Shown: positions 1 through 64,000 of the stretch, in pieces
Numbering within the stretch: the first letter of the stretch is position 1
How the letters are laid out: every line of letters begins with the position of its first letter
Source of the DNA: Gemmatimonadota bacterium
GTDB taxonomy: Bacteria; Gemmatimonadota; Gemmatimonadetes; Gemmatimonadales; GWC2-71-9
Direction of reading: 5' to 3'
DNA: 64,000 nt
NCBI GenBank assembly: GCA_009692185.1
Contig: SHZT01000001.1
Coordinates: 124,001-188,000, forward strand
Notes under the pieces: generated by a model
Databases searched by the model: none
Told to the model about the DNA's origin: nothing
What the model saw: the letters and a program-made list of their open reading frames with translations, nothing else
Made by a program: the position numbers and the translations under genes

Positions 1-684
1 ATCCCGCTCGCCCAGGTGCATGAGGTTGCCGAACTGGTCGCCCATGAGCTGGATCTCGATGTGGCGCGGCCGCTCCAGGAACTTCTCGACGTACACCTCG
101 GCATTGCCGAACGCGGCCAGCGCCTCGTTGCGGGCGAGGCCGAACGCCTGCATGAACGCGTCCGCGTCATGCGCCACCCGCATGCCCTTTCCACCCCCGC
201 CCGCCGCCGCCTTGATGATGACCGGGAACCCGATCTCTTCCGCGATGGCCAGCGCCTCGGCCGGATTCTCCACCGGCCCGGGCGAACCGGGCACGACCGG
301 GATGTTCAGTTCCTGCGCCAGCCGCCGCGCCGACGCCTTGTCGCCCATCTGGCGAATCTGCTCAGCGGTGGGCCCGATGAACGTGATGTTGGAGTTCGCG
401 CAGGCGTCGGCGAACCCGGCGTTCTCCGCCAGGAACCCGTACCCGGGGTGAATCGCGTCGGCCCCGGTGATTTCGGCGGCCGCGATGATCGCGGGAATGC
501 GCAGGTAGGAGAGCCGGGACGGCGGCGGCCCGATGCAGACGTCGTCGTCCGCGAACCGCACGTGCAGGGATTCCCGATCGGCTTCGCTGTAGACCGCGAC
601 GGTCTGGATGCCAAGTTCGCGGCACGCGCGGATCACCCGCAGGGCGATCTCCCCGCGGTTGGCGATCAGGACTTTTTTGAACAT
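1..684 (-). CDS. accC: Acetyl-CoA carboxylase biotin carboxylase subunit, N-terminal part (runs off the left edge)
   Basis: Biotin carboxylase carboxylates the biotin carried on AccB with ATP and bicarbonate, the first half of malonyl-CoA synthesis in the cytoplasm. The visible 228 residues begin [17 protein letters not shown], the hallmark N-terminal pre-ATP-grasp segment, and continue through a glycine-rich ATP loop ([12 protein letters not shown]) to a final HLGERD. The full protein is about 450 residues, so roughly half is missing beyond the edge. The ATG at 684 lies 4 nt after the stop of the miniature PilT gene. It belongs with accB (1173-1649) in a minus-strand operon; the intervening gene is the odd feature. 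Confidence 0.97.
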
Positions 685-688
685 CGCG

Positions 689-1180
689 CTAGCGCGCGGG
701 CTTCCCGCCCTGGCCGCCGCCGCCCGGCTGCGAGAAAGTCTGGTCGGACGATCCCTCGATGCCGCTCAACCGCAGGGCGAACTCACTCGGGTTGGTCGCG
801 AAGAAAAGCGCCATTTCATAGCTGATCGCGCCCTGGTGATACCACTGCATCAGGGACTGATCGAAGGACTGCATGCCGTACTGCACGCCGCCTTGCTTGA
901 TCAGGTCCGGGATATTGAGCGACTTCTCGGCGTCCCGGATGTTGTCCTTGTGCTCGGCGAACTCCTTCACCTGGCGCGGCGTCATGATCTGTTCCGCGAG
1001 GCCCTTGAGTTCCTCGGGCTTGAGCGGCTGCTGATGCAACTGCACCAGGTCGCCCGCGACCCGGATGGTCGGCGGCCGGCCAACCTTCAAATGGAGGTCC
1101 GAGCCACCCTGGCGCACCATCTCGGTGATGGCCGCCTTGAAATTGAACGAAGGTGCCGCTGCTGCAGCTGGTTCAGCCAT
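689..1180 (-). CDS. Miniature PilT-like protein lacking the ATPase core
   Basis: A 163-residue protein made of the two ends of a type IV pilus retraction ATPase. After an Ala-rich start, residues about 12-79 match the PilT N-terminal PAS-like domain ([17 protein letters not shown], then a [15 protein letters not shown] helix). Residues about 80-145 match the PilT C-terminal helical region ([26 protein letters not shown], then [16 protein letters not shown]). The roughly 200 residues between them in PilT, with Walker A, Asp box, Walker B and His box, are absent, so it cannot hydrolyse ATP. A Gly-rich tail follows. It overlaps accB by 8 nt and ends 4 nt before accC, so it is co-translated with acetyl-CoA carboxylase. 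A role as an adaptor or a decoy subunit of PilT/PilU hexamers is inference. Confidence 0.85.
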
Positions 1181-1649
1181 TGGGATCCACCCTGAAGAGC
1201 ACGTGACCGAATTCGACGGGTTCCGCGTCCTCGACGCAGACTTCGCGAATCACGCCGGCGATTTCGGCGTCGAGGGGATTCATGATCTTCATCGCTTCAA
1301 TAATGCACAGTGTGCCACCCGGAGCGATCCGGGTCCCCACCCGCACATACGCCTCGGCGCCTGGTTCGGGCCGGGCATAGAAAGTACCGACCATCGGCGA
1401 CTTGATCTCCAGCAAGGGCGTCGCCGCAACTGGCTCCGCTGCCTCTCCTGCCGCCGAGCGCCCAGGCCGGGCGGCAGATGGGGCAGCAGAGGCAGAGGGG
1501 GCAGGCCCCGCCTGGTACACCACCGGACCGTGGTTCCCCCCGCTCTTGGAAACGCGGTAGGTGGTCGTCCACTTCCGGATTTCAATGGTCTCGGCGTTCG
1601 ACCGGTTGAGCAGATCGAGCAGCCGCTCGAGATACTCGAAGTCGTTCAT
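1173..1649 (-). CDS. accB: Acetyl-CoA carboxylase biotin carboxyl carrier protein
   Basis: BCCP carries biotin between the AccC carboxylase and the carboxyltransferase. The 158-residue protein has the usual layout: a short N-terminal helical domain (residues 1-35), an Ala/Pro-rich mobile linker (about 45-75) and a C-terminal biotinyl domain with the biotinylated Lys in EAMKIMNP, ending [11 protein letters not shown]. The ATG at 1649 is the first in frame. It follows pepP with a 61-nt gap, where many bacteria carry efp; no efp is seen here. Its stop overlaps the start of the miniature PilT gene. Confidence 0.97.
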   Translation of the reverse strand: MNDFEYLERLLDLLNRSNAETIEIRKWTTTYRVSKSGGNHGPVVYQAGPAPSASAAPSAARPGRSAAGEAAEPVAATPLLEIKSPMVGTFYARPEPGAEAYVRVGTRIAPGGTLCIIEAMKIMNPLDAEIAGVIREVCVEDAEPVEFGHVLFRVDPNG

Positions 1650-1710
1650 CGCCCCAAATAGACACCGTCGGCCACCCGTCCGTCAATCTGCCACGCGGGG
1701 CCCACGCGCG

Positions 1711-2835
1711 TCAGTCGCCGAGCTCGATGAGGTCGGTCATGCCGTCGGACAGGAGCTCCGGTCCGCCCGCGGCCAGGTGAACATCGTCCTCGATGCGCAC
1801 GCCGCCCCACCCGGGGATATACACGCCCGGCTCGATGGTGACGACCGCGCCCACCGGCAGCGCGTCGGCGTTCCCCTTGCTCACGCGGGGCGCCTCGTGC
1901 ACCTCGAGGCCCAGTCCGTGACCCAGCGAGTGCCCGAAGGCGTCACCGAAGCCGCGCGCCTCGATCGGCGATCGCGCGAGCGCGTCGGCGTCACGGCCGG
2001 TCATGCCCGCCCGGATCCCGGTCCGCGCGGCCAGCTGGGCATCGCGCACCAGGTCGTAAACCGTCCGCTGCCGCTCGTCCGCCGGCCGGCCCACGACCAC
2101 GGTCCGCGTGAGGTCGGCGCAGTATCCATCCAGCTCGGCGCCGAAATCGATCAGCAGTAGGTCTCCCAGGCCAATCGTGCGCGGGCTGGTGCGCGCGTGC
2201 GGCAACGCGGACCGCGGTCCGGACGCCACGATCGTAGGAAACGGGTGCCACTCGCTTCCGCGCCGGCGCAACTCGGATTCCAGCCGGGTCGCCACGTCCA
2301 GCTCGCGCTGGCCAACCCGGACGCTCTCGAGGGCCGCCCGCAACGCGTCGGACGCGAGCGCCGCAGCCCGGCGGATGGCGGCGACCTCGCTGGGATGTTT
2401 CCGGATGCGCAGCCGCTCCACCAGCTCGTTCACCGGCTGCAGGCGGCACGGGAGCTTGGCGTCGGCAAACCGGCCCGCCTGGTACACGGTGACCGCGTGC
2501 GATTCGAACCCGACCGAGCCCAGCGACGGGGCGGCCCGCAGGACCTCCCACACCCGCGACCACACGTCGGTGGCGACGATCTCGACGCGCGCGGCGTCAC
2601 CCACTTCGTCGTTCGCCTGGGACCGGTACCGGAAGTCGGAGAAGAACGACAGGCCGTCCCGGAGGACCAGCGCGACACCTGCCGTTCCGGAAAAGCCGGT
2701 CAGGTACCGCACATTCGGCCGGCTCGTCACGATCAGCCCGTCGAGTTCCTCTTTGTCGAGCAGGGCGTTGAGAGCGTCCCGCCGTTCCACCCGCAGGTCA
2801 GCGCCCACGAGCTTTGAGATGGGCGGTGAGTCCAT
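1711..2835 (-). CDS. pepP: Xaa-Pro aminopeptidase (M24B family)
   Basis: A cytosolic metallopeptidase that removes N-terminal residues preceding proline. The 374-residue protein has a creatinase-type N-terminal domain followed by the pita-bread catalytic domain. The metal ligands are visible: the two Asp in [18 protein letters not shown], the His in [14 protein letters not shown], and the Glu in [13 protein letters not shown] and VRIEDDV. The frame is open to 2958, but that upstream part only reads through aroQ. I chose the ATG at 2835 (MDSPPIS), which overlaps aroQ by 38 nt; a GTG at 2808 is an alternative. The aroQ-pepP-accB order is a familiar bacterial arrangement. Confidence 0.93.
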
Positions 2836-3241
2836 CCAGGCCCAGCAGGTAGCTGCCCGCGCCGAACCCGGCCACGATGCCGACCGCAAGGTCGGCGAGA
2901 TGGGAATGCCGGCGCGCTTCCTCCCGCGCAAAGATGTTCGACAGGTGCACTTCGACAAAGGGAACGCGAACGGCGAGGAGAGCGTCGCGTATAGCCAGCG
3001 ACGTGTGGGTAAACGCCCCGGCGTTGATCAGCGCGCCGTCGGCGCTCTTGGGGAGCCCCTGCACCAAGTCAACGAACGCGCCCTCGTGATTCGTCTGGTG
3101 CCAGGCCAGTTCGACGCCGGCCGCCGTACCGGCGGCCCGCACGGCTTTCTCGATGTCGGCCAGCGTATCCCGTCCGTAGAGGTCGGGTTCGCGCGTGCCA
3201 AGGAGATTGAGATTGGGGCCGTTGAGGACGGCGACGCGCAC
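2798..3241 (-). CDS. aroQ: Type II 3-dehydroquinate dehydratase
   Basis: Catalyses step three of the shikimate pathway, 3-dehydroquinate to 3-dehydroshikimate. The 147-residue protein matches the usual family length. It shows the family start [17 protein letters not shown], with Tyr in LYGRDTL (catalytic Tyr), [10 protein letters not shown] and VEVHLSNI (catalytic His region). The start chosen is the GTG at 3241, whose first base is the last base of the upstream TAG stop (TAGTG), and it places the conserved motif at residue 2; a TTG 24 nt further upstream is also open. It is coupled to the upstream TPR gene and to pepP downstream. Confidence 0.94.
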
Positions 3242-4860
3242 TAGGACTTGAGGCCCTTGAGCCAAGTCAGGAAGTCGCCGGGCGTGGCTTCGGGTTCTGC
3301 TGCAGGAGCCGGAGCGGGTGCTACCTTGGCATCGGGTTTCTTCCCGCCGAAAAACTCATCGAACGAAAAACCCGGCGTTCCAGGCGCAGGCGTCGCGGCA
3401 GGCCGCGCGGCGGCCGGAGGCGTCGCCTCCTCGCCAAACACGGACGCCAGCGATAGCTCGTCCGACGCCGGACTCGTCGGAGCCCCTGCCGCGGGCTCTT
3501 CGGCAAAGGCCGCGTCCAGCGTGGCCCCGGTGCTCCCGCTCTCCGGAGCGCCCGGCGCGGGGCGCGAGGACAACATCTGTGCAAGCATCGATCTTGCCGG
3601 CTGGCCTCCCATATCGGCTACGGCAAACTTCGGCCGCTGGGTCGGGGCCGCCTGCGTCCCCGTCGCCCGTTGTTCCAGCGCGGCCAGCCGCGAGCGCAAC
3701 GCCGCATCTGCCGGGCGCATTTCAACCAGCTTCCGGTATACCTCGCGGGCTTCGTGTACCAACCCTTGCTTGAGGTACACCTCCGCCATCGTCTCCGTGA
3801 TGACCGGCTCGATTTCGACGGTATCGGCCTGTGACTCGGGCACCGCGATCGGAGACGGCCGTGGCGCTGCAATGCGCGGGGGCGCGGGGGCCTCCAGCGC
3901 TGCCACGGGTTCCGGCGCGGGCTCCTCGTCGGGCATGATGAGTGGAACGCCGGACGGGGCCCGCAATGCCTGGGACGGTCGCGCCACCACCGGCGGCGGC
4001 GGCTCCGCAGGCGGCGTCGGCTCGGTGAAATTCATGAATGCCAGCGCCTGCGACGCCGGCTCCGGTTCGGGTGCCAGATCCTCGAGCGGAATGAGGTCTG
4101 GCTCCGGCACGGCCATGGCATCCTGCGCCGTCTCGAATTCGGACGAGGGCGAGGCCGTCAAGTTCATTTCCTGGTCCAACTCGAGCCCGGTGTCCCCGCC
4201 ACCAACCATCAGCACCATCGGTGCCTCGGCCTCGGGTTCCAGCATCAGGGGCTCAAGTCCCTCGACCGGGCTCGGCGCCAGGTCGGAGACCGCGCTCATC
4301 GCCGAGAGGTCGGGCATGGCCGGCTCCGACGGCCCGAGCTGGAAAACCTCTGGTTCGGCAAATGACGTGGGCTCGAAGCCGCTCAACGCGGCGGGCTCAG
4401 CCGCCGGTTTTTCCGCTGGAGGCTCCACGACAACGGCGGCCGGAACGGGCAACGGGGCCGCCGCTGGCTCGAGACGCTTGAGAGCATCCTGTGCGTCGTC
4501 GTTCATCGGGTCTACTTCGAGCAGCCGCTTGACCCACTTGTAGGCGCCTGCCAAATCGCCCTGCCGCTCGGAAATCTCCCCAAGCACGCGGAGGGCGATA
4601 ATGTTCTCGGCATCGAGTTCAAGCACCTTGTTGAACACCATGGCCGCCTCGACATCGTTCTTCTGATCGAGGAAACAGCGACCGAGCACGATGTGGGCGC
4701 TCAGGTAAGTGGGGCGCTTGGTGAGACCCGCGCGCACCACTTCCAAGGCCATGTCGACGTCGCCGGCCTTGCGATAGGCGTCGGCCAAGGGCGCGAAGTA
4801 CTGCTCAGGCTTCACGTTCCACTGGGCCGTCAGCTTTTCGACTTCGCTTTGATAGGCCAT
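3241..4860 (-). CDS. TPR protein with long acidic/proline-rich linker, head of the acc operon
   Basis: Function unknown. The 539-residue protein has three or four tetratricopeptide repeats at residues 10-130 ([19 protein letters not shown], then [18 protein letters not shown]). A long low-complexity segment rich in Pro, Ala and Glu follows (about 135-345), then one more TPR pair ([20 protein letters not shown]), a second linker and two short conserved-looking tails, [12 protein letters not shown] and [12 protein letters not shown]. There is no signal peptide, so it is probably a cytosolic scaffold. It is the first gene of the aroQ-pepP-accB-accC operon. The start codon lies 9 nt after a -10-like hexamer with no Shine-Dalgarno sequence, suggesting a very short or absent leader. 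Confidence 0.85.
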
Positions 4861-4869
4861 CGTCCGACG

Positions 4870-4899
4870 AACTTAGTTCTTGGCCGTTCCGACTGTCAA
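4870..4899 (-). promoter_or_regulatory. Sigma-70-type promoter for the TPR-aroQ-pepP-acc operon
   Basis: On the minus strand a perfect -35 (TTGACA, 4899-4894) is followed after 18 nt by TAAGTT (4875-4870). Transcription would start about 2 nt before the ATG at 4860, so the mRNA would be nearly leaderless. No Shine-Dalgarno sequence is present. Confidence 0.6.
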
Positions 4900-4919
4900 C
4901 GGATAACCCCTTGCACGGC

Positions 4920-4948
4920 TTGAGATTCGGTGTTTTCGGGGGTAGACT
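4920..4948 (+). promoter_or_regulatory. Sigma-70-type promoter for the PpiD-like gene
   Basis: TTGAGA (4920-4925), a 17-nt spacer and TAGACT (4943-4948) lie 45 nt before the ATG at 4994. It diverges from the operon promoter at 4870-4899 within the same 133-nt intergenic region. Confidence 0.5.
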
Positions 4949-4993
4949 TACCGCCCCTTCACTGGGCGCCAAGGCGCCAAACGGATCCGCCGT

Positions 4994-6874
4994 ATGATGA
5001 GACATTTCCGCGGCATGGCAAAGTGGATCATGGTAGTCTTGACCGTTGCGTTCGTCGGCTGGATGGTGTTCGACGTCGGCATGGACGTCACCGGGCGTGG
5101 CAACAACGGCGCCTCGGCCGACATTGCCCGGGTCAATGGCACGCGAATCGACCAGCAGACCTTCTACGCGGCCCTCCGTACCGCCCAGGAAACCCAGCGC
5201 AAGCGCTCCGGCTCTGCCCCGACGACGCTCGAAGACCAGAAACAGATGGAGAACTCGGTCCTGGAAGACCTGGTGCAGCAGATTCTCCTCCGGGACGAAC
5301 TGGCCCGCCGGGGCATCAAGGTCACCAACGAAGAGATCATCTCCGCCGCGCAGAACTCGCCGCCCCCCGAGCTCGAGCAGGTCCCCGAGTTTCAGACAGA
5401 CGGCAGGTTCGACCTCGCGAAGTACAAGCGCTACCTCGCGGCCAACGCGGACCCCCAATTCCTCCAGGCCCTCGAGGCCCGGTACCGAGACGAGATCCCA
5501 CGGCTCAAGCTGTTCGAGGAACTCGCCTCCGGTGTCTACGTCTCGACCGCCCGCCTGTGGCGCATGTACCGTGACCAGCACGACTCCGTCACCGCCCGCG
5601 TCGTGGCCATTCAGCCCGAGACGTTCATTTCGGACTCCGTGGTGCCACTCACCGATGACCAGCTGCGGGCCTACTACAGCAGCCATTCGGACGATTTCAA
5701 GCGGCCCGCCTACGCCTACCTCTCCTATGTCGCCGTGCCCCGCCTGGCAAACACCGCTGATTCGGCCGCCGCGCGGGCACGAGTGGACAGTCTGCACCGC
5801 CGTATCACGGCGGGAGCAGACTTTGCCGCACTCGCAAGGGCGGAATCCGGTGATTCGGGGTCCGCGACCAACGGCGGCGATCTCGGCGACACCAAGGTCG
5901 GGCAGATGGTGCCGGAGTTCGAGCGCGCCGTGCTGGCCCTCAAGCCCGGACAGGTTTCCCAGCCGGTCCGCTCCGGGTACGGGTGGCACATCATCAAGCT
6001 CGACTCGCGGAACGACAAGGCGAAGACATATCACGCGCGGCACATCCTGATCCCCGTGGAACTGGCCGGGGCGCACCGCGACCAGGTCGAATCACGCGCG
6101 GACTCGCTGGACCGGTACGCCGCCGAACAGACCGATCCCGCCACGCTGGACTCGGTGGGGCGGCACCTGGGTGTGGCGGTGCTTCGGGCTCCCAGGGTCG
6201 CGCAAGGCGAGCGCGTCTCGCTCGGCCGGTTCCTGATACCCGATGCCGGCGTGTGGGCATTCGGCACGGCCCGTCCGGGAGAGACGTCCCAGGTCATCGA
6301 AACGGACAACGCGTTCTACGTGTTCCGGCTCGATTCGCTCCAGGCGGCCGGCATACCTCCGTTCGACGCCGTGAAGGCCGACGTCCGGCGGACGGCGCTC
6401 AAGGTACAGAAGTGGGAGGCGGTGCGGGCGCTGGCCCAGCAGCTCACGAAGGAGATCCACACCGGCGCCAAGCTGGGCCAGGTCGCCGACCGCGTGAAGC
6501 TCCCGGTGCAGAACCTGGGTCCCTTCACCCGGGTCAACCCCCCGGTCCAGCTGATTACCGCGTTGCCCGTGATCGGGGCGGCATTCGGGCTGGGCGTGGG
6601 CCAGACCAGCGAGCCCATCGAATCGAAGGACGCGCTCTACTTCGTCGAGCCGGCGTACAAGCATCTGGCCGACAGCTCGGCGTTCGCCAAGCAGGTTGAC
6701 CTGCAGCGCGCACAGGTGGTGCAGGCGGCGCGGCAGGACCGGGTGCGCCAGGTCGTCGCCGCGTTACGGGAACAGGCGAAGGTAGTGGATCGTCGTAAGG
6801 AACTCGAAGAGCAGGCGAGGAAACTGGAGGATCAGGCTCCGGCGACGCCGGGCGGTCTCGCCCTGCCCTACTGA
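4994..6874 (+). CDS. Membrane-anchored periplasmic peptidyl-prolyl isomerase, PpiD/SurA-like
   Basis: A parvulin-type foldase for proteins leaving the Sec channel. The 626-residue protein starts with a short basic segment and one membrane anchor (about residues 9-29, WIMVVLTVAFVGWMVFDV). A SurA/PpiD N-terminal helical chaperone domain (about 40-200) follows, then a PpiC rotamase domain (about 235-335) with FAALARAESGDSGS, GGDLGD, and GYGWHIIKLD. The C-terminal 290 residues are weakly conserved and end in a charged coiled-coil-like stretch. A second Met at 4997 could also be the start. It is the only plus-strand gene in the first 50 kb and its end overlaps the convergent tatA by 7 nt. Confidence 0.9.
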   Translation: MMRHFRGMAKWIMVVLTVAFVGWMVFDVGMDVTGRGNNGASADIARVNGTRIDQQTFYAALRTAQETQRKRSGSAPTTLEDQKQMENSVLEDLVQQILLRDELARRGIKVTNEEIISAAQNSPPPELEQVPEFQTDGRFDLAKYKRYLAANADPQFLQALEARYRDEIPRLKLFEELASGVYVSTARLWRMYRDQHDSVTARVVAIQPETFISDSVVPLTDDQLRAYYSSHSDDFKRPAYAYLSYVAVPRLANTADSAAARARVDSLHRRITAGADFAALARAESGDSGSATNGGDLGDTKVGQMVPEFERAVLALKPGQVSQPVRSGYGWHIIKLDSRNDKAKTYHARHILIPVELAGAHRDQVESRADSLDRYAAEQTDPATLDSVGRHLGVAVLRAPRVAQGERVSLGRFLIPDAGVWAFGTARPGETSQVIETDNAFYVFRLDSLQAAGIPPFDAVKADVRRTALKVQKWEAVRALAQQLTKEIHTGAKLGQVADRVKLPVQNLGPFTRVNPPVQLITALPVIGAAFGLGVGQTSEPIESKDALYFVEPAYKHLADSSAFAKQVDLQRAQVVQAARQDRVRQVVAALREQAKVVDRRKELEEQARKLEDQAPATPGGLALPY

Positions 6875-7116
6875 CTCAGTTTCTTCGGATCACCGCTCCG
6901 GCCGGTCTGTTCGATGTGCCGGCTGGAGCCGCCCGCGGGCAGGTCGTCGGAACTGCCGCCCTCGATGCTCCCCTGCACGTCTTTCAGACTCCGCTTGAAT
7001 TCCCGGATACCCTTCCCCATGGCAGCCCCCATTTCGGGCAGCCGCTTGGCGCCGAAGACGAGGAGCACGATCACGAGAATCACCAAGAGCTCTGAAAACC
7101 CAAGATTGAAAGGCAT
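6868..7116 (-). CDS. tatA: Twin-arginine translocase subunit TatA/E
   Basis: A pore-forming or adaptor subunit of the Tat system, which exports folded proteins. The 82-residue protein begins with the characteristic single helix (LGFSELLVILVIVLLVFGAKR), the FGAKRLPEMG hinge and an amphipathic helix (MGKGIREFKRSLKDV), followed by a polar tail. It is the last gene of a small minus-strand unit (polyprenyl synthase-DUF4321-tatA). The partner TatC domain lies 4.5 kb away in the tatC/lptD frame. Confidence 0.95.
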   Translation of the reverse strand: MPFNLGFSELLVILVIVLLVFGAKRLPEMGAAMGKGIREFKRSLKDVQGSIEGGSSDDLPAGGSSRHIEQTGRSGDPKKLSQ

Positions 7117-7125
7117 ATCGCCTCG

Positions 7126-7398
7126 CTAGAACAGTGATCGAGCCAACAGGTACGCGAGCAACACTCCCACCAGGCCGAGCAACGAGACATCGAGACCGAT
7201 CGGGCCCAGCGTCACGCTGAGCACGAGCAGGTCCAGGTGGACGGGGCCCACCGACGGCGTCACCGTCCAGGTAAAGAACTCCTTTGCCGGGCCGGGCGGC
7301 AGGAACCGCCTCAGCAACGCCGACAGGAACCCGCCCAGCACGAACCCGCCGGTGAGCACCGACAGGTAAAATAGCGGTCGGCGGGGTCCAATGGCCAT
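7126..7398 (-). CDS. DUF4321-like small membrane protein
   Basis: A 90-residue protein with two hydrophobic segments: near the N-terminus (LFYLSVLTGGFVLGGFLSALL) and at the C-terminus (SLLGLVGVLLAYLLARSLF). Between them is the DUF4321-type stretch VGPVHLDLLVLSVTLGPIGL. The function is unknown. The frame is open to 7458, but the ATG at 7398 is 4 nt downstream of the polyprenyl synthase stop and gives a sensible membrane start. It sits 9 nt before tatA. Confidence 0.75.
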   Translation of the reverse strand: MAIGPRRPLFYLSVLTGGFVLGGFLSALLRRFLPPGPAKEFFTWTVTPSVGPVHLDLLVLSVTLGPIGLDVSLLGLVGVLLAYLLARSLF

Positions 7399-7402
7399 TT
7401 TC

Positions 7403-8392
7403 TCAGCTCCGGCGCTCGATGGCGTACGCCAGGCAGTCGCGCAACGCGTCGCGCGCACGCCCTGACCGGACGCCCTCCAGCTGCGCGTCGGCCGACAGCG
7501 TCAGCTGGTGCGCGCGCTCCCGCGCGGCGGCAATCCCGCCCCGGGTTTCGACCAGGTCGATGACCGTCCCGATCAGGTCATCCGACGGCGCGGGGTCGGT
7601 CATCAACTGCTGAACGATCCGGCGCTCCGGACCCGTCATGCGCGGCAATGCGGCAATGAGCGGCAGCGTAATCTTGTGTTCCCGCAGGTCCAGGCCGGTG
7701 GGCTTTCCGGTCACGCGCTCGGTACCAGTGTAGTCCAGCAGGTCGTCTGCCACCTGGAAGGCCATGCCGAGGTACAGCCCGTAACGCTTCAGCGCCTCAC
7801 GGGCCTCGGAGCCGGTCCGGAGTGCGCCCAGCTCGCACGCCCCGGACATGAGCGAGGCCGTCTTGGCGCGGATCATGTGATCGTAGGCGTCCTCGCTGTA
7901 CTCCAGCGCGTCGTGGGCCTCGAGCTCCCGCATTTCGCCCACGGTCATTTCGTTGGTCACCCGCGCCATCACGCGGAGCGCGTCGAGGTTCCCGCCTTCC
8001 ACCAACTCCACGATGGCGCGCGAATAGAGGAAATCCCCCATGATGACGGCGATCTGGTGGCTGAAGAGGGCGTTGACCGTAGGTTGCCCGCGGCGGAGAA
8101 CCGAGTGGTCCACCGAGTCATCGTGCACCAGCGTCGCGAGGTGAATCAGCTCGACCACCGCGGCGAGCGTGATATCGCGCGGCCGGACCTCGTCCACGGC
8201 GCTGGCGGACAGGAGCGCCAGCGTTGGGCGGAACAACTTCCCGCGCATGCGCAGGAGATGGCTGTTGACGTCCGCGATGATCGGGAAGTCGGCGGCGATG
8301 ATGCGCGACAGCTCGTCGAACGCGGCGTCAAGTTCCCGGCGCACCGGCTCCTGGATGCCGGGGAGCGTCACGGGTGCGAGTTGAAAGGCCAT
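7403..8392 (-). CDS. Long-chain polyprenyl diphosphate synthase
   Basis: Elongates prenyl diphosphate with IPP units to make the side chain of menaquinone or another quinone. The 329-residue protein has both Asp-rich motifs: DDSVD within LVHDDSVDHSVLRRGQPT and DDLLD within FQVADDLLDYTG. KPTGLDLREHKITLPLI follows as in octaprenyl/heptaprenyl synthases. The chain length cannot be read from the sequence. The ATG at 8392 is 1 nt after the stop of the small TPR gene; the further open frame is not coding-like. Confidence 0.93.
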   Translation of the reverse strand: MAFQLAPVTLPGIQEPVRRELDAAFDELSRIIAADFPIIADVNSHLLRMRGKLFRPTLALLSASAVDEVRPRDITLAAVVELIHLATLVHDDSVDHSVLRRGQPTVNALFSHQIAVIMGDFLYSRAIVELVEGGNLDALRVMARVTNEMTVGEMRELEAHDALEYSEDAYDHMIRAKTASLMSGACELGALRTGSEAREALKRYGLYLGMAFQVADDLLDYTGTERVTGKPTGLDLREHKITLPLIAALPRMTGPERRIVQQLMTDPAPSDDLIGTVIDLVETRGGIAAARERAHQLTLSADAQLEGVRSGRARDALRDCLAYAIERRS

Positions 8393-8393
8393 G

Positions 8394-8600
8394 CTACTTC
8401 CCCGCGTTGGCAAGAGCCTTGACCCGGTCATGCACGTCCTGGTACAGGTCGCCCACCTTGTTGAACAAGGCCAGCTCGGCGTCAAGCTCCGGCGTCCCCT
8501 CGAGTTCTTCGAGGATTTGCAGGTAGGTCTCGATCGCTTGAGCCGGATGCTTGGGCTCGAGCGTCCGGGCTTTTTCTTTGAGCTTGGCGACGTTACTCAG
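8394..8600 (-). CDS. Truncated TPR-like small protein with a probable CTG start
   Basis: An open frame of 68 residues reads SNVAKLKEKARTLE, AIETYLQILEELEG and LALFNKVGDLYQDV, then ends VKALANAGK, 1 nt before the polyprenyl synthase ATG. It looks like the first TPR motif pair of a larger repeat protein, cut short. No ATG, GTG or TTG is available: the frame is closed by TGA 27 nt upstream. The only sensible start is the CTG at 8600, which has GAGG six nt upstream. A promoter-like element at 8658-8686 supports a transcription unit beginning here. It could be a real small helical protein or a gene remnant; I lean to a translated gene because it is tightly packed against the next one. Confidence 0.6.
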   Translation of the reverse strand: MSNVAKLKEKARTLEPKHPAQAIETYLQILEELEGTPELDAELALFNKVGDLYQDVHDRVKALANAGK

Positions 8601-8657
8601 TGCGGGCCTCGACGAGAAAAGCGCGGGTCAGGAATCGGTAAGTCTGCGAGACTGCGA

Positions 8658-8686
8658 AATTTACGGGCTCGCCACCCGGGGGACAA
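8658..8686 (-). promoter_or_regulatory. Candidate promoter for the TPR stub-polyprenyl synthase-DUF4321-tatA unit
   Basis: On the minus strand TTGTCC (8686-8681), a 17-nt spacer and TAAATT (8663-8658). The predicted start is about 50 nt before the CTG codon at 8600. It lies in the 98-nt gap after hutH. Confidence 0.4.
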
Positions 8687-8698
8687 GCGCCATGCTCT

Positions 8699-10207
8699 TT
8701 AGACGACGCTTTCAGACTCGAGAGCGCCCGCGAGACGCTCAAGGTCGGGCGTAATCGGACGGTCGTGCTCCAGCGGGGGTACCAGCGCACGGACCCACTG
8801 GTAGACCCGCTGTACCCCCTTCCCCGGCCTCAAAGGCTTGAGGAACTCGAGGCCCTGGGCGGCACACAACAACTCGGCTGCGACGACCCGGCGCGCGTTG
8901 GCCAGGATCCGCCGCGCCTTCATGGCCGACGCCATTCCCATCGGCACGAAATCCTCCTGGTTGGCGTCGGTCGGTATCGACTGCACGCTCCCGGGCGTAG
9001 ACAGCGCACGGCATTCCGCCACCAGGGAGGCCGCCGTGATCTGCACCATCATGTACCCCGATTCGATCCCCGCGTGCGCGGTGAGAAACGGGGGCAGGCC
9101 CTGCGACAAGTCGGGGTTCACCAGCCGCTCGATCCGCCGCTCGGCCACACCCGCCAGCGTCGTCAACGCGATCGCCAGGACGTCGAGCGCCATCGCGACC
9201 CCCTGCCCGTGGAAATTACCGCCCGAGACGATCGCGTCGCCCAGGACGAGCGGGTTGTCGGTCGCGGCATTCAACTCGATCTCGACGGTCCGGCCCGCGA
9301 ATTCGAGGGCATCCCAAACCGGCCCGAGAATCTGCGGCGTGCACCGCAGGCTGTAGGCATCCTGCACCCTTGGGTCCCCATCGCGGTGAGATTCGCGAAT
9401 CTCGCTGTCGGCCAGCAGGTCGCGGAGCAGTGCCGCCGAGGCAAGCTGCCCCGGATGGGGACGCGCGCGGTGCACCGCCTCCGCGAACGGGTCTGGCGTG
9501 CCCCGGAGGGCTTCGAGGCTGGCGGCTGCCGCCGCATGCGCCGACCGCCAGAGGTTCCTGGCATCATGCACAATCAGCGCGAGAATCGCGGTCTGCGCCT
9601 GCGTCCCATTGATGAACGAGATCCCTTCCTTTGCCTGGAACTCGATCGGCTCGATGCTGGCTGCGCGGAGCGCCGTGGCGGACGGGAGACGTGAGCCCGG
9701 GGCCAGCACTTCGCCTTCCCCAATCAGGGCCAGCGCCACGTGCGCCAGGGACGCCAGGGGCGCCAGGTCACCGCTCGCGCCCACGCTTCCCTGCTCCGGC
9801 ACCACGGGGTGGATCCGCGCGTTGAGTAGCGCCAGCAAGCGCTCCGGCAGGTCGGGCCGGACTCCGCTGGTCTCCATGAGGAGGACGTTCGCGCGCAGGA
9901 GCATCAGCGCCCGGACGATGTCCACGGGAAGCGGGTCTCCAACACCGGCGGCATGACTGATGATCAGGTTGCGCTGGAGACGGCGGACGTCCGCCGCGGG
10001 AATGCGGACGTGGGCCAGCTTGCCGAACCCGGTATTAATGCCGTACACGGTGGTCCCGCTGGCCACGACACGATCAACCACCACCCGCGACGCCGTCAGT
10101 CGCTGCTTGGCCACGGCGTCAGCCGAAGCCAGCGCGCCATTGCGGGCCACCGCGACCACGTCGGCGATGGTGAGGGACCGGCCGTCGAGCACTACCGGGA
10201 CTGCCAT
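8699..10207 (-). CDS. hutH: Histidine ammonia-lyase
   Basis: Deaminates histidine to urocanate, the entry step of histidine degradation. The 502-residue protein carries the Ala-Ser-Gly triad that cyclises to the MIO cofactor (GSVGASGDLAPLA, about residue 143). It also has the early Tyr loop VYGINTGFG, the ATDNPLV motif, GGNFHGQ and QEDFVPMG near the C-terminus. Length is typical. No hutU, hutI or hutG is adjacent, so it stands alone. A tyrosine ammonia-lyase function cannot be fully excluded, but the residues are HutH-like. A TATCTT hexamer sits 7 nt before the ATG and there is no Shine-Dalgarno, so the transcript may be leaderless. Confidence 0.93.
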   Translation of the reverse strand: MAVPVVLDGRSLTIADVVAVARNGALASADAVAKQRLTASRVVVDRVVASGTTVYGINTGFGKLAHVRIPAADVRRLQRNLIISHAAGVGDPLPVDIVRALMLLRANVLLMETSGVRPDLPERLLALLNARIHPVVPEQGSVGASGDLAPLASLAHVALALIGEGEVLAPGSRLPSATALRAASIEPIEFQAKEGISFINGTQAQTAILALIVHDARNLWRSAHAAAAASLEALRGTPDPFAEAVHRARPHPGQLASAALLRDLLADSEIRESHRDGDPRVQDAYSLRCTPQILGPVWDALEFAGRTVEIELNAATDNPLVLGDAIVSGGNFHGQGVAMALDVLAIALTTLAGVAERRIERLVNPDLSQGLPPFLTAHAGIESGYMMVQITAASLVAECRALSTPGSVQSIPTDANQEDFVPMGMASAMKARRILANARRVVAAELLCAAQGLEFLKPLRPGKGVQRVYQWVRALVPPLEHDRPITPDLERLAGALESESVV

Positions 10208-10214
10208 GAAGGAG

Positions 10215-10220
10215 AAGATA
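10215..10220 (-). promoter_or_regulatory. hutH: -10 hexamer placed for a leaderless hutH transcript
   Basis: TATCTT on the minus strand is separated from the hutH ATG by exactly 7 nt. That spacing would put the transcription start on or next to the A of ATG. No convincing -35 is seen 16-19 nt upstream. Confidence 0.4.
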
Positions 10221-10242
10221 GACTGGGGCGGGCGGGAAAACA

Positions 10243-10318
10243 GAAGAGGCAGTCGAGACCGCGACCATAAGTACCAGGAGGGTGGGTACGTGAATTGGGC
10301 GGCCCCTCCTGCCTCTTC
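10243..10318. repeat. Nested inverted repeats between the FN3 lipoprotein gene and hutH
   Basis: The arms GAAGAGGCAG (10243-10252) and CTGCCTCTTC (10309-10318) are perfect complements. Inside them GTACC/GGTAC (10271-10289) pair, and alternatively CAGGAGGG (10275-10282) pairs with CCCTCCTG (10304-10311). The two pairings exclude each other. There is no T-run, so it is not a textbook terminator. Confidence 0.45.
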
Positions 10319-10327
10319 CCGTACGAT

Positions 10328-11452
10328 CTACTTGTGGATCACGACCAGTTCCGGATTCCCCGGATCCGTCTGGTAACTCCAGTCGAAGATGACGTAGTCC
10401 TTGCTCCGGTGCGTGACGCGGAGCGCGCCGTACCGCGCGAACCCGTCGCCGCCGGGCATCTTGAAGACGTAGCCGTAGCCCGGCACCGCGTCGATCGCGG
10501 TGGCGGCAAAGCCGGTGAGGGGCGCCACGTCGATCGAGGTGAGATCGGAGATGGGCGCGCTGCCGTAGAGCGCCACGGTGACGCCGGCCCGCTCGGGCAC
10601 GAACGACACGGTGTCCCCCGCTCCGCGGTAGATCCAGAAATCGATGTCCGTGCGATTGCCATCGGTGACGATGCCGAGTTCCGTGGCGCTGACTTTCGCG
10701 TCACCGTTGGCGTCGAGCCAGAACCGGAATCCGGACTTGAGCTGGTTGGCCTGGTACGGGTACATCACCACGTTCCGGGCGTCGGGCCTCGGCGTGTCCC
10801 CCCGGATGGGCGACCACGTGCTCTCGAACCCCTCGACGCTCTCGGCCGACACGCCGAAGCAGCGGGGAACGCCGTTCGTGAGTGACGTCACCAGGAACTC
10901 GGGCGACACCGTGGTGCCCTCGAGCGCCCACTTGGTTCCGCAGAGCGCCGGGGTCGCGTCAATGTTGAGGCTCGTGCTGTACACCCGGTACCACCGGAAT
11001 CCGTTCGGCCGGGCCTGAAACGCGTTGTCTGTCCACGCCAGGTGAACCGCCGAATTGAGACTGATTGTCTTGAGCGTGGTCGGGGCCGGGAGCCGCAGGG
11101 TCGCGTCGTCGACCTTGACGGTGTTGCTGCGCTGGCTCTCGCCGCCCTGCCGATAGACCGCGGTGACGTAGTACTCGTAGTCCGGGGACCCGAGTTCGTG
11201 ATAGGTGGGCGAGGTCGTGGTTGCCTTGCGGTCAAACGATCCCGAGGCGCCGGGACGGGAGTACACGCGATACTCGTCGAGGTCCTCGCGGGTGACGGGA
11301 TCCCAGGTCAGCATCACGCCGCTGGGCGTCGCCGGGTTCCCGCTCGGTTCCACTCGATATGAAAGATTGGTGGGTGTGTCGGTGTCCGGCGCCGTCGTCC
11401 GGTCGCACGCCGCCACCGCCAGCAAACCCATAACCAAGAGTCGCGTCCGCAT
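10328..11452 (-). CDS. Secreted lipoprotein with fibronectin type III-like repeats
   Basis: Function unknown. The 374-residue protein has a lipoprotein signal with lipobox LAVAAC (Cys16). Two FN3-like beta-sandwich repeats follow: about residues 24-112, with SGVMLTWDPVTREDLDEYRV, and 115-210, with AVHLAWTDNA. The C-terminal region (about 220-374) contains ARNVVMYPYQANQLKSGFRF and a possible Ca-binding loop (LDANGDAKVSATELG). It is probably anchored in the outer membrane facing outside or the periplasm. It is a single gene between lptD and hutH. GCAGGG lies 5 nt before the ATG, and a 16-nt palindrome (11466-11481) lies just upstream, a candidate operator. Confidence 0.8.
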   Translation of the reverse strand: MRTRLLVMGLLAVAACDRTTAPDTDTPTNLSYRVEPSGNPATPSGVMLTWDPVTREDLDEYRVYSRPGASGSFDRKATTTSPTYHELGSPDYEYYVTAVYRQGGESQRSNTVKVDDATLRLPAPTTLKTISLNSAVHLAWTDNAFQARPNGFRWYRVYSTSLNIDATPALCGTKWALEGTTVSPEFLVTSLTNGVPRCFGVSAESVEGFESTWSPIRGDTPRPDARNVVMYPYQANQLKSGFRFWLDANGDAKVSATELGIVTDGNRTDIDFWIYRGAGDTVSFVPERAGVTVALYGSAPISDLTSIDVAPLTGFAATAIDAVPGYGYVFKMPGGDGFARYGALRVTHRSKDYVIFDWSYQTDPGNPELVVIHK

Positions 11453-11465
11453 GGTCGCCCTGCCA

Positions 11466-11481
11466 TAGAGGTCACCCTCTA
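11466..11481. promoter_or_regulatory. Palindrome upstream of the FN3 lipoprotein gene, candidate operator
   Basis: TAGAGG-TCAC-CCTCTA is a perfect 6-bp dyad with a 4-nt centre, 14 nt before the ATG at 11452. It would overlap the leader or the start site of this single-gene unit. No regulator is identifiable in the window. Confidence 0.3.
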
Positions 11482-11538
11482 CAGTCGCAGGGAGCGTGCC
11501 AGCAGCCGCCGACTTGTATGCTGCTTATTTACAATGAC

Positions 11539-11570
11539 TTACGTAACCCGGAAGGTGAAATGTGTCACCT
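11539..11570. repeat. Two short dyads in the AT-richer gap after lptD
   Basis: TTACGTAA (11539-11546) is a perfect 8-bp palindrome. AGGTGA/TCACCT (11553-11558, 11565-11570) form a 6-bp hairpin downstream of the lptD stop. The hairpin has no T-run, so it is at most a weak terminator; the palindrome could be a protein-binding site. The remainder of the 129-nt gap shows nothing clear. Confidence 0.3.
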
Positions 11571-11581
11571 GGAGAGGACGA

Positions 11582-14500
11582 CTAGCGTTTCACGGTCCGC
11601 TGGTCGTACTGGAACTTGATGTCGGGCTGGTCCAGCAGCGACACGAAGAAATCGAAGGAGAAATTCCCGTTCGGCGCCTTCACAAAGGCGAAGGTCGCGT
11701 GCCATCGACGCAGGTCCCGGTCGAGCCGCAAGACGTGCTGGCCGAATTCCTTGGTGACCATGTTGTACTGCGTGTCCCACGATGCGGACCAGCCGGGGGT
11801 CGGCGAGAACGACATGGCAAAGCCAACGGTCCGGTTCCCCGTGGTGGTCGCCACGGGGGTCACGGTCGAAGGGCGCAGGCGGTCAACGTCGAACGTCACG
11901 GACATGGAGAATGGCCGCCGGCCGCCACCCATGTTGCTCGCGGACATGCGATCCAGCGCCCCGTGGAAGGGCCCCGAAGAACCTTTGCCGGGAAGCGCGG
12001 GCGCCGAGTCCCGCGCGTCCCGGGGCCGCTCGGCGCCTCCCCCCGTGAAGACAGCAATCAGGCCGCGTACGGTATTGGCCGACACGCCGAACCGGGCGGA
12101 AATGCGGCCCAGGAACGGGCGAAAGCGGGCCGAGTCGGCACCCACCGCGCCTTCCCAGAGATCGTGGGTGGTCGAGAGGGTGAAACCGGGGAGCAGGTCG
12201 CTGGTGAACTGGTTGCTGAGCACGGACGTCTTCCACCCATTCTTGCCCGCCAGCTTCGCCTGCTCGATGTCGTAGTCTATGCCCGATGTCTGTAGGCTCA
12301 GGAGCTTCACTTTTCGCGCTTCCGCCTGCCCCGTCGTGTCACCCGGCGGGGGACGGAGCTTCCCTTCGAATGTCTGGTTCAAGCCGAATGACAGCGTGTG
12401 GGAGCGAGGGCTCCGGAGGAGCGGCGTCCGCCTGGCGGGGTCGAGCGCCCGCGCATATGCCTCCGGCACGTTCGCCGAGGGCGCGTACGCCCACCGCACG
12501 GACGGAGACACGGAATGGCGAATGCGGCTCAGGGGGCCGACGCCGGGAAAGAACCCGAAGAGCGCGGGCGAGACCGACGCCGAGAACGACAGCCGCTTTC
12601 CCTGGCTGACGAATTGGCCGTCCGTGTAGCGGTTCCGGAGCAGGAAGGCGCCGCCCGTGCTGTTCTGGATACCGACCGAGGGCTGCAGCTTCCACGTTCG
12701 CTGAAAGACGGTGGGCAGGCCGAGGGACGGGTTCCAGTCTATGCTCGTAGTGAAGTCTTCGTTGTAATAGCGCGTCACCGTGCGGGTCGTGTCGGTGGGA
12801 TCGGGCAGGATCACCGCCGAGCGCCGGTCGCTCACCGAATGGGTAAAGCTGACGGCGTTGGGGACATTCCAGCGCCCGAACCGGAGCGGGGTCCCGAAGC
12901 TTACCGCCGTATTCTGGGTGAAGAAGCGGATCGAGTCGGTCGTCGCCAGGCCGTTCACGATGGGCCCCGGGATGGTGCCGCCGTTCTGCTTGGACGTCCG
13001 GTCCGTGGTGAGGCCGAATGACGGAGACCAGGTAATGGCCTCCGAGAGGTTGATGGGCGCCGGGGCAAGGGTGAAGCTGGGGAACGACTGCGTCACGACC
13101 CCGCTCGACAACTCCTGGCTCCGCGTACCCCCGACGGAAACCTGGCCCCAGTTGAATGTCTTGTTGAAGTTGAGGTTGCTTCGGAGCGTCGCCGTGGCCA
13201 GGTAGGGATCGACCGTGTTCTGCTGGACCACTCTCGCGCTGGTGGCGAAGTCCACGTTCGCGTTGAGACGGGTGCGCATGTCGAAGGCCTGCGAGTGCGA
13301 CCACAGGAGGCGCAATGAGCGCGAATGGGACACCCCCAGCTCATACTGCCGCGTGGCGGCGAGGGAGCCCGTCACGAACTGGTTGAGCCACCGGTACTGG
13401 ACCTGTCCGTTGAACCCGATCGAGGTGCCGGCATACCAGTCCATGGCCGCCTGGGCGTCGAGATAGTCGCTGAGGACAACGTAGTACCCGATGTTCGAGA
13501 TGTGGCGACGGTAGCCGGGATTGGTGCGCACCAGGTCATTGAGCCCGAACCGGGGCACGAGAATGCCCGACCGCCGGCCGCGGCGGAGATCCTGAAAAAT
13601 GAACGGGAGCCATAGCACCGGAACGTCGCGAACGTAGAGCACCGCGGGGCGGGCGACCATCAGGGTGTTGGTCACCCATTTCACCCGCGACGCGCCGAAA
13701 TGGTAGTCCGGGAGCGGCAAGTCGCTGCTGGTAACGGTGCTGCGATCGGCGTACACCCGGGTAGACGCGGAGTCGATGGTGAGGTGTCCGCGCAGGAACC
13801 AGCCCACACCCGCCTGGTTCACGCGGGTCAGCGCCTCGGCCACGATCCCGCGCCGTTCGCAGGTGTCATAGCGCATGCCCTCCCCGACGAGCACGGTGCC
13901 CTCGCTGAAAAGCTTGGGCTCTCCCATCGCGTCGATGCGACAGTTTGACTGCTGAAAGTGGACGGAGTCTGCTTCGAGCGTGCTCCCTTCCCGCTCGATC
14001 ATGGCACGACCGGTCAGGTCGATCTGCCGGGAATCCGCGTGAAATGTCAGGCTGTCCGCGGCATAGCGGGTGGAGCTGAAGCCGGGACGCTTGAGCAGTT
14101 CCTGGATCACGGAGTCGGGCGCGGGGATGGCGCGTGCCGGCTGGGTGGGAATCCCCATGCGCCGGGCCGCGGTCGTGTCGATCGGCCCGGGCGCCGAATC
14201 CGGGCGAGGGACCCGCGGGCCGAGGCTCGTGTCCCGAACGAGCGGGCGCGTCGGGAGGCCCGGGCGAATCGGCGTGCCCTGCGCACCAGCGGTCCCGGCC
14301 GCTCCGCAGAGAAGCGCCACCAGCAGCAGCGCACCTGCGGCGCCGGCATCCGCATCGGGCTCCTTTTTCCGGCGGGATACCAGTCGGGCGAGGATGATTC
14401 CCACCTCGTAGAGCAGCACCAGCGGCACCATCATCGTGAGCATTGTGAGCGCGTCGGGCGTCGGCGTCACGATGCCAGCGATGAGGGCGGCGATGACGAT

Positions 14501-15100
14501 CCAGTAGCGGCGGTTCTTGCTGAGGAATGCCGGCGTGACCACGCCGAGGGCTGCCAGCAACATGATGACCAGCGGCAGCTGGAATGCCAGCCCGAAGGCC
14601 AATACCAGCTGGGCCGCGAACCCGACGTAGGCGTCCACCGTGATGATCGGCTCGATGTCCGCACGCTGGAATCCGAGCAGGATCTTGAACGCCGCCGGCA
14701 GGACCCACTCGTATGCGAGCGCCGCGCCCGCGGCGAACAGCACCAGGCTCGAAAGGAGCACGGGCACCAGGAACCGCTTTTCCCGCTTGAACAGCGCCGG
14801 CGAGAAGAACGCCCACGCCTGCCATACCAGGACCGGCGCCGCGAGCACGAGACCAACGAGCACGGCCAGCTTGATGGTGATGACGAACGCGTCGGTGGGG
14901 TGCGTCATGTAGAGCCGGCCCTGCGGCAGGAACGGCGCGATCGGCCGCTTCAGGAGCCCGAGCAGGTCGTAGCGCTGGACCAGCCAGAACCCGATGAGCG
15001 TGCCCACCAGCAGCGCCAGCAGGCTCCACAGGATCCGCCACCTGAGTTCTTCCAGGTGGTCGAGAAAGGGCATTTCGGCCCGCGTTTCTTCTTTCGGCAT
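11582..15100 (-). CDS. tatC/lptD: TatC-LptD fusion: Sec-independent translocase subunit joined in frame to LPS-assembly outer-membrane protein
   Basis: One uninterrupted frame of 1172 codons. Residues 1-250 are a complete TatC: the HLEELRWRILW signature, six membrane helices, and a C-terminal basic end RRKK. The position that often reads F-E-x-P is FQLP. Residues about 255-272 are a hydrophobic stretch (GALLLVALLCGAAGTAGA) ending in a signal-peptidase-like AGA|Q site at 273/274. Residues 274-1172 form an LptD: an OstA/LptA-like N-terminal beta-jellyroll (TRYAADSLTFHADSRQIDLT) and a large beta-barrel ending FQYDQRTVKR. TatC is an inner-membrane protein and LptD an outer-membrane protein, so the product is presumably cleaved at the internal signal. 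No in-frame ATG marks an lptD start, but an out-of-frame ATG with AAGGAG lies at 14355. A frameshift error is the alternative. It is the last gene of the ssb-tol-pal run. Confidence 0.85.
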   Translation of the reverse strand: MPKEETRAEMPFLDHLEELRWRILWSLLALLVGTLIGFWLVQRYDLLGLLKRPIAPFLPQGRLYMTHPTDAFVITIKLAVLVGLVLAAPVLVWQAWAFFSPALFKREKRFLVPVLLSSLVLFAAGAALAYEWVLPAAFKILLGFQRADIEPIITVDAYVGFAAQLVLAFGLAFQLPLVIMLLAALGVVTPAFLSKNRRYWIVIAALIAGIVTPTPDALTMLTMMVPLVLLYEVGIILARLVSRRKKEPDADAGAAGALLLVALLCGAAGTAGAQGTPIRPGLPTRPLVRDTSLGPRVPRPDSAPGPIDTTAARRMGIPTQPARAIPAPDSVIQELLKRPGFSSTRYAADSLTFHADSRQIDLTGRAMIEREGSTLEADSVHFQQSNCRIDAMGEPKLFSEGTVLVGEGMRYDTCERRGIVAEALTRVNQAGVGWFLRGHLTIDSASTRVYADRSTVTSSDLPLPDYHFGASRVKWVTNTLMVARPAVLYVRDVPVLWLPFIFQDLRRGRRSGILVPRFGLNDLVRTNPGYRRHISNIGYYVVLSDYLDAQAAMDWYAGTSIGFNGQVQYRWLNQFVTGSLAATRQYELGVSHSRSLRLLWSHSQAFDMRTRLNANVDFATSARVVQQNTVDPYLATATLRSNLNFNKTFNWGQVSVGGTRSQELSSGVVTQSFPSFTLAPAPINLSEAITWSPSFGLTTDRTSKQNGGTIPGPIVNGLATTDSIRFFTQNTAVSFGTPLRFGRWNVPNAVSFTHSVSDRRSAVILPDPTDTTRTVTRYYNEDFTTSIDWNPSLGLPTVFQRTWKLQPSVGIQNSTGGAFLLRNRYTDGQFVSQGKRLSFSASVSPALFGFFPGVGPLSRIRHSVSPSVRWAYAPSANVPEAYARALDPARRTPLLRSPRSHTLSFGLNQTFEGKLRPPPGDTTGQAEARKVKLLSLQTSGIDYDIEQAKLAGKNGWKTSVLSNQFTSDLLPGFTLSTTHDLWEGAVGADSARFRPFLGRISARFGVSANTVRGLIAVFTGGGAERPRDARDSAPALPGKGSSGPFHGALDRMSASNMGGGRRPFSMSVTFDVDRLRPSTVTPVATTTGNRTVGFAMSFSPTPGWSASWDTQYNMVTKEFGQHVLRLDRDLRRWHATFAFVKAPNGNFSFDFFVSLLDQPDIKFQYDQRTVKR

Positions 15101-15125
15101 CAGCGTCCCGGGAGGCCCGGGGAGC

Positions 15126-15902
15126 TCAGCGACCCAGCCCCTGCAGCCTGTCGCGAGCCAGCGTCGCTTCGTCGGACCGGGGGTAGGCGGCGGTGACCCG
15201 CATGAAAAACGTGCGGGCCGCGGCCTTGTCGCCTTTTCGCTCGGCCATCATGCCGAGCTTGTACAGCGCGGAGGGTGCGCGGGACGAGTTGGGAAACGTC
15301 TTCTGCACGAGCTCGTAGGCGAACTGCGCGGAATCGGCATTCGTGGCGTTCCACGACTCGCCAATGAAATACAGGGCGTCGGCGGCGCGCTCGTGGTTGG
15401 GATACGTCGAGAGAAGTGTCTGGAAGCCGAGCCGCGCGGTCTGCGGACTCCCGCGTCGGAGTTGCTGGATGGACACCTCATACAGCTGGTCCGGGCCCGG
15501 CGTGCCCGGCGCGTTGGCCCCGGCCGCGCCGGTGTCCGTTGCTGCCCGGGCCGAGGTGACGGCCTGGCTCCGCGCCTCGATCTGGCCGCGAAGGTCGGTG
15601 AGACGCTGCTGGCTCTGCCCCGTGAGCTCCTGCACCTGCACCAGCTGCCGCTGGATTTCCGTCAGGTCGCTGCGAATGTCGCCGCGGAACGCGACCAGGC
15701 GGTTTTCCTGGAGCGCGAGGGAATCCAGGATACGGCGCTCGAGCTGAAAAATGCTGTTCAACAACACGGCCCGCGCCGAATCGGCGCGGGCCGTTTCCTG
15801 CCGCAACAACTTCACTTGCGTCTCGACGCGGTTGACGTCGCTCTGGCGCGCACAGGCGCCCAAGGCGACCACGACGAGGAGCGAGCGGGCTGTTCGCCTC
15901 AC
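15126..15902 (-). CDS. cpoB: Tol-Pal coordinating lipoprotein-type protein CpoB/YbgF
   Basis: A periplasmic partner of TolA that links Tol-Pal to peptidoglycan synthesis. The 258-residue protein has a lipobox (VVVALGAC), an N-terminal coiled coil (about residues 20-110, with ETQVKLLRQETARAD and LERRILDSLALQENRL), a linker, and C-terminal TPRs (LYEVSIQQLRRGSPQTARLGF, ALYKLGMMAERKGDKAAAR). The frame continues upstream to 15974, but the GTG at 15902 is 5 nt after the pal stop, has a GAGGTG context and starts a good signal sequence (VRRTARSLLVVVALGAC). The lipobox differs from the non-lipidated E. coli CpoB. Confidence 0.88.
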   Translation of the reverse strand: MRRTARSLLVVVALGACARQSDVNRVETQVKLLRQETARADSARAVLLNSIFQLERRILDSLALQENRLVAFRGDIRSDLTEIQRQLVQVQELTGQSQQRLTDLRGQIEARSQAVTSARAATDTGAAGANAPGTPGPDQLYEVSIQQLRRGSPQTARLGFQTLLSTYPNHERAADALYFIGESWNATNADSAQFAYELVQKTFPNSSRAPSALYKLGMMAERKGDKAAARTFFMRVTAAYPRSDEATLARDRLQGLGR

Positions 15903-15907
15903 CTCAA

Positions 15908-16549
15908 TCAGGGCCGGCGCAATGCCCCGCCGCCGGCGGTGACGGTAAACTCGCCGCGCCGGTTCGCCGCCCACGCATCTTCGGTATGACCAGGGTTCGC
16001 CGGCGATTCCTCGCCCATGGACCGCGTGCCGATGCGGGACGGACTGATGCCGCGGGTGGTGAGGTACTGCTTCGCGGAGATCGCGCGCCGGTTCCCCAGC
16101 GCGAGGTTGTACTCGTCAGACCCCCGCTCGTCGGCGTGACCGGCGATCTCGACGCTGAGACCAGGGTTTGCCTGGAGGACGCGGAGCTTCTCGTCGAGCA
16201 TGCCGGCGTCTTCACCGACGCGAATGTCGGCCTTGTCGAAGTCGTAGTGGACCGCGCGCGCGATCATCGCCTTCACCGCTTCGGTTTCCCGGGAGATGGT
16301 GCCAAGCGAGTCGGACTCCCGCTGGCGGCGGACTCGTTCAGACTCCTGCGAGGACCGCGCGATGCTGTCGCGCCTGGCCTGCTCGCGAGCGGCGGCATCC
16401 CGATCCGCCTGTTCCCGGCGGCGGGCTGCGTCGATCGAATCCTGGTTGACGGTCTGGACCGGGGCGGGCGCTGCGGCGGGTTTTCCGCCACACGCGGCGG
16501 CCACGATGAGCGCGGCGACGGTGGCGTAAACGGGAAGGGCAAGACGCAT
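15908..16549 (-). CDS. pal: Peptidoglycan-associated lipoprotein Pal
   Basis: An outer-membrane lipoprotein that binds meso-DAP peptidoglycan and TolB. The 213-residue protein has a signal peptide with lipobox (LIVAAAC), then a charged Arg/Ala/Glu-rich helix (RRREQADRDAAAREQARRD). The OmpA-like domain (about 105-213) carries VHYDFDKADI, EIAGHADERGSDEYNLALG and RRAISAKQYL, which include the peptidoglycan-binding Asp and Arg. The ATG at 16549 was chosen because it opens the signal peptide and has GGAAGTG upstream; the longer frame to 16621 overlaps tolB. The C-terminus reads GGEFTVTAGGGALRRP-like with an extra short tail. Confidence 0.95.
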   Translation of the reverse strand: MRLALPVYATVAALIVAAACGGKPAAAPAPVQTVNQDSIDAARRREQADRDAAAREQARRDSIARSSQESERVRRQRESDSLGTISRETEAVKAMIARAVHYDFDKADIRVGEDAGMLDEKLRVLQANPGLSVEIAGHADERGSDEYNLALGNRRAISAKQYLTTRGISPSRIGTRSMGEESPANPGHTEDAWAANRRGEFTVTAGGGALRRP

Positions 16550-16574
16550 AGTCACTTCCGATCTGTTGAGGTGG

Positions 16575-17954
16575 TTATGGGCTGATCCGCTGAGACCACG
16601 CGGGCAGCCGTGCTTCTCCAATTCGGGTCACCTGACGCACACGGCCCGTATCGAGATCAATGATCCAGATTTGCCGGGAGCCCGTACGGTCGGAGACAAA
16701 AGCGAGATGCTGGCCGTCCGGCGCCCACGTAGGGTCTTCGTTCCGCCCAGCGCTGGTCAACTGGCGCACTCGGCGTGATGCCACGTCCATCACGAACACC
16801 TGCGGGCTGCCGGCGACGTCGCGATGAAACGCGACGCTGAGACCGTCGGGTGACCATTCCGGCGCGTTAGAGCTGCCCGTCATGCCGTAGTCGAACGGCG
16901 CGAACAATTCCTGGCCGGTCCCGTCGGCCGCCATGACGTAAATCTGCGGCAACCCGGGGCGCGTGGATACGAAAGCTATACGGCGCCCGTCAGGACTGAA
17001 CGTAGGTGACAGGTTATCCGAAAACCTACCTACGGTCAAGCGTTGCAAGCAACAGTCGGACGCGAGGTTATACGTATAGACGTCGGTCCCTTCGTCGCTG
17101 GATCGGCTGAACGCCAGGGTCGCACCGTCTGGCGAAAACGCCGCCGTGTAGTTCAGGAACTGACTGGTGGGCGGAACGAGCCGGCGCTCGCCGGTGACCA
17201 GGTCCATCAGGTAGATGGGCCCACGCCCAGCCTGGAATTCCGTGTACACCAGTCGGCGCCCTCCGGGTTCCCATCCGGGCGAAAGCGCCGTCATCCCCTC
17301 GGACGAGACCGGAAGCATGGCCGCCCCGTCCAGGTCAACCCGGTACGCCCGTCCCCGCTGGATGAACACCAGCCGCGTGGCGGAGACACCCGCCGTCCCG
17401 GCCGCCACCCGCACGACCTCGTCGCTCACCCGGTGCACCGCCATGCGGAACGCCGGGTCGGTGACCGTGCCCTGCGGCACCGAGAGCTGCCGACGGATCG
17501 TCTCGCCCTTCACGTCGTACACCGTCGCCGCCACGGCGCCGGTCGTGTCGTTGCGCCAGACATTGACCGCGTAGTCGGCGCCGAGGGCGGCATACAGGGG
17601 GTAGTTCACGAACAGTTCGAGCGGGGCGGCGGTAACACCAGTGGCAGTGGGACGGGGGCCCGCGGCACCGGGCGACAGCAGGCCGACGCTCAAGGAGTCA
17701 CCTCCGGGCAACGAGATCAGCTCGAACCGGTCACTGTAGTCGAGGTCCCGCAGCAGGATGGCGCGCGTCGAGTCGAGCAACTCGGTGTGTTTTCCCCCCA
17801 GCACAAGGACGCCGGGCCTCAAGCCCGGCGTGTAGGTAATCCCGATGCGGACGCCACGGTCCGCCGGCACGGTATCCTGGGCTCGGGCGGCCGCCGTAGT
17901 AGTGAGAGCCGCGAGGATCGCCAGCGGTGCGGACCGCCACACCCGGGGAATCAT
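16575..17954 (-). CDS. tolB: Tol-Pal translocation protein TolB
   Basis: A periplasmic beta-propeller that shuttles between Pal and TolA/outer-membrane proteins. The 459-residue protein has a signal peptide cleaved near ARA|QDT and an N-terminal TolB domain (about 30-175). Repeated propeller blades follow, with the family motif in each: FSPDGATLAFSRSSD, FSPDGRRIAFVSTRPG, WSPDGLSVAFHRD, WAPDGQHLAFVSDRTG. The ATG at 17954 overlaps the tolA/tonB stop as ATGA. The order tolQ-tolR-tolA-tolB-pal-cpoB is the canonical Tol-Pal operon. Confidence 0.95.
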   Translation of the reverse strand: MIPRVWRSAPLAILAALTTTAAARAQDTVPADRGVRIGITYTPGLRPGVLVLGGKHTELLDSTRAILLRDLDYSDRFELISLPGGDSLSVGLLSPGAAGPRPTATGVTAAPLELFVNYPLYAALGADYAVNVWRNDTTGAVAATVYDVKGETIRRQLSVPQGTVTDPAFRMAVHRVSDEVVRVAAGTAGVSATRLVFIQRGRAYRVDLDGAAMLPVSSEGMTALSPGWEPGGRRLVYTEFQAGRGPIYLMDLVTGERRLVPPTSQFLNYTAAFSPDGATLAFSRSSDEGTDVYTYNLASDCCLQRLTVGRFSDNLSPTFSPDGRRIAFVSTRPGLPQIYVMAADGTGQELFAPFDYGMTGSSNAPEWSPDGLSVAFHRDVAGSPQVFVMDVASRRVRQLTSAGRNEDPTWAPDGQHLAFVSDRTGSRQIWIIDLDTGRVRQVTRIGEARLPAWSQRISP

Positions 17955-18661
17955 CTCGCGGCCGACGGGTTAAAGAAGAAACTCACCGGGAGCACATCGG
18001 CGGGATACCCGTCCGGCAGCTGGCCGAACGCATGCGCCGTGCTGGCGGCTTCCACGGCTCCCTGGGCCTCAAGATCGAACGCGAAATTCCCCGACCGCCG
18101 CACGAACTGCAGGCCCGAGACCGATCCATCCCGGTGCACCAGGAACAGGACCTCCGCCTGCAGGATCACGTTCTCGGTGGGACGCTGCCAGCGCCGATAG
18201 ACCTGGGCTACGAGGTTTCGGAGATACTCGGGGAACGGAAACTCGACCCCGCTCGTCTTCACCGTGGCCACATCGGAGCCGGTGGACGGCTTCTCGCCGG
18301 GGGCGGGCGCCACGTTCGGCGTCGTCCGGGGGGCTGGCTCACGCTTGACGTCGGGCTTGGCTTCCTTGGGTGGCGGGGTCTTGGCGACCGAGGTCTTCTT
18401 CGGCTGGACGACCTTCTTCGGAACCGGCACCGGCTGGGCCGCCGGGCGCTCGACGGCTTCGGGAGCCCGCTTCGCCGCCGGGTCGGGCAAGGGAGCCGCG
18501 ACCAATTCCACCTTGTAGACCGGCGGCGGCAGTCGTCGCGGAGTGGCCCCCGGCATCCAGATGGCCGCCCCGGCCAGCACGTGGAGCGCCATGGTGGCGG
18601 CCCACGCGAGCGCGTCACCCGTGAGGGAACGCGACGCCGACTGGCGGCGCGGATGCCTCAC
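17951..18661 (-). CDS. TolA/TonB-family energy transducer
   Basis: Links the TolQR proton channel to the outer membrane. The 236-residue protein has an N-terminal membrane anchor (about residues 17-37, LAWAATMALHVLAGAAIW), a Pro/Lys/Ala-rich periplasmic extension (VPKKVVQPKK, KTPPPKEAKPDVKREP), and a C-terminal TonB/TolA globular domain. That domain contains YLRNLVAQVYRRWQRP, VLFLVHRDGSVSGLQFVRRSG and AFDLEAQGAVEAA. The genomic position assigns it as TolA, although the C-terminal fold reads as TonB-C. It starts with a GTG at 18661 that overlaps the tolR stop (GTGA). Confidence 0.88.
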   Translation of the reverse strand: MRHPRRQSASRSLTGDALAWAATMALHVLAGAAIWMPGATPRRLPPPVYKVELVAAPLPDPAAKRAPEAVERPAAQPVPVPKKVVQPKKTSVAKTPPPKEAKPDVKREPAPRTTPNVAPAPGEKPSTGSDVATVKTSGVEFPFPEYLRNLVAQVYRRWQRPTENVILQAEVLFLVHRDGSVSGLQFVRRSGNFAFDLEAQGAVEAASTAHAFGQLPDGYPADVLPVSFFFNPSAAR

Positions 18662-19077
18662 TGCTGGATCTCCTCCTCTTCCGCGACAAGGCCGATATCG
18701 TTGACCCCCGCCGCGCGCATCGTCGCGAGGACGCGCACGACCTTGCCGTAATCCACCCGCCGGTCGGCGCGGAGATACACACCGCGCGCGCCGCGCGAGG
18801 TGGCCAGGGCGGGAAACGCAGCCCGGAAATCGTCGAACGTGAGCGGGGCTTCGTCCACGAAAATCCGGCCGGCCTGGTCAATCGAGACCACCAACCCTTC
18901 CTTGGGCTGGATCGGCCTGGCCTCGCCACGGGGCAACTGCACGTCCACCCCGCCCTGCATGATCGGCGCGGTGATCATGAAGACGATCAACAGCACGAAC
19001 GCCACGTCCACGAGCGCGGTCACGTTGATGTCCGCGTTCGGCAACAACCGGCGCCCGCTCCTCAAGCCGCCGAGCAT
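18658..19077 (-). CDS. tolR: Biopolymer transport protein TolR/ExbD
   Basis: A subunit of the inner-membrane proton-driven motor with TolQ. The 139-residue protein has one membrane helix (about 18-38) containing the essential Asp (NVTALVDVAFVLLIVFMIT) and a small periplasmic domain (VYLRADRRVDYGKVVRVLATM). The frame extends far upstream over tolQ, but the ATG at 19077 begins 2 nt after the tolQ stop and gives the family length. Confidence 0.95.
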   Translation of the reverse strand: MLGGLRSGRRLLPNADINVTALVDVAFVLLIVFMITAPIMQGGVDVQLPRGEARPIQPKEGLVVSIDQAGRIFVDEAPLTFDDFRAAFPALATSRGARGVYLRADRRVDYGKVVRVLATMRAAGVNDIGLVAEEEEIQQ

Positions 19078-19079
19078 GC

Positions 19080-19823
19080 CTAGAGCCGCCCCTCCCGGGC
19101 CATGGTGCCGATGATCTCGTAGGCGAACCCCTCGAGTTCTCCTTCGTACACCCCGAGCCGGCTCACGAATATGTTGTAGGCGATTACCGCCGGAATTGCG
19201 ACCGCGAGCCCCGCAACGGTCGTGACCAGCGCCTCGGCTACGCCCGGCGCTACCGCTCCGATGTTGCCGGACCCGTGCGTGGCAATACCGATGAACGCAT
19301 CCATGACCCCGAGCACCGTCCCGAGCAGCCCGAGCAGCGGACTTATCGATCCGATGGTCGCCAGCCACGGTATGAGCCGGGCGATCAGGTCGCGTTCCGC
19401 CGCGATCTCCTTGGCAAAGACCATGCGGAGTACTTCCACCTGGGTGGCGGTCAGGGCGGTCGTCGGCCGGGCGAGCGCCCCGCTGGGACGCTCGCCGCCG
19501 CCGCCCGCCGTCGGAAGGCCGGTGCGATTCAAGTCAGAGAAGAAATTCACGCCCTCGCGGAGGAGCCGGGCATAGGGAGAACCCGGGAGCTTCATGGCGG
19601 CGTGGTAGGCCTCCTGCAGGGTCCCGGTGCGCTCGAGCTCGGCGAACAGGCGGTCCCCCTGGCGCCGCACCCGGCGGAATTGCCACCACTTCAGCACGAT
19701 CAGGAACCAGCTGAAGACGGAGAAGACCCCGATAACGACGAGGACAACCTTGGTGGCGGTGCTGGACGTGGCGACCAGCTCCCAGGGAGTGGTCGGAATC
19801 GCCTTTCCCACCTGGAGGAGCAT
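19080..19823 (-). CDS. tolQ: Biopolymer transport protein TolQ/ExbB
   Basis: The three-helix inner-membrane motor subunit that conducts protons with TolR. The 247-residue protein shows the first helix (about 25-45, VVLVVIGVFSVFSWFLIVL). It then has the paired helices with the typical LATIGSISPLLGLLGTVLGVM and GVAEALVTTVAGLAVAIPAVIAYN segments. The ATG at 19823 shares its A with the upstream TGA (TGATG), so translation is coupled to the epimerase gene. Confidence 0.95.
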   Translation of the reverse strand: MLLQVGKAIPTTPWELVATSSTATKVVLVVIGVFSVFSWFLIVLKWWQFRRVRRQGDRLFAELERTGTLQEAYHAAMKLPGSPYARLLREGVNFFSDLNRTGLPTAGGGGERPSGALARPTTALTATQVEVLRMVFAKEIAAERDLIARLIPWLATIGSISPLLGLLGTVLGVMDAFIGIATHGSGNIGAVAPGVAEALVTTVAGLAVAIPAVIAYNIFVSRLGVYEGELEGFAYEIIGTMAREGRL

Positions 19824-20773
19824 CACGCGGCCGCCTGCGAGGACATCCAGTCGTAGGTACGGCGGAGGCCCTCGGCCAGGCTCACCTCGGGCACCCATCC
19901 CCATACGCGCGAGGCGCGCGCCGGGTCTACCGCGCTCCGGCGCAGTTCGCCGGCACGAGCCGGCGCATGACGCACCGGCGCGCGCTTGCCCGTCGCATCC
20001 AGCAGGGTGGCAACCAATCGATTCACGCTGATCTCCTGTCCGGTTCCGATGTTCACGGCTACATCGTCGAGGAATCGCAACGGTGGTACGGGTTGGGTGG
20101 ACGCGAGCAGGTTCGCTCGGGCCACGTCGCCGGCATAGACGTAGTCCCGCGTTTGCTCTCCATCGCCATACACGGTGAGCCCTTCCCCGTTCCGCACCCG
20201 GCTGCTGAATATGGCCACCACGCCGGCTTCGCCGTGCGGATTCTGCCGCGGCCCGTAGACGTTGGCATAGCGGAGGTTCACCACTTCCAGCCCGTACAGC
20301 TGGGCGTAAGCGGTGAGGTAGTACTCCGACGCGAGCTTCGAGACGCCGTACGGAGAGACCGGCAATTTCGGGGCTTCCTCCGGGTGCGGCAGGCGATCGG
20401 ATTCGCCGTACACGACGCCGCCGGACGAGGCGAAGACCACGCGCCGCACGCCACCCGCCCGGGCGCCCTCGAGCAGGTTGAGCAGGCCGTCCAGGTTGAT
20501 GCGCGCGTCCCGTCGCGGGTCGGCCACCGACACGCGCACGTCCATTTGGGCCGCGTGATGATTGAGAATGTCGAAGCCCGAAGCGGCAACGCTGCGTGCT
20601 TCATCAGAGCAAATGTCGCACCGGACGAACCGCACGCCCTTCGGCATGTTCTCGATCCGCCCCGACGACAGGTCGTCAATCACGGTCACGTCGAACCCGA
20701 ACTCGACGTAGCGCTCCGCGATGTGGGACCCGATGAACCCCGCGCCGCCGGTCAGCAAGACGCGGCGCGTCAT
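19823..20773 (-). CDS. NAD-dependent nucleotide-sugar epimerase (extended SDR, GalE-like)
   Basis: An extended short-chain dehydrogenase of 316 residues that probably epimerises a UDP-sugar at C4. The N-terminal NAD-binding motif is GGAGFIGSHI, the catalytic triad region shows SSGGVVYG and YGVSKLASEYY (Tyr and Lys), and NLRYANVYGPRQNP follows. The substrate cannot be set from the sequence. It overlaps hemA by 4 nt and tolQ by 1 nt, so it is locked into the hemA-tol operon, an unexpected place for a sugar epimerase. UDP-glucose 4-epimerase or UDP-GlcNAc epimerase are both possible. Confidence 0.88.
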   Translation of the reverse strand: MTRRVLLTGGAGFIGSHIAERYVEFGFDVTVIDDLSSGRIENMPKGVRFVRCDICSDEARSVAASGFDILNHHAAQMDVRVSVADPRRDARINLDGLLNLLEGARAGGVRRVVFASSGGVVYGESDRLPHPEEAPKLPVSPYGVSKLASEYYLTAYAQLYGLEVVNLRYANVYGPRQNPHGEAGVVAIFSSRVRNGEGLTVYGDGEQTRDYVYAGDVARANLLASTQPVPPLRFLDDVAVNIGTGQEISVNRLVATLLDATGKRAPVRHAPARAGELRRSAVDPARASRVWGWVPEVSLAEGLRRTYDWMSSQAAA

Positions 20774-22083
20774 TCGTCGTGCTTCTCCGGTTCGGAGGGC
20801 GCCGGTTCACCGCCCAGCTCGAACAGGTAGCGGATCGTCTCCGCTAGCTGGGCGGGGTGGCCGTTGCCGGCGGCGGCCCGCAAGCGCGTGGAGGGACCGT
20901 GCAGGAACTTGTTCATGAGCGCCTTGGTGAGGTGTTCCACCCGCTCGCGGTCGGCGGCGGGCAGGTGGTCCAGCTTTCGCAGGGCCCGCGCCAGTTCCGC
21001 CGTTCGCAGTTCTTCCATGCGGTCCCGCAGGGCGCGCACGGAATCCACCACGCCACGGCCGGCGTACCACTCCCAGAAGAAGTCCACTTCCTCGTCCACG
21101 ATCCGCTCGGCCGCGGGGAGGGCACGCTTGCGTTCGCCGATGGTCTGCGCGGCGACCTCCTGGAGATCGTCGATGTCGTACAGAAAAACGTTGTCCAGCT
21201 TCCCGACCTCGGGGTCTACGTCGCGCGGAACGGCAATATCCAGGATGCAAAGGGGCCGCCCGTTGCCACGCGCGCGGATCGCGGCGCCGACCCGCTCGAC
21301 CGTGACAATGGCATGCGGTGCCGCCGTCGAGCAGATGACCAGGTCCATGTCCTTGAAGAGGGGCCACGCGTGATCGAGCTCCACGGCCTGGCCGCCCAGC
21401 CGCGAGGTGATCTGCAGGGCGCGATCCATGTTCCGGTGGGCCGCGACCGTCGGCAGGACGCCCTCTCCTACCAGGAGGGTGATCGCGAGCTCGGACATGT
21501 CGCCGGTGCCGAGCACGAGCCCGCGTTTGCCCGCCAGGGCGCTGAAGATCTTCTTGGCGAGGTCAACGCACGCCGAGGGCACGGATGCCGAGCCCGTGCC
21601 GAGCGTGGTTTCCGACCGCACCCGGCCGCCCGCCGTCAGCGCCGACTGGAACAACCGGTGCAGGATCGGGCCGGAGAATGGCTTGGCCATGTCCCAGGCA
21701 TCACGGACCTGGCCCTGGATCTGCGATTCCCCCACCACCAGGGAATCAAGACCGGCCGCAACGCGAATCAGGTGCCGCGCGGCGTCGCGATCCCGCAATA
21801 CATACGCATACGAATCGACCGGCTGGCCCGTCCGCGCGGCTGCCCGGCTCCAGACCTCGTCCAGGATCGGCGACCCGGGATCCGCGAGATAGAACTCGGT
21901 GCGGTTGCAGGTCGTCAGCAGGGCGACGCCGGAACCACCACCGGCCGCGGCGAGGTCGGCCACCACCTGGGGAACGTCGCGTTCGGGCCATGCCAGGCGC
22001 TCCCGCACCTCGATCGGCGCGGTGCGATAGCTCAGCCCGATGACCATCAGGCCCGGTGTCGTTCCGTCGGCGTGGCTGGCCAT
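20770..22083 (-). CDS. hemA: Glutamyl-tRNA reductase
   Basis: Reduces glutamyl-tRNA to glutamate-1-semialdehyde, the committed step of the C5 tetrapyrrole pathway. The 437-residue protein has the catalytic Cys in LLTTCNRTEFYL, the VVGESQIQGQVRDAW motif, the NADPH domain (VLGTGDMSELA) and a C-terminal helical dimerisation domain (about 320-425). The ATG at 22083 is 2 nt after the ccsA stop; Met13 (MVIGLSYRT) is an alternative start. Reading further upstream would only cross ccsA. The Cys, Ser and His ligands expected of an active enzyme are present. Confidence 0.95.
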   Translation of the reverse strand: MASHADGTTPGLMVIGLSYRTAPIEVRERLAWPERDVPQVVADLAAAGGGSGVALLTTCNRTEFYLADPGSPILDEVWSRAAARTGQPVDSYAYVLRDRDAARHLIRVAAGLDSLVVGESQIQGQVRDAWDMAKPFSGPILHRLFQSALTAGGRVRSETTLGTGSASVPSACVDLAKKIFSALAGKRGLVLGTGDMSELAITLLVGEGVLPTVAAHRNMDRALQITSRLGGQAVELDHAWPLFKDMDLVICSTAAPHAIVTVERVGAAIRARGNGRPLCILDIAVPRDVDPEVGKLDNVFLYDIDDLQEVAAQTIGERKRALPAAERIVDEEVDFFWEWYAGRGVVDSVRALRDRMEELRTAELARALRKLDHLPAADRERVEHLTKALMNKFLHGPSTRLRAAAGNGHPAQLAETIRYLFELGGEPAPSEPEKHDE

Positions 22084-22085
22084 GG

Positions 22086-22904
22086 CTACAGGAACCGGCC
22101 GCCGGCGCCCGCGACGAAAAGCACCAGGTAGGTCGTCGCCACCGCGAAGAACCCGAGGACCGATGCCAGCGCCGCGCGGCGACCTTTCAGGAAGCCCCGA
22201 AACCGGAGTGCCGCGATCGTGCCGAGGATCATCCAGGACAACAGGCCCCAGACGAGATGCGCCGAACGCGCTCCCCCGGTGGAGGCGGCCTGCCCGAGGT
22301 ACCCCGCGGCGAGAACGATGCCAATGGTGAGTACTGGAAAGCCCACGACCAGCGCCAGGTGATTCAGCCGGTCCAGTTGCTCGAGTGGCGGGAGGAACTG
22401 GAACAGCACGCCAAACTGCCGCCGCTTGAGCACCCGGTGCTGGACCAGGTACAGGGCGGCGGCGGCGAATGACAGGGCCATCAGGGCGACGCCGAGCAGG
22501 CTCGAGCCGGCGTGAATGACAAACCACGCGCCGTCTTCCCGGGGGGACAGGGGCGCGGGCCCGAACCCGCTCGCCAGGGCCGCGGCCATGACCCCAACGA
22601 CCAAGGGCCCCGCTACCAGGGCGATGGCGTTCTCGCGCGTGAGCCACTGGATGCCGAGCGCCAGCAGGCCCAGCAGGAACGCCAGCGAAGAGAGAGACGG
22701 GGCCACGCCGGCCAACGGAAGCGAACCAGACGCCCGGACGTAGGCCATGAGCCCGGCGAAGTGGGCGACAACGGCGACGCCCGTCAGGACGAGGGGAACC
22801 GAGCCGGGTGCGGGAGCTTCGCGGAGCTTGAGAAAGGGAACGGCGACGACGGCAACCGTGAGACCGTAGCAGGCCAGCGCAACAAAATGGAGTTGTGTGA
22901 ACAC
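22086..22904 (-). CDS. CcsA/HemX-family cytochrome c assembly membrane protein
   Basis: A 272-residue inner-membrane protein with about eight helices. It has the CcsA-type segment WFVIHAGSSLLGVALMALSFAAAALYL and the heme-handling type region around ARSAHLVWGLLSWMILG. Such proteins either deliver haem for cytochrome c maturation or, as HemX, modulate HemA levels; the position directly before hemA favours the HemX-like name. The start is a GTG at 22904, 22 nt after the LysM gene. No ccsB/resB partner is visible here. Confidence 0.85.
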   Translation of the reverse strand: MFTQLHFVALACYGLTVAVVAVPFLKLREAPAPGSVPLVLTGVAVVAHFAGLMAYVRASGSLPLAGVAPSLSSLAFLLGLLALGIQWLTRENAIALVAGPLVVGVMAAALASGFGPAPLSPREDGAWFVIHAGSSLLGVALMALSFAAAALYLVQHRVLKRRQFGVLFQFLPPLEQLDRLNHLALVVGFPVLTIGIVLAAGYLGQAASTGGARSAHLVWGLLSWMILGTIAALRFRGFLKGRRAALASVLGFFAVATTYLVLFVAGAGGRFL

Positions 22905-22926
22905 ACGGCCCAGCCCGCGAGGGGCT

Positions 22927-24162
22927 TTACGACGGCATCTTGCGAATGAGTCGCACGGGTGCGCCCGGCCGGAGCCCCAGGTCGCCGACCTTGGTCACGA
23001 CGCCCGACGCGGATCGCTGCCGCACGTGTACGATCTGCAGGATGCCAACCTGCTGGAGCGGCGTTTCCGCGGATGCCCCGGGCGGATTCGGCTTCAGCAC
23101 CTCGAACACGTCGCCGAGGCTGACGCCGTCGTTCCGGCCCTTGTCGATGAACAGGACGGCCTGGTCCGCCGGCAGCTGGTGCGAATCGCGCCCGACGATC
23201 ACCGCGCCCATCAACCCATTCTCGATGGGCGAGGGCCCGGCGGACCCCTGGGTGCGGAACGGTTCGAGCGGCATGGCGACCTGGTCCGTCGCCACGCGGG
23301 ACCACTGCGAGAGGATGTCCGCCACGACGCGTCGCCCCACCACTTCCCGCACCCGGACCATGCCGGTAGGGATGACCCCCCGCCCCCATCGGGGCACTTC
23401 CCGGCCCAGTGTCGCGACCAGGAGTGAGTCACCGATGTGATAGGACGAGCCTTCCGGCGCCTTGAGTTCAATCGACTCGAAGATCCGCGCCGACGTGATA
23501 CTGGTCAGGCTTCCCATGGTTGCCTTGCCCGAGGCGCCAATGACCTCGGCCCAAGGCAGCTGGTCTTCCTCGGTAAGGAACCCCGAGCCGTAAAACTGGC
23601 CTGGAAGCACGCCGCGGGGCCTGGTGGACGCGCTACCGGTAAAGCCGGATGCGCGTCGCGAAGCGGCCCGACTCGTGAAGACCGTCGGAGTGCCTTCGCC
23701 CGGAGGGGGCGGCGGCGGCAATTCGGAAGCCGCAACCGACGGACGCTCGACTGCCGGAGCAGAATCAGGAGTGGCAGGCGGCGGGCCGGCCATTGGCTGG
23801 GCGACGACGGTGTCGCCTGGCGCAGGCGGCTGCACCGTAACGCGTTCGGCGGAGCCCGTATCGCCGGGCTGAGCCGCTACCGGCTCCACCTGCGCGGCGA
23901 TTTCCACGCCGGCGCCAAGCTGGAGCTCCTCACCGGGATAGATCCAGTGAGGGTCCTCGACCACCATGGTGTTGAGACGGTAAATCGCCGGCCACATGAG
24001 CGGATCGCCCAGGTAGCGCTCGGCAAGTGTCCAGAGAGTCTCACCCGTTTGGACGACGTGTGTCCGTCCCTGCGGATCCTGAGCCTCGGCCCGGCCCACA
24101 ACGAGGGCCAGACCGAGCGCCGCAAAGGTCAGGTTAGAACGGCAGGTCATCATCCTCCTCAT
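22927..24162 (-). CDS. Secreted LysM-domain protein
   Basis: A periplasmic or cell-wall-binding protein of 411 residues. A signal peptide (MRRMMTCRSNLTF, cleavage near RAEA|QDP) precedes one LysM motif (about 30-80: HVVQTGETLWTLAERYLGDP, then VEDPHWIYPGEEL). A Pro/Ala-rich linker (about 85-160) and a C-terminal domain of about 240 residues of unknown type follow; the C-terminal part contains LFIDKGRNDGVSLGDVFEV. I chose the ATG at 24162; ATGs at 24153 and 24150 are also possible. The gene starts inside the last 29 nt of ssb. Peptidoglycan binding follows from LysM; the rest is unassigned. Confidence 0.82.
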   Translation of the reverse strand: MRRMMTCRSNLTFAALGLALVVGRAEAQDPQGRTHVVQTGETLWTLAERYLGDPLMWPAIYRLNTMVVEDPHWIYPGEELQLGAGVEIAAQVEPVAAQPGDTGSAERVTVQPPAPGDTVVAQPMAGPPPATPDSAPAVERPSVAASELPPPPPPGEGTPTVFTSRAASRRASGFTGSASTRPRGVLPGQFYGSGFLTEEDQLPWAEVIGASGKATMGSLTSITSARIFESIELKAPEGSSYHIGDSLLVATLGREVPRWGRGVIPTGMVRVREVVGRRVVADILSQWSRVATDQVAMPLEPFRTQGSAGPSPIENGLMGAVIVGRDSHQLPADQAVLFIDKGRNDGVSLGDVFEVLKPNPPGASAETPLQQVGILQIVHVRQRSASGVVTKVGDLGLRPGAPVRLIRKMPS

Positions 24163-24619
24163 CGAGCGCCTCGGGAAAGTCGTCGAATGACTCGGACTTT
24201 GCTTCGGCGACGGCCGGCTGAACCGCGCGCCCCCCACCCCGCGGGGACTCCGCGCCGTTATCCGCCCCACCCTTGCCTCCGAGCATCAGCACCTCGTCGG
24301 CATTGATCTCGGTGCTGTACCGCGTCTTTCCCTCTTTGTCTTCCCATGTCCGGTACTCGATTCGCCCGCTCACGTACACGCGATCGCCCTTCTTCATGTA
24401 CTTCTCGGCGATGTCCGCGAGACCCGTGCCCTTCTTGTTATTCCACAGCACCACGCGGTGCCATTCGGTCTTTTCTTGGCGTTCGCCGGCCTGGTTGTTC
24501 CACTGCCGGCTGGTGGCCACTGACAGTGTCGCTACCCGCGCCCCATTTGCTGTGCTCCGGACCTCCGGGTCTGTCCCCAAATTTCCGATCAACATGACCT
24601 TGTTCAGACTGCGGCTCAC
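24134..24619 (-). CDS. ssb: Single-stranded DNA-binding protein
   Basis: Coats single-stranded DNA in replication and repair and recruits partners through its acidic tip. The 161-residue protein has the OB fold (LNKVMLIGNLGTDPEVRSTANG, WHRVVLW, YVSGRIEYRTW), a Gly-rich linker and the C-terminal DDDLPF tip. It starts with a GTG at 24619 preceded by GGAGG at 5 nt. A near-consensus promoter (24661-24689) lies upstream, making it the first gene of the long envelope operon. Confidence 0.97.
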   Translation of the reverse strand: MSRSLNKVMLIGNLGTDPEVRSTANGARVATLSVATSRQWNNQAGERQEKTEWHRVVLWNNKKGTGLADIAEKYMKKGDRVYVSGRIEYRTWEDKEGKTRYSTEINADEVLMLGGKGGADNGAESPRGGGRAVQPAVAEAKSESFDDFPEALDEEDDDLPF

Positions 24620-24660
24620 AAAGACCTCCGAAGACCTGGTGTGGGACCCGGACGGCGGAA

Positions 24661-24689
24661 ACTATAGGGGCTTTAAGTCCTTTTGTCAA
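24661..24689 (-). promoter_or_regulatory. Near-consensus sigma-70 promoter of the ssb-to-tatC/lptD run
   Basis: On the minus strand TTGACA (24689-24684), a 17-nt spacer and TATAGT (24666-24661). Transcription would start about 35 nt before the ssb GTG. It is the best housekeeping-type promoter in the window, and the 12 genes downstream show no gap above 25 nt. Confidence 0.85.
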
Positions 24690-24714
24690 CCAAAGATACG
24701 CGATTAGGACCGTA

Positions 24715-25173
24715 TTATTTCGGACCTTTTTGGGGCCCAATTCGGCGGGTCATTATGACCGCATCCTCAGGTGGCCGGTCGTAGTACCGGGCCCGCCTTC
24801 CCTGCTCCTCAAACCCGAACTTTCGGTAGAAGGCCTGGGCCTCCTCGTTCGCGGCCCGGACCTCCAGGTAGACAATCCGGCCCCCGACGGCATAGAACCC
24901 CGCGAGCGCGGCCTCGAGAATGCTCCCGGCTACTCCCCGCCGCCGATGGTCGGCGTGGACGGCGAGGTTCAGGACCTCCGCCTCGTCAGCAGCCACCCGT
25001 CCAAAGAGATAGGCGATCACGTGCCCCCGGAACTCGACCACCCAGGACGTGTCGTTGAAGAGGTTGACGAAGAACGACTGCGGCCAGGGGTCGGAAAAAG
25101 AAACCCCTTCGATCTCCAGGATATCCTGGAGATCCACCTCAGCCGCCCGTCGCACCCGGAAGGGCACGTCCAT
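24715..25173 (-). CDS. rimI: Ribosomal-protein-alanine N-acetyltransferase-like GNAT protein
   Basis: A GNAT acetyltransferase that in other bacteria acetylates the N-terminal Ala of ribosomal protein S18. The 152-residue protein has the acetyl-CoA pyrophosphate loop NLAVHADHRRRGVAGSILEA and the later EVRAANEEAQAFYRKFGFEE motif. The ATG at 25173 lies inside the last 35 nt of tsaB. The tsaE-tsaB-rimI order is common, which supports the name. Confidence 0.88.
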   Translation of the reverse strand: MDVPFRVRRAAEVDLQDILEIEGVSFSDPWPQSFFVNLFNDTSWVVEFRGHVIAYLFGRVAADEAEVLNLAVHADHRRRGVAGSILEAALAGFYAVGGRIVYLEVRAANEEAQAFYRKFGFEEQGRRARYYDRPPEDAVIMTRRIGPQKGPK

Positions 25174-25852
25174 GCGTTCGCTCCCATCGCGCCTGGGCCT
25201 CGGCGGGCCGGCCGTACGAGGGTTCCCACGTCGCCCGGTCGGCGACGCGCGTGGCCACACCAGCCTCGATCAGCTCGATCAGCATGCTCGCCCTGGGCGC
25301 GCCGGCCGGAGGCTCGACGTGGGACCGGCCCGTCCACCGCAGGATCTCCGATGCATGCGCCCGGGTGCCGTCCCCGATCGCGAGGCGTGCCACGACGCCG
25401 TCCGATGCCAGCTGGGCCACCGTGGTCAATGTGGGCGGCACAACGACTCGCACGCCATTCGTGAAATCACACACCGCGGCGTACACCTCGCCGCGCAGGG
25501 CATCGTACAGCGCCGCGACCGGCCCCGGCGCCACGTGGGAGCCGAGCAGCGCGGTAGCGATCAGGGAAGGCGCGGTGAACAGCGCGACATCCGGCCGCTG
25601 GCGCAGGATTCCCAGCGCGGTCGCGAAGGCGATCCGCAAACCGGTAAAACTGCCGGGGCCGTCGGCCACGATCATCCCGGAAATGTCTCTCCACGATGCG
25701 CCCGCGAGGTGGAGCGTTTCCTCTATGGCGGGAACGAAATCGGCCGCGTGCCGGCGCTTGCCGATGATCACTTCCGCCGCGGGAGACCCGGGGGTTCCCA
25801 CCGCCACGCTACCGACGTCGGTGGCGGCATCCAGTGCAACGAACAGCGTCAC
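25139..25852 (-). CDS. tsaB: tRNA N6-threonylcarbamoyladenosine biosynthesis protein TsaB
   Basis: A scaffold and partner of TsaD in the t6A37 modification of ANN-decoding tRNAs. The 237-residue protein shows an ASKHA-type N-terminal fold: FVALDAATDVGSVAV, the GPGSFTGLR signature in VADGPGSFTGLRIAFA, and VAALYDALRGEVYAAV. The start is a GTG at 25852 whose GTGA overlaps the tsaE stop. The C-terminal part of the family is short here, as usual for TsaB. TsaD and TsaC are not in the window. Confidence 0.93.
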   Translation of the reverse strand: MTLFVALDAATDVGSVAVGTPGSPAAEVIIGKRRHAADFVPAIEETLHLAGASWRDISGMIVADGPGSFTGLRIAFATALGILRQRPDVALFTAPSLIATALLGSHVAPGPVAALYDALRGEVYAAVCDFTNGVRVVVPPTLTTVAQLASDGVVARLAIGDGTRAHASEILRWTGRSHVEPPAGAPRASMLIELIEAGVATRVADRATWEPSYGRPAEAQARWERTHGRALPGATGG

Positions 25853-26259
25853 GTGACATGCTCCAGCTGCCGCAGTTCCGGCCGAGCCGCGTGGGAAAGG
25901 CGGACGTGGACGTTTGGGTCGGGGGCGAAATGCCCGGCGCGTTCCGGCCACTCGATGAGGGTGAGGCGGGAGCGGGCCGCGAGCGCGGCGAGGTCCAGGT
26001 CCAGGGCCTCGTCCGGACGCCGAAGCCGGTAGCAGTCCACATGGGCGATCGTGCCTTCGGGGGACGCATACTCGTGTACCAGCGCGAACGTCGGGCTCCG
26101 CGCCGGTGTCGCCCCGGCAGCCCGGGCAATCGCCTGGACCAGCGTGGTTTTCCCCGCGCCGAGGTCTCCGCTCAACCACACCACGGCTCCGCTCGGCAGC
26201 GACCGCCAGAGGTCCAGTGCCTCGCGGTCGATATCCGCGAGCGAGACGTCTCTAGCCAC
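25849..26259 (-). CDS. tsaE: tRNA t6A biosynthesis ATPase TsaE
   Basis: The P-loop ATPase that drives the TsaBD complex. The 136-residue protein has the Walker A loop [16 protein letters not shown], the switch-like [18 protein letters not shown] and [11 protein letters not shown], all typical of TsaE. The GTG at 26259 overlaps the uvrB stop by 8 nt. Reading further upstream would only cross uvrB. Confidence 0.93.
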
Positions 26260-28297
26260 GCCGCCGCCGCTTGGGCAGGGCCCTTTGGCCCATGCCCTGC
26301 GGAGAGCGCCGCACGGGATCGGCGCTGGCCTTGAGCTCGAACAACTGGTCCCTGAGCCGGGCGGCCGTTTCGAAATCCAGCTCGGCGGCCGCCTCGCGCA
26401 TCTGCTGTTCGAGCGACGCAATCAGCGTCTCACGATCCTCGTGGCTCGCGGGTACGAGCCGCGTCGCCGTGGGCGCCTGCTCGGAGCGCGCGTCGGCCAC
26501 GCGGGTCGAGAACCGGACTTCTTCCACCGATTTCTCGATGGACAGCGGCGTGATGCCGTGCTTGATGTTGAACTCGATCTGCGTCTTCCGGCGCCGGTCC
26601 ATTTCGGCCAGTGCGCGTTCCATGGAGCCGGTCATTCGATCGGCGTAGAGAATGGCCCGGCCCTCGACGTTCCGCGCGGCGCGGCCCACGGTCTGGATGA
26701 GCGACCGATCTGATCGGAGAAACCCTTCCTGGTCCGCGTCGAGAATCGCGACCAACGCTACCTCGGGCAGGTCGAGTCCTTCGCGGAGCAGGTTGATGCC
26801 CACCAGCACGTCGAACTCACCGAGGCGCAAGCCACGGATGATTTCCATGCGCTCGATCGCGTCCACGTCCGAGTGCAAGTAGCGCACGCGCACGCCCACC
26901 TGCTGGAGGTAGTCGGTGAGGTCTTCCGACATCCGCTTGGTGAGCGTCGTGACCAGGACCCGGAACCCCTTCCCGGCAACCGCGCGGATTTCGGCCAGCA
27001 GGTCATCCACCTGGCCTTTCACCGGGCGGACTTCAACTGGCGGGTCTGTTAGCCCGGTGGGCCGGATGATCTGTTCGACCGCGACGTTGTTCGACAGCGC
27101 CAGCTCCCGATCGCCCGGCGTGGCCGAGACGAAGAGCATGCGCGGCACGATGGCCATGAACTCGGTCATGTTGAGCGGGCGGTTGTCGAGCGCGGACGGC
27201 AGCCGGAACCCGTATTCCACAAGCGTCGTCTTCCGCGAGCGATCGCCCTCGAACATGCCGCCGATCTGCGGCAGGGACACGTGCGATTCATCGAGCACTG
27301 TCAGGAAGTCGGCCGGCAGGTAGTCCAGCAGGCACGCCGGGCGTTCGCCTTCCTTCCGGCCGGACAGGTGCCGGCTGTAGTTCTCGATTCCGGCGCACGT
27401 GCCCACTTCCATCATCATGTCGATATCGAAGTTGGTGCGGCTCTCGAGCCGCTGGGCTTCGAGGAGCTTTCCCGCCGCGCGGAGTTGTTTCAGCCGCTCG
27501 TCCAGTTCGGTGCGGATGGCCTTGATGCCCCACTCCAGCGTGTCCCGCTGGACTACGTAGTGGGTCGCCGGGTAGAGCGCGCACCGCTCCAGCTGGGCGA
27601 TCACCTTCCCGGTGAGCGGGTCGATCTTGGAAATCTTCTCGACCCGGTCTCCCCAGAACTCGATGCGGACGGCCTGCTCTTCGTAGGCGGGAAACACTTC
27701 CACCGTGTCGCCGCGGACCCGGAACGTGCCACGTTCGAACGCGACGTCGTTCCGGCTGTACTGCACCCGCACCAGCTCTGTCAGCACGGCATCACGTGCC
27801 CGGTCTTCACCCACGGCGATGGTCACCAGTGACTGCCGGTACTCGATCGGGTCGCCGAGGCCATAGATGGCGCTCACGGTCGCGACGATGATCACGTCGT
27901 CCCGTTCCATGAGGCTCGACGTGGTACGCAGTCTCAGCGACTGGATGTCTTCGTTGATCGAGGCGTCTTTCTCGATGTAGGTGTCCGTCGTGGGGACGTA
28001 CGCCTCGGGCTGGTAGTAGTCGTAGTACGAGATGAAATACTCGACGGCATTGTGCGGGAAAAACGTCTTGAGCTCGCCATACAGCTGGGCGGCGAGGGTC
28101 TTGTTGTGGGAAAGAACCAGCGTCGGGCGGCCGTACTTCTCGATGACGCTCGCGATGGTCACGGTCTTGCCGGAGCCGGTGACGCCGAGGAGCGTTTGAT
28201 ACTTATCGCCGCGCGCCAGCCCGGCGGTTAGCTGGGCGATGGCGCGGGGCTGGTCGCCCGCGGGCTTGAATGGGAGTTGGAGATCGAAACCGCTCAC
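26252..28297 (-). CDS. uvrB: Excinuclease ABC subunit B
   Basis: The damage-verifying helicase-like subunit of nucleotide excision repair. The 681-residue protein starts [19 protein letters not shown] as in the family. It has Walker [13 protein letters not shown], the beta-hairpin region [12 protein letters not shown], the Walker B-like LDESHVSL, helicase motifs ([18 protein letters not shown]) and a C-terminal UVR domain ([21 protein letters not shown]). I chose the GTG at 28297 because it matches the family N-terminus and sits 7 nt after TAGTTT; an ATG at 28339 is the alternative. It heads the uvrB-tsaE-tsaB-rimI operon. Confidence 0.96.
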
Positions 28298-28304
28298 GCC
28301 GTGA

Positions 28305-28334
28305 AAACTAGCGCTGGAATGACCTCGCTGTAAA
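28305..28334 (-). promoter_or_regulatory. uvrB: Candidate uvrB promoter, placed for a leaderless transcript
   Basis: On the minus strand TTTACA (28334-28329), an 18-nt spacer and TAGTTT (28310-28305), followed after 7 nt by the GTG start. There is no Shine-Dalgarno before the GTG. If the ATG at 28339 were used, this element would lie inside the gene. Confidence 0.4.
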
Positions 28335-28405
28335 AACATCCAACACTACTAACCTATCTGGAGCCGAAAACCGTTGGAGCGAGCGAGATCTGAACGGGGA
28401 GCGGC

Positions 28406-29053
28406 CTAGCTCCGCAACGAGTAGCTCAGGATGGTACTAAGCATGCGATTCCGCGAGCCGGGTGCCAGAGGCATTGTCGAGAAGCCATGCGTGTACCGGA
28501 TCTGCAGGGTCCACCGTTTTTGGGACCCAACGTTGGCAAGGCCTGCGCTGATGACGCCGCCAACGTCAAGCGGCGGGGCGATGTTCAGGTTACGGTAGCA
28601 GGGGAACCACCTCGACGCTCCGCCATTGCCCCCCAGATTCTCGATACAGTACACCTCTTTTGCCGGTGCAATGCCGACAGCCAGGAATGGCCCATTCTTG
28701 CCAACCTTTTCGCCAAGCCTGATCAGAGCAGAAACCTCGAAATACCCCGCGCTGGCCGAGGGCGTCCCTAGATCGCCTCCCCCGTGCCCCTTGATCACGA
28801 AAGAGGCCTCGGTCACGAATGTCCAGCGTGGTCCGACTTCGAGATTGACGTATGGCCCGGCGCGGAACCCGGGGGCCAAGTCGAACCACCCCGATTTACA
28901 GGTTGTTTGCGAACCCGACGGATTGAAGCACCCAGACCAAGTAGCGGTTGAAATTGTCGGGCCGAACGATACGCCTGTCTGCACGCGGCGATGGGACTGC
29001 TCTTGAGCGCTGGCCGTCAGGGGGCCTCCGCCTGCCGCAAGCGCCGCAAGCAC
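28406..29053 (-). CDS. Outer-membrane beta-barrel-like protein
   Basis: A 215-residue secreted protein with a hydrophobic start ending in an Ala-x-Ala|Gln site (LTASA|QEQ). Alternating beta-strand patterns (TGVSFGPTISTATWSG, VNLEVGPRWTFVTEASFVIKG, YFEVSALIRLGE) and a C-terminal aromatic/hydrophobic strand (LSTILSYSLRS) suggest a small 8-stranded barrel. The first conventional start is GTG at 29053, but the frame is open upstream. A CTG at 29086 with GAGGG four to five nt before it would give a better signal peptide (basic CKSK, then WIVLAALAAGG). That start would overlap the protease stop. The region is less GC-rich than its neighbours. The function is unknown. Confidence 0.7.
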   Translation of the reverse strand: MLAALAAGGGPLTASAQEQSHRRVQTGVSFGPTISTATWSGCFNPSGSQTTCKSGWFDLAPGFRAGPYVNLEVGPRWTFVTEASFVIKGHGGGDLGTPSASAGYFEVSALIRLGEKVGKNGPFLAVGIAPAKEVYCIENLGGNGGASRWFPCYRNLNIAPPLDVGGVISAGLANVGSQKRWTLQIRYTHGFSTMPLAPGSRNRMLSTILSYSLRS

Positions 29054-29079
29054 AATCCACCCTTTGGACTTGCAAATGG

Positions 29080-30684
29080 CTAACAGGAACCCTCTTCGTT
29101 CGTACTGATGTATAGGTTGGCATTGGCTGTCTGATTATCACTGGAACCCACGTCCAAATAGAGCAGACCGGACAGGTCGCCCCCAGCTATTGACTCGCCA
29201 CCTCCTGAGAGAACGCCGGACCATGTGTAGCTGTAGGGAGGAAGCCCGCCGTTGACCGCGGCGTACCAGGTACAGCTCTGGTAAAACGGTATCTGACTCG
29301 GTCCGCTGATCCCAGCAGTGAGCTCCGACACCTGCCAGCACCCCTGCCCATCGCCTACACAGGGATATACCGCGCCAAGATCCACCCAGATTCCGCCGAT
29401 TCCACTGAACCAGGATACCGTCGAATCCTGTGGTGGGCCTCCGCGCAGGATCCCCGCGAGCCTGACCTTATTGGGACTCGAGGAACTGTCTGTGATAACG
29501 AAGAACGGGCCGCCGCTGTCCCCTCCCTTGCTCCATGCTCCAGTCACGTACTCGCAATAGAGATACTTATTGTTGTAGCCGGGCCCGACTTCGTGCTCAA
29601 CGCAAGTGTCGGTAATAGTCCCTTGGGTCCACCCAGTCGTCCGACCGACCTTGTTAACGGTCAGTCCAGCCCACGCGCCGTAGAGAAACGTTGAGGTTAT
29701 TTCGAAACGGGGGTCGTTAGCGTTGACATCTAGATACTGGCCGTAGCCGTTGACACCAGGTGTCCCCGCAGGGCGGGCAATGTACCCCACCTCGTACGAT
29801 ACGCCGCTCTTGAAACTGAAAGCCGCCGCATCGCTCCACCTGCAGGAGTGGTGCGGCTCAAACCCGCTGCAATCCGAGAAGCCTACGTCCGCCACCTCGT
29901 GACCTAACTCATTGTCAGCGACGTAGGAGAGCAAGGGTTGGTACATCTCGGCGTCGTCCGGGTCATAGGCATCCTCGCTGCAATGAGATGCAGTTACGAA
30001 GACGGGATACCCATAGTTCGTCCAGCCGGTAAAGCCTAGCGTGCACGCATAGCCAAGACTGAAAATGGATATCTGGAAGCCGCCATCCACCGGGCGCGAC
30101 TTGAATTCCCGCAGCGAATCCGATCGTGGCACCGGGCGCTGACCCACCGTAACCCGTAGGGCGCCAGCGGGGACGTCACGCCCGATAGCATCAGTCTCAA
30201 ACCTGGAGACGCTCGCCTGATCACGGACCACTAGCTTCACTCGGTTCAGCCTCTCGTCGATGTCGAGCCACGAGACGTCATCCTCACCGAGCACGGGCCT
30301 CAACGCTCGCTGCCAGGCCCTTAACGACATCCAATCGTAGGATGCCTGCCGTACAACAATGGCCCTCGCAGTCTTACCGAGATCCCGTTGAATGCTATCG
30401 GCCCACCGCTGTGCTGCTGGTCGCTGGTCGGGATCAGTCAGCCAAACGACGGGCGTGCCGTTCTCATTGAAGTAGAACCCTCCGAAGCCCGGAATTCGCT
30501 CCTTCGCGAGTTGTTCAAAGACATCGTCGATCGTCGGCTGTGGAACCCCAACCATGGGCAACACCGCCTCCGGTCGGGACAAGATTGCGGCGACGCGCGG
30601 GGACGGACGCGTCGCCTCTTCGGCACAGGCCCCAAGGAACAAGGGCGCCAGTACGAACAATGTCCCGAACCTCGCCAAGCGCAT
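29080..30684 (-). CDS. Secreted trypsin-like serine protease lipoprotein (S1 family)
   Basis: A 534-residue probable extracytoplasmic protease. The lipobox LFLGAC puts the lipidated Cys at 20. A pro-region of about 190 residues is followed by a chymotrypsin-like domain with the triad visible: His near 233 (VFVTASHCSED), Asp near 284 (RWSDAAAFSF) and Ser near 389 (KGGDSGGPFFV). The paired Cys around His resemble streptogrisin-type enzymes. The C-terminal 85 residues look like an Ig/PKD-like domain (QSCTWYAAVNGGLPPYSYTW), ending abruptly at EEGSC. GGGAGG lies 5 nt before the ATG. The region is less GC-rich than the flanking uvrB and rel genes, suggesting acquisition. It is followed by the barrel gene. 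Confidence 0.85.
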   Translation of the reverse strand: MRLARFGTLFVLAPLFLGACAEEATRPSPRVAAILSRPEAVLPMVGVPQPTIDDVFEQLAKERIPGFGGFYFNENGTPVVWLTDPDQRPAAQRWADSIQRDLGKTARAIVVRQASYDWMSLRAWQRALRPVLGEDDVSWLDIDERLNRVKLVVRDQASVSRFETDAIGRDVPAGALRVTVGQRPVPRSDSLREFKSRPVDGGFQISIFSLGYACTLGFTGWTNYGYPVFVTASHCSEDAYDPDDAEMYQPLLSYVADNELGHEVADVGFSDCSGFEPHHSCRWSDAAAFSFKSGVSYEVGYIARPAGTPGVNGYGQYLDVNANDPRFEITSTFLYGAWAGLTVNKVGRTTGWTQGTITDTCVEHEVGPGYNNKYLYCEYVTGAWSKGGDSGGPFFVITDSSSSPNKVRLAGILRGGPPQDSTVSWFSGIGGIWVDLGAVYPCVGDGQGCWQVSELTAGISGPSQIPFYQSCTWYAAVNGGLPPYSYTWSGVLSGGGESIAGGDLSGLLYLDVGSSDNQTANANLYISTNEEGSC

Positions 30685-30862
30685 GACGGCCTCCCACGGC
30701 GACCGTACGACTACAGGGACGCTGCAGGTGAGCCCAAGCTAGGATGTTCCTGGCGTTGGTCAATACGGGAAACACCTGACTGCCGGGGGGGGCATGCTGG
30801 GACTGCCTGAATGACGCTTGTGTCCGTAACCGACTGGGTAGCGCCTGCCTAAAACCGGCCGC

Positions 30863-33031
30863 TCATTCTCCGGGACCGGGAGCACTCTCACGCCGTTCCA
30901 CCTCCACGATCCCCTTCACCCGTCGCATGGCGCGGAGAACCTTCTCCAGGTGCGTATGGTTCTCGACCTCTACCACCACAGTACCGAACATTGCGCCGTC
31001 CTTGCTCGTGAGGTCGGCGCTTTTCATATTGGTCCCCGTCTTGGACACGGCTTCCAGTAAGTCCGCGTACAACCCCTGATGGTCTTCGCCCTGCACCCCC
31101 AAGCCGACCAAGAACACCTCGCCCTGCACTTCCTGCCAGTCAATTTCGACGCGCCGTTCCGGCTCGCCGGACATGAGCAGCAGGTTGGCGCAGTTGGCGC
31201 GGTGAATCGAGATGCCGCGGCCCTGCGTCACGTATCCAACCACCGGATCCCCGGGTACAGGCTGGCAACACTGGGCATAGCGCACTAGCAGGCCATCCAC
31301 GCCCTGGATTCGGACGCCGCGGCGAACGCGGAGACGATCGAGCACCCGCCCAAACACCGTGGGCTTGGGCGGCTCCAGCTCGTCGGGTCCACGTTCGGGG
31401 AACAGCGCGTGGATCACCTGCCCCAGCGGTACGTCGCCGAGGGCAATGGCCTGGTAGAGCCCTTCGACGCCGTTCACCGAGAACTTGGTGGCGGCCTGCC
31501 CTACCTTGTCGTCGTTCGGCACGGCGAGCCGGAGGCGCCGGAGCTCCCGGCCCAGGATTTCGCGGCCGAGCGAGACGCTGGTCTCTGATTCCTCCTGCTT
31601 CACCCATTGGCGGATCTTGTGCCGGGCACGGGCGGTCGCGACGTGATTGAGCCAATCCCGGCTGGGCCGCGCCTGCGGGCCGGTGATGATCGTGACCGTG
31701 TCGCCGTTCTTGAGCGCGCGGTGGAGCGGCGCGATGCGCCCACCCACCTTCGCGCCCTGGCACCGGAGCCCCACCTCGGTGTGCACCGCAAACGCGAAAT
31801 CGATGGGCGTGGCGCCGCGCGGGAGCCGTTTTACGTCTCCCTTGGGCGTGAAGACGAAGATTTCGTCCTGGTAGAGGTCGATCTTCAGGAACTCGAGGAA
31901 CTCTTCGGGACTGTGCGCGTCCTGCTGGAGCTCCAGCAGCTGGCGGAACCACGAGAAGTGGCTGTCGAGCTTGGCGTCGCCACCTTCCTTGTACGCCCAA
32001 TGCGCCGCAATGCCGTACTCGGCCGTGCGGTGCATTTCCCGGGTGCGGATCTGCACTTCGTAGAGCTGGCCACGCGGGCCGAAGATCGTTGTATGCAGGG
32101 ACTGGTACCCGTTCGACTTGGGGCTCGCGATGTAGTCCTTGATGCGTTCCTGTAATGGCGTCCAGTGATGGTGCACGATGCCCAGCACGTGGTAGCAGTC
32201 CGCCACCGTCTTGACGAGCACGCGGATCGCCATGAGATCGTAGATCTCGTCGAACGCCTTTTCCCGCTGTTTCATTTTCCGGAAAATGGACCAGAGATGC
32301 TTCGGGCGGCCGGTGACCTCGACGTCCAGGATGCCGGCTTTCTTGAGGGCGTCCTCCAGGGGCATCTGGAGGCGGTTCATCATTTCTTCCCGGCCCGACC
32401 GGTTGGCCTGCACCTTGCCGGCCAGGACCTTCGCATCTGCCGGCTCGAGGAACTTGAAGGCGAGGTCTTCCAGCTCGGCCTTGATGCCGGCCATGCCGAA
32501 CCGGTGCGCCAGCGGCGCGTAGATCTCGCGCGTCTCCAGCGCGATGCGGCTCTGTGCCTCGACTGGCAAATGCTGTAGCGTACGCATGTTGTGGAGCCGG
32601 TCAGCCAGCTTCACGATGATGACCCGGGCGTCCTTGGCCACCGACAGCAGGAGCTTCCGGTAGTTCTCGACCTGCGCCTCGGCGCTCGAGCGGAACGTGA
32701 GGCTCGAGATTTTCGTGAGACCGTCCACGATATCGCCGATTTCGCCGCCAAATACCTCGCGGATTTCCGAGAGCGTAATGTCCGCGTCTTCGGCCACGTC
32801 GTGGAGCAGCGCCGCGGCGACCGTGACCGAGTCCAGCTGCTGCTCGATCAGGATGCGGGCGACGGCCACCGAGTGGGAAACGAAGTCGTCTCCCGACAGG
32901 CGCTTCTGGCCCCGGTGCGCCGCGGCACTGAACTGGTAGGCGCGCTCCAGCAAGGCGACGTCGAGCCGGTCCTTGCGCTCCTCGACCGCACTGGCAAACC
33001 CTGCATCCACACCGCCCAACACGCTGGTCAC
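30863..33031 (-). CDS. rel: Bifunctional (p)ppGpp synthetase/hydrolase
   Basis: Makes and degrades (p)ppGpp in the stringent response. The 722-residue protein has an intact HD hydrolase domain (AAALLHDVAEDADIT), the synthetase domain (GRPKHLWSIFRKM, DLMAIRV, GYQSLHTTIFGP, EVQIRT), a TGS domain (VFTPKGDVKRLPRGATPIDFA) and a C-terminal ACT domain (about 650-720). Because both catalytic sites look intact, it is Rel/SpoT-like rather than a synthetase-only RelA. It overlaps radC by 4 nt and is the last gene of the 21-kb supra-operon. The 178-nt gap after it (30685-30862) shows nothing clear besides a weak TTGACC for the protease. Confidence 0.96.
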   Translation of the reverse strand: MTSVLGGVDAGFASAVEERKDRLDVALLERAYQFSAAAHRGQKRLSGDDFVSHSVAVARILIEQQLDSVTVAAALLHDVAEDADITLSEIREVFGGEIGDIVDGLTKISSLTFRSSAEAQVENYRKLLLSVAKDARVIIVKLADRLHNMRTLQHLPVEAQSRIALETREIYAPLAHRFGMAGIKAELEDLAFKFLEPADAKVLAGKVQANRSGREEMMNRLQMPLEDALKKAGILDVEVTGRPKHLWSIFRKMKQREKAFDEIYDLMAIRVLVKTVADCYHVLGIVHHHWTPLQERIKDYIASPKSNGYQSLHTTIFGPRGQLYEVQIRTREMHRTAEYGIAAHWAYKEGGDAKLDSHFSWFRQLLELQQDAHSPEEFLEFLKIDLYQDEIFVFTPKGDVKRLPRGATPIDFAFAVHTEVGLRCQGAKVGGRIAPLHRALKNGDTVTIITGPQARPSRDWLNHVATARARHKIRQWVKQEESETSVSLGREILGRELRRLRLAVPNDDKVGQAATKFSVNGVEGLYQAIALGDVPLGQVIHALFPERGPDELEPPKPTVFGRVLDRLRVRRGVRIQGVDGLLVRYAQCCQPVPGDPVVGYVTQGRGISIHRANCANLLLMSGEPERRVEIDWQEVQGEVFLVGLGVQGEDHQGLYADLLEAVSKTGTNMKSADLTSKDGAMFGTVVVEVENHTHLEKVLRAMRRVKGIVEVERRESAPGPGE

Positions 33032-33708
33032 AACAGGCCCGCCTCCGCGAAACTGAAGTACTGATCCCCACCGACGATTACGTGGTCGTACACCGGCACG
33101 TCGAGCACCCGCCCGGCCTCGACCAGCTGGGTCGTGATGGCCCGGTCGTCGGCGGAGGGCGCCGGCTGGCCGCTCGGGTGGTTGTGTACCACGATGACGC
33201 TCGCCGCCGCCTCGGCAATGGCCGCGCGGAACACCTCGCGCGGATGCACCAGCGAGCTGTTCAGGATACCCCTCGTGATCAGCAGGTTTCGCGTGATCCG
33301 GTTCTGGGCATCCAGTGTTAGCACGTGAAACTCCTCTACGGCCAAGTCACGGAGCACCGGCCCCAACCAGCGGTGGACATCGGCGGGACTGGAAACGAGG
33401 CGAGCCGCCTGCCGGCCTTCCAGGGCCATGCGGCGCCCTAGTTCCAGCGCGGCCGCCACCCGCGCGCCCTTCGCGGGCCCCACCCCTGCCACCCCGCTGA
33501 ACTCTCCGGGCGGACGCTGGGCCAGGGCACGGAGCGACCCGTCGGCCAATGCCAAAAGGGCCCGGGCAATGGCGTCTGCGGTCGCCCCAGGCATGCCTGT
33601 GCCTAACACAATGGCCAATAGCTCGACAACGGTCAACGCGCCGGGCCCCAGGGACCACAGACGCTCTCGCGGGCGGTCGCCCGATTGGGGCTGTAATTGC
33701 ACGGTCAT
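33028..33708 (-). CDS. radC: RadC-family JAB/MPN protein
   Basis: A DNA-processing protein of debated role with a metal-dependent JAMM motif. The 226-residue protein has an N-terminal helix-hairpin-helix segment (GEFSGVAGVGPAKGARVAAALEL) and the JAMM domain HNHPSGQPAPSADD. The frame starts at an ATG at 33747; I chose the ATG at 33708 because RPRERL then falls at the usual distance. The first gene downstream of secA, 75 nt away. Confidence 0.93.
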   Translation of the reverse strand: MTVQLQPQSGDRPRERLWSLGPGALTVVELLAIVLGTGMPGATADAIARALLALADGSLRALAQRPPGEFSGVAGVGPAKGARVAAALELGRRMALEGRQAARLVSSPADVHRWLGPVLRDLAVEEFHVLTLDAQNRITRNLLITRGILNSSLVHPREVFRAAIAEAAASVIVVHNHPSGQPAPSADDRAITTQLVEAGRVLDVPVYDHVIVGGDQYFSFAEAGLL

Positions 33709-33783
33709 GGGATGAATTTCGGACGGCGAAGCAGGAAGTGCGTACATGAATCGTTGCAGCGAGCATCGAATTGTTGCGTCAGG

Positions 33784-36700
33784 TCAACCGCTCGCTCCAT
33801 GACATTTCTTGTACTTCCTGCCGGAACCGCATGGACAGGGGTCGTTCCGGCCGACCCGCGGCAATGGGCCCCCGCCCCCGGTACGGGGCAGAACCACACT
33901 CCCTTCACTCCGCGGGCGATCCGCCTCGGCCACGGCGGTCGCCGCGGGCTCGGGGGCTCCCGAAACCATGCCTTCCGTGCCGGACGCGGGCTTGGACGGC
34001 ACCCGACGGACCTGCCGGGGAGGCGGCGGGCCCGCGGGCCGGCCCCCCTCTGCGGTGATCTGCACCTGGAACTTGAACAGCCGCTCGGTAAACGTGGTCC
34101 GGATGTCGTGCATCAGGTCCACGAACATGTCGTACGCTTCCTGCTTGTACTCGATGAGCGGGTCCTTCTGGCCCCACGCCCGGTACTGGATGGCATTCCG
34201 CAGCTGGTCCAGGTCGTACAGGTGGTCCTTCCATTTCTCGTCGAGCACCTGCAGCATGACATGGGCCAGCAGCTTCTCCCCGAGGCCGGCGATCGCGTAC
34301 TTCCCGCCCATCTCGTCCCACCCAACGAGGCGGGCCTGGAACGCCGCGCGCCCCGCGTCCTTGAGCGTGCTGGACAGGGCGCCGAGATCGGGCACCCGGG
34401 CCGGCTCCTCGACCTCCGGAGCGGACACGAGGAACTTCTTGAGCAGCTCGTCGTGGATCGCCTTCCGGTCCCACAGGCCGGGGTCGCCCTCGGCCTCTTC
34501 CTCGGCAAACCGGACGGACGCGGCCTCGATCATCTTGAGCCCCTCGGCCTTGAGCTCCTCGCCTCCCTCCAGCGCGAACAGGCGCAGTCCGTAGACCACC
34601 TCGCGCTGCTGGTTCATCACGTCATCGTATTCCAGCAGGCGTTTCCGCGACTGGAAGTTCTGCAGCTCGACCCGCTTCTGGGCGCCCTCGATGGCGCGCG
34701 TCACCAGCGGGTGGGAAATGACTTCGCCCTCCTCCGAACCGCTCCGCTCCATCCAGCGCGAGATGCGGTCCGTCCCGAAGAGCCGCATCAGGTCGTCTTC
34801 GAGGGACAGGTAGAAAATACTGCTCCCTGGGTCGCCTTGGCGGCCGGAACGCCCGCGGAGCTGGCGGTCAATACGGCGGGACTCATGGCGTTCGGTGCCG
34901 ACGATCACCAGCCCGCAGGGTGGGTCCTCGTGGCACTTCTTTTCCTTCACCTGGTCGGGCGTCAGGTCCGCCGTCTCGGTGACCTGCCCGAACGGGGCGC
35001 GCTTGGCCTTGATGCCGCACACCACACACTGCTTCACGCCGGGCCCGAGTTTGATGTCGGTGCCGCGGCCGGCCATGTTGGTCGCGATCGTGATCGCCCC
35101 GGCGCGGCCCGCCAGCGACACGATCTCGGCCTCGCGCTGGTGGAGCTTGGCGTTGAGCACCTCGTGCTTGAGGCCCTTCCGCTTGAGCATGCGGGAAAGC
35201 GTCTCGGACACGTCCACGCTCACGGTTCCCACGAGCACCGGCAGACCCCGCTCGTGCTGGCGCGCGACTTCATCGACCACGGCGTTGTATTTCTCGCGGC
35301 GGGTCCGGAAAATCAGGTCGTGGCCGTCTATCCGCCGCACGGGGCGGTTGGTCGGGATCACCATGACCTCGAGGCCGTAAATCTGGAAGAACTCGGTTTC
35401 TTCCGTTTCGGCCGTCCCGGTCATGCCGGACAGCTTGTCATACATGCGGAAGTAGTTCTGGATGGTGATGGTCGCGAGCGTCTGGGTCTCCTCGCGAACG
35501 ACCACGCCTTCCTTGGCCTCGATGGCCTGGTGCAGGCCGTCGGACCAGCGGCGCCCGGCCATGATGCGGCCGGTGAACTCGTCCACGATGAAGACCTGGC
35601 CCTCCTGCACCACGTACTCCACATCCTTCTCGTACAGCGCATGGGCCTGCAGGAGCTTGTGGATGATGTGCAGCTTCTCGCTCTTGGTCGCGTACTCGGC
35701 CTCGAGCACCCGCCGCTGTTCGACCTTCTCCTCGGGGGCCAGGGTCTTGTCCCGTTCCAGCCGGCCGATCTCCTCGGAGATATCCGGCACGACGAACAGC
35801 CGGGGGTCGTTGGGGCTCATGGTCTCGACGCCGCGGTCCGTCAGGTGCACCGAGTGGCCGCGCTCGTCCATCACGAAGTACAGCGACTCTTCCACTTCCC
35901 GCATGGACTGCTTGGAGGCCGGCAGCTTGCGGTCGGCGATGTAGTCGAGCTCGATCCGCTGCACCAGCTGCTGGTTCACCGGCTCCTGGAGGATCTTCAT
36001 GAGCCGCTTGTTCTTGGGGCTGCCCTTCTGTGCCTGGAAGAGCTTCATGCCAGCCTGGTAGCGGGTGTCCTCCTTCTCCAGCTGGAGCTCCGCCTCGGCG
36101 ATCAACTGGTTCACGATGGCGCTCTGCTTCCGCGCGAGCGCCACGACCTGCACGTTGAACTCGCCGTACTTGGTATCCACCTCGGTACCGACCGGACCCG
36201 AAATGATGAGCGGCGTCCGCGCCTCGTCGACGAGAATGCTGTCCACCTCGTCGATGATGGCGTAGTTGTGCGGCCGCTGAGTCCGCTGCTCCAGCGTGAA
36301 GACCATGTGGTCCCGCAGGTAGTCGAACCCAAACTCGTTGTTGGTGCCGTAGGTCACGTCGCAGCGGTACGCGGCGTGCCGCTCGGGCGAGGACGGCTCG
36401 GTATCGTCAATGCAGCCGACGGTCAGGCCGAGCCACTTGAGCAGGTGGCCCATCCACTGGGAATCCCGGCGGGCCAGGTAGTTGTTGACCGTGACGAGGT
36501 GGCAACCGCGCCCGGGGAGTGCGTTGAGGTAGAGCGGCAGCGTCGCCACGAGCGTCTTGCCCTCGCCGGTGGCCATTTCCGCGATCTTGCCATGGTGCAA
36601 GACGATCCCGCCGATCAGCTGGACGTCGTACGGCACCATGTCCCAGGTCATTTCGTGGGCGGTGACCACGACCGGGGTTCCCACCAGGCGCCGGGACGCT

Positions 36701-37047
36701 TCGCGCACCGTGGCGAAGGCCTCGGGGAGCAATTCCTCCAGGGCGACCGCCGTCTGCTTTTTCAGGTCTTCATCCAGCAGCTGGACCCTGCGGTCCAGCG
36801 TGTCGCGCTCGACCGGGTCGGCACAGGCGTGCTTGGCCGCGCGTACCTCCGCCACCTCGGCCTCGAGCGCACCCAGGCGTTCAGCCAGCAACGCGCGGAG
36901 CTTGGCCGTCTGCCCCTGGATCTCCTCCACGGAGAGCCCGGCCAGCCGACGTTCGTGCTCGTGAATCCGATCAATAATCGGCTGGATCCGCTTGAGCTCA
37001 CGGTCGAAGCGGGTGCCGATCATTCTCGAAACAAGTTGCTTCAGCAT
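33784..37047 (-). CDS. secA: Preprotein translocase ATPase SecA
   Basis: The motor that pushes preproteins through SecYEG. The 1087-residue protein has the DEAD-motor core: [11 protein letters not shown] (Walker A), [26 protein letters not shown], the [20 protein letters not shown] box, and helicase motifs including [12 protein letters not shown] and [13 protein letters not shown]. The C-terminus has the zinc-binding SEC-C tail ([17 protein letters not shown]). An N-terminal insertion-like stretch of about 60 residues (about 52-112) precedes the ATP-binding core, longer than the shortest SecAs. The ATG at 37047 has AGAGGAG 5 nt upstream and follows nadD. Confidence 0.98.
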
Positions 37048-37056
37048 TTCACTCCT

Positions 37057-37623
37057 CTAGCGATACAACCGATGGACCGCGATGTACTCCGCGACCGCCT
37101 TCGGCACCAGCTGATCAATGACTTCCCCTCGTTCCGTCGCGTCCCGTACTGCCGTCGCCGACACATCGACTGGTTCGAGCGCCAGCGTCACGGTGGACGC
37201 CGGCAGTGGGGGGACGGGGGCGCCGGGCCGGCGGACGACCGCCAGCGTGGCCAGGCGCTCCACATCGGACGCCTCATGCCACCGGGGGAGGTCCCAGGCG
37301 GCATCAGCGCCAAGTATTAAGAATAACTGGTCCCGGGGTCGTTCGAGTTTCAGCTCGCGGAGCGTGTCCACGGTGTACGAAGGCGCGGGGCGGGCGAGTT
37401 CCCGCAGGTCAACCACAAACGCGGATTCACCATCGATGGCAGCGCGCAACATTGCCACCCGGTGTTCCGGTCCCGCGCTTGGACCCTGCGTCTTGAGCGG
37501 CTGGACGCGCGCGGGGACGAAGAGCACTTGGTCCAGGGCCAGCTGGAGAACCGCCTGGTGCGCCACCGCGAGGTGCCCGCGGTGGACCGGGTCGAACGAT
37601 CCCCCAAACACGCCGATCCGCAC
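37057..37623 (-). CDS. nadD: Nicotinate-nucleotide adenylyltransferase
   Basis: Adenylates nicotinate mononucleotide in NAD synthesis. The 188-residue protein shows the nucleotidyltransferase HxGH motif (GGSFDPVHRGHLAVA), the FLILGADAAWDLPRWHE region and a C-terminal ISSTxIR-like VSATAVRDA. It sits between bamD (5 nt) and secA (9 nt). Confidence 0.95.
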   Translation of the reverse strand: MRIGVFGGSFDPVHRGHLAVAHQAVLQLALDQVLFVPARVQPLKTQGPSAGPEHRVAMLRAAIDGESAFVVDLRELARPAPSYTVDTLRELKLERPRDQLFLILGADAAWDLPRWHEASDVERLATLAVVRRPGAPVPPLPASTVTLALEPVDVSATAVRDATERGEVIDQLVPKAVAEYIAVHRLYR

Positions 37624-37628
37624 GGAGC

Positions 37629-38369
37629 CTAGGGCGCCGCGGGCACCGGCGCGCAGACCTGGTTCAGCCCCTTGGCGTTGGCATAGTACTGGCGAAGGTG
37701 AGCGCAGGTTTCCTGGGTCTCTTCTTTGTACTCGAGCTTCTGGTAGGTCCGCACCAGCATCATGAGCGCGTTAGGAGCGGCCGGCGTTTCGCCCCACTGT
37801 GCGGCAACGCTCCGGAAGTAGATGATGGCCGAGTCGTAGGCTTTGAGCCGGAAGTAGAATATGCCGGCCCGGTATTCCTTTTCGGCAAACCGGTTGGACA
37901 AGGCGGACAGCTTGAGCCGCGACCGCTCGGTCGCCCGGCCTTCGGGGTACCGGGCCGCGAGCTCGCGGTAGGCGGCAAGGGCCTCCTCACCATAGGTCGG
38001 GTCCAGCTCCGGGCGGCCCCAGAGGGCCGTCAGTGCGTCTCCGGCGCGAAGCAGTGCATCGGGGGCCAGCGGGTGATCCGGGTAATCGTCCGCCACCCGG
38101 CGAAACCCCCGGGAGGCCTCGAGATAGTTGCCGATCCCGAAATCGCATTCCGCGAGCAGGTACCGGGACACGGCGCCCACCGAATCGGTCGCTGACACCT
38201 CGAAGTTCACGCGTTGAAACCCGGCCTGGGCATGCAGGAAATGCCCGTGACGGAACTCGGTCTTCGAGGCCTCCATGAGGCTCTCGGTGGTAATGAAGTC
38301 CTTGACCCTGAACGTGTGGCTGCAGCCGCTGGCCGCCACGCATGCGAGGATCGTCAACCCGTATCTCAT
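37629..38369 (-). CDS. bamD: Outer-membrane assembly lipoprotein BamD
   Basis: A TPR lipoprotein component of the BAM complex that inserts outer-membrane barrels. The 246-residue protein has a lipobox (CVAASGC), then five TPR-like helical pairs (EFRHGHFLHAQAGFQRV, DALLRAGDALTALWGRPE, FYFRLKAYDSAIIYFRSVA). The ATG at 38369 begins the signal peptide; the other ATG at 38387 is 6 codons upstream. BamA and the other Bam lipoproteins are not in the window. It is upstream of nadD and secA in the same run. Confidence 0.85.
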   Translation of the reverse strand: MRYGLTILACVAASGCSHTFRVKDFITTESLMEASKTEFRHGHFLHAQAGFQRVNFEVSATDSVGAVSRYLLAECDFGIGNYLEASRGFRRVADDYPDHPLAPDALLRAGDALTALWGRPELDPTYGEEALAAYRELAARYPEGRATERSRLKLSALSNRFAEKEYRAGIFYFRLKAYDSAIIYFRSVAAQWGETPAAPNALMMLVRTYQKLEYKEETQETCAHLRQYYANAKGLNQVCAPVPAAP

Positions 38370-38386
38370 GGCGCTGTGAAACCCCA

Positions 38387-39292
38387 CTACCGCACCCCCG
38401 TTCCCGCATTCGAGATAGAACCAAGCTTCTGGCGGACGACTTCCGCCGCCGAATCTCCCGGCGGCGCGTTCAACAGTGCCCGCTGGTATGCTTCCGCCGC
38501 GCCCCCGTAATCTCCCCGGCCCAGCATGACGTCACCGAGTCCAAGGTAAGCAGCCCGGCCAAGCGGCGAATCGCCGGCCTCGAGGGCCGCCCGCCGGAAC
38601 CACTCTTCCGCGACCGCGGGCGTTCCCTGCTCCATGGCCGCCCGGCCCAAGCCCACCGCGCATTGCAGGAGGCCCTGCTCCGCCGAGGTCACGAGCGACG
38701 CGTCACGTTGGCGCCGAATCAATCCCTCGAACGCCGCGCTGGCCTCTTCGCACCGCGACGTTCTCGCCAGCGCGCGCGCATACAGCAGCACCAGCGAGTC
38801 CTCCGATCGCGCGTCGGGCGCCGCCGCTGCCGCGTATGGCAGCACGGCAATCGCCTCCGTCGCGTTGGCCGGGTCGGCCATGCCCCGCGCGAGCTGCCCG
38901 GCGAACGAGCCGAGCGCCCGGCCGGCCGAAATCTGGCGCAATCCCGTCAGCGCGGCCGAGAGGGCCGGCCGGTCGTCGGCCTCCATGGCCGCCCGCGCGA
39001 CGCGCTCGAGTCCGTCCGCCGCCTCCGACCGTCGGAGGGAGGACGCGCGGGCCAGCGAGACGTACTCGGCGGCTGCCGCCGCGAGGTCGCCGACGTGCAA
39101 GGCCGCGGCGCCCGCCTTCGCGTGAAGTCGCGCGGTACCCGGCCGCTGCCGCACCGCGAGCCGATATTCCACCAGCGCGTCGCTGAACTGCCGGCTCACG
39201 TACTGCCGGTCGCCGAGCGTCTCGTGATTGGAGGCCGCTCCGCCACAGGCGGCCACGAGGGCCGCCGCACCCAGGATCCAGCGCCGCGGCAC
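38387..39292 (-). CDS. TPR lipoprotein of unknown function
   Basis: A 301-residue lipoprotein with lipobox LVAAC after a basic start (VPRRWILGAAALVAAC). Six or seven TPR-like pairs follow (YVSRQFSDALVEYRLAVRQRP, AYLGLGDVMLGRGDYGGAAEAYQRAL). It probably sits in the periplasm on the outer membrane. The frame runs upstream through the neighbouring gene, so the GTG at 39292, 1 nt after that TAG, is taken as the start. No other identity is apparent; it pairs with the next TPR gene and precedes bamD. Confidence 0.8.
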   Translation of the reverse strand: MPRRWILGAAALVAACGGAASNHETLGDRQYVSRQFSDALVEYRLAVRQRPGTARLHAKAGAAALHVGDLAAAAAEYVSLARASSLRRSEAADGLERVARAAMEADDRPALSAALTGLRQISAGRALGSFAGQLARGMADPANATEAIAVLPYAAAAAPDARSEDSLVLLYARALARTSRCEEASAAFEGLIRRQRDASLVTSAEQGLLQCAVGLGRAAMEQGTPAVAEEWFRRAALEAGDSPLGRAAYLGLGDVMLGRGDYGGAAEAYQRALLNAPPGDSAAEVVRQKLGSISNAGTGVR

Positions 39293-39293
39293 G

Positions 39294-40016
39294 CTAACGG
39301 GCCGTCGCCCGGTCGAGTATGGCGAGGTAGGCGCGGACCTTAACGTCGTCCGGCCGCTCCTGCTGGAGTTCGGTCCACGTCTTCTTTGCCCCGGGCAGGT
39401 CTCCGGCCACATACGCGGCCAAGCCGAGTGCCGCCCGGGCATCGTAGAACTTGGGCCGCGCGGCAATGACGCGTTGCAGCTCCTCCAGGGCCTCGCGTGG
39501 ATGTCCGCCTTCCAGCAACAGCCGGGACAGGCGGTAACGGAGATCGTGGAATGCAGGCCCGAGTTCCAGGGCCTCCCGGTACTGCGCGATGGCCTTGTCC
39601 AGCGCCCCGGTCTCCGCATAGGCCTCGCCCAGCGAGGCGTGAAGGTTGGCAAGGGTCGCGGCGTGGGTCGCGGGAATTCCCTGCCGGGTCTCCCCGCCCA
39701 GCTCCCGTGCCCGGTTGAGGGCCACCGCGGCCTGGTCGCCCCGTCCAAGCGCGTCCAGCACCAGCGCCCGGTGCACATGGGCCTCGACATAGCGCGGGTT
39801 GAGCTTGAGCGCCTCGTCCAGCGCGTCGAGCGCGTTATCCGACTGTCCAAGCAGGTGCCGGGAGAGCCCCAGCAGATGATGGGCATCGGCAAAGGCCTTG
39901 CCCGACTCTACGAGCTCCTCGAGCAGGTGCACGGCGCCGAAGTAGTCCTGCGCCGCAAAGCGTTCTTTCGCGTCGGCGAGCAGCTGCTCGGGCTTGGCCG
40001 AACCGGTGGGTTTCAT
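39294..40016 (-). CDS. Tetratricopeptide repeat protein
   Basis: A 240-residue protein with no signal peptide, made almost entirely of about six TPRs (AKERFAAQDYFGAVHLLEELV, LGLSRHLLGQSDNALDALDEAL, LGEAYAETGALDKAIAQYREAL, GLAAYVAGDLPGAKKTWTEL). It is presumably a cytosolic adaptor. It lies 28 nt downstream of the uxs gene and 1 nt upstream of the TPR lipoprotein gene. No more precise role can be given. Confidence 0.85.
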   Translation of the reverse strand: MKPTGSAKPEQLLADAKERFAAQDYFGAVHLLEELVESGKAFADAHHLLGLSRHLLGQSDNALDALDEALKLNPRYVEAHVHRALVLDALGRGDQAAVALNRARELGGETRQGIPATHAATLANLHASLGEAYAETGALDKAIAQYREALELGPAFHDLRYRLSRLLLEGGHPREALEELQRVIAARPKFYDARAALGLAAYVAGDLPGAKKTWTELQQERPDDVKVRAYLAILDRATAR

Positions 40017-40044
40017 GCGCGCCCCTCGGGACAGGGTATCCGGC

Positions 40045-40980
40045 TCATGCCGCGAGGGCGCGCCGGAAATAGTCGATTGTGCGTTGCAGGCCTTCCTCCA
40101 GCTTCACTGCCGGTTTCCACCCCAGTTCCGTTTCGGCCCGGGTGATGTCGGGGCGGCGCTGCTTCGGGTCGTCTTCCGGCAGGGGTTCAAAGACGATCTG
40201 TGACTTGGAACCGATCTGGCGCCGCACGATATCCGCGAGTTCACGCACCGTGAATTCGACGGGATTGCCGATGTTCACCGGGTCGGCCTTGCCCTTGTGA
40301 AACAGGCGGACGATGCCCTCGACAAGATCGTCCACGTAGCAGAACGACCGGGTCTGCAACCCCTCGCCGTACACCGTGAGCGGCTCCCCTCGAAGGGCCT
40401 GCACGATGAAGTTCGAGACGACCCGTCCGTCGGATGCACGCATGCGGGGCCCATAGGTATTGAAGATGCGCACGATGCGCGTGTCCACGCCGTGATGCCG
40501 GTGGTACGCCATGGTCATGGCTTCGGCGAAGCGCTTGGCCTCGTCGTACACGCCGCGCGGGCCGATCGGGTTGACGTTCCCCCAATAGGTCTCCGGCTGG
40601 GGATGCACCAGCGGATCGCCGTACACCTCGGACGTGCTGGCCAGCAGCATGCGGGCGCCCTTGGCCTTGGCCAATCCCAGCGTCTTGTGGGTGCCCAGGG
40701 ACCCGACCTTGAGGGTCTGGATCGGGAGCTTGAGATAGTCGATGGGGCTCGCGGGCGACGCGAAGTGAAAGACCCCCTCGAGGGTACCCGGCAATTCGAT
40801 CGGGTTGGTCACGTCGTGCCGGACGAACTGGAACCGTTCATTGGCGCGCAGGTGGGCAATGTTATCCAGCGACCCGGTGAGCAGGTTGTCCATCCCGACC
40901 ACCGTGTGCCCATCAGCGAGCAGGCGATCGGACAGGTGGGACCCGAGGAAGCCGGCCGCGCCGGTCACCAGGATCCTCAC
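40045..40980 (-). CDS. UDP-glucuronate decarboxylase (UDP-xylose synthase)
   Basis: Converts UDP-glucuronate to UDP-xylose. The 311-residue extended SDR has [11 protein letters not shown] (NAD loop), the SPIDYL and FHFASPASP segments typical of [21 protein letters not shown], the catalytic [11 protein letters not shown] (Tyr, Lys), and [10 protein letters not shown]. It starts with a GTG at 40980 that overlaps the ugd stop (GTGA), so the two consecutive enzymes of the pathway are translationally coupled. Confidence 0.92.
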
Positions 40981-42287
40981 GCGGCCCCTCTCCGCCCGAT
41001 ACCGTGATACTGGAACCCCAGCTTCTTCAGCTTGGCCGGGTCGTAGAGGTTCCGCCCGTCAATGATGATCGGCCGCGTGAGCAGCGTCTTGAGCCGCGCA
41101 AAGTCCGGGTTGCGGAACTCCAGCCACTCGGTCACGATGACCAGCGCATCGGCACCCTGCACCGCCTCGTAGGCCCGATCCGTATAGACGATGCGGTCGC
41201 CGAACACGCGTCGCGCGGACTCGTTCGCTTCGGGGTCATGCGCCCGAACGGTGGCGCCAGCCGACAGCAGGCCCTCGATCAGGTCGATGGCGGGACTCTC
41301 GCGCATGTCGTCGGTCCGCGCCTTGAACGCCAGCCCCCACACCCCCACGGTGGCCCCCGAGAGTTTGCCGCCCAGGGCGGCGCTCACCATGTGCAGCAGG
41401 CGCTTCCGCTGCCGGAAATTGACCGCCTCCACTGATTTCAGGACGTCGAGGGAGAGGCCGAAGCCGTCAGCCGTGCGGATCAGCGCCCGCACATCCTTCG
41501 GGAAGCACGAGCCCCCGTACCCGGGCCCGGGAAACAGGAACGCGGGCCCGATACGGGCGTCGCTCCCGATTCCTTTCCGGACGAGGTCCACATCAGCGCC
41601 CACGTGCTCGCACAACTCGGCCACCTGATTCATGAACGACACCCGGGTGGCAAGCATGGCGTTTGCCGCGTACTTCGTCAGCTCGGCCGACGGAATGTCC
41701 ATGAAAATGAGCGGGTTGCCGGTGCGCACGAAGGGCGCGTACAACTCGGCCAGCACCTGGGCGGCCTCGTCGGAGTCCACGCCCACGACCACGCGGTCGG
41801 GCTTCATGAAGTCGTCCACCGCCGCGCCCTCTTTCAGGAACTCGGGATTGGAGCAGACGTGAAAGGCCTGCTTCGTCCGCGAGGCGATCGCGTCACGCAC
41901 CTTCTGCGCCGTGCCCACCGGTACCGTGCTCTTGGTAATCACGGTCTTCGGCCGGTTCATGTGATCGCCGATCGTGCGGGCCACCGACAAGACGTGCTGG
42001 AGGTCGGCGGATCCGTCTTCGTCGGGAGGCGTGCCAACGGCGATGAACACGATTTCGGACGCCTCCACGGACGCGCCCACGTCGGTGGTGAAGCTCAGCC
42101 GGCCTTCAGCCTGGTTGCTGACGACCAACGGCTCCAGTCCCGGCTCGAAGATCGGGATCTTGTTCTGCCTGAGTTGCTCGACCTTCCGGGCATCGACGTC
42201 GGCGCACACCACGTCGTTGCCGGCTTCGGCCAGGCAGGCCCCGACCACGAGGCCGACGTACCCGGTACCGACGACGGCGACGTTCAC
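40977..42287 (-). CDS. ugd: UDP-glucose 6-dehydrogenase
   Basis: Oxidises UDP-glucose twice with NAD to UDP-glucuronate. The 436-residue protein has the N-terminal Rossmann loop [16 protein letters not shown], the catalytic Cys in [15 protein letters not shown], and the C-terminal UDP-binding domain. It starts with a GTG at 42287 that overlaps the wbpA stop. The product feeds the UXS just downstream. Confidence 0.95.
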
Positions 42288-43579
42288 GTCGCCGCGGGCC
42301 GGCGGAGCGCGTTCCTGGTGTCCACGACGCGGGGAGCTTCGCGCGCGACCATCTTGTAATCCACGCTCGAGTGGTCGGTGGTGATGACGAGGCAGTCGCT
42401 GTCCCGCAGGGCCTGGGCGTTGAGCGGGACCGAGGACATGATGTGTCCGTCTTGCCGCACCTGCGGGACAAATGGGTCATGGTAGGTCACCGACGCCCCC
42501 TGCGCCTGCAGCAGGCGGATGATGTCCAGCGCCGGGCTCTCGCGTACGTCGTCGATGTCCCGCTTGTAGGACACGCCAAGGACCATGATGCGCGACCCCC
42601 GCACCGCCTTGCCGTCATCGTTGAGCCGGTCGGCCACCTTGCGCACCCAGAACGTGGGCATCTCGGAGTTGACCTCGCCGGCCACGTCGATCAACCGGGT
42701 CTTGTAGTTCAGGGCCCGCATTTTCCAGGCGAGATAGTGCGGGTCGATGGGAATGCAGTGGCCGCCCAAGCCGGGGCCGGGCGTGAACTTCATGAACCCG
42801 AAGGGCTTCGTGGCGGCCGCATCGATGACTTCCCACACGTCCACGCCGCCAAGGCGCTCGCAGACAATCGCCATTTCGTTGGCGAGCGCGATGTTCAGGT
42901 TGCGAAACGTGTTTTCCAGAAGCTTGACCAGTTCGGCGGCCTCCGGCGAGGACACCGGCACCAGCTGGTCGAACACCGGGCCGTAAAGCGCGAGCACCAC
43001 GCGCCGGCACGCATCGGTGACGCCGCCGAGGACCTTGGGGGTGTTCCGGGTGTGCCATTGCGCGTTTCCCGGATCGACCCGCTCGGGACTGAAGCAGAGG
43101 AAGACGTCGCGGCCGACCTTGAGGCCGTTCGCCTCCAGGCGCGGGAGCAGCAGCTCCCGCGTGGTTCCGGGGTACGTCGTGCTTTCCAGGATCACGGCCT
43201 GACCCGCCCGGATCGTACGGGCAACCGAATCCGCGACCGCCAGCACGAAGGAAATGTCCGGGTCTTTCGTTTTCGACAGCGGCGTGGGGACGCAAATGGA
43301 AATCACGTCGGCCTCACCCAGCCGGCTCATGTCCGCCGTCACGCGGATCTTCCCGGCTTTCACCAACGGCTCGAGACGCGCGGTGGGAATGTCCTTGATG
43401 TGCGACCGGCCGGCATTCACGCCCTCGACGACCTTCGCGCTCACGTCGAACCCCAGGACGCGGTAGCCCGCCTCCGCGACTTCGCAGGCCAGTGGCAAGC
43501 CGACGTAGCCCAGGCCGACGATTCCAAAGACCGCCGACCGGTCGGCGGCCTTGGCGGCCAGGTCCTTCTCGATACTCAT
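42284..43579 (-). CDS. wbpA: UDP-N-acetylglucosamine 6-dehydrogenase (WbpA-like)
   Basis: Oxidises UDP-GlcNAc to UDP-GlcNAcA at C6. The 431-residue protein has VGLGYVGLPLACEVA, the catalytic Cys in FTPGPGLGGHCIPIDPHYLAWK-type context (GGHCIPIDPHYL), and SYKRDIDDVRESPALDI near the end. The GGHCIPIDP signature separates it from Ugd (GGSCFPKD). It starts the wbpA-like pathway whose other enzymes lie just upstream. Confidence 0.9.
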   Translation of the reverse strand: MSIEKDLAAKAADRSAVFGIVGLGYVGLPLACEVAEAGYRVLGFDVSAKVVEGVNAGRSHIKDIPTARLEPLVKAGKIRVTADMSRLGEADVISICVPTPLSKTKDPDISFVLAVADSVARTIRAGQAVILESTTYPGTTRELLLPRLEANGLKVGRDVFLCFSPERVDPGNAQWHTRNTPKVLGGVTDACRRVVLALYGPVFDQLVPVSSPEAAELVKLLENTFRNLNIALANEMAIVCERLGGVDVWEVIDAAATKPFGFMKFTPGPGLGGHCIPIDPHYLAWKMRALNYKTRLIDVAGEVNSEMPTFWVRKVADRLNDDGKAVRGSRIMVLGVSYKRDIDDVRESPALDIIRLLQAQGASVTYHDPFVPQVRQDGHIMSSVPLNAQALRDSDCLVITTDHSSVDYKMVAREAPRVVDTRNALRRPAAT

Positions 43580-43592
43580 GGCGTCTCCACTC

Positions 43593-44606
43593 TCAAGTCT
43601 TCCCCACGGTCACGGCGCGCCCACCTCCCGCCAGCGACGCGGAGGCCGCAGCCAATACCCGCACCACCTCGAGTCCGGCGTTTGCATCCACCAGCGGTTT
43701 GGCCGTTCCCCTGGCCACCGCGACAAAATGACGCAACTCCGCCGCCAGGGGCTCGATATTGGACACGCGCGGCACATACACGTCCCCTTCCCGGATCGCC
43801 AGGCTCTCACCGTAGGAGCCGTACTCAGGCGGTCGGTCAACGCCCTTGTCGTAGATCTTGAGCTTCTCGCGGACCTGCATGTCGTCGAACACGACCATTT
43901 TCTTCGACCCGACGACCGTGAGCCGCCGTTCCTTGTGCGGATCCAGCCACGACATCTGCGCGTGGGCCATGACGCCAGACGCGAATTGCATCGTGAGGAA
44001 CACCACATCTTCAATGCCGGCCTGCAGGTAACTCCGGCCCTGGGCGGAAACGTGCGTCGGTGACGCACCCAGGAGGTCGAGCGCGACCGACACGTCGTGA
44101 GGGCCGAAACTCCACAGCGCGTTTTCGTCGGGCCGGATCTGCCCGAGGTTCACCCGCTGGCTGTAGAGGTAGTAGATGGTCCCCATCTCGCCGCCCCGCA
44201 CCATGGCGCGGAGCCGCTCCACCGCAGGATGAAACAGGAGGAGGTGTCCCACCAGCACCGGAACGCCCGCGGCGGCCGCGCGGTTCGTGACGTCCTCGGC
44301 ATCCGGTACTGAGAGCGCAAAGGGTTTCTCGACCAGCACCGGCAGACGCCGCTCGATCGCCTTCAGCGCCAGCGGGGCGTGGGCACCGGCGGGAGTCGCC
44401 ACCACGACGGCCTCGGCGTGCTCGAGCGCCCGCTCTGCCACATCGGTCACCAGGACCCCGGGGAACTGCCGCCCGAGCAACTCGCGCCGCGGCGCGCTCA
44501 GGTCGCAAACGGCTACCAAGTCGACGTCGGCCATCCCGTGCAGGGTTCGAACGTGATTCAACCCCCAGCTCCCCGCCCCGAAGACGGCGACCTTGAGGCG
44601 GCTCAC
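43593..44606 (-). CDS. wbpB: Gfo/Idh/MocA oxidoreductase, WbpB-like (UDP-GlcNAcA 3-dehydrogenase)
   Basis: Oxidises the C3 hydroxyl of UDP-GlcNAcA in the diacetamido-uronate pathway. The 337-residue protein has an NAD-binding N-terminus (VAVFGAGSWGLNHVRTL), the EKPF motif (VLVEKPFALS) with the catalytic Lys, and the GFO C-terminal domain (GPHDVSVALDLLG). The GTG at 44606 overlaps the wbpE stop (GTGA). The name rests on gene order and family rather than a signature unique to WbpB. Confidence 0.85.
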   Translation of the reverse strand: MSRLKVAVFGAGSWGLNHVRTLHGMADVDLVAVCDLSAPRRELLGRQFPGVLVTDVAERALEHAEAVVVATPAGAHAPLALKAIERRLPVLVEKPFALSVPDAEDVTNRAAAAGVPVLVGHLLLFHPAVERLRAMVRGGEMGTIYYLYSQRVNLGQIRPDENALWSFGPHDVSVALDLLGASPTHVSAQGRSYLQAGIEDVVFLTMQFASGVMAHAQMSWLDPHKERRLTVVGSKKMVVFDDMQVREKLKIYDKGVDRPPEYGSYGESLAIREGDVYVPRVSNIEPLAAELRHFVAVARGTAKPLVDANAGLEVVRVLAAASASLAGGGRAVTVGKT

Positions 44607-45718
44607 GCGTGAAAGGCCCGGATGGCGTCCGACACGGTGTCGCAGGCGTCATCGGAGAGTTCCGGGTAAATCGGGAGGGACAGCACGTCCCGGGCCGCCT
44701 GCTCCGACACCGGAAACTGGCCGGCGCGATACCCCAGCGGCGCGAAGCACGGCTGGAGATGCAGCGGACCGGGGTAGTAGACCTTCGATCCGATGCCCTT
44801 CGCCTTGAGGTGCGCCTGGAGCTCGTCCCGCCGCGTCGTCCGGATCGTGTACTGGTGAAAGACGTGTTCGTTTCCCAGGGCCACCGGCGGCGCGGAAACC
44901 GCCTTCACTCCGGCCAGGCCTGCGTCATACCGACGAGCCCGGGACCGCCGGCCCTCGTTCCACGCCGCGAGGTGCGGCAGCTTCGCCCGCAGCACGGCCG
45001 CCTGAAGGGTATCGAGGCGGCTGTTGTAGCCCACCTCGTCGTGGGCGTATTCCTTGGCCCCGCCGTGCAGGCGGAGCCTCGCCAGCCGGGCGGCGAGCTT
45101 CTCGTCCTGGGTGACGATCATGCCCCCGTCCCCCCAGCCGCCGAGGTTCTTGCTGGGGAAAAACGAGAATGCACCCGTGGTTCCGAGCTCGCCCGCCATG
45201 CGCCACGTGCCGCTCACCTTCTGGCGAGCCCCGACGGCCTGGGCTGCATCTTCGATAACGGCAATGTTGCGCGATTTGCCGAGGGCCAGGAGCGGCTCCA
45301 TGGCCGCCATCTGGCCAAACAGGTGCACCGGGACGATCGCCCGGGTTCGCGGCGTCACCGCGGCCTCGACCGCACGCGGGTCCAGGTTGAACGTGCCCGG
45401 CTCGATGTCCACGAACACCGGAGTGCCCCCGGCATTGTGAATCGCTCCGGCGGTCGCGAAAAATGTGAAGGGCGTCGTGATGACCTGGTCGCCGGGCTTG
45501 AGATCCAGCGCGCGCGCCGACAACAGCAAGGCGTCCGTACCGCTGGCGCACGCAATCGCGAACCGCGCGTGGCAGAAAGCGGCCATGTCGGCCTCGAGCT
45601 TCGGGACCGCTCCCCCCATGATGAATTGCTGGCCCTCGACCACCTCGAGGAGAGCCGCCATCACTTCATCGCGAATGGTTTGGAACTGGGCTTTCAGGTC
45701 CAAAAGCGGGACGTTCAA
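44603..45718 (-). CDS. wbpE: DegT/DnrJ/EryC1 aminotransferase, WbpE-like
   Basis: A PLP-dependent aminotransferase that puts an amino group on C3 of the oxidised UDP-GlcNAcA. The 371-residue protein starts VPLLDLKAQFQTIRDEV. It shows ACASGTDALLLSARAL, VEDAAQAVGARQKV-like (IAVIEDAAQAVGAR) and the PLP Lys in SFFPSKNLGGWGDGG. The start is the TTG at 45718; no ATG is in frame nearby. It is preceded by 30 nt after wbpD. Confidence 0.88.
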   Translation of the reverse strand: MNVPLLDLKAQFQTIRDEVMAALLEVVEGQQFIMGGAVPKLEADMAAFCHARFAIACASGTDALLLSARALDLKPGDQVITTPFTFFATAGAIHNAGGTPVFVDIEPGTFNLDPRAVEAAVTPRTRAIVPVHLFGQMAAMEPLLALGKSRNIAVIEDAAQAVGARQKVSGTWRMAGELGTTGAFSFFPSKNLGGWGDGGMIVTQDEKLAARLARLRLHGGAKEYAHDEVGYNSRLDTLQAAVLRAKLPHLAAWNEGRRSRARRYDAGLAGVKAVSAPPVALGNEHVFHQYTIRTTRRDELQAHLKAKGIGSKVYYPGPLHLQPCFAPLGYRAGQFPVSEQAARDVLSLPIYPELSDDACDTVSDAIRAFHA

Positions 45719-45748
45719 AGGCAGTCCAAGTTCAAGTGAAGTCGAAAC

Positions 45749-46336
45749 TTAGGAACGTCCCGCCGGTCGGTCAACGGCAACCAGCACGGCGCCTTCTTCC
45801 CGGTACGTCAAGCCACAGCGCTCGCACTTTCCCGCTGCCCCGGAGACCTGGAGCCGCTCGCCGCACTGGCATGCCCAGCCGAGGCGCCGCGCCGGCACAC
45901 CCACCATCAACGCGAACGCCGGAACGTCGGTCGTGACCACGGCGCCCGCGCCAATGAAGGCGTATTCGCCGATCGTGGTGCCGCATACGATGGTCGCGTT
46001 GGCCCCGATGCTCACGCCGCGCCGGACGACTGTGGCCAGGTACTCGTTCTTGCGGGACACGTGGCTCCGCGGGTGCATGACGTTGGTGAACACGCACGAC
46101 GGTCCGCAGAACACGTCGTCCTCGAGCACGACACCCTCGTAGATCGACACGTTGTTCTGGATCTTGACGTTGTTGCCGATCTTCGTCCCCGGCATGACGA
46201 CGACGTTCTGTCCGAGGTTGCACCGCTCGCCGATCACGGCCCCGGGCATCACGTGCGAGAAATGCCAGATCTTGGTGCCCTTCCCGATCCGGGCGCCCTC
46301 GTCTACGTACGCGCTCTCATGCACGAAGTAATCCAA
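45749..46336 (-). CDS. wbpD: UDP-3-amino-GlcNAcA N-acetyltransferase, WbpD-like (left-handed beta-helix)
   Basis: Acetylates the new amino group to give UDP-GlcNAc3NAcA. The 195-residue protein is a hexapeptide-repeat acyltransferase (ARIGKGTKIWHFSHVMPGA, IGERCNLGQNVVVMPGT, VSIGANATIVCGTTIGEYA). It has an added C-terminal four-Cys zinc-ribbon-like tail (CQCGERL and CERCGLTY). It starts with a TTG at 46336, 7 nt after the murB stop. Confidence 0.88.
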   Translation of the reverse strand: MDYFVHESAYVDEGARIGKGTKIWHFSHVMPGAVIGERCNLGQNVVVMPGTKIGNNVKIQNNVSIYEGVVLEDDVFCGPSCVFTNVMHPRSHVSRKNEYLATVVRRGVSIGANATIVCGTTIGEYAFIGAGAVVTTDVPAFALMVGVPARRLGWACQCGERLQVSGAAGKCERCGLTYREEGAVLVAVDRPAGRS

Positions 46337-46343
46337 TGGCGGT

Positions 46344-47264
46344 TCAGCCCCCTTCCACGAACCCGATCAGTTTCACTTCCGGCTCGAGCACAACGCCGAA
46401 CCGGTCATGGACCCGTTCACGCACGGCATCCATCACGGCTCGCACATCGGCGGCGGTCGCCGCCCCGGTGTTCACGATGTAGTTGGCGTGCATGCGGGAC
46501 ACCTCTGCATCTCCGACCCGGAATCCCTTGAGATCGGCGGCGTCAATCAGGTGCCCCGCCGTCCGGTCTTCCGGATTGCGGAAGACGGACCCGCAGCACG
46601 GCTCGTCAAATGGCGTTCCGTCCTTGCGCTTCTTCAGGTAGAGCGACAGTTCCTGCTGCGTCTGCACCGGGTCTCCGGGCACAAGCTCCACGGTCGCACC
46701 AACCACGACCAGGCTATCGAGCCCGCTCGAACGATAGCGCCACCCGATCTCCGTACCCTTGAGACTCCGAAGCGCCCCGGTCGAGTCCACGACGTCCACC
46801 ACCCGCGTACACGAACTGAAGTCCTGCCCGTGGGCCCCGGCGTTCATGTACACACCGCCCCCGACCGTCCCCGGCACGCCAACCAATCGCTGGGCGCCTC
46901 CGTGACCGGCGGCGGCGCTCTTCCGCGCGAGTATCGGCGTGGGCAATCCGGCCCCCACCGACCACCGGGAACCCTCCGGTCCCTCGCGAGCGACCTGGTC
47001 GAGTCCTTTGCCGATCTTCAATACGATGCCGTCGAAACCGCGGTCGGCCACGAGCACGTTCGACCCCAAGCCAAGCACCAGCCAGTTCGTGCCGGACTCC
47101 GCCGCGAACCGGAGCGTCGCCGCGACATCGTCGGGCGCCCGCGGCAGGACCAGCGCCGTGGCCGGGCCGCCGATGCGATAGGTGGTGTGGCGGGACAGCG
47201 GCTCCCCGTAGCGAACCTCGCACGTAAGTCTGGCGGCGAGCGCACTCCGGAGAGCGGCGGTCAC
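46344..47264 (-). CDS. murB: UDP-N-acetylenolpyruvoylglucosamine reductase
   Basis: Reduces UDP-GlcNAc-enolpyruvate to UDP-MurNAc for peptidoglycan. The 306-residue protein shows the FAD-binding domain ([51 protein letters not shown]) and the catalytic Ser in [11 protein letters not shown]. The GTG at 47264 overlaps the carB stop (GTGA). The frame extends upstream over carB but reads as non-coding there. Its place between carB and wbpD ties cell-wall synthesis to the sugar cluster. Confidence 0.95.
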
Positions 47265-50200
47265 TTGCGACCCGGTGCCGGGCCAGGGCGTCCTGGCTGG
47301 GTCGCAGGCGTCCCGGGAACCGCGGCCTGCGCGTACCACTCCTGGAGGCAGCGCACGGTCCGAACCCGGGTGCGCAGGGCATCGATCGCGTCGCACGCCG
47401 CGTGCGCGGCCGACATGGTCGTGGTATACGGCACCCGATGCTGGAGCGCCGTCCGCCGGATGTGATAATCGTCGCGCGCGGTGATCTTGCCGAGCGGCGT
47501 GTTGATGAGCAAGTGCACCGCCCCGGAGACGATCAAGTCGGTCGCGTTGGGGCGCCCCTCCCACACCTTGAGCACCGACTCGACGGGGACGCCCCGGCTT
47601 GCCAGGTACTGGGCCGTGCCGCTGGTGGCCAGGATGCGGAAACCCATCTTGTGAAACCGCTGGACGATTGGCAACAAGGCCGGCTTGTCGTGATCATTGA
47701 CCGTAACGAACACCGACCCCTCGAGCGGCAGGGCGCCATCGGCCCCGATCTGCGCCTTGGCGTAGGCCATGCCGAACGTGTCGTCGATGCCCATGACCTC
47801 GCCCGTGGACTTCATTTCCGGGCCGAGCAGCGTGTCCACGTTGGGCAGCTTGGTGAATGGGAAGACCGCTTCCTTCACCGCGACATACGGCACCTGCGGG
47901 TCATCGGTCATGCCCAGGTCGCCGAGTGAATGGCCCACCATGACGGCGGCGGCCAGCCGCGGGAGCGAGACGCCCGTGGCTTTCGACACGAACGGAACCG
48001 TGCGGGAGCCCCGGGGATTCACCTCGAGGACGTAGACGACCCCGCTCTTCACGGCGTACTGCACGTTGATGAGCCCCACCACGCCCAGCGCGACCGCGAA
48101 GTCGCGGGTGTGACGCTTCATGGTTTCGACCACCGCGGCGTCGATAGCAAACGGCGGCAGGACGCAGGCGGAATCGCCCGAGTGAATGCCGGCCTCCTCG
48201 ATGTGCTGCATCACGCCGCCGATCACGCATCGCTTGCCATCGCACAGCGCATCGACGTCCACTTCCATGGCATCTTCGAGGAACCGGTCGATCAGCACGG
48301 GGTGTTCCGGCGCGACGCGCGCCGCCCGGTCGAAATAGTCGCGAAGCGACGGCTCGTCGTAGACGATCTTCATGGCCCGGCCGCCCAGCACGTACGAGGG
48401 CCGCACCAGGACGGGATACCCGATTCTGAGCGCGGCGGCGACCGCCTGCTCGACGCTGGTGGCGGTCCCGTTGGGTGGCTGTTCGACGCCGAGGTCCCGC
48501 GCCAGCTTCTCGAAACGGCGGCGGTCTTCGGCGACATCGATAGCCTCAGGCGACGTGCCAAGGATCTTTACGCCGGCCGCTTCCAGTCCCTTGGCCAGCT
48601 TCAGCGGGGTCTGCCCGCCCAGCTGGACAACGACGCCCTTCGGCTGTTCGAGCCGGACGATCTCCAGCACGTCCTCCAGCGTCAGGGGCTCGAAGTAGAG
48701 CTTGTCAGAAATATCGAAATCGGTGGAGACGGTTTCCGGGTTCGAGTTGATCATGATCGTGCGATACCCGAGGTCCCGCAGCGCGAGCCCCGCGCGCACA
48801 CAGCAGTAGTCAAACTCGACGCCCTGGCCGATCCGGTTCGGCCCCGAGCCCAGGATGATGATGCCGGCCTCTCCGAGGGGCTCCGATTCGTTTTCCTCGT
48901 CGTACGAGGAATAGAGGTAGGGCGTCTTCGACGGGAATTCCCCGGCGCAGGTATCCACCACCTTGTAGGCCGGGTGAATGCCCAGCGCCCACCGTTCCGC
49001 CCGGATGTCCGCTTCCTTTTTCCCCCGCAAGTCCGCCAGCTGACGATCGGAGAACCCCATGCGCTTCATGGACCGGAGTTGCGGGGCCCCGACGGCCGGC
49101 GCGGCCCGGAACTCGGCCTCCGCCGCGATCAGTTCGGCCAGCTGCTGGAGAAACCACGGGTCGATGTTCGTCAGCCCGTGGACCTCCTTCACGGACACGC
49201 CGGCGAGCATGGCGCGCTTGACCTGGAAGATCCGTTCGGGCATGGGCGTTCCCAGGGCCGCCCGAATCGTGTCGGCGTCGCCCGCCTCGAGGCGGTCGTC
49301 AACCGGCGTCTGGCCCACCGTCCACCCGGGACGGTCGATTTCCAGCGCGCGCAGGCCCTTCTGGAACGCCTCCTTGAAGGTCCGGCCGATGGCCATCGAC
49401 TCGCCGACGGACTTCATTTGCGTCGTGAGCCGCGCGTCGGCCTCGGGGAATTTCTCGAATGCGAACCGGGGACACTTGACCACGACGTAGTCCAGCACCG
49501 GCTCGAAGGACGCCGGCGTGGTCTTGGTAATGTCGTTGGGCAGTTCGTCCAGCCGGTAGCCGACCGCGAGCTTGGCGCCGATGCGCGCGATCGGGAAACC
49601 GGTTGCCTTGGATGCGAGCGCGGACGAGCGCGACACCCGCGGGTTCATTTCGATTACCAGCATTTCGCCGGTTTCCGGGTTCACCGCGAACTGGATGTTG
49701 CACCCTCCGGCGGCGACCCCGATTTCGCGAATGATGGCGATGGAGGCATCGCGCATCAGCTGGTACTCGCGGTCCGTCAGGGTCATGGCCGGGGCAACCG
49801 TGATCGAATCGCCGGTGTGTACGCCCATCGGGTCCAGGTTCTCGATGGAACAGACGATCACGACGTTGTCGAAACCGTCCCGCATGACCTCCAGCTCGAA
49901 CTCCTTCCACCCCAGCACCGACTGCTCCAGCAGGGTCGAATGCACCGGGGAAAGATCCAGCGCGCGTTCGATCAGGGCCTCGAGTTCCGCCCGGTTGTAC
50001 GCGATTCCACCTCCGGTGCCGCCCAAGGTAAACGAGGGCCGGGCGATGATCGGGTACTCGAGCGTCTCGACCGCCTTCAGGGCCTCCGCCACCGACTTCA
50101 CGACGACACCGGCCGGAGTCTTGAGGCCAATGCGTTCCATGGCCAGCGCGAATTCCCGGCGGTCTTCCGCCATCCGGATGGCCCGGGCGTCCGCCCCGAT

Positions 50201-50545
50201 CAGTTCCACGCCGTACTTGGCGAGCGTACCGTCCTCGGAAAGGGCCATCGCCACGTTGAGCGCGGTCTGCCCGCCCATGGTCGGGAGAAGCGCATCGGGC
50301 CGCTCGCGCTCGATGACGCGGGCCACCCACTCCGGCGTCACGGGCTCGATGTAGGTCCGATCCGCAATTTCCGGGTCGGTCATGATGGTCGCCGGATTGG
50401 AGTTGACCAGCACAACCTCGTAGCCCTCTTCCTTGAGCGCCTTCACGGCCTGAGTGCCGGAATAATCGAACTCGGCCCCTTGCCCGATGACGATCGGGCC
50501 CGAGCCGATGAGCAGAATCCGCTTGATATCAGTCCGCTTGGGCAC
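47261..50545 (-). CDS. carB: Carbamoyl phosphate synthase large subunit
   Basis: Makes carbamoyl phosphate for pyrimidine and arginine synthesis. The 1094-residue protein has two homologous halves, each with an ATP-grasp domain: the first with [21 protein letters not shown] and [16 protein letters not shown], the second with [20 protein letters not shown] and [13 protein letters not shown]-terminal MGS-like allosteric domain ends the protein. It starts with GTG and its last 17 nt of start region overlap the rmd-like gene. The small subunit carA is not seen in the window. Confidence 0.97.
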
Positions 50546-51446
50546 TCACCACCTCGGCCAATGTCTGTTCAAGCGTCTTCGCCGGCGCCCACCCGGTCGC
50601 GGCCCTGAGCCGGGCCGAATCACCCACCAGGTAGGGGATATCAGCCGCGCGCAGGAGCGCAGGGTCGGGCTCCGGTATGGCGCGGTGCCCAACCAGGTCA
50701 CACAGCATGTAGAACATTTCCTCCAGTGAGACCGGCCGGCCGGCCGCCACGTTGTAGGTCTCGCCCGGCTGGCCGCGGGTCAGGAGCAGCAGGTACGCCT
50801 CAATCACGTCATCGACGTGCAGGAACTCCCGCACGGGCGTCAGGTTGCCGACCCGAACGGCCGGCGCCTTCACCTTTTTCGCCAGGGCCAGGCGGGCCGC
50901 GAACGCCGGCACGACAAACCGTTGATCCTGCCCCGCGCCGGTATGGGCGAACGCGCGCGCGACCATGACCCGGAGCCCCGTCCGCCGGTGGACTTCGAGC
51001 ACGGCGATTTCCGCCGCCAACTTCGTCGCGGCATACGGCGAGCACGGGGCCGCCGGGTCCGTCTCGGTGCGCGGCACCGGAGGACCCGCTCCGTACACCT
51101 CGGCAGTGGAGGCCAGGAGGAACACCGGATTCCCTTCGACCAGGGCTTCGGCAAGCCGGGCAGTGGCCACCGTGTTGATTTCCCACGCCAACCCCGGGTC
51201 CCGGCGCGCTTCGTTCCCGGACGAGACCGCCGCGAGGTGCACCACCGCTTCCGGGCCGGTGCGCGCGGCATCGAACACCGACGCCGGCTGGGCCAGGTCC
51301 AGATCGACTTTCTGCGCCCTTGGGTCTACCGGGGCGAGTGTCCCCGAAGGGCGGACGGCGGCGATCACTTCGTGACCTCCATCCAGCAGGCGCGGCACCA
51401 GCCGGGAGCCGACGAAACCGTCAGCCCCCGTCACCAGGACCCTCAC
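50529..51446 (-). CDS. NAD-dependent epimerase/reductase, probable GDP-4-keto-6-deoxy-mannose reductase
   Basis: A 305-residue extended [16 protein letters not shown] (NAD loop), [19 protein letters not shown], the catalytic [14 protein letters not shown] and [11 protein letters not shown]. Its 4-nt overlap with gmd suggests it reduces GDP-4-keto-6-deoxymannose to GDP-D-rhamnose (Rmd). A fucose synthetase (Fcl) is less likely because the typical 3,5-epimerase residues are not obvious. It starts with a GTG at 51446 that overlaps the gmd stop. The name is partly by context. Confidence 0.82.
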
Positions 51447-52408
51447 CGCTGATTCGCGAGGCGCTGGAGGTCCGCATCCACCATCATCCGAACCAGGTCC
51501 GCGAAGCCGACGGTCGTGGACCATCCCAGCTGCCGCTTCGCCTTCGACGGATCGGCGAGGAGCATGTCCACTTCGGCCGGCCGCACCAGGGCGGGATCCG
51601 TCTTGACGAACTCGCGCCAGTTGAGGCCCACGTGCCGGAAGGCGATCTCGAGAAATTCCTCGACGGCATGGGTCTCCCCGGTTCCGACGACGTAGTCGTC
51701 CGGTTCCTTCTGCTGGAGCATGCGCCACATGGCATCCACATAGTCGCCGGCAAACCCCCAGTCCCGGCAGGCCTTGGTATTGCCGAGCTTGAGGTCCTTC
51801 GCCAGGCCGAGCTTGATGCGGGCCACACCGTCTGAGATCCGCCGGGTAACGAACTCGAGCCCGCGGCGGGGCGATTCGTGATTGAACAGGATGCCGCTGA
51901 CCGCGAACATCCCGTACGACTCCCGGTAGTTCACCGTGATGTGGTGACCGTACACCTTGGCAACGCCGTATGGGGAGCGGGGGTGAAACGGCGTTGCCTC
52001 GTTCTGCGGGGAGTGTGCCACTTTCCCGAACATCTCCGACGAGCTGGCCTGGTAAAAGCGCGCCGTCGGGTGCGCCAGGCGCAGGGCCTCGAGCAGCCGC
52101 GTGACCCCGAGGGCCGTGAACTCGCCGGTCAGGACCGGCTGGGCCCAGCTGGTCGGCACGAAGCTCTGGGCGGCGAGGTTGTAGACCTCGTCCGGCTTCA
52201 CGTCCCGCACGACGGTCGTGAGGGAATGCTGGTCCAGCAGGTCGGCGGCCACGATGGTGAGCCGGTCAATCAGGTGGCCAATCCGCTCATAGGAGTCGTG
52301 CGACGTCCGGCGGACGACGCCGACGACGCGGTACCCCTTTGCCAGCAGGAACTCCGCCAGGTAGGAACCGTCTTGTCCGGTGACGCCGGTAATCAATGCC
52401 GTTGGCAT
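51443..52408 (-). CDS. gmd: GDP-mannose 4,6-dehydratase
   Basis: Converts GDP-mannose to GDP-4-keto-6-deoxymannose, precursor of D-rhamnose, fucose and other deoxysugars. The 321-residue protein starts TALITGVTGQDGSYLAEFLL. It shows the GMD signature RRTSHDSYERIGHL, the AQSFVPTSW segment, SSSEMFGKV and the catalytic YGVAKVYGHHITVNYRESY. The ATG at 52408 was chosen; the frame reads 21 codons further upstream without support. It is the first gene of the long supra-operon, divergent from rpmB. Confidence 0.95.
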   Translation of the reverse strand: MPTALITGVTGQDGSYLAEFLLAKGYRVVGVVRRTSHDSYERIGHLIDRLTIVAADLLDQHSLTTVVRDVKPDEVYNLAAQSFVPTSWAQPVLTGEFTALGVTRLLEALRLAHPTARFYQASSSEMFGKVAHSPQNEATPFHPRSPYGVAKVYGHHITVNYRESYGMFAVSGILFNHESPRRGLEFVTRRISDGVARIKLGLAKDLKLGNTKACRDWGFAGDYVDAMWRMLQQKEPDDYVVGTGETHAVEEFLEIAFRHVGLNWREFVKTDPALVRPAEVDMLLADPSKAKRQLGWSTTVGFADLVRMMVDADLQRLANQR

Positions 52409-52420
52409 GTAACCCTGCCC

Positions 52421-52449
52421 TTGAGAGGTGGCCGCCCTGCGGCTATCTT
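52421..52449 (+). promoter_or_regulatory. rpmB: Candidate rpmB promoter
   Basis: TTGAGA (52421-52426), a 17-nt spacer and TATCTT (52444-52449), about 56 nt before the rpmB ATG. It occupies the 96-nt divergent gap with gmd. No clear minus-strand promoter pair was recognised for gmd. Confidence 0.5.
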
Positions 52450-52504
52450 CTTGCCTCGATTGGAAATGCACACTTTCGACTTCACTAACTGAGTGTCAAC
52501 GACC

Positions 52505-52717
52505 ATGGCTCGAATCTGTGACGTGTGTGGCAAGAAGCCGAGCTTCGGCCACAATGTAAGCCACGCGAACAACAAGACGAATCGGCGCTGGTACCCCAAC
52601 CTGCAAACGGCTCGCGTCCTTACGGACGGCAAGATCCGCCGGATCCGGGCGTGTACCCAGTGCCTCAAGTCGAACCGCGTTCAAAAAGCCCCCCGCCGGA
52701 ACCCCGCCGCCGCCTGA
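52505..52717 (+). CDS. rpmB: 50S ribosomal protein bL28
   Basis: A 70-residue large-subunit protein. It shows [32 protein letters not shown] and a second pair, [12 protein letters not shown]. The two CxxC pairs make it the zinc-binding (C+) form. The ATG at 52505 starts MARICDVCG; the GTG at 52493 is less likely. Monocistronic, facing the alpha-operon terminator. There is no strong Shine-Dalgarno. Confidence 0.96.
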
Positions 52718-52722
52718 AGCGC

Positions 52723-52750
52723 AAAAAAAACGGGGACCCAAAGGTCCCCG
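52723..52750 (-). terminator. Intrinsic terminator of the rpmJ-rplQ operon
   Basis: On the minus strand the stem CGGGGACC/GGTCCCCG (8 bp, 4-nt loop TTTG) is followed by eight T residues (52730-52723). It lies 22 nt after the rplQ stop. The same hairpin follows rpmB on the plus strand but lacks a T-run there. Confidence 0.9.
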
Positions 52751-52772
52751 CTCTGTCAGCTTTCCCCAGCGT

Positions 52773-53129
52773 TCAGTCCGCAAGGAGCTCGATCCGGGCC
52801 AACTCGGCCCCGTCACCGACCCGGTGGCGGAGCTTGATGATCCGGGTGTAACCACCCGGCCGGCCCGCGAACCGCGGCCCAAGGACCTTGAACAGCTTCC
52901 CGCTCACTTCACGATCCTTGATTTTCCGCTCTACCAGCCGCCGCGCATGCAAGTCGCCGCGGCGCGCCAGCGTGATCAGCTTCTCGACGTAGGGCCGGAG
53001 TTCCTTGGCCTTGGCAACCGTCGTTTCGATCCGATCGTGCTCGAAGAGCGACGTGGCCATGTTGCGAAGCATGGCCCGGCGATGGGTGGACGTCCGGCTG
53101 AGCTGCCGGATGCTGGCACCGTGCCGCAT
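52773..53129 (-). CDS. rplQ: 50S ribosomal protein bL17
   Basis: A 118-residue protein starting MRHGASIRQLSRTSTHRRAM, with LFEHDRIETTVAKAKELRPY and a C-terminal ARIELLAD. Typical length. Its ATG shares a base with the rpoA stop (TAATG), and an intrinsic terminator follows. Confidence 0.97.
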   Translation of the reverse strand: MRHGASIRQLSRTSTHRRAMLRNMATSLFEHDRIETTVAKAKELRPYVEKLITLARRGDLHARRLVERKIKDREVSGKLFKVLGPRFAGRPGGYTRIIKLRHRVGDGAELARIELLAD

Positions 53130-54184
53130 TAGGCCTCTCCACCAACTTCGACGCCGCCGGCCGCAGCCGGAGGAGTCCCGGGGTTCGTGACCACGAGGTC
53201 GCCGTCCCGCTCATCGAATGCCATTCCGAAATTGAGCCCCTCGCGGCGCAGCAGGTCGGCGATTTCGCCCAGAGCCTTCTCGCCCACGTTCTTCACCCGC
53301 AGCAGTTCGTCTTCGGCATAGCGGACGAGGTCGCCCAGGGTGCTGATGTTGAAATTCTTGAGCGAATTGATGGACCGGACCGACAGGCCGCAGTCGTCGA
53401 TCGGCCGGGCCAGCAGGCCACGAAGGCGGGCGGAGTCCTTCTGGCCGGCGCCGTTTTCCCGGGGCGCGGGCGACACGTTGCCGAAGTCGGCGAAGTGCCG
53501 GAAGTGCTCCTGAAGCAGCGTGGCCGCGTAGGCCACCGCGTCTTCCGGCGTCAGCGTGCCGTTGGTTTCGACCGTCACGGTCAGCCGGTCGAAGTCGGTG
53601 CGCTGGCCAACGCGGGTCTCGGCAACGGTGAAGTTCGCACGCCTGACGGGGTTGTAGATCGCGTCGATGCGGACCAGGTCAACCGGCAAGGAACGATCAA
53701 CCGGGTGCTGGGACGCCTCGATGTAGCCCCGGCCACGGTTGACGTAGAGCTCGCCGTTGATTTCCCGGTTCTCCTGGAGGGTAAACAGCAGCTGCTCAGG
53801 GTGTACGACGCGAATGGCGCCGTGGAGTTCGATATCCCGCGCCAGGACCGGACCGGCCTTGGTGGCCTTGAGGCGGAGCACCACCTCGTTTTGGTCCTCT
53901 GCCAGGACCAGCGTCAGCGCCTTGAGCTGCTGGATGACCTGGTGGATGTCTTCGACCACCCCGGGGATCGTCTGGTGCTCATGCATGACGCCGTCCAGCC
54001 GGAAGGCCCAGACGGCCGCACCCGGCAGCGACGAAAGGAGCATGCGCCGCAGCGAATTGCCCAGCGTGTATCCATACCCCCGCTCCAGCGGCTGAAGACG
54101 GAACTCAGCCGCGAACGGGTTGTCGTCCCGCTTCGTCATTTCGACGAGGTGCGGGCGTACCAGTCCTGCGAGATCGACTTTCAT
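53129..54184 (-). CDS. rpoA: RNA polymerase alpha subunit
   Basis: Assembles the polymerase core and contacts activators and UP elements. The 351-residue protein has the N-terminal assembly domain (about 1-235; ERGYGYTLGNSLRRMLLSS) and the C-terminal DNA-binding domain (SINSLKNFNISTLGDLV, KNVGEKALGEIADLL). A short tail rich in Gly, Val and Pro follows. The ATG at 54184 starts MKVDLAGLVRPHL, 4 nt after the rpsD stop. Confidence 0.98.
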   Translation of the reverse strand: MKVDLAGLVRPHLVEMTKRDDNPFAAEFRLQPLERGYGYTLGNSLRRMLLSSLPGAAVWAFRLDGVMHEHQTIPGVVEDIHQVIQQLKALTLVLAEDQNEVVLRLKATKAGPVLARDIELHGAIRVVHPEQLLFTLQENREINGELYVNRGRGYIEASQHPVDRSLPVDLVRIDAIYNPVRRANFTVAETRVGQRTDFDRLTVTVETNGTLTPEDAVAYAATLLQEHFRHFADFGNVSPAPRENGAGQKDSARLRGLLARPIDDCGLSVRSINSLKNFNISTLGDLVRYAEDELLRVKNVGEKALGEIADLLRREGLNFGMAFDERDGDLVVTNPGTPPAAAGGVEVGGEA

Positions 54185-54188
54185 CAGG

Positions 54189-54824
54189 CTATTTCGAGTA
54201 GAGCTCCACAATGAGCTGCTCCTGCGCGACGATCGGAATTGTCTCGCGCGTTGGACGCTCGGTCACTTTCCCTACGACCTTTTCGGAATCCACGCTGATC
54301 CAGGACACCGGCGCCGCGCGGGACAGCGCTTCGAGCGCGGCCTTCACGATGACGAGGTCCTTGCTGGCCGGAACGAGCCCGATTTCATCCTGGGGCGCCA
54401 TGCGGAAAGACGGGATGTCGACCGTCTGGCCGTTGACCTGGATGTGGCGGTGCCGGACCAGCTGACGCGCCGCCTTGCGGCTGGGCGAGAAGCCCATGCG
54501 GAAGACGACGTTGTCCAGCCGGGTCTCCAGTGCCACCAGCAGGTTCTCGCCGGTCACGCCGGGCTCTTCCTTCACGCGATCGAAGATGTTCCGGAACTGC
54601 TTTTCCGTGAGCCCGTAGATACGCTTCACCTTCTGCTTTTCGCGAAGCTGCTTCGCGTATTCGGACACCTTGCGGCGGCGCCCCGTGTTCTGCCCGTGCT
54701 GGCCGGGTGCGTACTGCCGGCGCTCCACGGCGCATTTCTCGGTGAGGCAGCGCGACCCCTTGAGAAACAGCTTCGTGCCCTCTCGACGGCAAAGCCGGCA
54801 AGCCGGCCCGGTATAACGCGCCAT
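54189..54824 (-). CDS. rpsD: 30S ribosomal protein uS4
   Basis: A 211-residue primary 16S-binding protein: CRLCRREGTKLFLKGSRC (zinc-type Cys cluster), a central helical domain, and an S4 RNA-binding motif (LDNVVFRMGFSPSRKAARQL). Its usual second job is translational repression of the alpha operon in some bacteria, but no such site can be read here. It starts at the ATG at 54824, 1 nt after the rpsK stop. Confidence 0.97.
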   Translation of the reverse strand: MARYTGPACRLCRREGTKLFLKGSRCLTEKCAVERRQYAPGQHGQNTGRRRKVSEYAKQLREKQKVKRIYGLTEKQFRNIFDRVKEEPGVTGENLLVALETRLDNVVFRMGFSPSRKAARQLVRHRHIQVNGQTVDIPSFRMAPQDEIGLVPASKDLVIVKAALEALSRAAPVSWISVDSEKVVGKVTERPTRETIPIVAQEQLIVELYSK

Positions 54825-54825
54825 G

Positions 54826-55221
54826 CTAGACCCGCCGCTTCTTGGGCGGACGGCACCCGTTGTGCGGGATGGGCGTCACGTCACGAATGGCGGAAACGTG
54901 GAGCCCGGCGGTGGCCAGCGCCTGGATGGCCGACTCGCGGCCGGCACCGGGACCCTGGACCCGCACCGCCACCCGGCGAAGCCCGAGATTGTAGGCCTCG
55001 CGGGCGCAGTTTTCGGCGGCCACCGTCGCGGCGAAGGAGGTCGACTTCTTCGACCCCTTGAAGCCGGACTTTCCCGACGAGCCCCAGGAAATCGTGTTGC
55101 CCGCGGTGTCGGTGATAGTGACCAGCGTGTTGTTGAACGTGGCCGTGATGTGGACCACGCCCTCGGCGTCGACGTGCTTCTTGGCGCGCTTGGCGCCCGG
55201 AGCCGCTGCTGTATCTGCCAT
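54826..55221 (-). CDS. rpsK: 30S ribosomal protein uS11
   Basis: A 131-residue platform protein: [34 protein letters not shown] and the C-terminal [18 protein letters not shown]. Typical length. It is immediately adjacent to rpsM, with no spacer between them. Confidence 0.97.
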
Positions 55222-55605
55222 TTACTTCTTCGCCAACACTTTCTTTTTCCCGGCGATCGCCCGGCGCGGGCCCTTCTTGGTCCGCGCGTTGGTATGAGTC
55301 CGCTGGCCCCGCACCGGCAGGCCCTTCTTGTGACGGGTCCCCCGGTAGGCGCCGATATCCATGAGGCGCTTGATGTTCATTGCCACTTCGGTGCGGAGCG
55401 CGCCTTCGACCTTCACTTCCCGCTCGATGACCTGGCGCAGACGCGCCACTTCGGCGTCGGACAGGTCGCGCACACGGGTGTTGGGATTGACTGCCGTCTT
55501 GTCCAGCAACCGCTGCGACGTGGGCGAGCCGATCCCGAAGATGTATGTCAGCGCAACCTCGACCCGCTTCTCACGCGGCAAATCAACCCCGGCTATGCGT
55601 GCCAT
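55222..55605 (-). CDS. rpsM: 30S ribosomal protein uS13
   Basis: A 127-residue head protein: [52 protein letters not shown]. Typical length. It follows rpmJ by 2 nt. Confidence 0.97.
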
Positions 55606-55607
55606 GG

Positions 55608-55724
55608 TTATCCCTGCCGCTGCTTGTGCTTGGGATTACGAGGACAGATGATCCGAGTGACCCCCCTGCGTAGCACGACTTTGCAATGCTCGCAGATGGG
55701 CTTCACGCTTGAACGAACTTTCAA
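55608..55724 (-). CDS. rpmJ: 50S ribosomal protein bL36
   Basis: The 38-residue protein has [20 protein letters not shown] and [12 protein letters not shown], with the CxxC...CxxxxH zinc site. The start is a TTG at 55724, read from the family N-terminus (MKVRSS), with GGAGA 6 nt upstream. It is the first gene of rpmJ-rpsM-rpsK-rpsD-rpoA-rplQ. In many genomes rpmJ follows map/infA; here it has its own promoter and the spc/S10 genes are not adjacent. Confidence 0.93.
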
Positions 55725-55756
55725 AAAAGTCTCCAGGGATTTTCGGTCAGACTCGC

Positions 55757-55785
55757 AATATAGAAATGGGGGAAAGGCGACGCAA
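55757..55785 (-). promoter_or_regulatory. rpmJ: Promoter of the rpmJ-rplQ (alpha) operon
   Basis: On the minus strand TTGCGT (55785-55780), a 17-nt spacer and TATATT (55762-55757). Transcription would start about 25 nt before the rpmJ TTG. The -10 is strong and the -35 partial. It lies in the 80-nt gap after the small secreted protein gene. Confidence 0.65.
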
Positions 55786-55804
55786 GTGAGGGGTTTGCCG
55801 CCGT

Positions 55805-56230
55805 TTACGGGGTCACCCGAATCTCCGTCAATTGCCACCGTCCGGAGGCCAGGCGAAACCCGAGCAATACGGTTTCCACCAGGGGGTCAGAGGTGCCGCT
55901 GACCACGTAGCGTCGCGACCCTTCGGCATACGCCTGTCCCGGCCCCGCGGCCCGGACGGTTCGGATGTCGAACGCCACTTCGGACGCCGGCCGGAGGAAT
56001 CCCCGGAGAATGCGCACCCCCTGGGTCCGGGGAATGGCTCCTGCCTCGTCGTCCCCGCCACGGAGGCGAAGCGTCAGGGAGTCCGCGTCGAGGAGACTTT
56101 CGACGTCGTGCACCAGCCACGCCGCCTGCACCCGCGCCGCGGCCTGGCGAAGCGCAGGGTCCTGGCCACTGGCCGGCATGGGCCCGGCAGCAACCAGCAG
56201 GGAACAGAGAATCAGGCGGCGGAAGCGCAT
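55805..56230 (-). CDS. Small secreted protein, NTF2/DUF4783-like
   Basis: A 141-residue protein with a signal peptide ([20 protein letters not shown], cleavage before QDP). The mature domain resembles the NTF2-like DUF4783 group: an N-terminal helix ([20 protein letters not shown]), a middle with [10 protein letters not shown] and [16 protein letters not shown], and C-terminal strands ending [11 protein letters not shown]. The function is unknown. It overlaps pyrF by 19 nt and is the last gene of the smpB operon. Confidence 0.72.
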
Positions 56231-56898
56231 ATCTCCTGATACACCGCCGCGGGATCAGCGGCCTGTGTCACCGGACGGCCGACGACCAGGTGCGTAGCCC
56301 CCGCCCGGGCAGCCGATGCCGGATCGGCGGTACGATGCTGGTCGCCCGGGTCCGACCCCGCCCGCCGGATCCCGGGCACGACTATCCAACGCCCCGCCCC
56401 GAGGACCGGTCGCACGGCCTGGATTTCCAGGGGCGAGGCGACCAATCCGCCGAGGCCGGCCGCCACGGCGGCCCGGGCAAGGCGGACGACCTCCCCCGTC
56501 AGGTCGCTCGATTCGGGCCGGCCTACGGAGTCGAAATAGCCCTGGCTCGTATGTGACGTGAGAACCGATACCCCAACCAGGCGAAGGTCGCACCCCGAGG
56601 CAGCCTTGGCCGCCGCGGCCATCATCTCCGCTCCCCCCAGGGTGTGCACGGTCGCGAGGTCCACTCCCAGGTCCGCGGCGGCGCGCACCGCTCCGGACAC
56701 GGTGTTGGGAATGTCGTGCCATTTGAAGTCGAGAAAGACGCGGGCTCCCCGGTTCTTGAACTCCCGCACCAATTGGGGACCCCCGTTGAGATACAGGATC
56801 GGCCCGACTTTCACCCACTTGAGTCCCGGGATCCGTTCAACCATGCGCCGCGCATCGTCTGGCGAGGGCATGTCGAAAGCGACAATTACCTCAGCCAT
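56212..56898 (-). CDS. pyrF: Orotidine 5'-phosphate decarboxylase
   Basis: Last enzyme of UMP synthesis. The 228-residue protein shows VIVAFDMPSPDDARRMVER, LDFKWHDIPNTV (the catalytic Asp-Lys-Asp network), GVSVLTSHTSQGYFD and the PGIRRAGSDPGDQHRTADP phosphate loop. The ATG at 56898 was chosen; it overlaps the pyrD stop. The pair pyrD-pyrF matches a pyrimidine operon. Confidence 0.95.
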   Translation of the reverse strand: MAEVIVAFDMPSPDDARRMVERIPGLKWVKVGPILYLNGGPQLVREFKNRGARVFLDFKWHDIPNTVSGAVRAAADLGVDLATVHTLGGAEMMAAAAKAASGCDLRLVGVSVLTSHTSQGYFDSVGRPESSDLTGEVVRLARAAVAAGLGGLVASPLEIQAVRPVLGAGRWIVVPGIRRAGSDPGDQHRTADPASAARAGATHLVVGRPVTQAADPAAVYQEICASAA

Positions 56899-57766
56899 TG
56901 GCGCTCCACGATTCGGCCAGGCGCTCCGGGATTCTCGGATCGGCAAGCGCCGCCGTCCCGACGGCGACGAGAGAGGCGCCGGCTTCGAGGTATTGCATGA
57001 CGTCGTCGATCGTGCGTATTCCCCCCACGCCGATCACCGGGAGCTTCGTCCGCTGATGGACCCGCCGTGTCGCCAGGACCCCAACCGGAAGCAGCGCCGG
57101 CCCGCTGACGCCGCCCTGACCGTTTCCCAGGCGCGACGCTGCGGCACTCACGCCGGGCCCGCGGTACAACGTGCCGGGAATCGTGTTCACGAGGGTGAAC
57201 CCGTCGGCGCCCGCACCAGCGGCCGATTCGGCCGTCCGCGCCACGTCGGACAAGGTCGGCGCGAGTTTCACGATGAGCGGCTTCCCGGTGGCCGCCCGGC
57301 ACCCGCGCAGCAACTCGCTCAGCACCGCGTCATCCGCCCCGAATTCCTCGCCGCCCCGCGCCGTGTTGGGGCAGGAGACGTTGAGCTCGAACGCCACCAC
57401 GACCGACTGCGGGCTGAGCCTCGCCACGACGGTCGCATAGTCGGCAATGGTGTTGCCCACGACGTTGACGATCACCCGCGCCCGGTGCAGGTGCTGGTCC
57501 AGCCACGGCAGGTCATCCGCGGCCACGTGCTCAAGCCCCGGGTTAGCCAGGCCGATCGCGTTGAGCATGCCCCCGGGAAATTCGGCGACGCGAGGCGCGG
57601 CATGACCCTTCCGCGGTTCCGGACTCACCGCCTTGGTGACGATGCCGCCGAGTCGCTCAAGGTCCAGTACGGTGGCCACTTCGCGACCGTAGCCGGCGGT
57701 GCCGGAAGCAAGCAGGATGGGGTTCTGGAAGGTCGTGCCGAAAACTTCTATGGGTGGCCGGGTCAC
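56891..57766 (-). CDS. pyrD: Dihydroorotate dehydrogenase, class 1B-like catalytic subunit
   Basis: Oxidises dihydroorotate to orotate in the cytosol. The 291-residue protein has FQNPILLASGTAGYG, TKAVSPEPRKGHAAPR, NVSCPNTARGGEEFG (the catalytic Cys, which marks class 1), LVNTIPG and GVGGIRTIDDVMQYLEAGAS. Class 1B enzymes normally need the PyrK electron-transfer subunit, which is not adjacent and not seen in the window. It overlaps the upstream TPR lipoprotein gene by 4 nt. Confidence 0.92.
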   Translation of the reverse strand: MTRPPIEVFGTTFQNPILLASGTAGYGREVATVLDLERLGGIVTKAVSPEPRKGHAAPRVAEFPGGMLNAIGLANPGLEHVAADDLPWLDQHLHRARVIVNVVGNTIADYATVVARLSPQSVVVAFELNVSCPNTARGGEEFGADDAVLSELLRGCRAATGKPLIVKLAPTLSDVARTAESAAGAGADGFTLVNTIPGTLYRGPGVSAAASRLGNGQGGVSGPALLPVGVLATRRVHQRTKLPVIGVGGIRTIDDVMQYLEAGASLVAVGTAALADPRIPERLAESWSANG

Positions 57767-59172
57767 GGCTCGGGTACGCCCCGGCTCGGCTGGCTGGATG
57801 GGCGCCGGATCTCCTCGTCGCCCAGCGAAGGCCGGGGACGGGCGCGGCCGGGATCGGGCGGCGTCTGCCGCGAGGCCAGGTTGCGCAGGGAATCCTCGAC
57901 CGCCGGGTACGTGCCGGGGTCCAAGCCCTGGGACATGAGCCAGTATGGGGACTCGGCGTATCGCTCCCGGACAACGCGGAGCACCGAGTCGGCCACCATG
58001 GCGTCGAGTTGTGCGCCGGCGAGCAACGCCTTGGCGGCAATCGGGGACCCCGGATGATCGCGCGCCACCTCCAGGAACAGGGACGCGGCCAACGGGTCGG
58101 CATGGAGGGCATCACGTGCCGCCTCCGCCGCCAGGAACAAGCGCAAGTCGGCGTCGGGAGATTCCCGCGCGTCGGATATCCGGCGGAGCACTGCGAGGGA
58201 CAGCTCCGCGATGCGGGCTCCGGCGCCGCCGTCGTCCACAGCACGCGTGAGCGCGCCCGTGATTGTGGCAAGAGCCTCGCGGGTGTTCGCAGTGCGCAGG
58301 TCGGCCACCGCGACGCGGGCAGCGCCCACGCGACCGTCGGCCGAGTCCGGCGCGGCGGCGGACGCCTGGCGGAGGCGGTCGGTGGTTTGTGCGGGCATTC
58401 CGGCGCTGGCCCAGCGATCCGCGTCCGCCAGCAGGAGGCGGGCCCGCGCTCCCGAACCGACGTCGTGCCGGTCCACCAGCTGGTCGGTTACGCGGCTGGC
58501 CAACGCAGGACTCTTCTGCCCGAGTACATCGAGGGCGGTGCGCCAGCTGGGCTCATCGAACGGACCGGAAAGGCCCGCGAGCACGGCCGCCGCCTCATCG
58601 GTACGGCCGAGCAGCGCGAGCGCGGCCGCCCGCTCGAACTGGATATCCTGGCCATCGAGCAAATCGAGGTCGGCGAGCGCAGCCTGCGGGTCGCCATCCG
58701 CCAGGAGCGCGCGGGCGCGCCAGAGCCGCGCGGGCCGCTGGAGACTCACGTCCGGGTTGCTGACCAGGGGTGTCAGGGTCTGGCGGGCGCGCCCGAAGTC
58801 GCCCTGCCGGTGGAAACACTCGCCGAGCGCGAGCGCCGCGCGATTGCGCTCGCCGGTCTGGCCGCCCGAGTCAATCACGAGGGTCAGCGGCTCGATGGCG
58901 CGCGGGCAGGCGCCGGCGTCACGGAAGGATTCACCCTGGAGCAGGAGTGCCTCGTCGCGATATCGGCTGTGGGGATGCCGTACGGCGACCGACTCTGCCT
59001 TGAGCGCGGCCTGCTCCCAGAGAGAACGGGCCTCGGCAGGACGCCCCTCGCGCCGCGCCCGGGCGGCCTCTGCGGCGAGGTGATTCGCGTTGTAGAGACC
59101 GTTGTAGTACGCGCATGCTCCGAGAAACGCCGCGCACACGACCAGCGCGGCCCGGGCACGCCTGGACTTCAC
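57763..59172 (-). CDS. TPR-type lipoprotein of unknown function
   Basis: A 469-residue lipoprotein with lipobox FLGAC. A start-of-mature motif AYYNGLYNANHL and repeated helical TPR-like units follow over about residues 25-420 (SRYRDEALLLQGESFRDAG, ALALGECFHRQGDFGRARQTL, LFLEVARDHPGSPIAAKALL), ending in a Pro/Arg-rich tail. It is probably an outer-membrane-linked scaffold in the periplasm. It lies between the amidase and pyrD, with 4-nt overlaps on both sides. No specific role can be given. Confidence 0.8.
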   Translation of the reverse strand: MKSRRARAALVVCAAFLGACAYYNGLYNANHLAAEAARARREGRPAEARSLWEQAALKAESVAVRHPHSRYRDEALLLQGESFRDAGACPRAIEPLTLVIDSGGQTGERNRAALALGECFHRQGDFGRARQTLTPLVSNPDVSLQRPARLWRARALLADGDPQAALADLDLLDGQDIQFERAAALALLGRTDEAAAVLAGLSGPFDEPSWRTALDVLGQKSPALASRVTDQLVDRHDVGSGARARLLLADADRWASAGMPAQTTDRLRQASAAAPDSADGRVGAARVAVADLRTANTREALATITGALTRAVDDGGAGARIAELSLAVLRRISDARESPDADLRLFLAAEAARDALHADPLAASLFLEVARDHPGSPIAAKALLAGAQLDAMVADSVLRVVRERYAESPYWLMSQGLDPGTYPAVEDSLRNLASRQTPPDPGRARPRPSLGDEEIRRPSSQPSRGVPEP

Positions 59173-60392
59173 GGCTCGGACTCCGTCGCGACCTTGTTCT
59201 CGTAGCGCTGGAAGTAGGCGACGATCCCGTCGGCAATCGCAGAAGCCAGCCTCTGCTGCCCGGCCGGCGCGCTCAGGAATCGTCCGTCGGTGCGGTTCGT
59301 GCTGAACCCCGTTTCGATAAGCACGGCCGGGCGCCGGGCCGTGTTGAGGACCACGAACCCCGCCTGCGAGACGCCGTGGGAGCCGCCCGGGTGCACGCGG
59401 CCGGCCTTGGTCTGGATGAGGTCAGCCAGCAGCGCCGATTCGCGAAGGTGTTCGTTGGTCTGCAGGTCTTTCTTGATGAAATCCAGCGCACCGCCGCCAC
59501 CTGCGTCCACACTGGTCTCATACCGCATCGCTTCGTTTTCCATGTTTTCCACGCGCTGCGCTTCAGCCGACCGGGACTCGGCGCGGAAATACGTCTCGAA
59601 CCCGCTCACGCTCTCGAAGCCGGGCCGCCGTGGCAGGCTGTTCACATGAATGCTGACAAAGAGATCACACTCATCGCGGCACACCTTGCCACGGTCCGAG
59701 AGCGTTATCAGCGAGTCCCGCGTGCGGGTCATGATCACGTCGATGCCGCGACGGCGGAGTTCCGTGCGCAGGGCCTTCGCGATGGCGAGGTTGATGTCCT
59801 TTTCCCGCAGGTTCCCCGGAAAATGGAGACCAGGGTTCCCCGGATCCTCTCCCCCGTGACCGGCATCAACCACGACGAGGTGAGGAGACCGCAACACCCC
59901 TGCCGGCGCGAGCCGCGACGCGGCCGTGGGGACCTTGCGGGGCGCCGCGGCAACGGGACGGGGGACGACCACGGGAATCTTCGTGACCACCGGGCTCACC
60001 GATGTTTCCTCGAAGCGTCCCGCGAGCGGGTCATAGCGGTAGCCCTCGCTCAACACCTGCGGGATGTAGCCCGAGAGCCACTGGAGAGGCAGGAAGAGCG
60101 TGTCCCGATCCACGTAGGCGCCGCCCGCGAGCGTCACGACACGGTTCCCATGTAGAAAGACCGGCGCATCCAGCAGGAAGCGGAACGGCTGGCCGGCGAA
60201 GCTCACCTGCGCCCACTCGGCACGTATTTCGGATGTCAGGGGAAGGACGCGGGCCAGGAACGGCGCGGGCACGGCCGGATGCCCGTGCTCCACCCGGATC
60301 GGAATCAGGGTCTCACCGCGCGTCGTGGCCACAACCAGGCCCGCGGGCCCCGTGAGCCCCAAGTACCAGAACAGGAGGACGAGCGGGTTCAC
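59169..60392 (-). CDS. N-acetylmuramoyl-L-alanine amidase (Amidase_3)
   Basis: A zinc amidase that cuts the stem peptide from MurNAc in septal peptidoglycan. The 407-residue protein has an N-terminal hydrophobic segment (LVLLFWYLGLTGPAGLVVA), an N-terminal domain of about 140 residues, and the catalytic domain (about 180-400). The zinc and active-site residues are visible: His in VVVDAGHGGEDPG, the second ligand and Glu in NLREKDINLAIAKAL, SIHVNS and AVLIETGFSTN. It overlaps smpB and the TPR lipoprotein gene by 4 nt each. AmiC-like activity is inferred from the family. Confidence 0.9.
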   Translation of the reverse strand: MNPLVLLFWYLGLTGPAGLVVATTRGETLIPIRVEHGHPAVPAPFLARVLPLTSEIRAEWAQVSFAGQPFRFLLDAPVFLHGNRVVTLAGGAYVDRDTLFLPLQWLSGYIPQVLSEGYRYDPLAGRFEETSVSPVVTKIPVVVPRPVAAAPRKVPTAASRLAPAGVLRSPHLVVVDAGHGGEDPGNPGLHFPGNLREKDINLAIAKALRTELRRRGIDVIMTRTRDSLITLSDRGKVCRDECDLFVSIHVNSLPRRPGFESVSGFETYFRAESRSAEAQRVENMENEAMRYETSVDAGGGGALDFIKKDLQTNEHLRESALLADLIQTKAGRVHPGGSHGVSQAGFVVLNTARRPAVLIETGFSTNRTDGRFLSAPAGQQRLASAIADGIVAYFQRYENKVATESEP

Positions 60393-60865
60393 CGGCGCCG
60401 TCCGACGGCCCGTGCCAGTTCGCGCTCGGCGTCGCGCTTCTTCAGGTCTGCCCTCTTGTCATGCATTTTCTTTCCGCGCGCGAGCGCCAGAGTGATCTTC
60501 GCGCGCCCCTTCGTGAGGTGCAGGTCGAGCGGAACGAGCGTCAACCCTTCCTGCTCCACCGCGCCGATCAACCGGCGTATTTCGTTCGCATGCAACAGCA
60601 ACTTCCTGCGGCGCGTCGCGTCGTGTACGGCGTACCCGCGGGACTCGTACGGGTTCACATTCATGCCTTCGAGCCACACCTCGCCGCGCCGGACTATGCC
60701 GAACGCCTCGCGAAGACTGACCTTGCCCTGCCGAACCGACTTGATTTCGGTGCCAGTAAGGACGAGGCCCGCTTCCCACGTTTCGATAATGTGGTAATCG
60801 TGGCGGGCCTTCGGATTACGCACCAGAACCAAGTCCGTTCCGGCGGCTACATGGGGTCGCGGCAC
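60389..60865 (-). CDS. smpB: SsrA-binding protein SmpB
   Basis: Binds tmRNA and rescues stalled ribosomes. The 158-residue protein has NPKARHDYHIIETWEAGL, TGTEIKSVRQGKVSLREAF and the basic C-terminal tail (RGKKMHDKRADLKKRDAERE). The start is a GTG at 60865 and is 11 nt after a -10 hexamer, with no Shine-Dalgarno. It is the first gene of the smpB-amidase-TPR-pyrD-pyrF-secreted-protein operon. ssrA itself was not recognised in the window. Confidence 0.95.
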   Translation of the reverse strand: MPRPHVAAGTDLVLVRNPKARHDYHIIETWEAGLVLTGTEIKSVRQGKVSLREAFGIVRRGEVWLEGMNVNPYESRGYAVHDATRRRKLLLHANEIRRLIGAVEQEGLTLVPLDLHLTKGRAKITLALARGKKMHDKRADLKKRDAERELARAVGRRR

Positions 60866-60876
60866 AGGCTAACTCT

Positions 60877-60905
60877 AAGATAGAAAAGGGTTTCCGACGG
60901 GTCAA
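60877..60905 (-). promoter_or_regulatory. smpB: Promoter of the smpB operon
   Basis: On the minus strand TTGACC (60905-60900), a 17-nt spacer and TATCTT (60882-60877). Transcription would start about 4-5 nt before the GTG, giving a nearly leaderless mRNA. It lies back-to-back with the tRNA-Leu promoter. Confidence 0.65.
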
Positions 60906-60913
60906 GCGCAGGG

Positions 60914-60942
60914 TTGCCCTGCCCTTGGGGCGTCTCTATTAT
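60914..60942 (+). promoter_or_regulatory. Promoter of tRNA-Leu(CAG)
   Basis: TTGCCC (60914-60919), a 17-nt spacer and TATTAT (60937-60942). The predicted start is about 18 nt before the mature tRNA 5' end. Confidence 0.6.
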
Positions 60943-60966
60943 TCGCCCTCTTCAGTAGCCAACCCA

Positions 60967-61050
60967 GCCGAAGTGGTGGAACTGGTAGACGCGCTGGCTT
61001 CAGGAGCCAGTGGGTGCAAGCCCGTGGGGGTTCGAGTCCCCCCTTCGGCA
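60967..61050 (+). tRNA. tRNA-Leu (anticodon CAG)
   Basis: An 84-nt class II tRNA. The acceptor arm is GCCGAAG with CTTCGGC and discriminator A, the anticodon stem CTGGC/GCCAG encloses loop TTCAGGA (anticodon CAG at 61001-61003), there is a GGG/CCC variable arm, and the T arm is GGGGGTTCGAGTCCCCC. The CCA end is not encoded. It reads CUG, a major Leu codon in GC-rich genomes. Confidence 0.97.
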
Positions 61051-61053
61051 CTT

Positions 61054-61126
61054 CGAAGTCGGAACGCGGAAGTCGGAACGCGGAAGTAGTTCACTTCCGA
61101 CATCCGGCTTCCGCGTTCGCACTTCC
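61054..61126. repeat. 73-nt imperfect palindrome made of 14-nt (2 x 7) repeats
   Basis: After the tRNA, the unit GAAGTCGGAACGCG is repeated twice in tandem (61055-61068, 61069-61082), followed by GAAGT. The loop AGTTC comes next, and then an inverted, diverged copy (CTTCCGACATCCGG, CTTCCGCGTTCGCA, CTTCC). Two 34-nt arms pair at about 27 positions. The 61143 end of moeB is 17 nt further. It could end both the tRNA transcript and the convergent moeB transcript, or be a dispersed palindromic repeat. Confidence 0.8.
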
Positions 61127-61142
61127 AGCAGGCGTTTTCGCC

Positions 61143-62327
61143 CTAGTAGACGGGCATCTCCGGGTCCACCTCCCGCGCCCAAGCCGAGATTCCGCCCTTC
61201 AGGTTCCGCACGTTCGAGAACCCCGCGGCCTTCAGCAATTCGAGCGCACGCATGGACCGAACGCCGCTATGGCACTGGGTGACAATCGGGTAGTGCCCAT
61301 CGAGGTCATTGAGGCGGGCCGGCAACTCACCGAGCGGAATGAGCGTGGCACCCTCGATGTGGCAGATCTCCCATTCTTGCGGCTCCCGGACATCGATCAG
61401 CTGGAGCTTCGGATTCGCCTTCATTTCGCGAGCCGCGGCGGCGGCGGTGACTTCGAGGCCGGCGGGCGTGGCCGATGCCTGAGGAATGCCGCAGAACGCC
61501 TCGTAATCAATCAGTTCCTTGATCGACGGGTTCCGGCCGCACATCGGGCAGTCCGGATCTTTCCGCAGCTTGAGCTCGCGGAACTTCAGCCGCAGGGCGT
61601 CGAACAGCAGCAGGCGACCAACCAGAGTTTCGCCTTTTCCAAGGGCCAGCTTGATGGCCTCGAGCGCCTGGATAGACCCGATGATGCCCGGCAGAACGCC
61701 AAACACCCCGCCCTCGGCGCAGGATGGCACCAGTCCCGGCGGCGGCGGCTCCTGGTACAGACAGCGATAGCAGGGCCCGGAGGCTGCATGAAACACGGAC
61801 GCCTGCCCCTCGAAGCGGAAGATGGACCCGTAGACATTCGGCTTGCCGAGGAGAACGCAGGCGTCGTTGACCAGGTAGCGCGTCGCAAAGTTGTCGGTGC
61901 CGTCGATGACGAGATCGAATCCCTTGATGATCTCGAGCGCATTTTCGGACGTCAGCCGGGTCTCGAAACCCTCGATGGTCACGTGCGGATTGAGATCCTT
62001 GAGCCGCGCCGTGGCCGACGCGAGCTTGGGCTTCCCGACGGTACTCGTGCCGTGGATGATCTGGCGCTGGAGATTGGTCGCGTCAACGATGTCGAAATCC
62101 ACCAGGCCGATCGTGCCGACACCCGCCGCAGCGAGGTAGAGCCCCGCCGGTGAGCCGAGCCCACCCGCGCCGATGAGCAGCATGCGGGACGCCTTGAGCC
62201 GGCGTTGACCTTCGGGACCGACTTCGGGCAGGAGCAGGTGCCGCGAATACCGGAGCACCTCCGCCTGCGAGAGCTTGGGTAGTTCCCGGCCCGTGGGAAC
62301 CGACGTGAGTTCGAGCGTTGCTGTCAT
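61143..62327 (-). CDS. moeB: MoeB/ThiF-type adenylyltransferase with C-terminal rhodanese domain
   Basis: Activates the C-terminus of a ubiquitin-like sulfur carrier (MoaD or ThiS/CysO type) by adenylation. The 394-residue protein has the E1-like domain (about 20-265): GAGGLGSPAGLYLAAAG, DFDIVDATNLQRQIIH, NFATRYLVND, with zinc pairs CYRC and CPMC. A rhodanese domain (about 290-390) follows, with the active Cys in VTQCHSGVRSMRA. The fused rhodanese suggests it also supplies the sulfur. A GGAGG lies 11 nt before the ATG, downstream of TATTAT (62351-62356). The target carrier is not in the window. Confidence 0.93.
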   Translation of the reverse strand: MTATLELTSVPTGRELPKLSQAEVLRYSRHLLLPEVGPEGQRRLKASRMLLIGAGGLGSPAGLYLAAAGVGTIGLVDFDIVDATNLQRQIIHGTSTVGKPKLASATARLKDLNPHVTIEGFETRLTSENALEIIKGFDLVIDGTDNFATRYLVNDACVLLGKPNVYGSIFRFEGQASVFHAASGPCYRCLYQEPPPPGLVPSCAEGGVFGVLPGIIGSIQALEAIKLALGKGETLVGRLLLFDALRLKFRELKLRKDPDCPMCGRNPSIKELIDYEAFCGIPQASATPAGLEVTAAAAAREMKANPKLQLIDVREPQEWEICHIEGATLIPLGELPARLNDLDGHYPIVTQCHSGVRSMRALELLKAAGFSNVRNLKGGISAWAREVDPEMPVY

Positions 62328-62400
62328 GGGAATTCAGACCTCCGTGCCGAATAATAGCCGTTCTTGCCGGGTGGGCGGGAGGCGAGTGAAATTCCCCGCC

Positions 62401-63357
62401 ATGACGCCACTGCTTCGGCGCTCCCTGCTCTGGGGTGCGGGCATTCTCGTGCTGGTCCTGGTCCTCGGCGCCGGGTTTCGCTTCCCCTGGGGGGCAACGG
62501 CCGCCGCGGTCACCGGCGCTGATCCGGCAGCCCTCGCCATCCTGGTCATCATCGCCATCCTTTGCCTGATGGCGAAGGCGTGGGCGTGGCATCTGCTGCT
62601 TCGCCCGGTGGCGCCGCACGGATTCTGGGCTGCGCAAGACGCCAATTTCGTTGGGACAGCCGTCAACAACCTGGCCGTCGCGGTGATCGGAGAGGCGGCC
62701 CGTGTCCGTCGGCTGCGCGCGCTCTGGCCGACAGTCCCATTCGGCACGGCCATCGCGTCGGTGGTGTGGACCCGGGTCATGGAAGGCGTCGGGCTCGCCG
62801 TGTTCGTCCTGACGGCCCCGATGGTGGTGCAGCTGCCACCGATCCTCCGGGGTGCCGAAATCGGCGCTGCCACGGTGCTGATCGTCCTTGGCGGGCTGAT
62901 CTGGTTCCGCGGGTGGGCGAACCTGCCGGCAGGATTCCCCGAACCGGTTCGCAAGGCTGCCACGATGCTCGGACAGATCGGCCCGTGGCACCGGTTGGCG
63001 GCTCCAGCACTCCTCGCGCTCATCAACTGGATCGGCCAGTGGGCGGCGTTTCATTTCGCGCTGGTGGCGGCCGGTATCGACGTCCCGCCGGAGGGTTCGC
63101 TGGTCGTCATGCTGCTGACCAACCTGGCCACGCTCTTGAGACTCACCCCGGCCGGCGTCGGCGCGACGCAGGCCGCCTTCATCGCAGGCCTGCTCCCGTT
63201 CCACATCGGCGCGGCCGAAGCGATTGGCGCAAGCCTGCTCCTGCAGGCGGCACAGATCCTGCCGGTCATGGCACTGGCGCTGATCCTCGTAGGGTGGAAC
63301 GGCCTCGGGGACCTGTTGAAGCCGGCGCCAGCCGGGGCGCCGGAAAAAGCGGCCTAG
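62401..63357 (+). CDS. Lysylphosphatidylglycerol synthase TM-like (YbhN/AglD-type) integral membrane protein
   Basis: A 318-residue membrane protein with about eight helices (LLWGAGILVLVLVLGAGF, ALAILVIIAILCLMAKAWAW, IGAATVLIVLGGLIWF). It has the family motifs NNLAVAVIGEAARVRRLR and LLRLTPAGVGATQAAF. Relatives lack the catalytic domain of MprF and are linked to lipid or glycolipid handling. The ATG at 62401 is used; a GTG at 62386 directly after GGGAGG is an alternative that fits the ribosome-binding site better. It diverges from moeB and overlaps the lyase gene end by 4 nt. Confidence 0.82.
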   Translation: MTPLLRRSLLWGAGILVLVLVLGAGFRFPWGATAAAVTGADPAALAILVIIAILCLMAKAWAWHLLLRPVAPHGFWAAQDANFVGTAVNNLAVAVIGEAARVRRLRALWPTVPFGTAIASVVWTRVMEGVGLAVFVLTAPMVVQLPPILRGAEIGAATVLIVLGGLIWFRGWANLPAGFPEPVRKAATMLGQIGPWHRLAAPALLALINWIGQWAAFHFALVAAGIDVPPEGSLVVMLLTNLATLLRLTPAGVGATQAAFIAGLLPFHIGAAEAIGASLLLQAAQILPVMALALILVGWNGLGDLLKPAPAGAPEKAA

Positions 63358-64000
63358 CGCTCTCCCGGTACTCCGGGCTCGGTCATCGCCCGGAGGTCGA
63401 GGATTTCATCGAGCTCCTTGGCGCTCAGCAGTTTCTTCTCCTCCGCCAGCTGCCGGACGGTCATTTTTCTCTCGACCGCTTCCTTGGCCAGCTTCGCCGC
63501 CTCCGCGTACCCGATGCGTGGCGCCAGGGCCGTCACGATCGCGGGGCTCAGCTCCAGCCAGTGGGCGCACTGCGCGGCGTCCGCCTCGATCCCGGCCACG
63601 CAGCGCTCGGTGAACACCCGCGTGGCATTGGTCAGGATTTCCAGCGTGAACACGAGATCGTGCGCGATGAGCGGCATCATCACGTTCAGCTCGAGCTGAC
63701 CGGCCTCCGCTGCCGCAGCAATCGCCGTGTCGTTTCCGATGGCCTGGAAGCACACCATGTTGACCATCTCGGCAATGCTCGGGTTCACCTTGCCAGGCAT
63801 GATGCTGGATCCCGGTTGCACCGCCGGCAGCGCGATTTCACCAAACCCGGTGCGCGGGCCGGAGGCGAGGAGCCGGATGTCCGAGGCGATTTTTCCCAGG
63901 TCTACCGCATAGCTCCGCACGGCTCCGCTGAAGCCGGAGACGTCTCCCATGGACTGCATGAGCTGCACCGCGTCGGCACCCAGGCGAACCGTGAGCCCGG
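63354..64000 (-). CDS. Fumarase/aspartase-superfamily lyase, C-terminal part (probably aspartate ammonia-lyase; runs off the right edge)
   Basis: The visible 215 residues carry the superfamily signature GSSIMPGKVNP and the segment SDIRLLASGPRTGFGEIALP. The end, PRIGYAEAAKLAKEAVE...LDEIL..RAMTEPG, is typical of aspartases more than of FumC (whose end reads more like a RPEDM tail). It makes fumarate from aspartate if AspA, or hydrates fumarate if FumC. The catalytic flexible loop is present. The N-terminal half lies beyond the edge, so the choice is not certain. Confidence 0.88.
   Translation of the reverse strand, partial: GLTVRLGADAVQLMQSMGDVSGFSGAVRSYAVDLGKIASDIRLLASGPRTGFGEIALPAVQPGSSIMPGKVNPSIAEMVNMVCFQAIGNDTAIAAAAEAGQLELNVMMPLIAHDLVFTLEILTNATRVFTERCVAGIEADAAQCAHWLELSPAIVTALAPRIGYAEAAKLAKEAVERKMTVRQLAEEKKLLSAKELDEILDLRAMTEPGVPGER

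Follow-up and report, generated by a model that had tools for sequence, protein, structure and literature searches.

A conserved and recurrent tatC-lptD gene fusion in Gemmatimonadota, proposed to encode a membrane polyprotein

The window analysed in this study, the whole stretch of 64,000 nucleotides from a Gemmatimonadota genome, contained a gene in which tatC and lptD share one reading frame, and comparison with related genomes established that this fused gene is real, ancient and repeatedly evolved. Judging from its sequence, we consider it very likely that the gene is a genuine ancient fusion encoding a two-protein membrane polyprotein that is cut by signal peptidase I. The frame covered positions 11582-15100 of the reverse strand, began with ATG and encoded 1172 aa with no internal stops, and Pfam found both domains in it, bearing out the original prediction of a continuous TatC-LptD frame of 1172 codons. 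The AGA↓Q site (residues 271-274) and the 899-residue LptD predicted to follow it were both present. In the window's genome (2.63 Mb, 30 contigs, 99.94% complete), the fused gene was a single copy with a 100% match. Its parts were as follows.

14357-15100, reverse strand: TatC domain (residues 1-248), with six predicted membrane helices.
14282-14362, reverse strand: junction, a predicted internal signal peptide or seventh hydrophobic segment (residues 247-273).
14279-14284, reverse strand: predicted signal peptidase I site A273↓Q274, a conserved motif.
11585-14281, reverse strand: LptD (residues 274-1172, 899 aa), with a disordered Pro-rich stretch, a periplasmic OstA-like domain and a beta-barrel.

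Read directly from the sequence, the domains were complete. PF00902 matched residues 14-226 as a full-length domain (E 9e-63, 212 bits against a cut-off of 25.1), TIGR00945 (tatC) scored 205.7 bits against a cut-off of 132.7, and a profile match to Aquifex TatC 4b4a was obtained at E 8e-54. Residues E17, R20, P53 and E107 were invariant among the fused proteins in an alignment of 50. For the LptD part, PF19838 matched residues 482-946 (E 1e-42, 146.9 bits against a cut-off of 22.5), profile matches to the LptD structures 7omm and 8h1r were found, and Foldseek matched the fold to LptDE 8h1s at E 4e-26; the OstA-like periplasmic domain and the large C-terminal beta-barrel of LptD were both present (PF19838; 8h1s). 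An AlphaFold2 model from a 50-row alignment (mean pLDDT 78) placed TatC helices at residues 11-246, with a Foldseek TM-score of 0.84 to 4b4a (by target length), followed by the LptD periplasmic domain and barrel, with low confidence at the linker of residues 247-306 between the two normal folds. The model and the Foldseek matches suggested that both domains look normal; the model leaves the relative arrangement of TatC and LptD unpredicted.

TatC was single in all family genomes in which it was found, save two genomes with fragments, and the fused copy is thus the sole TatC of these genomes. The only TatA/B/E gene detected in the window's genome was on the same strand as the fused gene, approximately 4.5 kb downstream and non-adjacent.

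6868-7116, reverse strand: tatA (PF02416, 65 bits), a potential partner of the fused TatC.

Two LptF/LptG genes were found in the same genome, and given these and tatA, the Tat and LPS pathways would both be expected to work. The fused gene had two recognizable upstream neighbors.

15126-15974, reverse strand: CpoB/YbgF-like TPR protein (PF13174, E 2e-11).
15908-16621, reverse strand: Pal-like OmpA-family protein (PF00691, E 2e-17).

Directly downstream, at 10328-11452 of the reverse strand, was a gene for a 374-aa predicted lipoprotein (MRTRLLVMGLLAVAACDRT...), for which a Pfam search returned no match.

The search of 102 genomes of the window's GTDB family (f1) showed that most hold the continuous frame, at approximately 40-70% protein identity. 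TatC and LptD shared an open frame in 75 genomes, representing 32 of the family's 41 genera; these loci comprised 67 complete genes (1134-1203 aa) and 8 that were cut short or incomplete, and one was in a one-contig assembly (G100). Differences in junction length were multiples of three throughout the family, and the conservation of an open junction in 75 family members excludes chance.

The neighboring families indicated how the fusion arose. In family f2, tatC and lptD were adjacent but separate, with a stop-start overlap of 4 nt in 36 of 45 cases and of 1 nt in 7 of 45, and in family f3 they were again separate, the start abutting the stop or lying a few nt from it. Such stop-start overlaps are known to give termination-reinitiation coupling (PMC6728339, PMC10666635). 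The overlaps in f2 therefore suggested that the source of the fusion was a translationally coupled gene pair. A tree of TatC plus LptD mapped a single fusion to the base of f1 (97% SH-aLRT), with f3 as the split sister. Seven changes in the tree fit two gains and five losses, their direction being taken from the split outgroups, as parsimony counts alone leave it unfixed.

Five later splits were found within f1, in genera g10, g15, g16, g20 and g37, and these split descendants, which count against the polyprotein reading, show that the fusion is dispensable. In one genome of genus g15 (G051), tatC and lptD (L082, L083) were on different contigs, indicating that the pair was parted by rearrangement, not by a new stop codon. 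At another locus (L062, genome G034), the TatC and LptD frames were offset at a run of GGGGGC repeats, about 30-70 nt past the TatC YE motif, and the TatC frame extended to about 305 aa; the genes may truly be split here, or an assembly indel may have broken a frame that is otherwise fused.

Fusion also occurred outside f1. Genus g42 of f2 had fused its genes independently (L094, L095), with the same shortening of the TatC tail and the LptD n-region as in f1. A wider search of 288 genomes added L159, L160 and L161, all fused genomes of genus g44 of f2, which probably represent two events. At least two further fusions thus occurred in f2 beyond that of f1, at least three in all. Among the best matches listed from 200 genomes sampled across the phylum, none added another full-length in-frame junction. 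At one locus from another family of the same class (L164, genome G221), tatC and lptD were in the same frame with one TGA between them, so loss of that single stop would fuse them.

The junction itself was conserved. Its h-region, GALLLVALLCGAAGTAGA, was preceded by a basic tail, RRKK (from residue 243), and the order of last TatC helix (LLYEVG...), Arg/Lys run, hydrophobic stretch and A↓Q was kept in 74 fused genes. Gln274 was invariant in all 50 aligned fused proteins; the site was found by searching for Q, and alignments built without that choice show Q invariant too. An A↓Q-type site was also present in 59 of 60 separate LptD genes of neighboring lineages, and the embedded segment therefore resembles the signal peptide that LptD originally had, a predicted cleavable Sec signal. 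A Tat-type signal, as suggested by the RR-rich tail, was considered and rejected: the tail is followed by no SRRxFLK-like motif, and the signals of separate LptDs are ordinary Sec-like ones. The window's genome encoded one signal peptidase I. Between close pairs, junction substitutions at codon positions 1, 2 and 3 were 0.23, 0.19 and 0.44 per site, an excess at position 3 of the kind expected if the junction is translated, which alone cannot separate one chain from two.

Predicted signal peptidase sites repeatedly had Gln at +1, in LptD of all lineages and in TolB (16575-17954, ARAQ). A Gln rule at this position was described as Bacteroidetes-specific (PMC5837995), and Gemmatimonadota may share it. 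When the window was crudely scanned for further signal peptides, 7 candidates emerged, too few to judge whether Gln at +1 is general in this lineage.

In the TatC family, both ends of the protein are in the cytoplasm. The Arg/Lys tail would therefore be cytoplasmic and the C-terminal end of segment 7 outside, leading LptD into the periplasm, the arrangement that an internal signal peptide would have. We infer that the frame would be translated as one chain, with TatC inserted co-translationally, its N and C termini cytoplasmic, and with its basic C-terminal tail doubling as the n-region of the internal signal peptide, whose hydrophobic segment 7 would thread LptD through SecYEG. Cleavage by signal peptidase I at A↓Q would then free LptD with an N-terminal Gln to pass to the Bam complex and on to the outer membrane, and TatC would remain in the inner membrane with a short extra hydrophobic tail, each product presumably serving its family's function. 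Obligatory 1:1 synthesis would take over from translational coupling. The export of LptD behind the TatC membrane domain, as originally proposed, is thus plausible.

A true fusion processed by signal peptidase was one of three explanations offered in the original prediction, together with a recent rearrangement and a sequencing or assembly indel. The same unbroken tatC-lptD frame in 75 family genomes decided for the true fusion, with its processing still a prediction, and the other two explanations fell away. A recent rearrangement is excluded by the tree, in which the fusion arose at the base of f1. That an indel joined two separate genes is scarcely credible, even with a window genome in 30 contigs and an out-of-frame ATG with AAGGAG at the junction, as this explanation is contradicted by the presence of the fusion in 75 genomes, including the one-contig G100. 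The ATG and the AAGGAG 4 nt upstream of it were present as described.

14353-14365, reverse strand: out-of-frame ATG (14355) with AAGGAG (14360-14365) 4 nt upstream, in frame +1 and probably not functional.

However, the one-base deletion said to join this ATG to LptD would instead yield the third frame; lying in frame +1 of the fused frame, the ATG requires a 1-base insertion or a 2-base deletion. A functional start at ATG 14355 was also rejected, as it is in the wrong frame and neither the ATG nor the AAGGAG was conserved in a relative of the same genus (L003), in which the junction was in frame with a 3-nt gap and the fused frame was kept.

The remaining alternatives accept the open frame. 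In one, LptD begins separately at an internal codon, non-canonical or reinitiated, and stop loss was neutral. The probable translational coupling of the ancestors would suit such a start, as would the in-frame GTG, TTG or ATG retained in 22 of 74 fused genes (for example L159 of genus g44, with an in-frame GTG ahead of its signal); a weak Shine-Dalgarno match accompanied an in-frame start in 9 of the 74. However, from the end of TatC helix 6 to 15 residues before the site, in-frame ATG was absent in 69 of 74 fused genes, and ATG, GTG and TTG were all absent in 52 of 74. Shine-Dalgarno sequences were uninformative as a test of internal starts, since tatC itself was preceded by one in only 15 of 75 fused genes. 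The junction lengths, varying by threes across an old family, and the re-split f1 genes, which show a stop and mostly a nearby start codon, also speak against a separate start, and we regard it as distinctly unlikely. Less likely still is a chain that stays uncleaved, with LptD tethered to the inner membrane via TatC. A single continuous chain and a disordered stretch ahead of the LptD periplasmic domain would be compatible with a tether, but the invariant A↓Q motif resembles that of separate LptDs, and the window's genome encodes signal peptidase I. Separate LptDs also have a similar Pro-rich stretch after the site, so the stretch is not a tethering adaptation.

The preferred reading, a polyprotein cut by signal peptidase I, predicts co-translational export of an outer-membrane barrel behind an inner-membrane protein, unlike the usual route. 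The lineage can be viewed as a natural experiment in overlapping genes becoming one, with an ancestral coupled pair, at least three fusions and five re-splits. It is possible, though rather doubtful, that the fusion was selected for a function of its own, by fixing the ratio and site of Tat and LPS translocon synthesis, or through an uncleaved fraction bridging the two membranes. If so, repeated independent fusion would reflect a connection between Tat export and LPS assembly that has so far gone unrecognized. As annotation pipelines probably assign fused genes one name, the other protein, either LptD or TatC, may be recorded as absent.

The separate tatC-lptD pair of f2 resembles other overlapping (ATGA/TGATG) coupled pairs (PMC6728339, PMC10666635), whereas the fusion drops the stop and the start, and coupling becomes covalent. 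Compared with the TatC family (PF00902, TIGR00945), the fused TatC has the complete domain, the conserved residues and a fold match to 4b4a/4hts, but bears a predicted C-terminal internal signal peptide and an entire outer-membrane protein. Compared with the LptD family (PF19838; LptDE structures), the fused LptD matches in periplasmic domain and barrel, by profile and by fold, but is without a clear start codon of its own and has its predicted signal peptide embedded behind TatC.

Bacterial polyproteins are rare, and a literature search for a TatC-LptD fusion found no paper; we know of no polyprotein joining two machines of different membranes. The closest precedent known to us is FbcH of Bradyrhizobium, a polyprotein precursor of cytochromes b and c1 that signal peptidase cleaves. 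As in FbcH, a single frame runs from a multispanning inner-membrane protein through an internal signal peptide into an exported protein; in the fused gene, the signal peptide and its cleavage site of the signal peptidase type are predicted. However, the two subunits of FbcH belong to one complex in one membrane, whereas TatC and LptD belong to unrelated machines, the Tat translocase and the LPS translocon, in two membranes.
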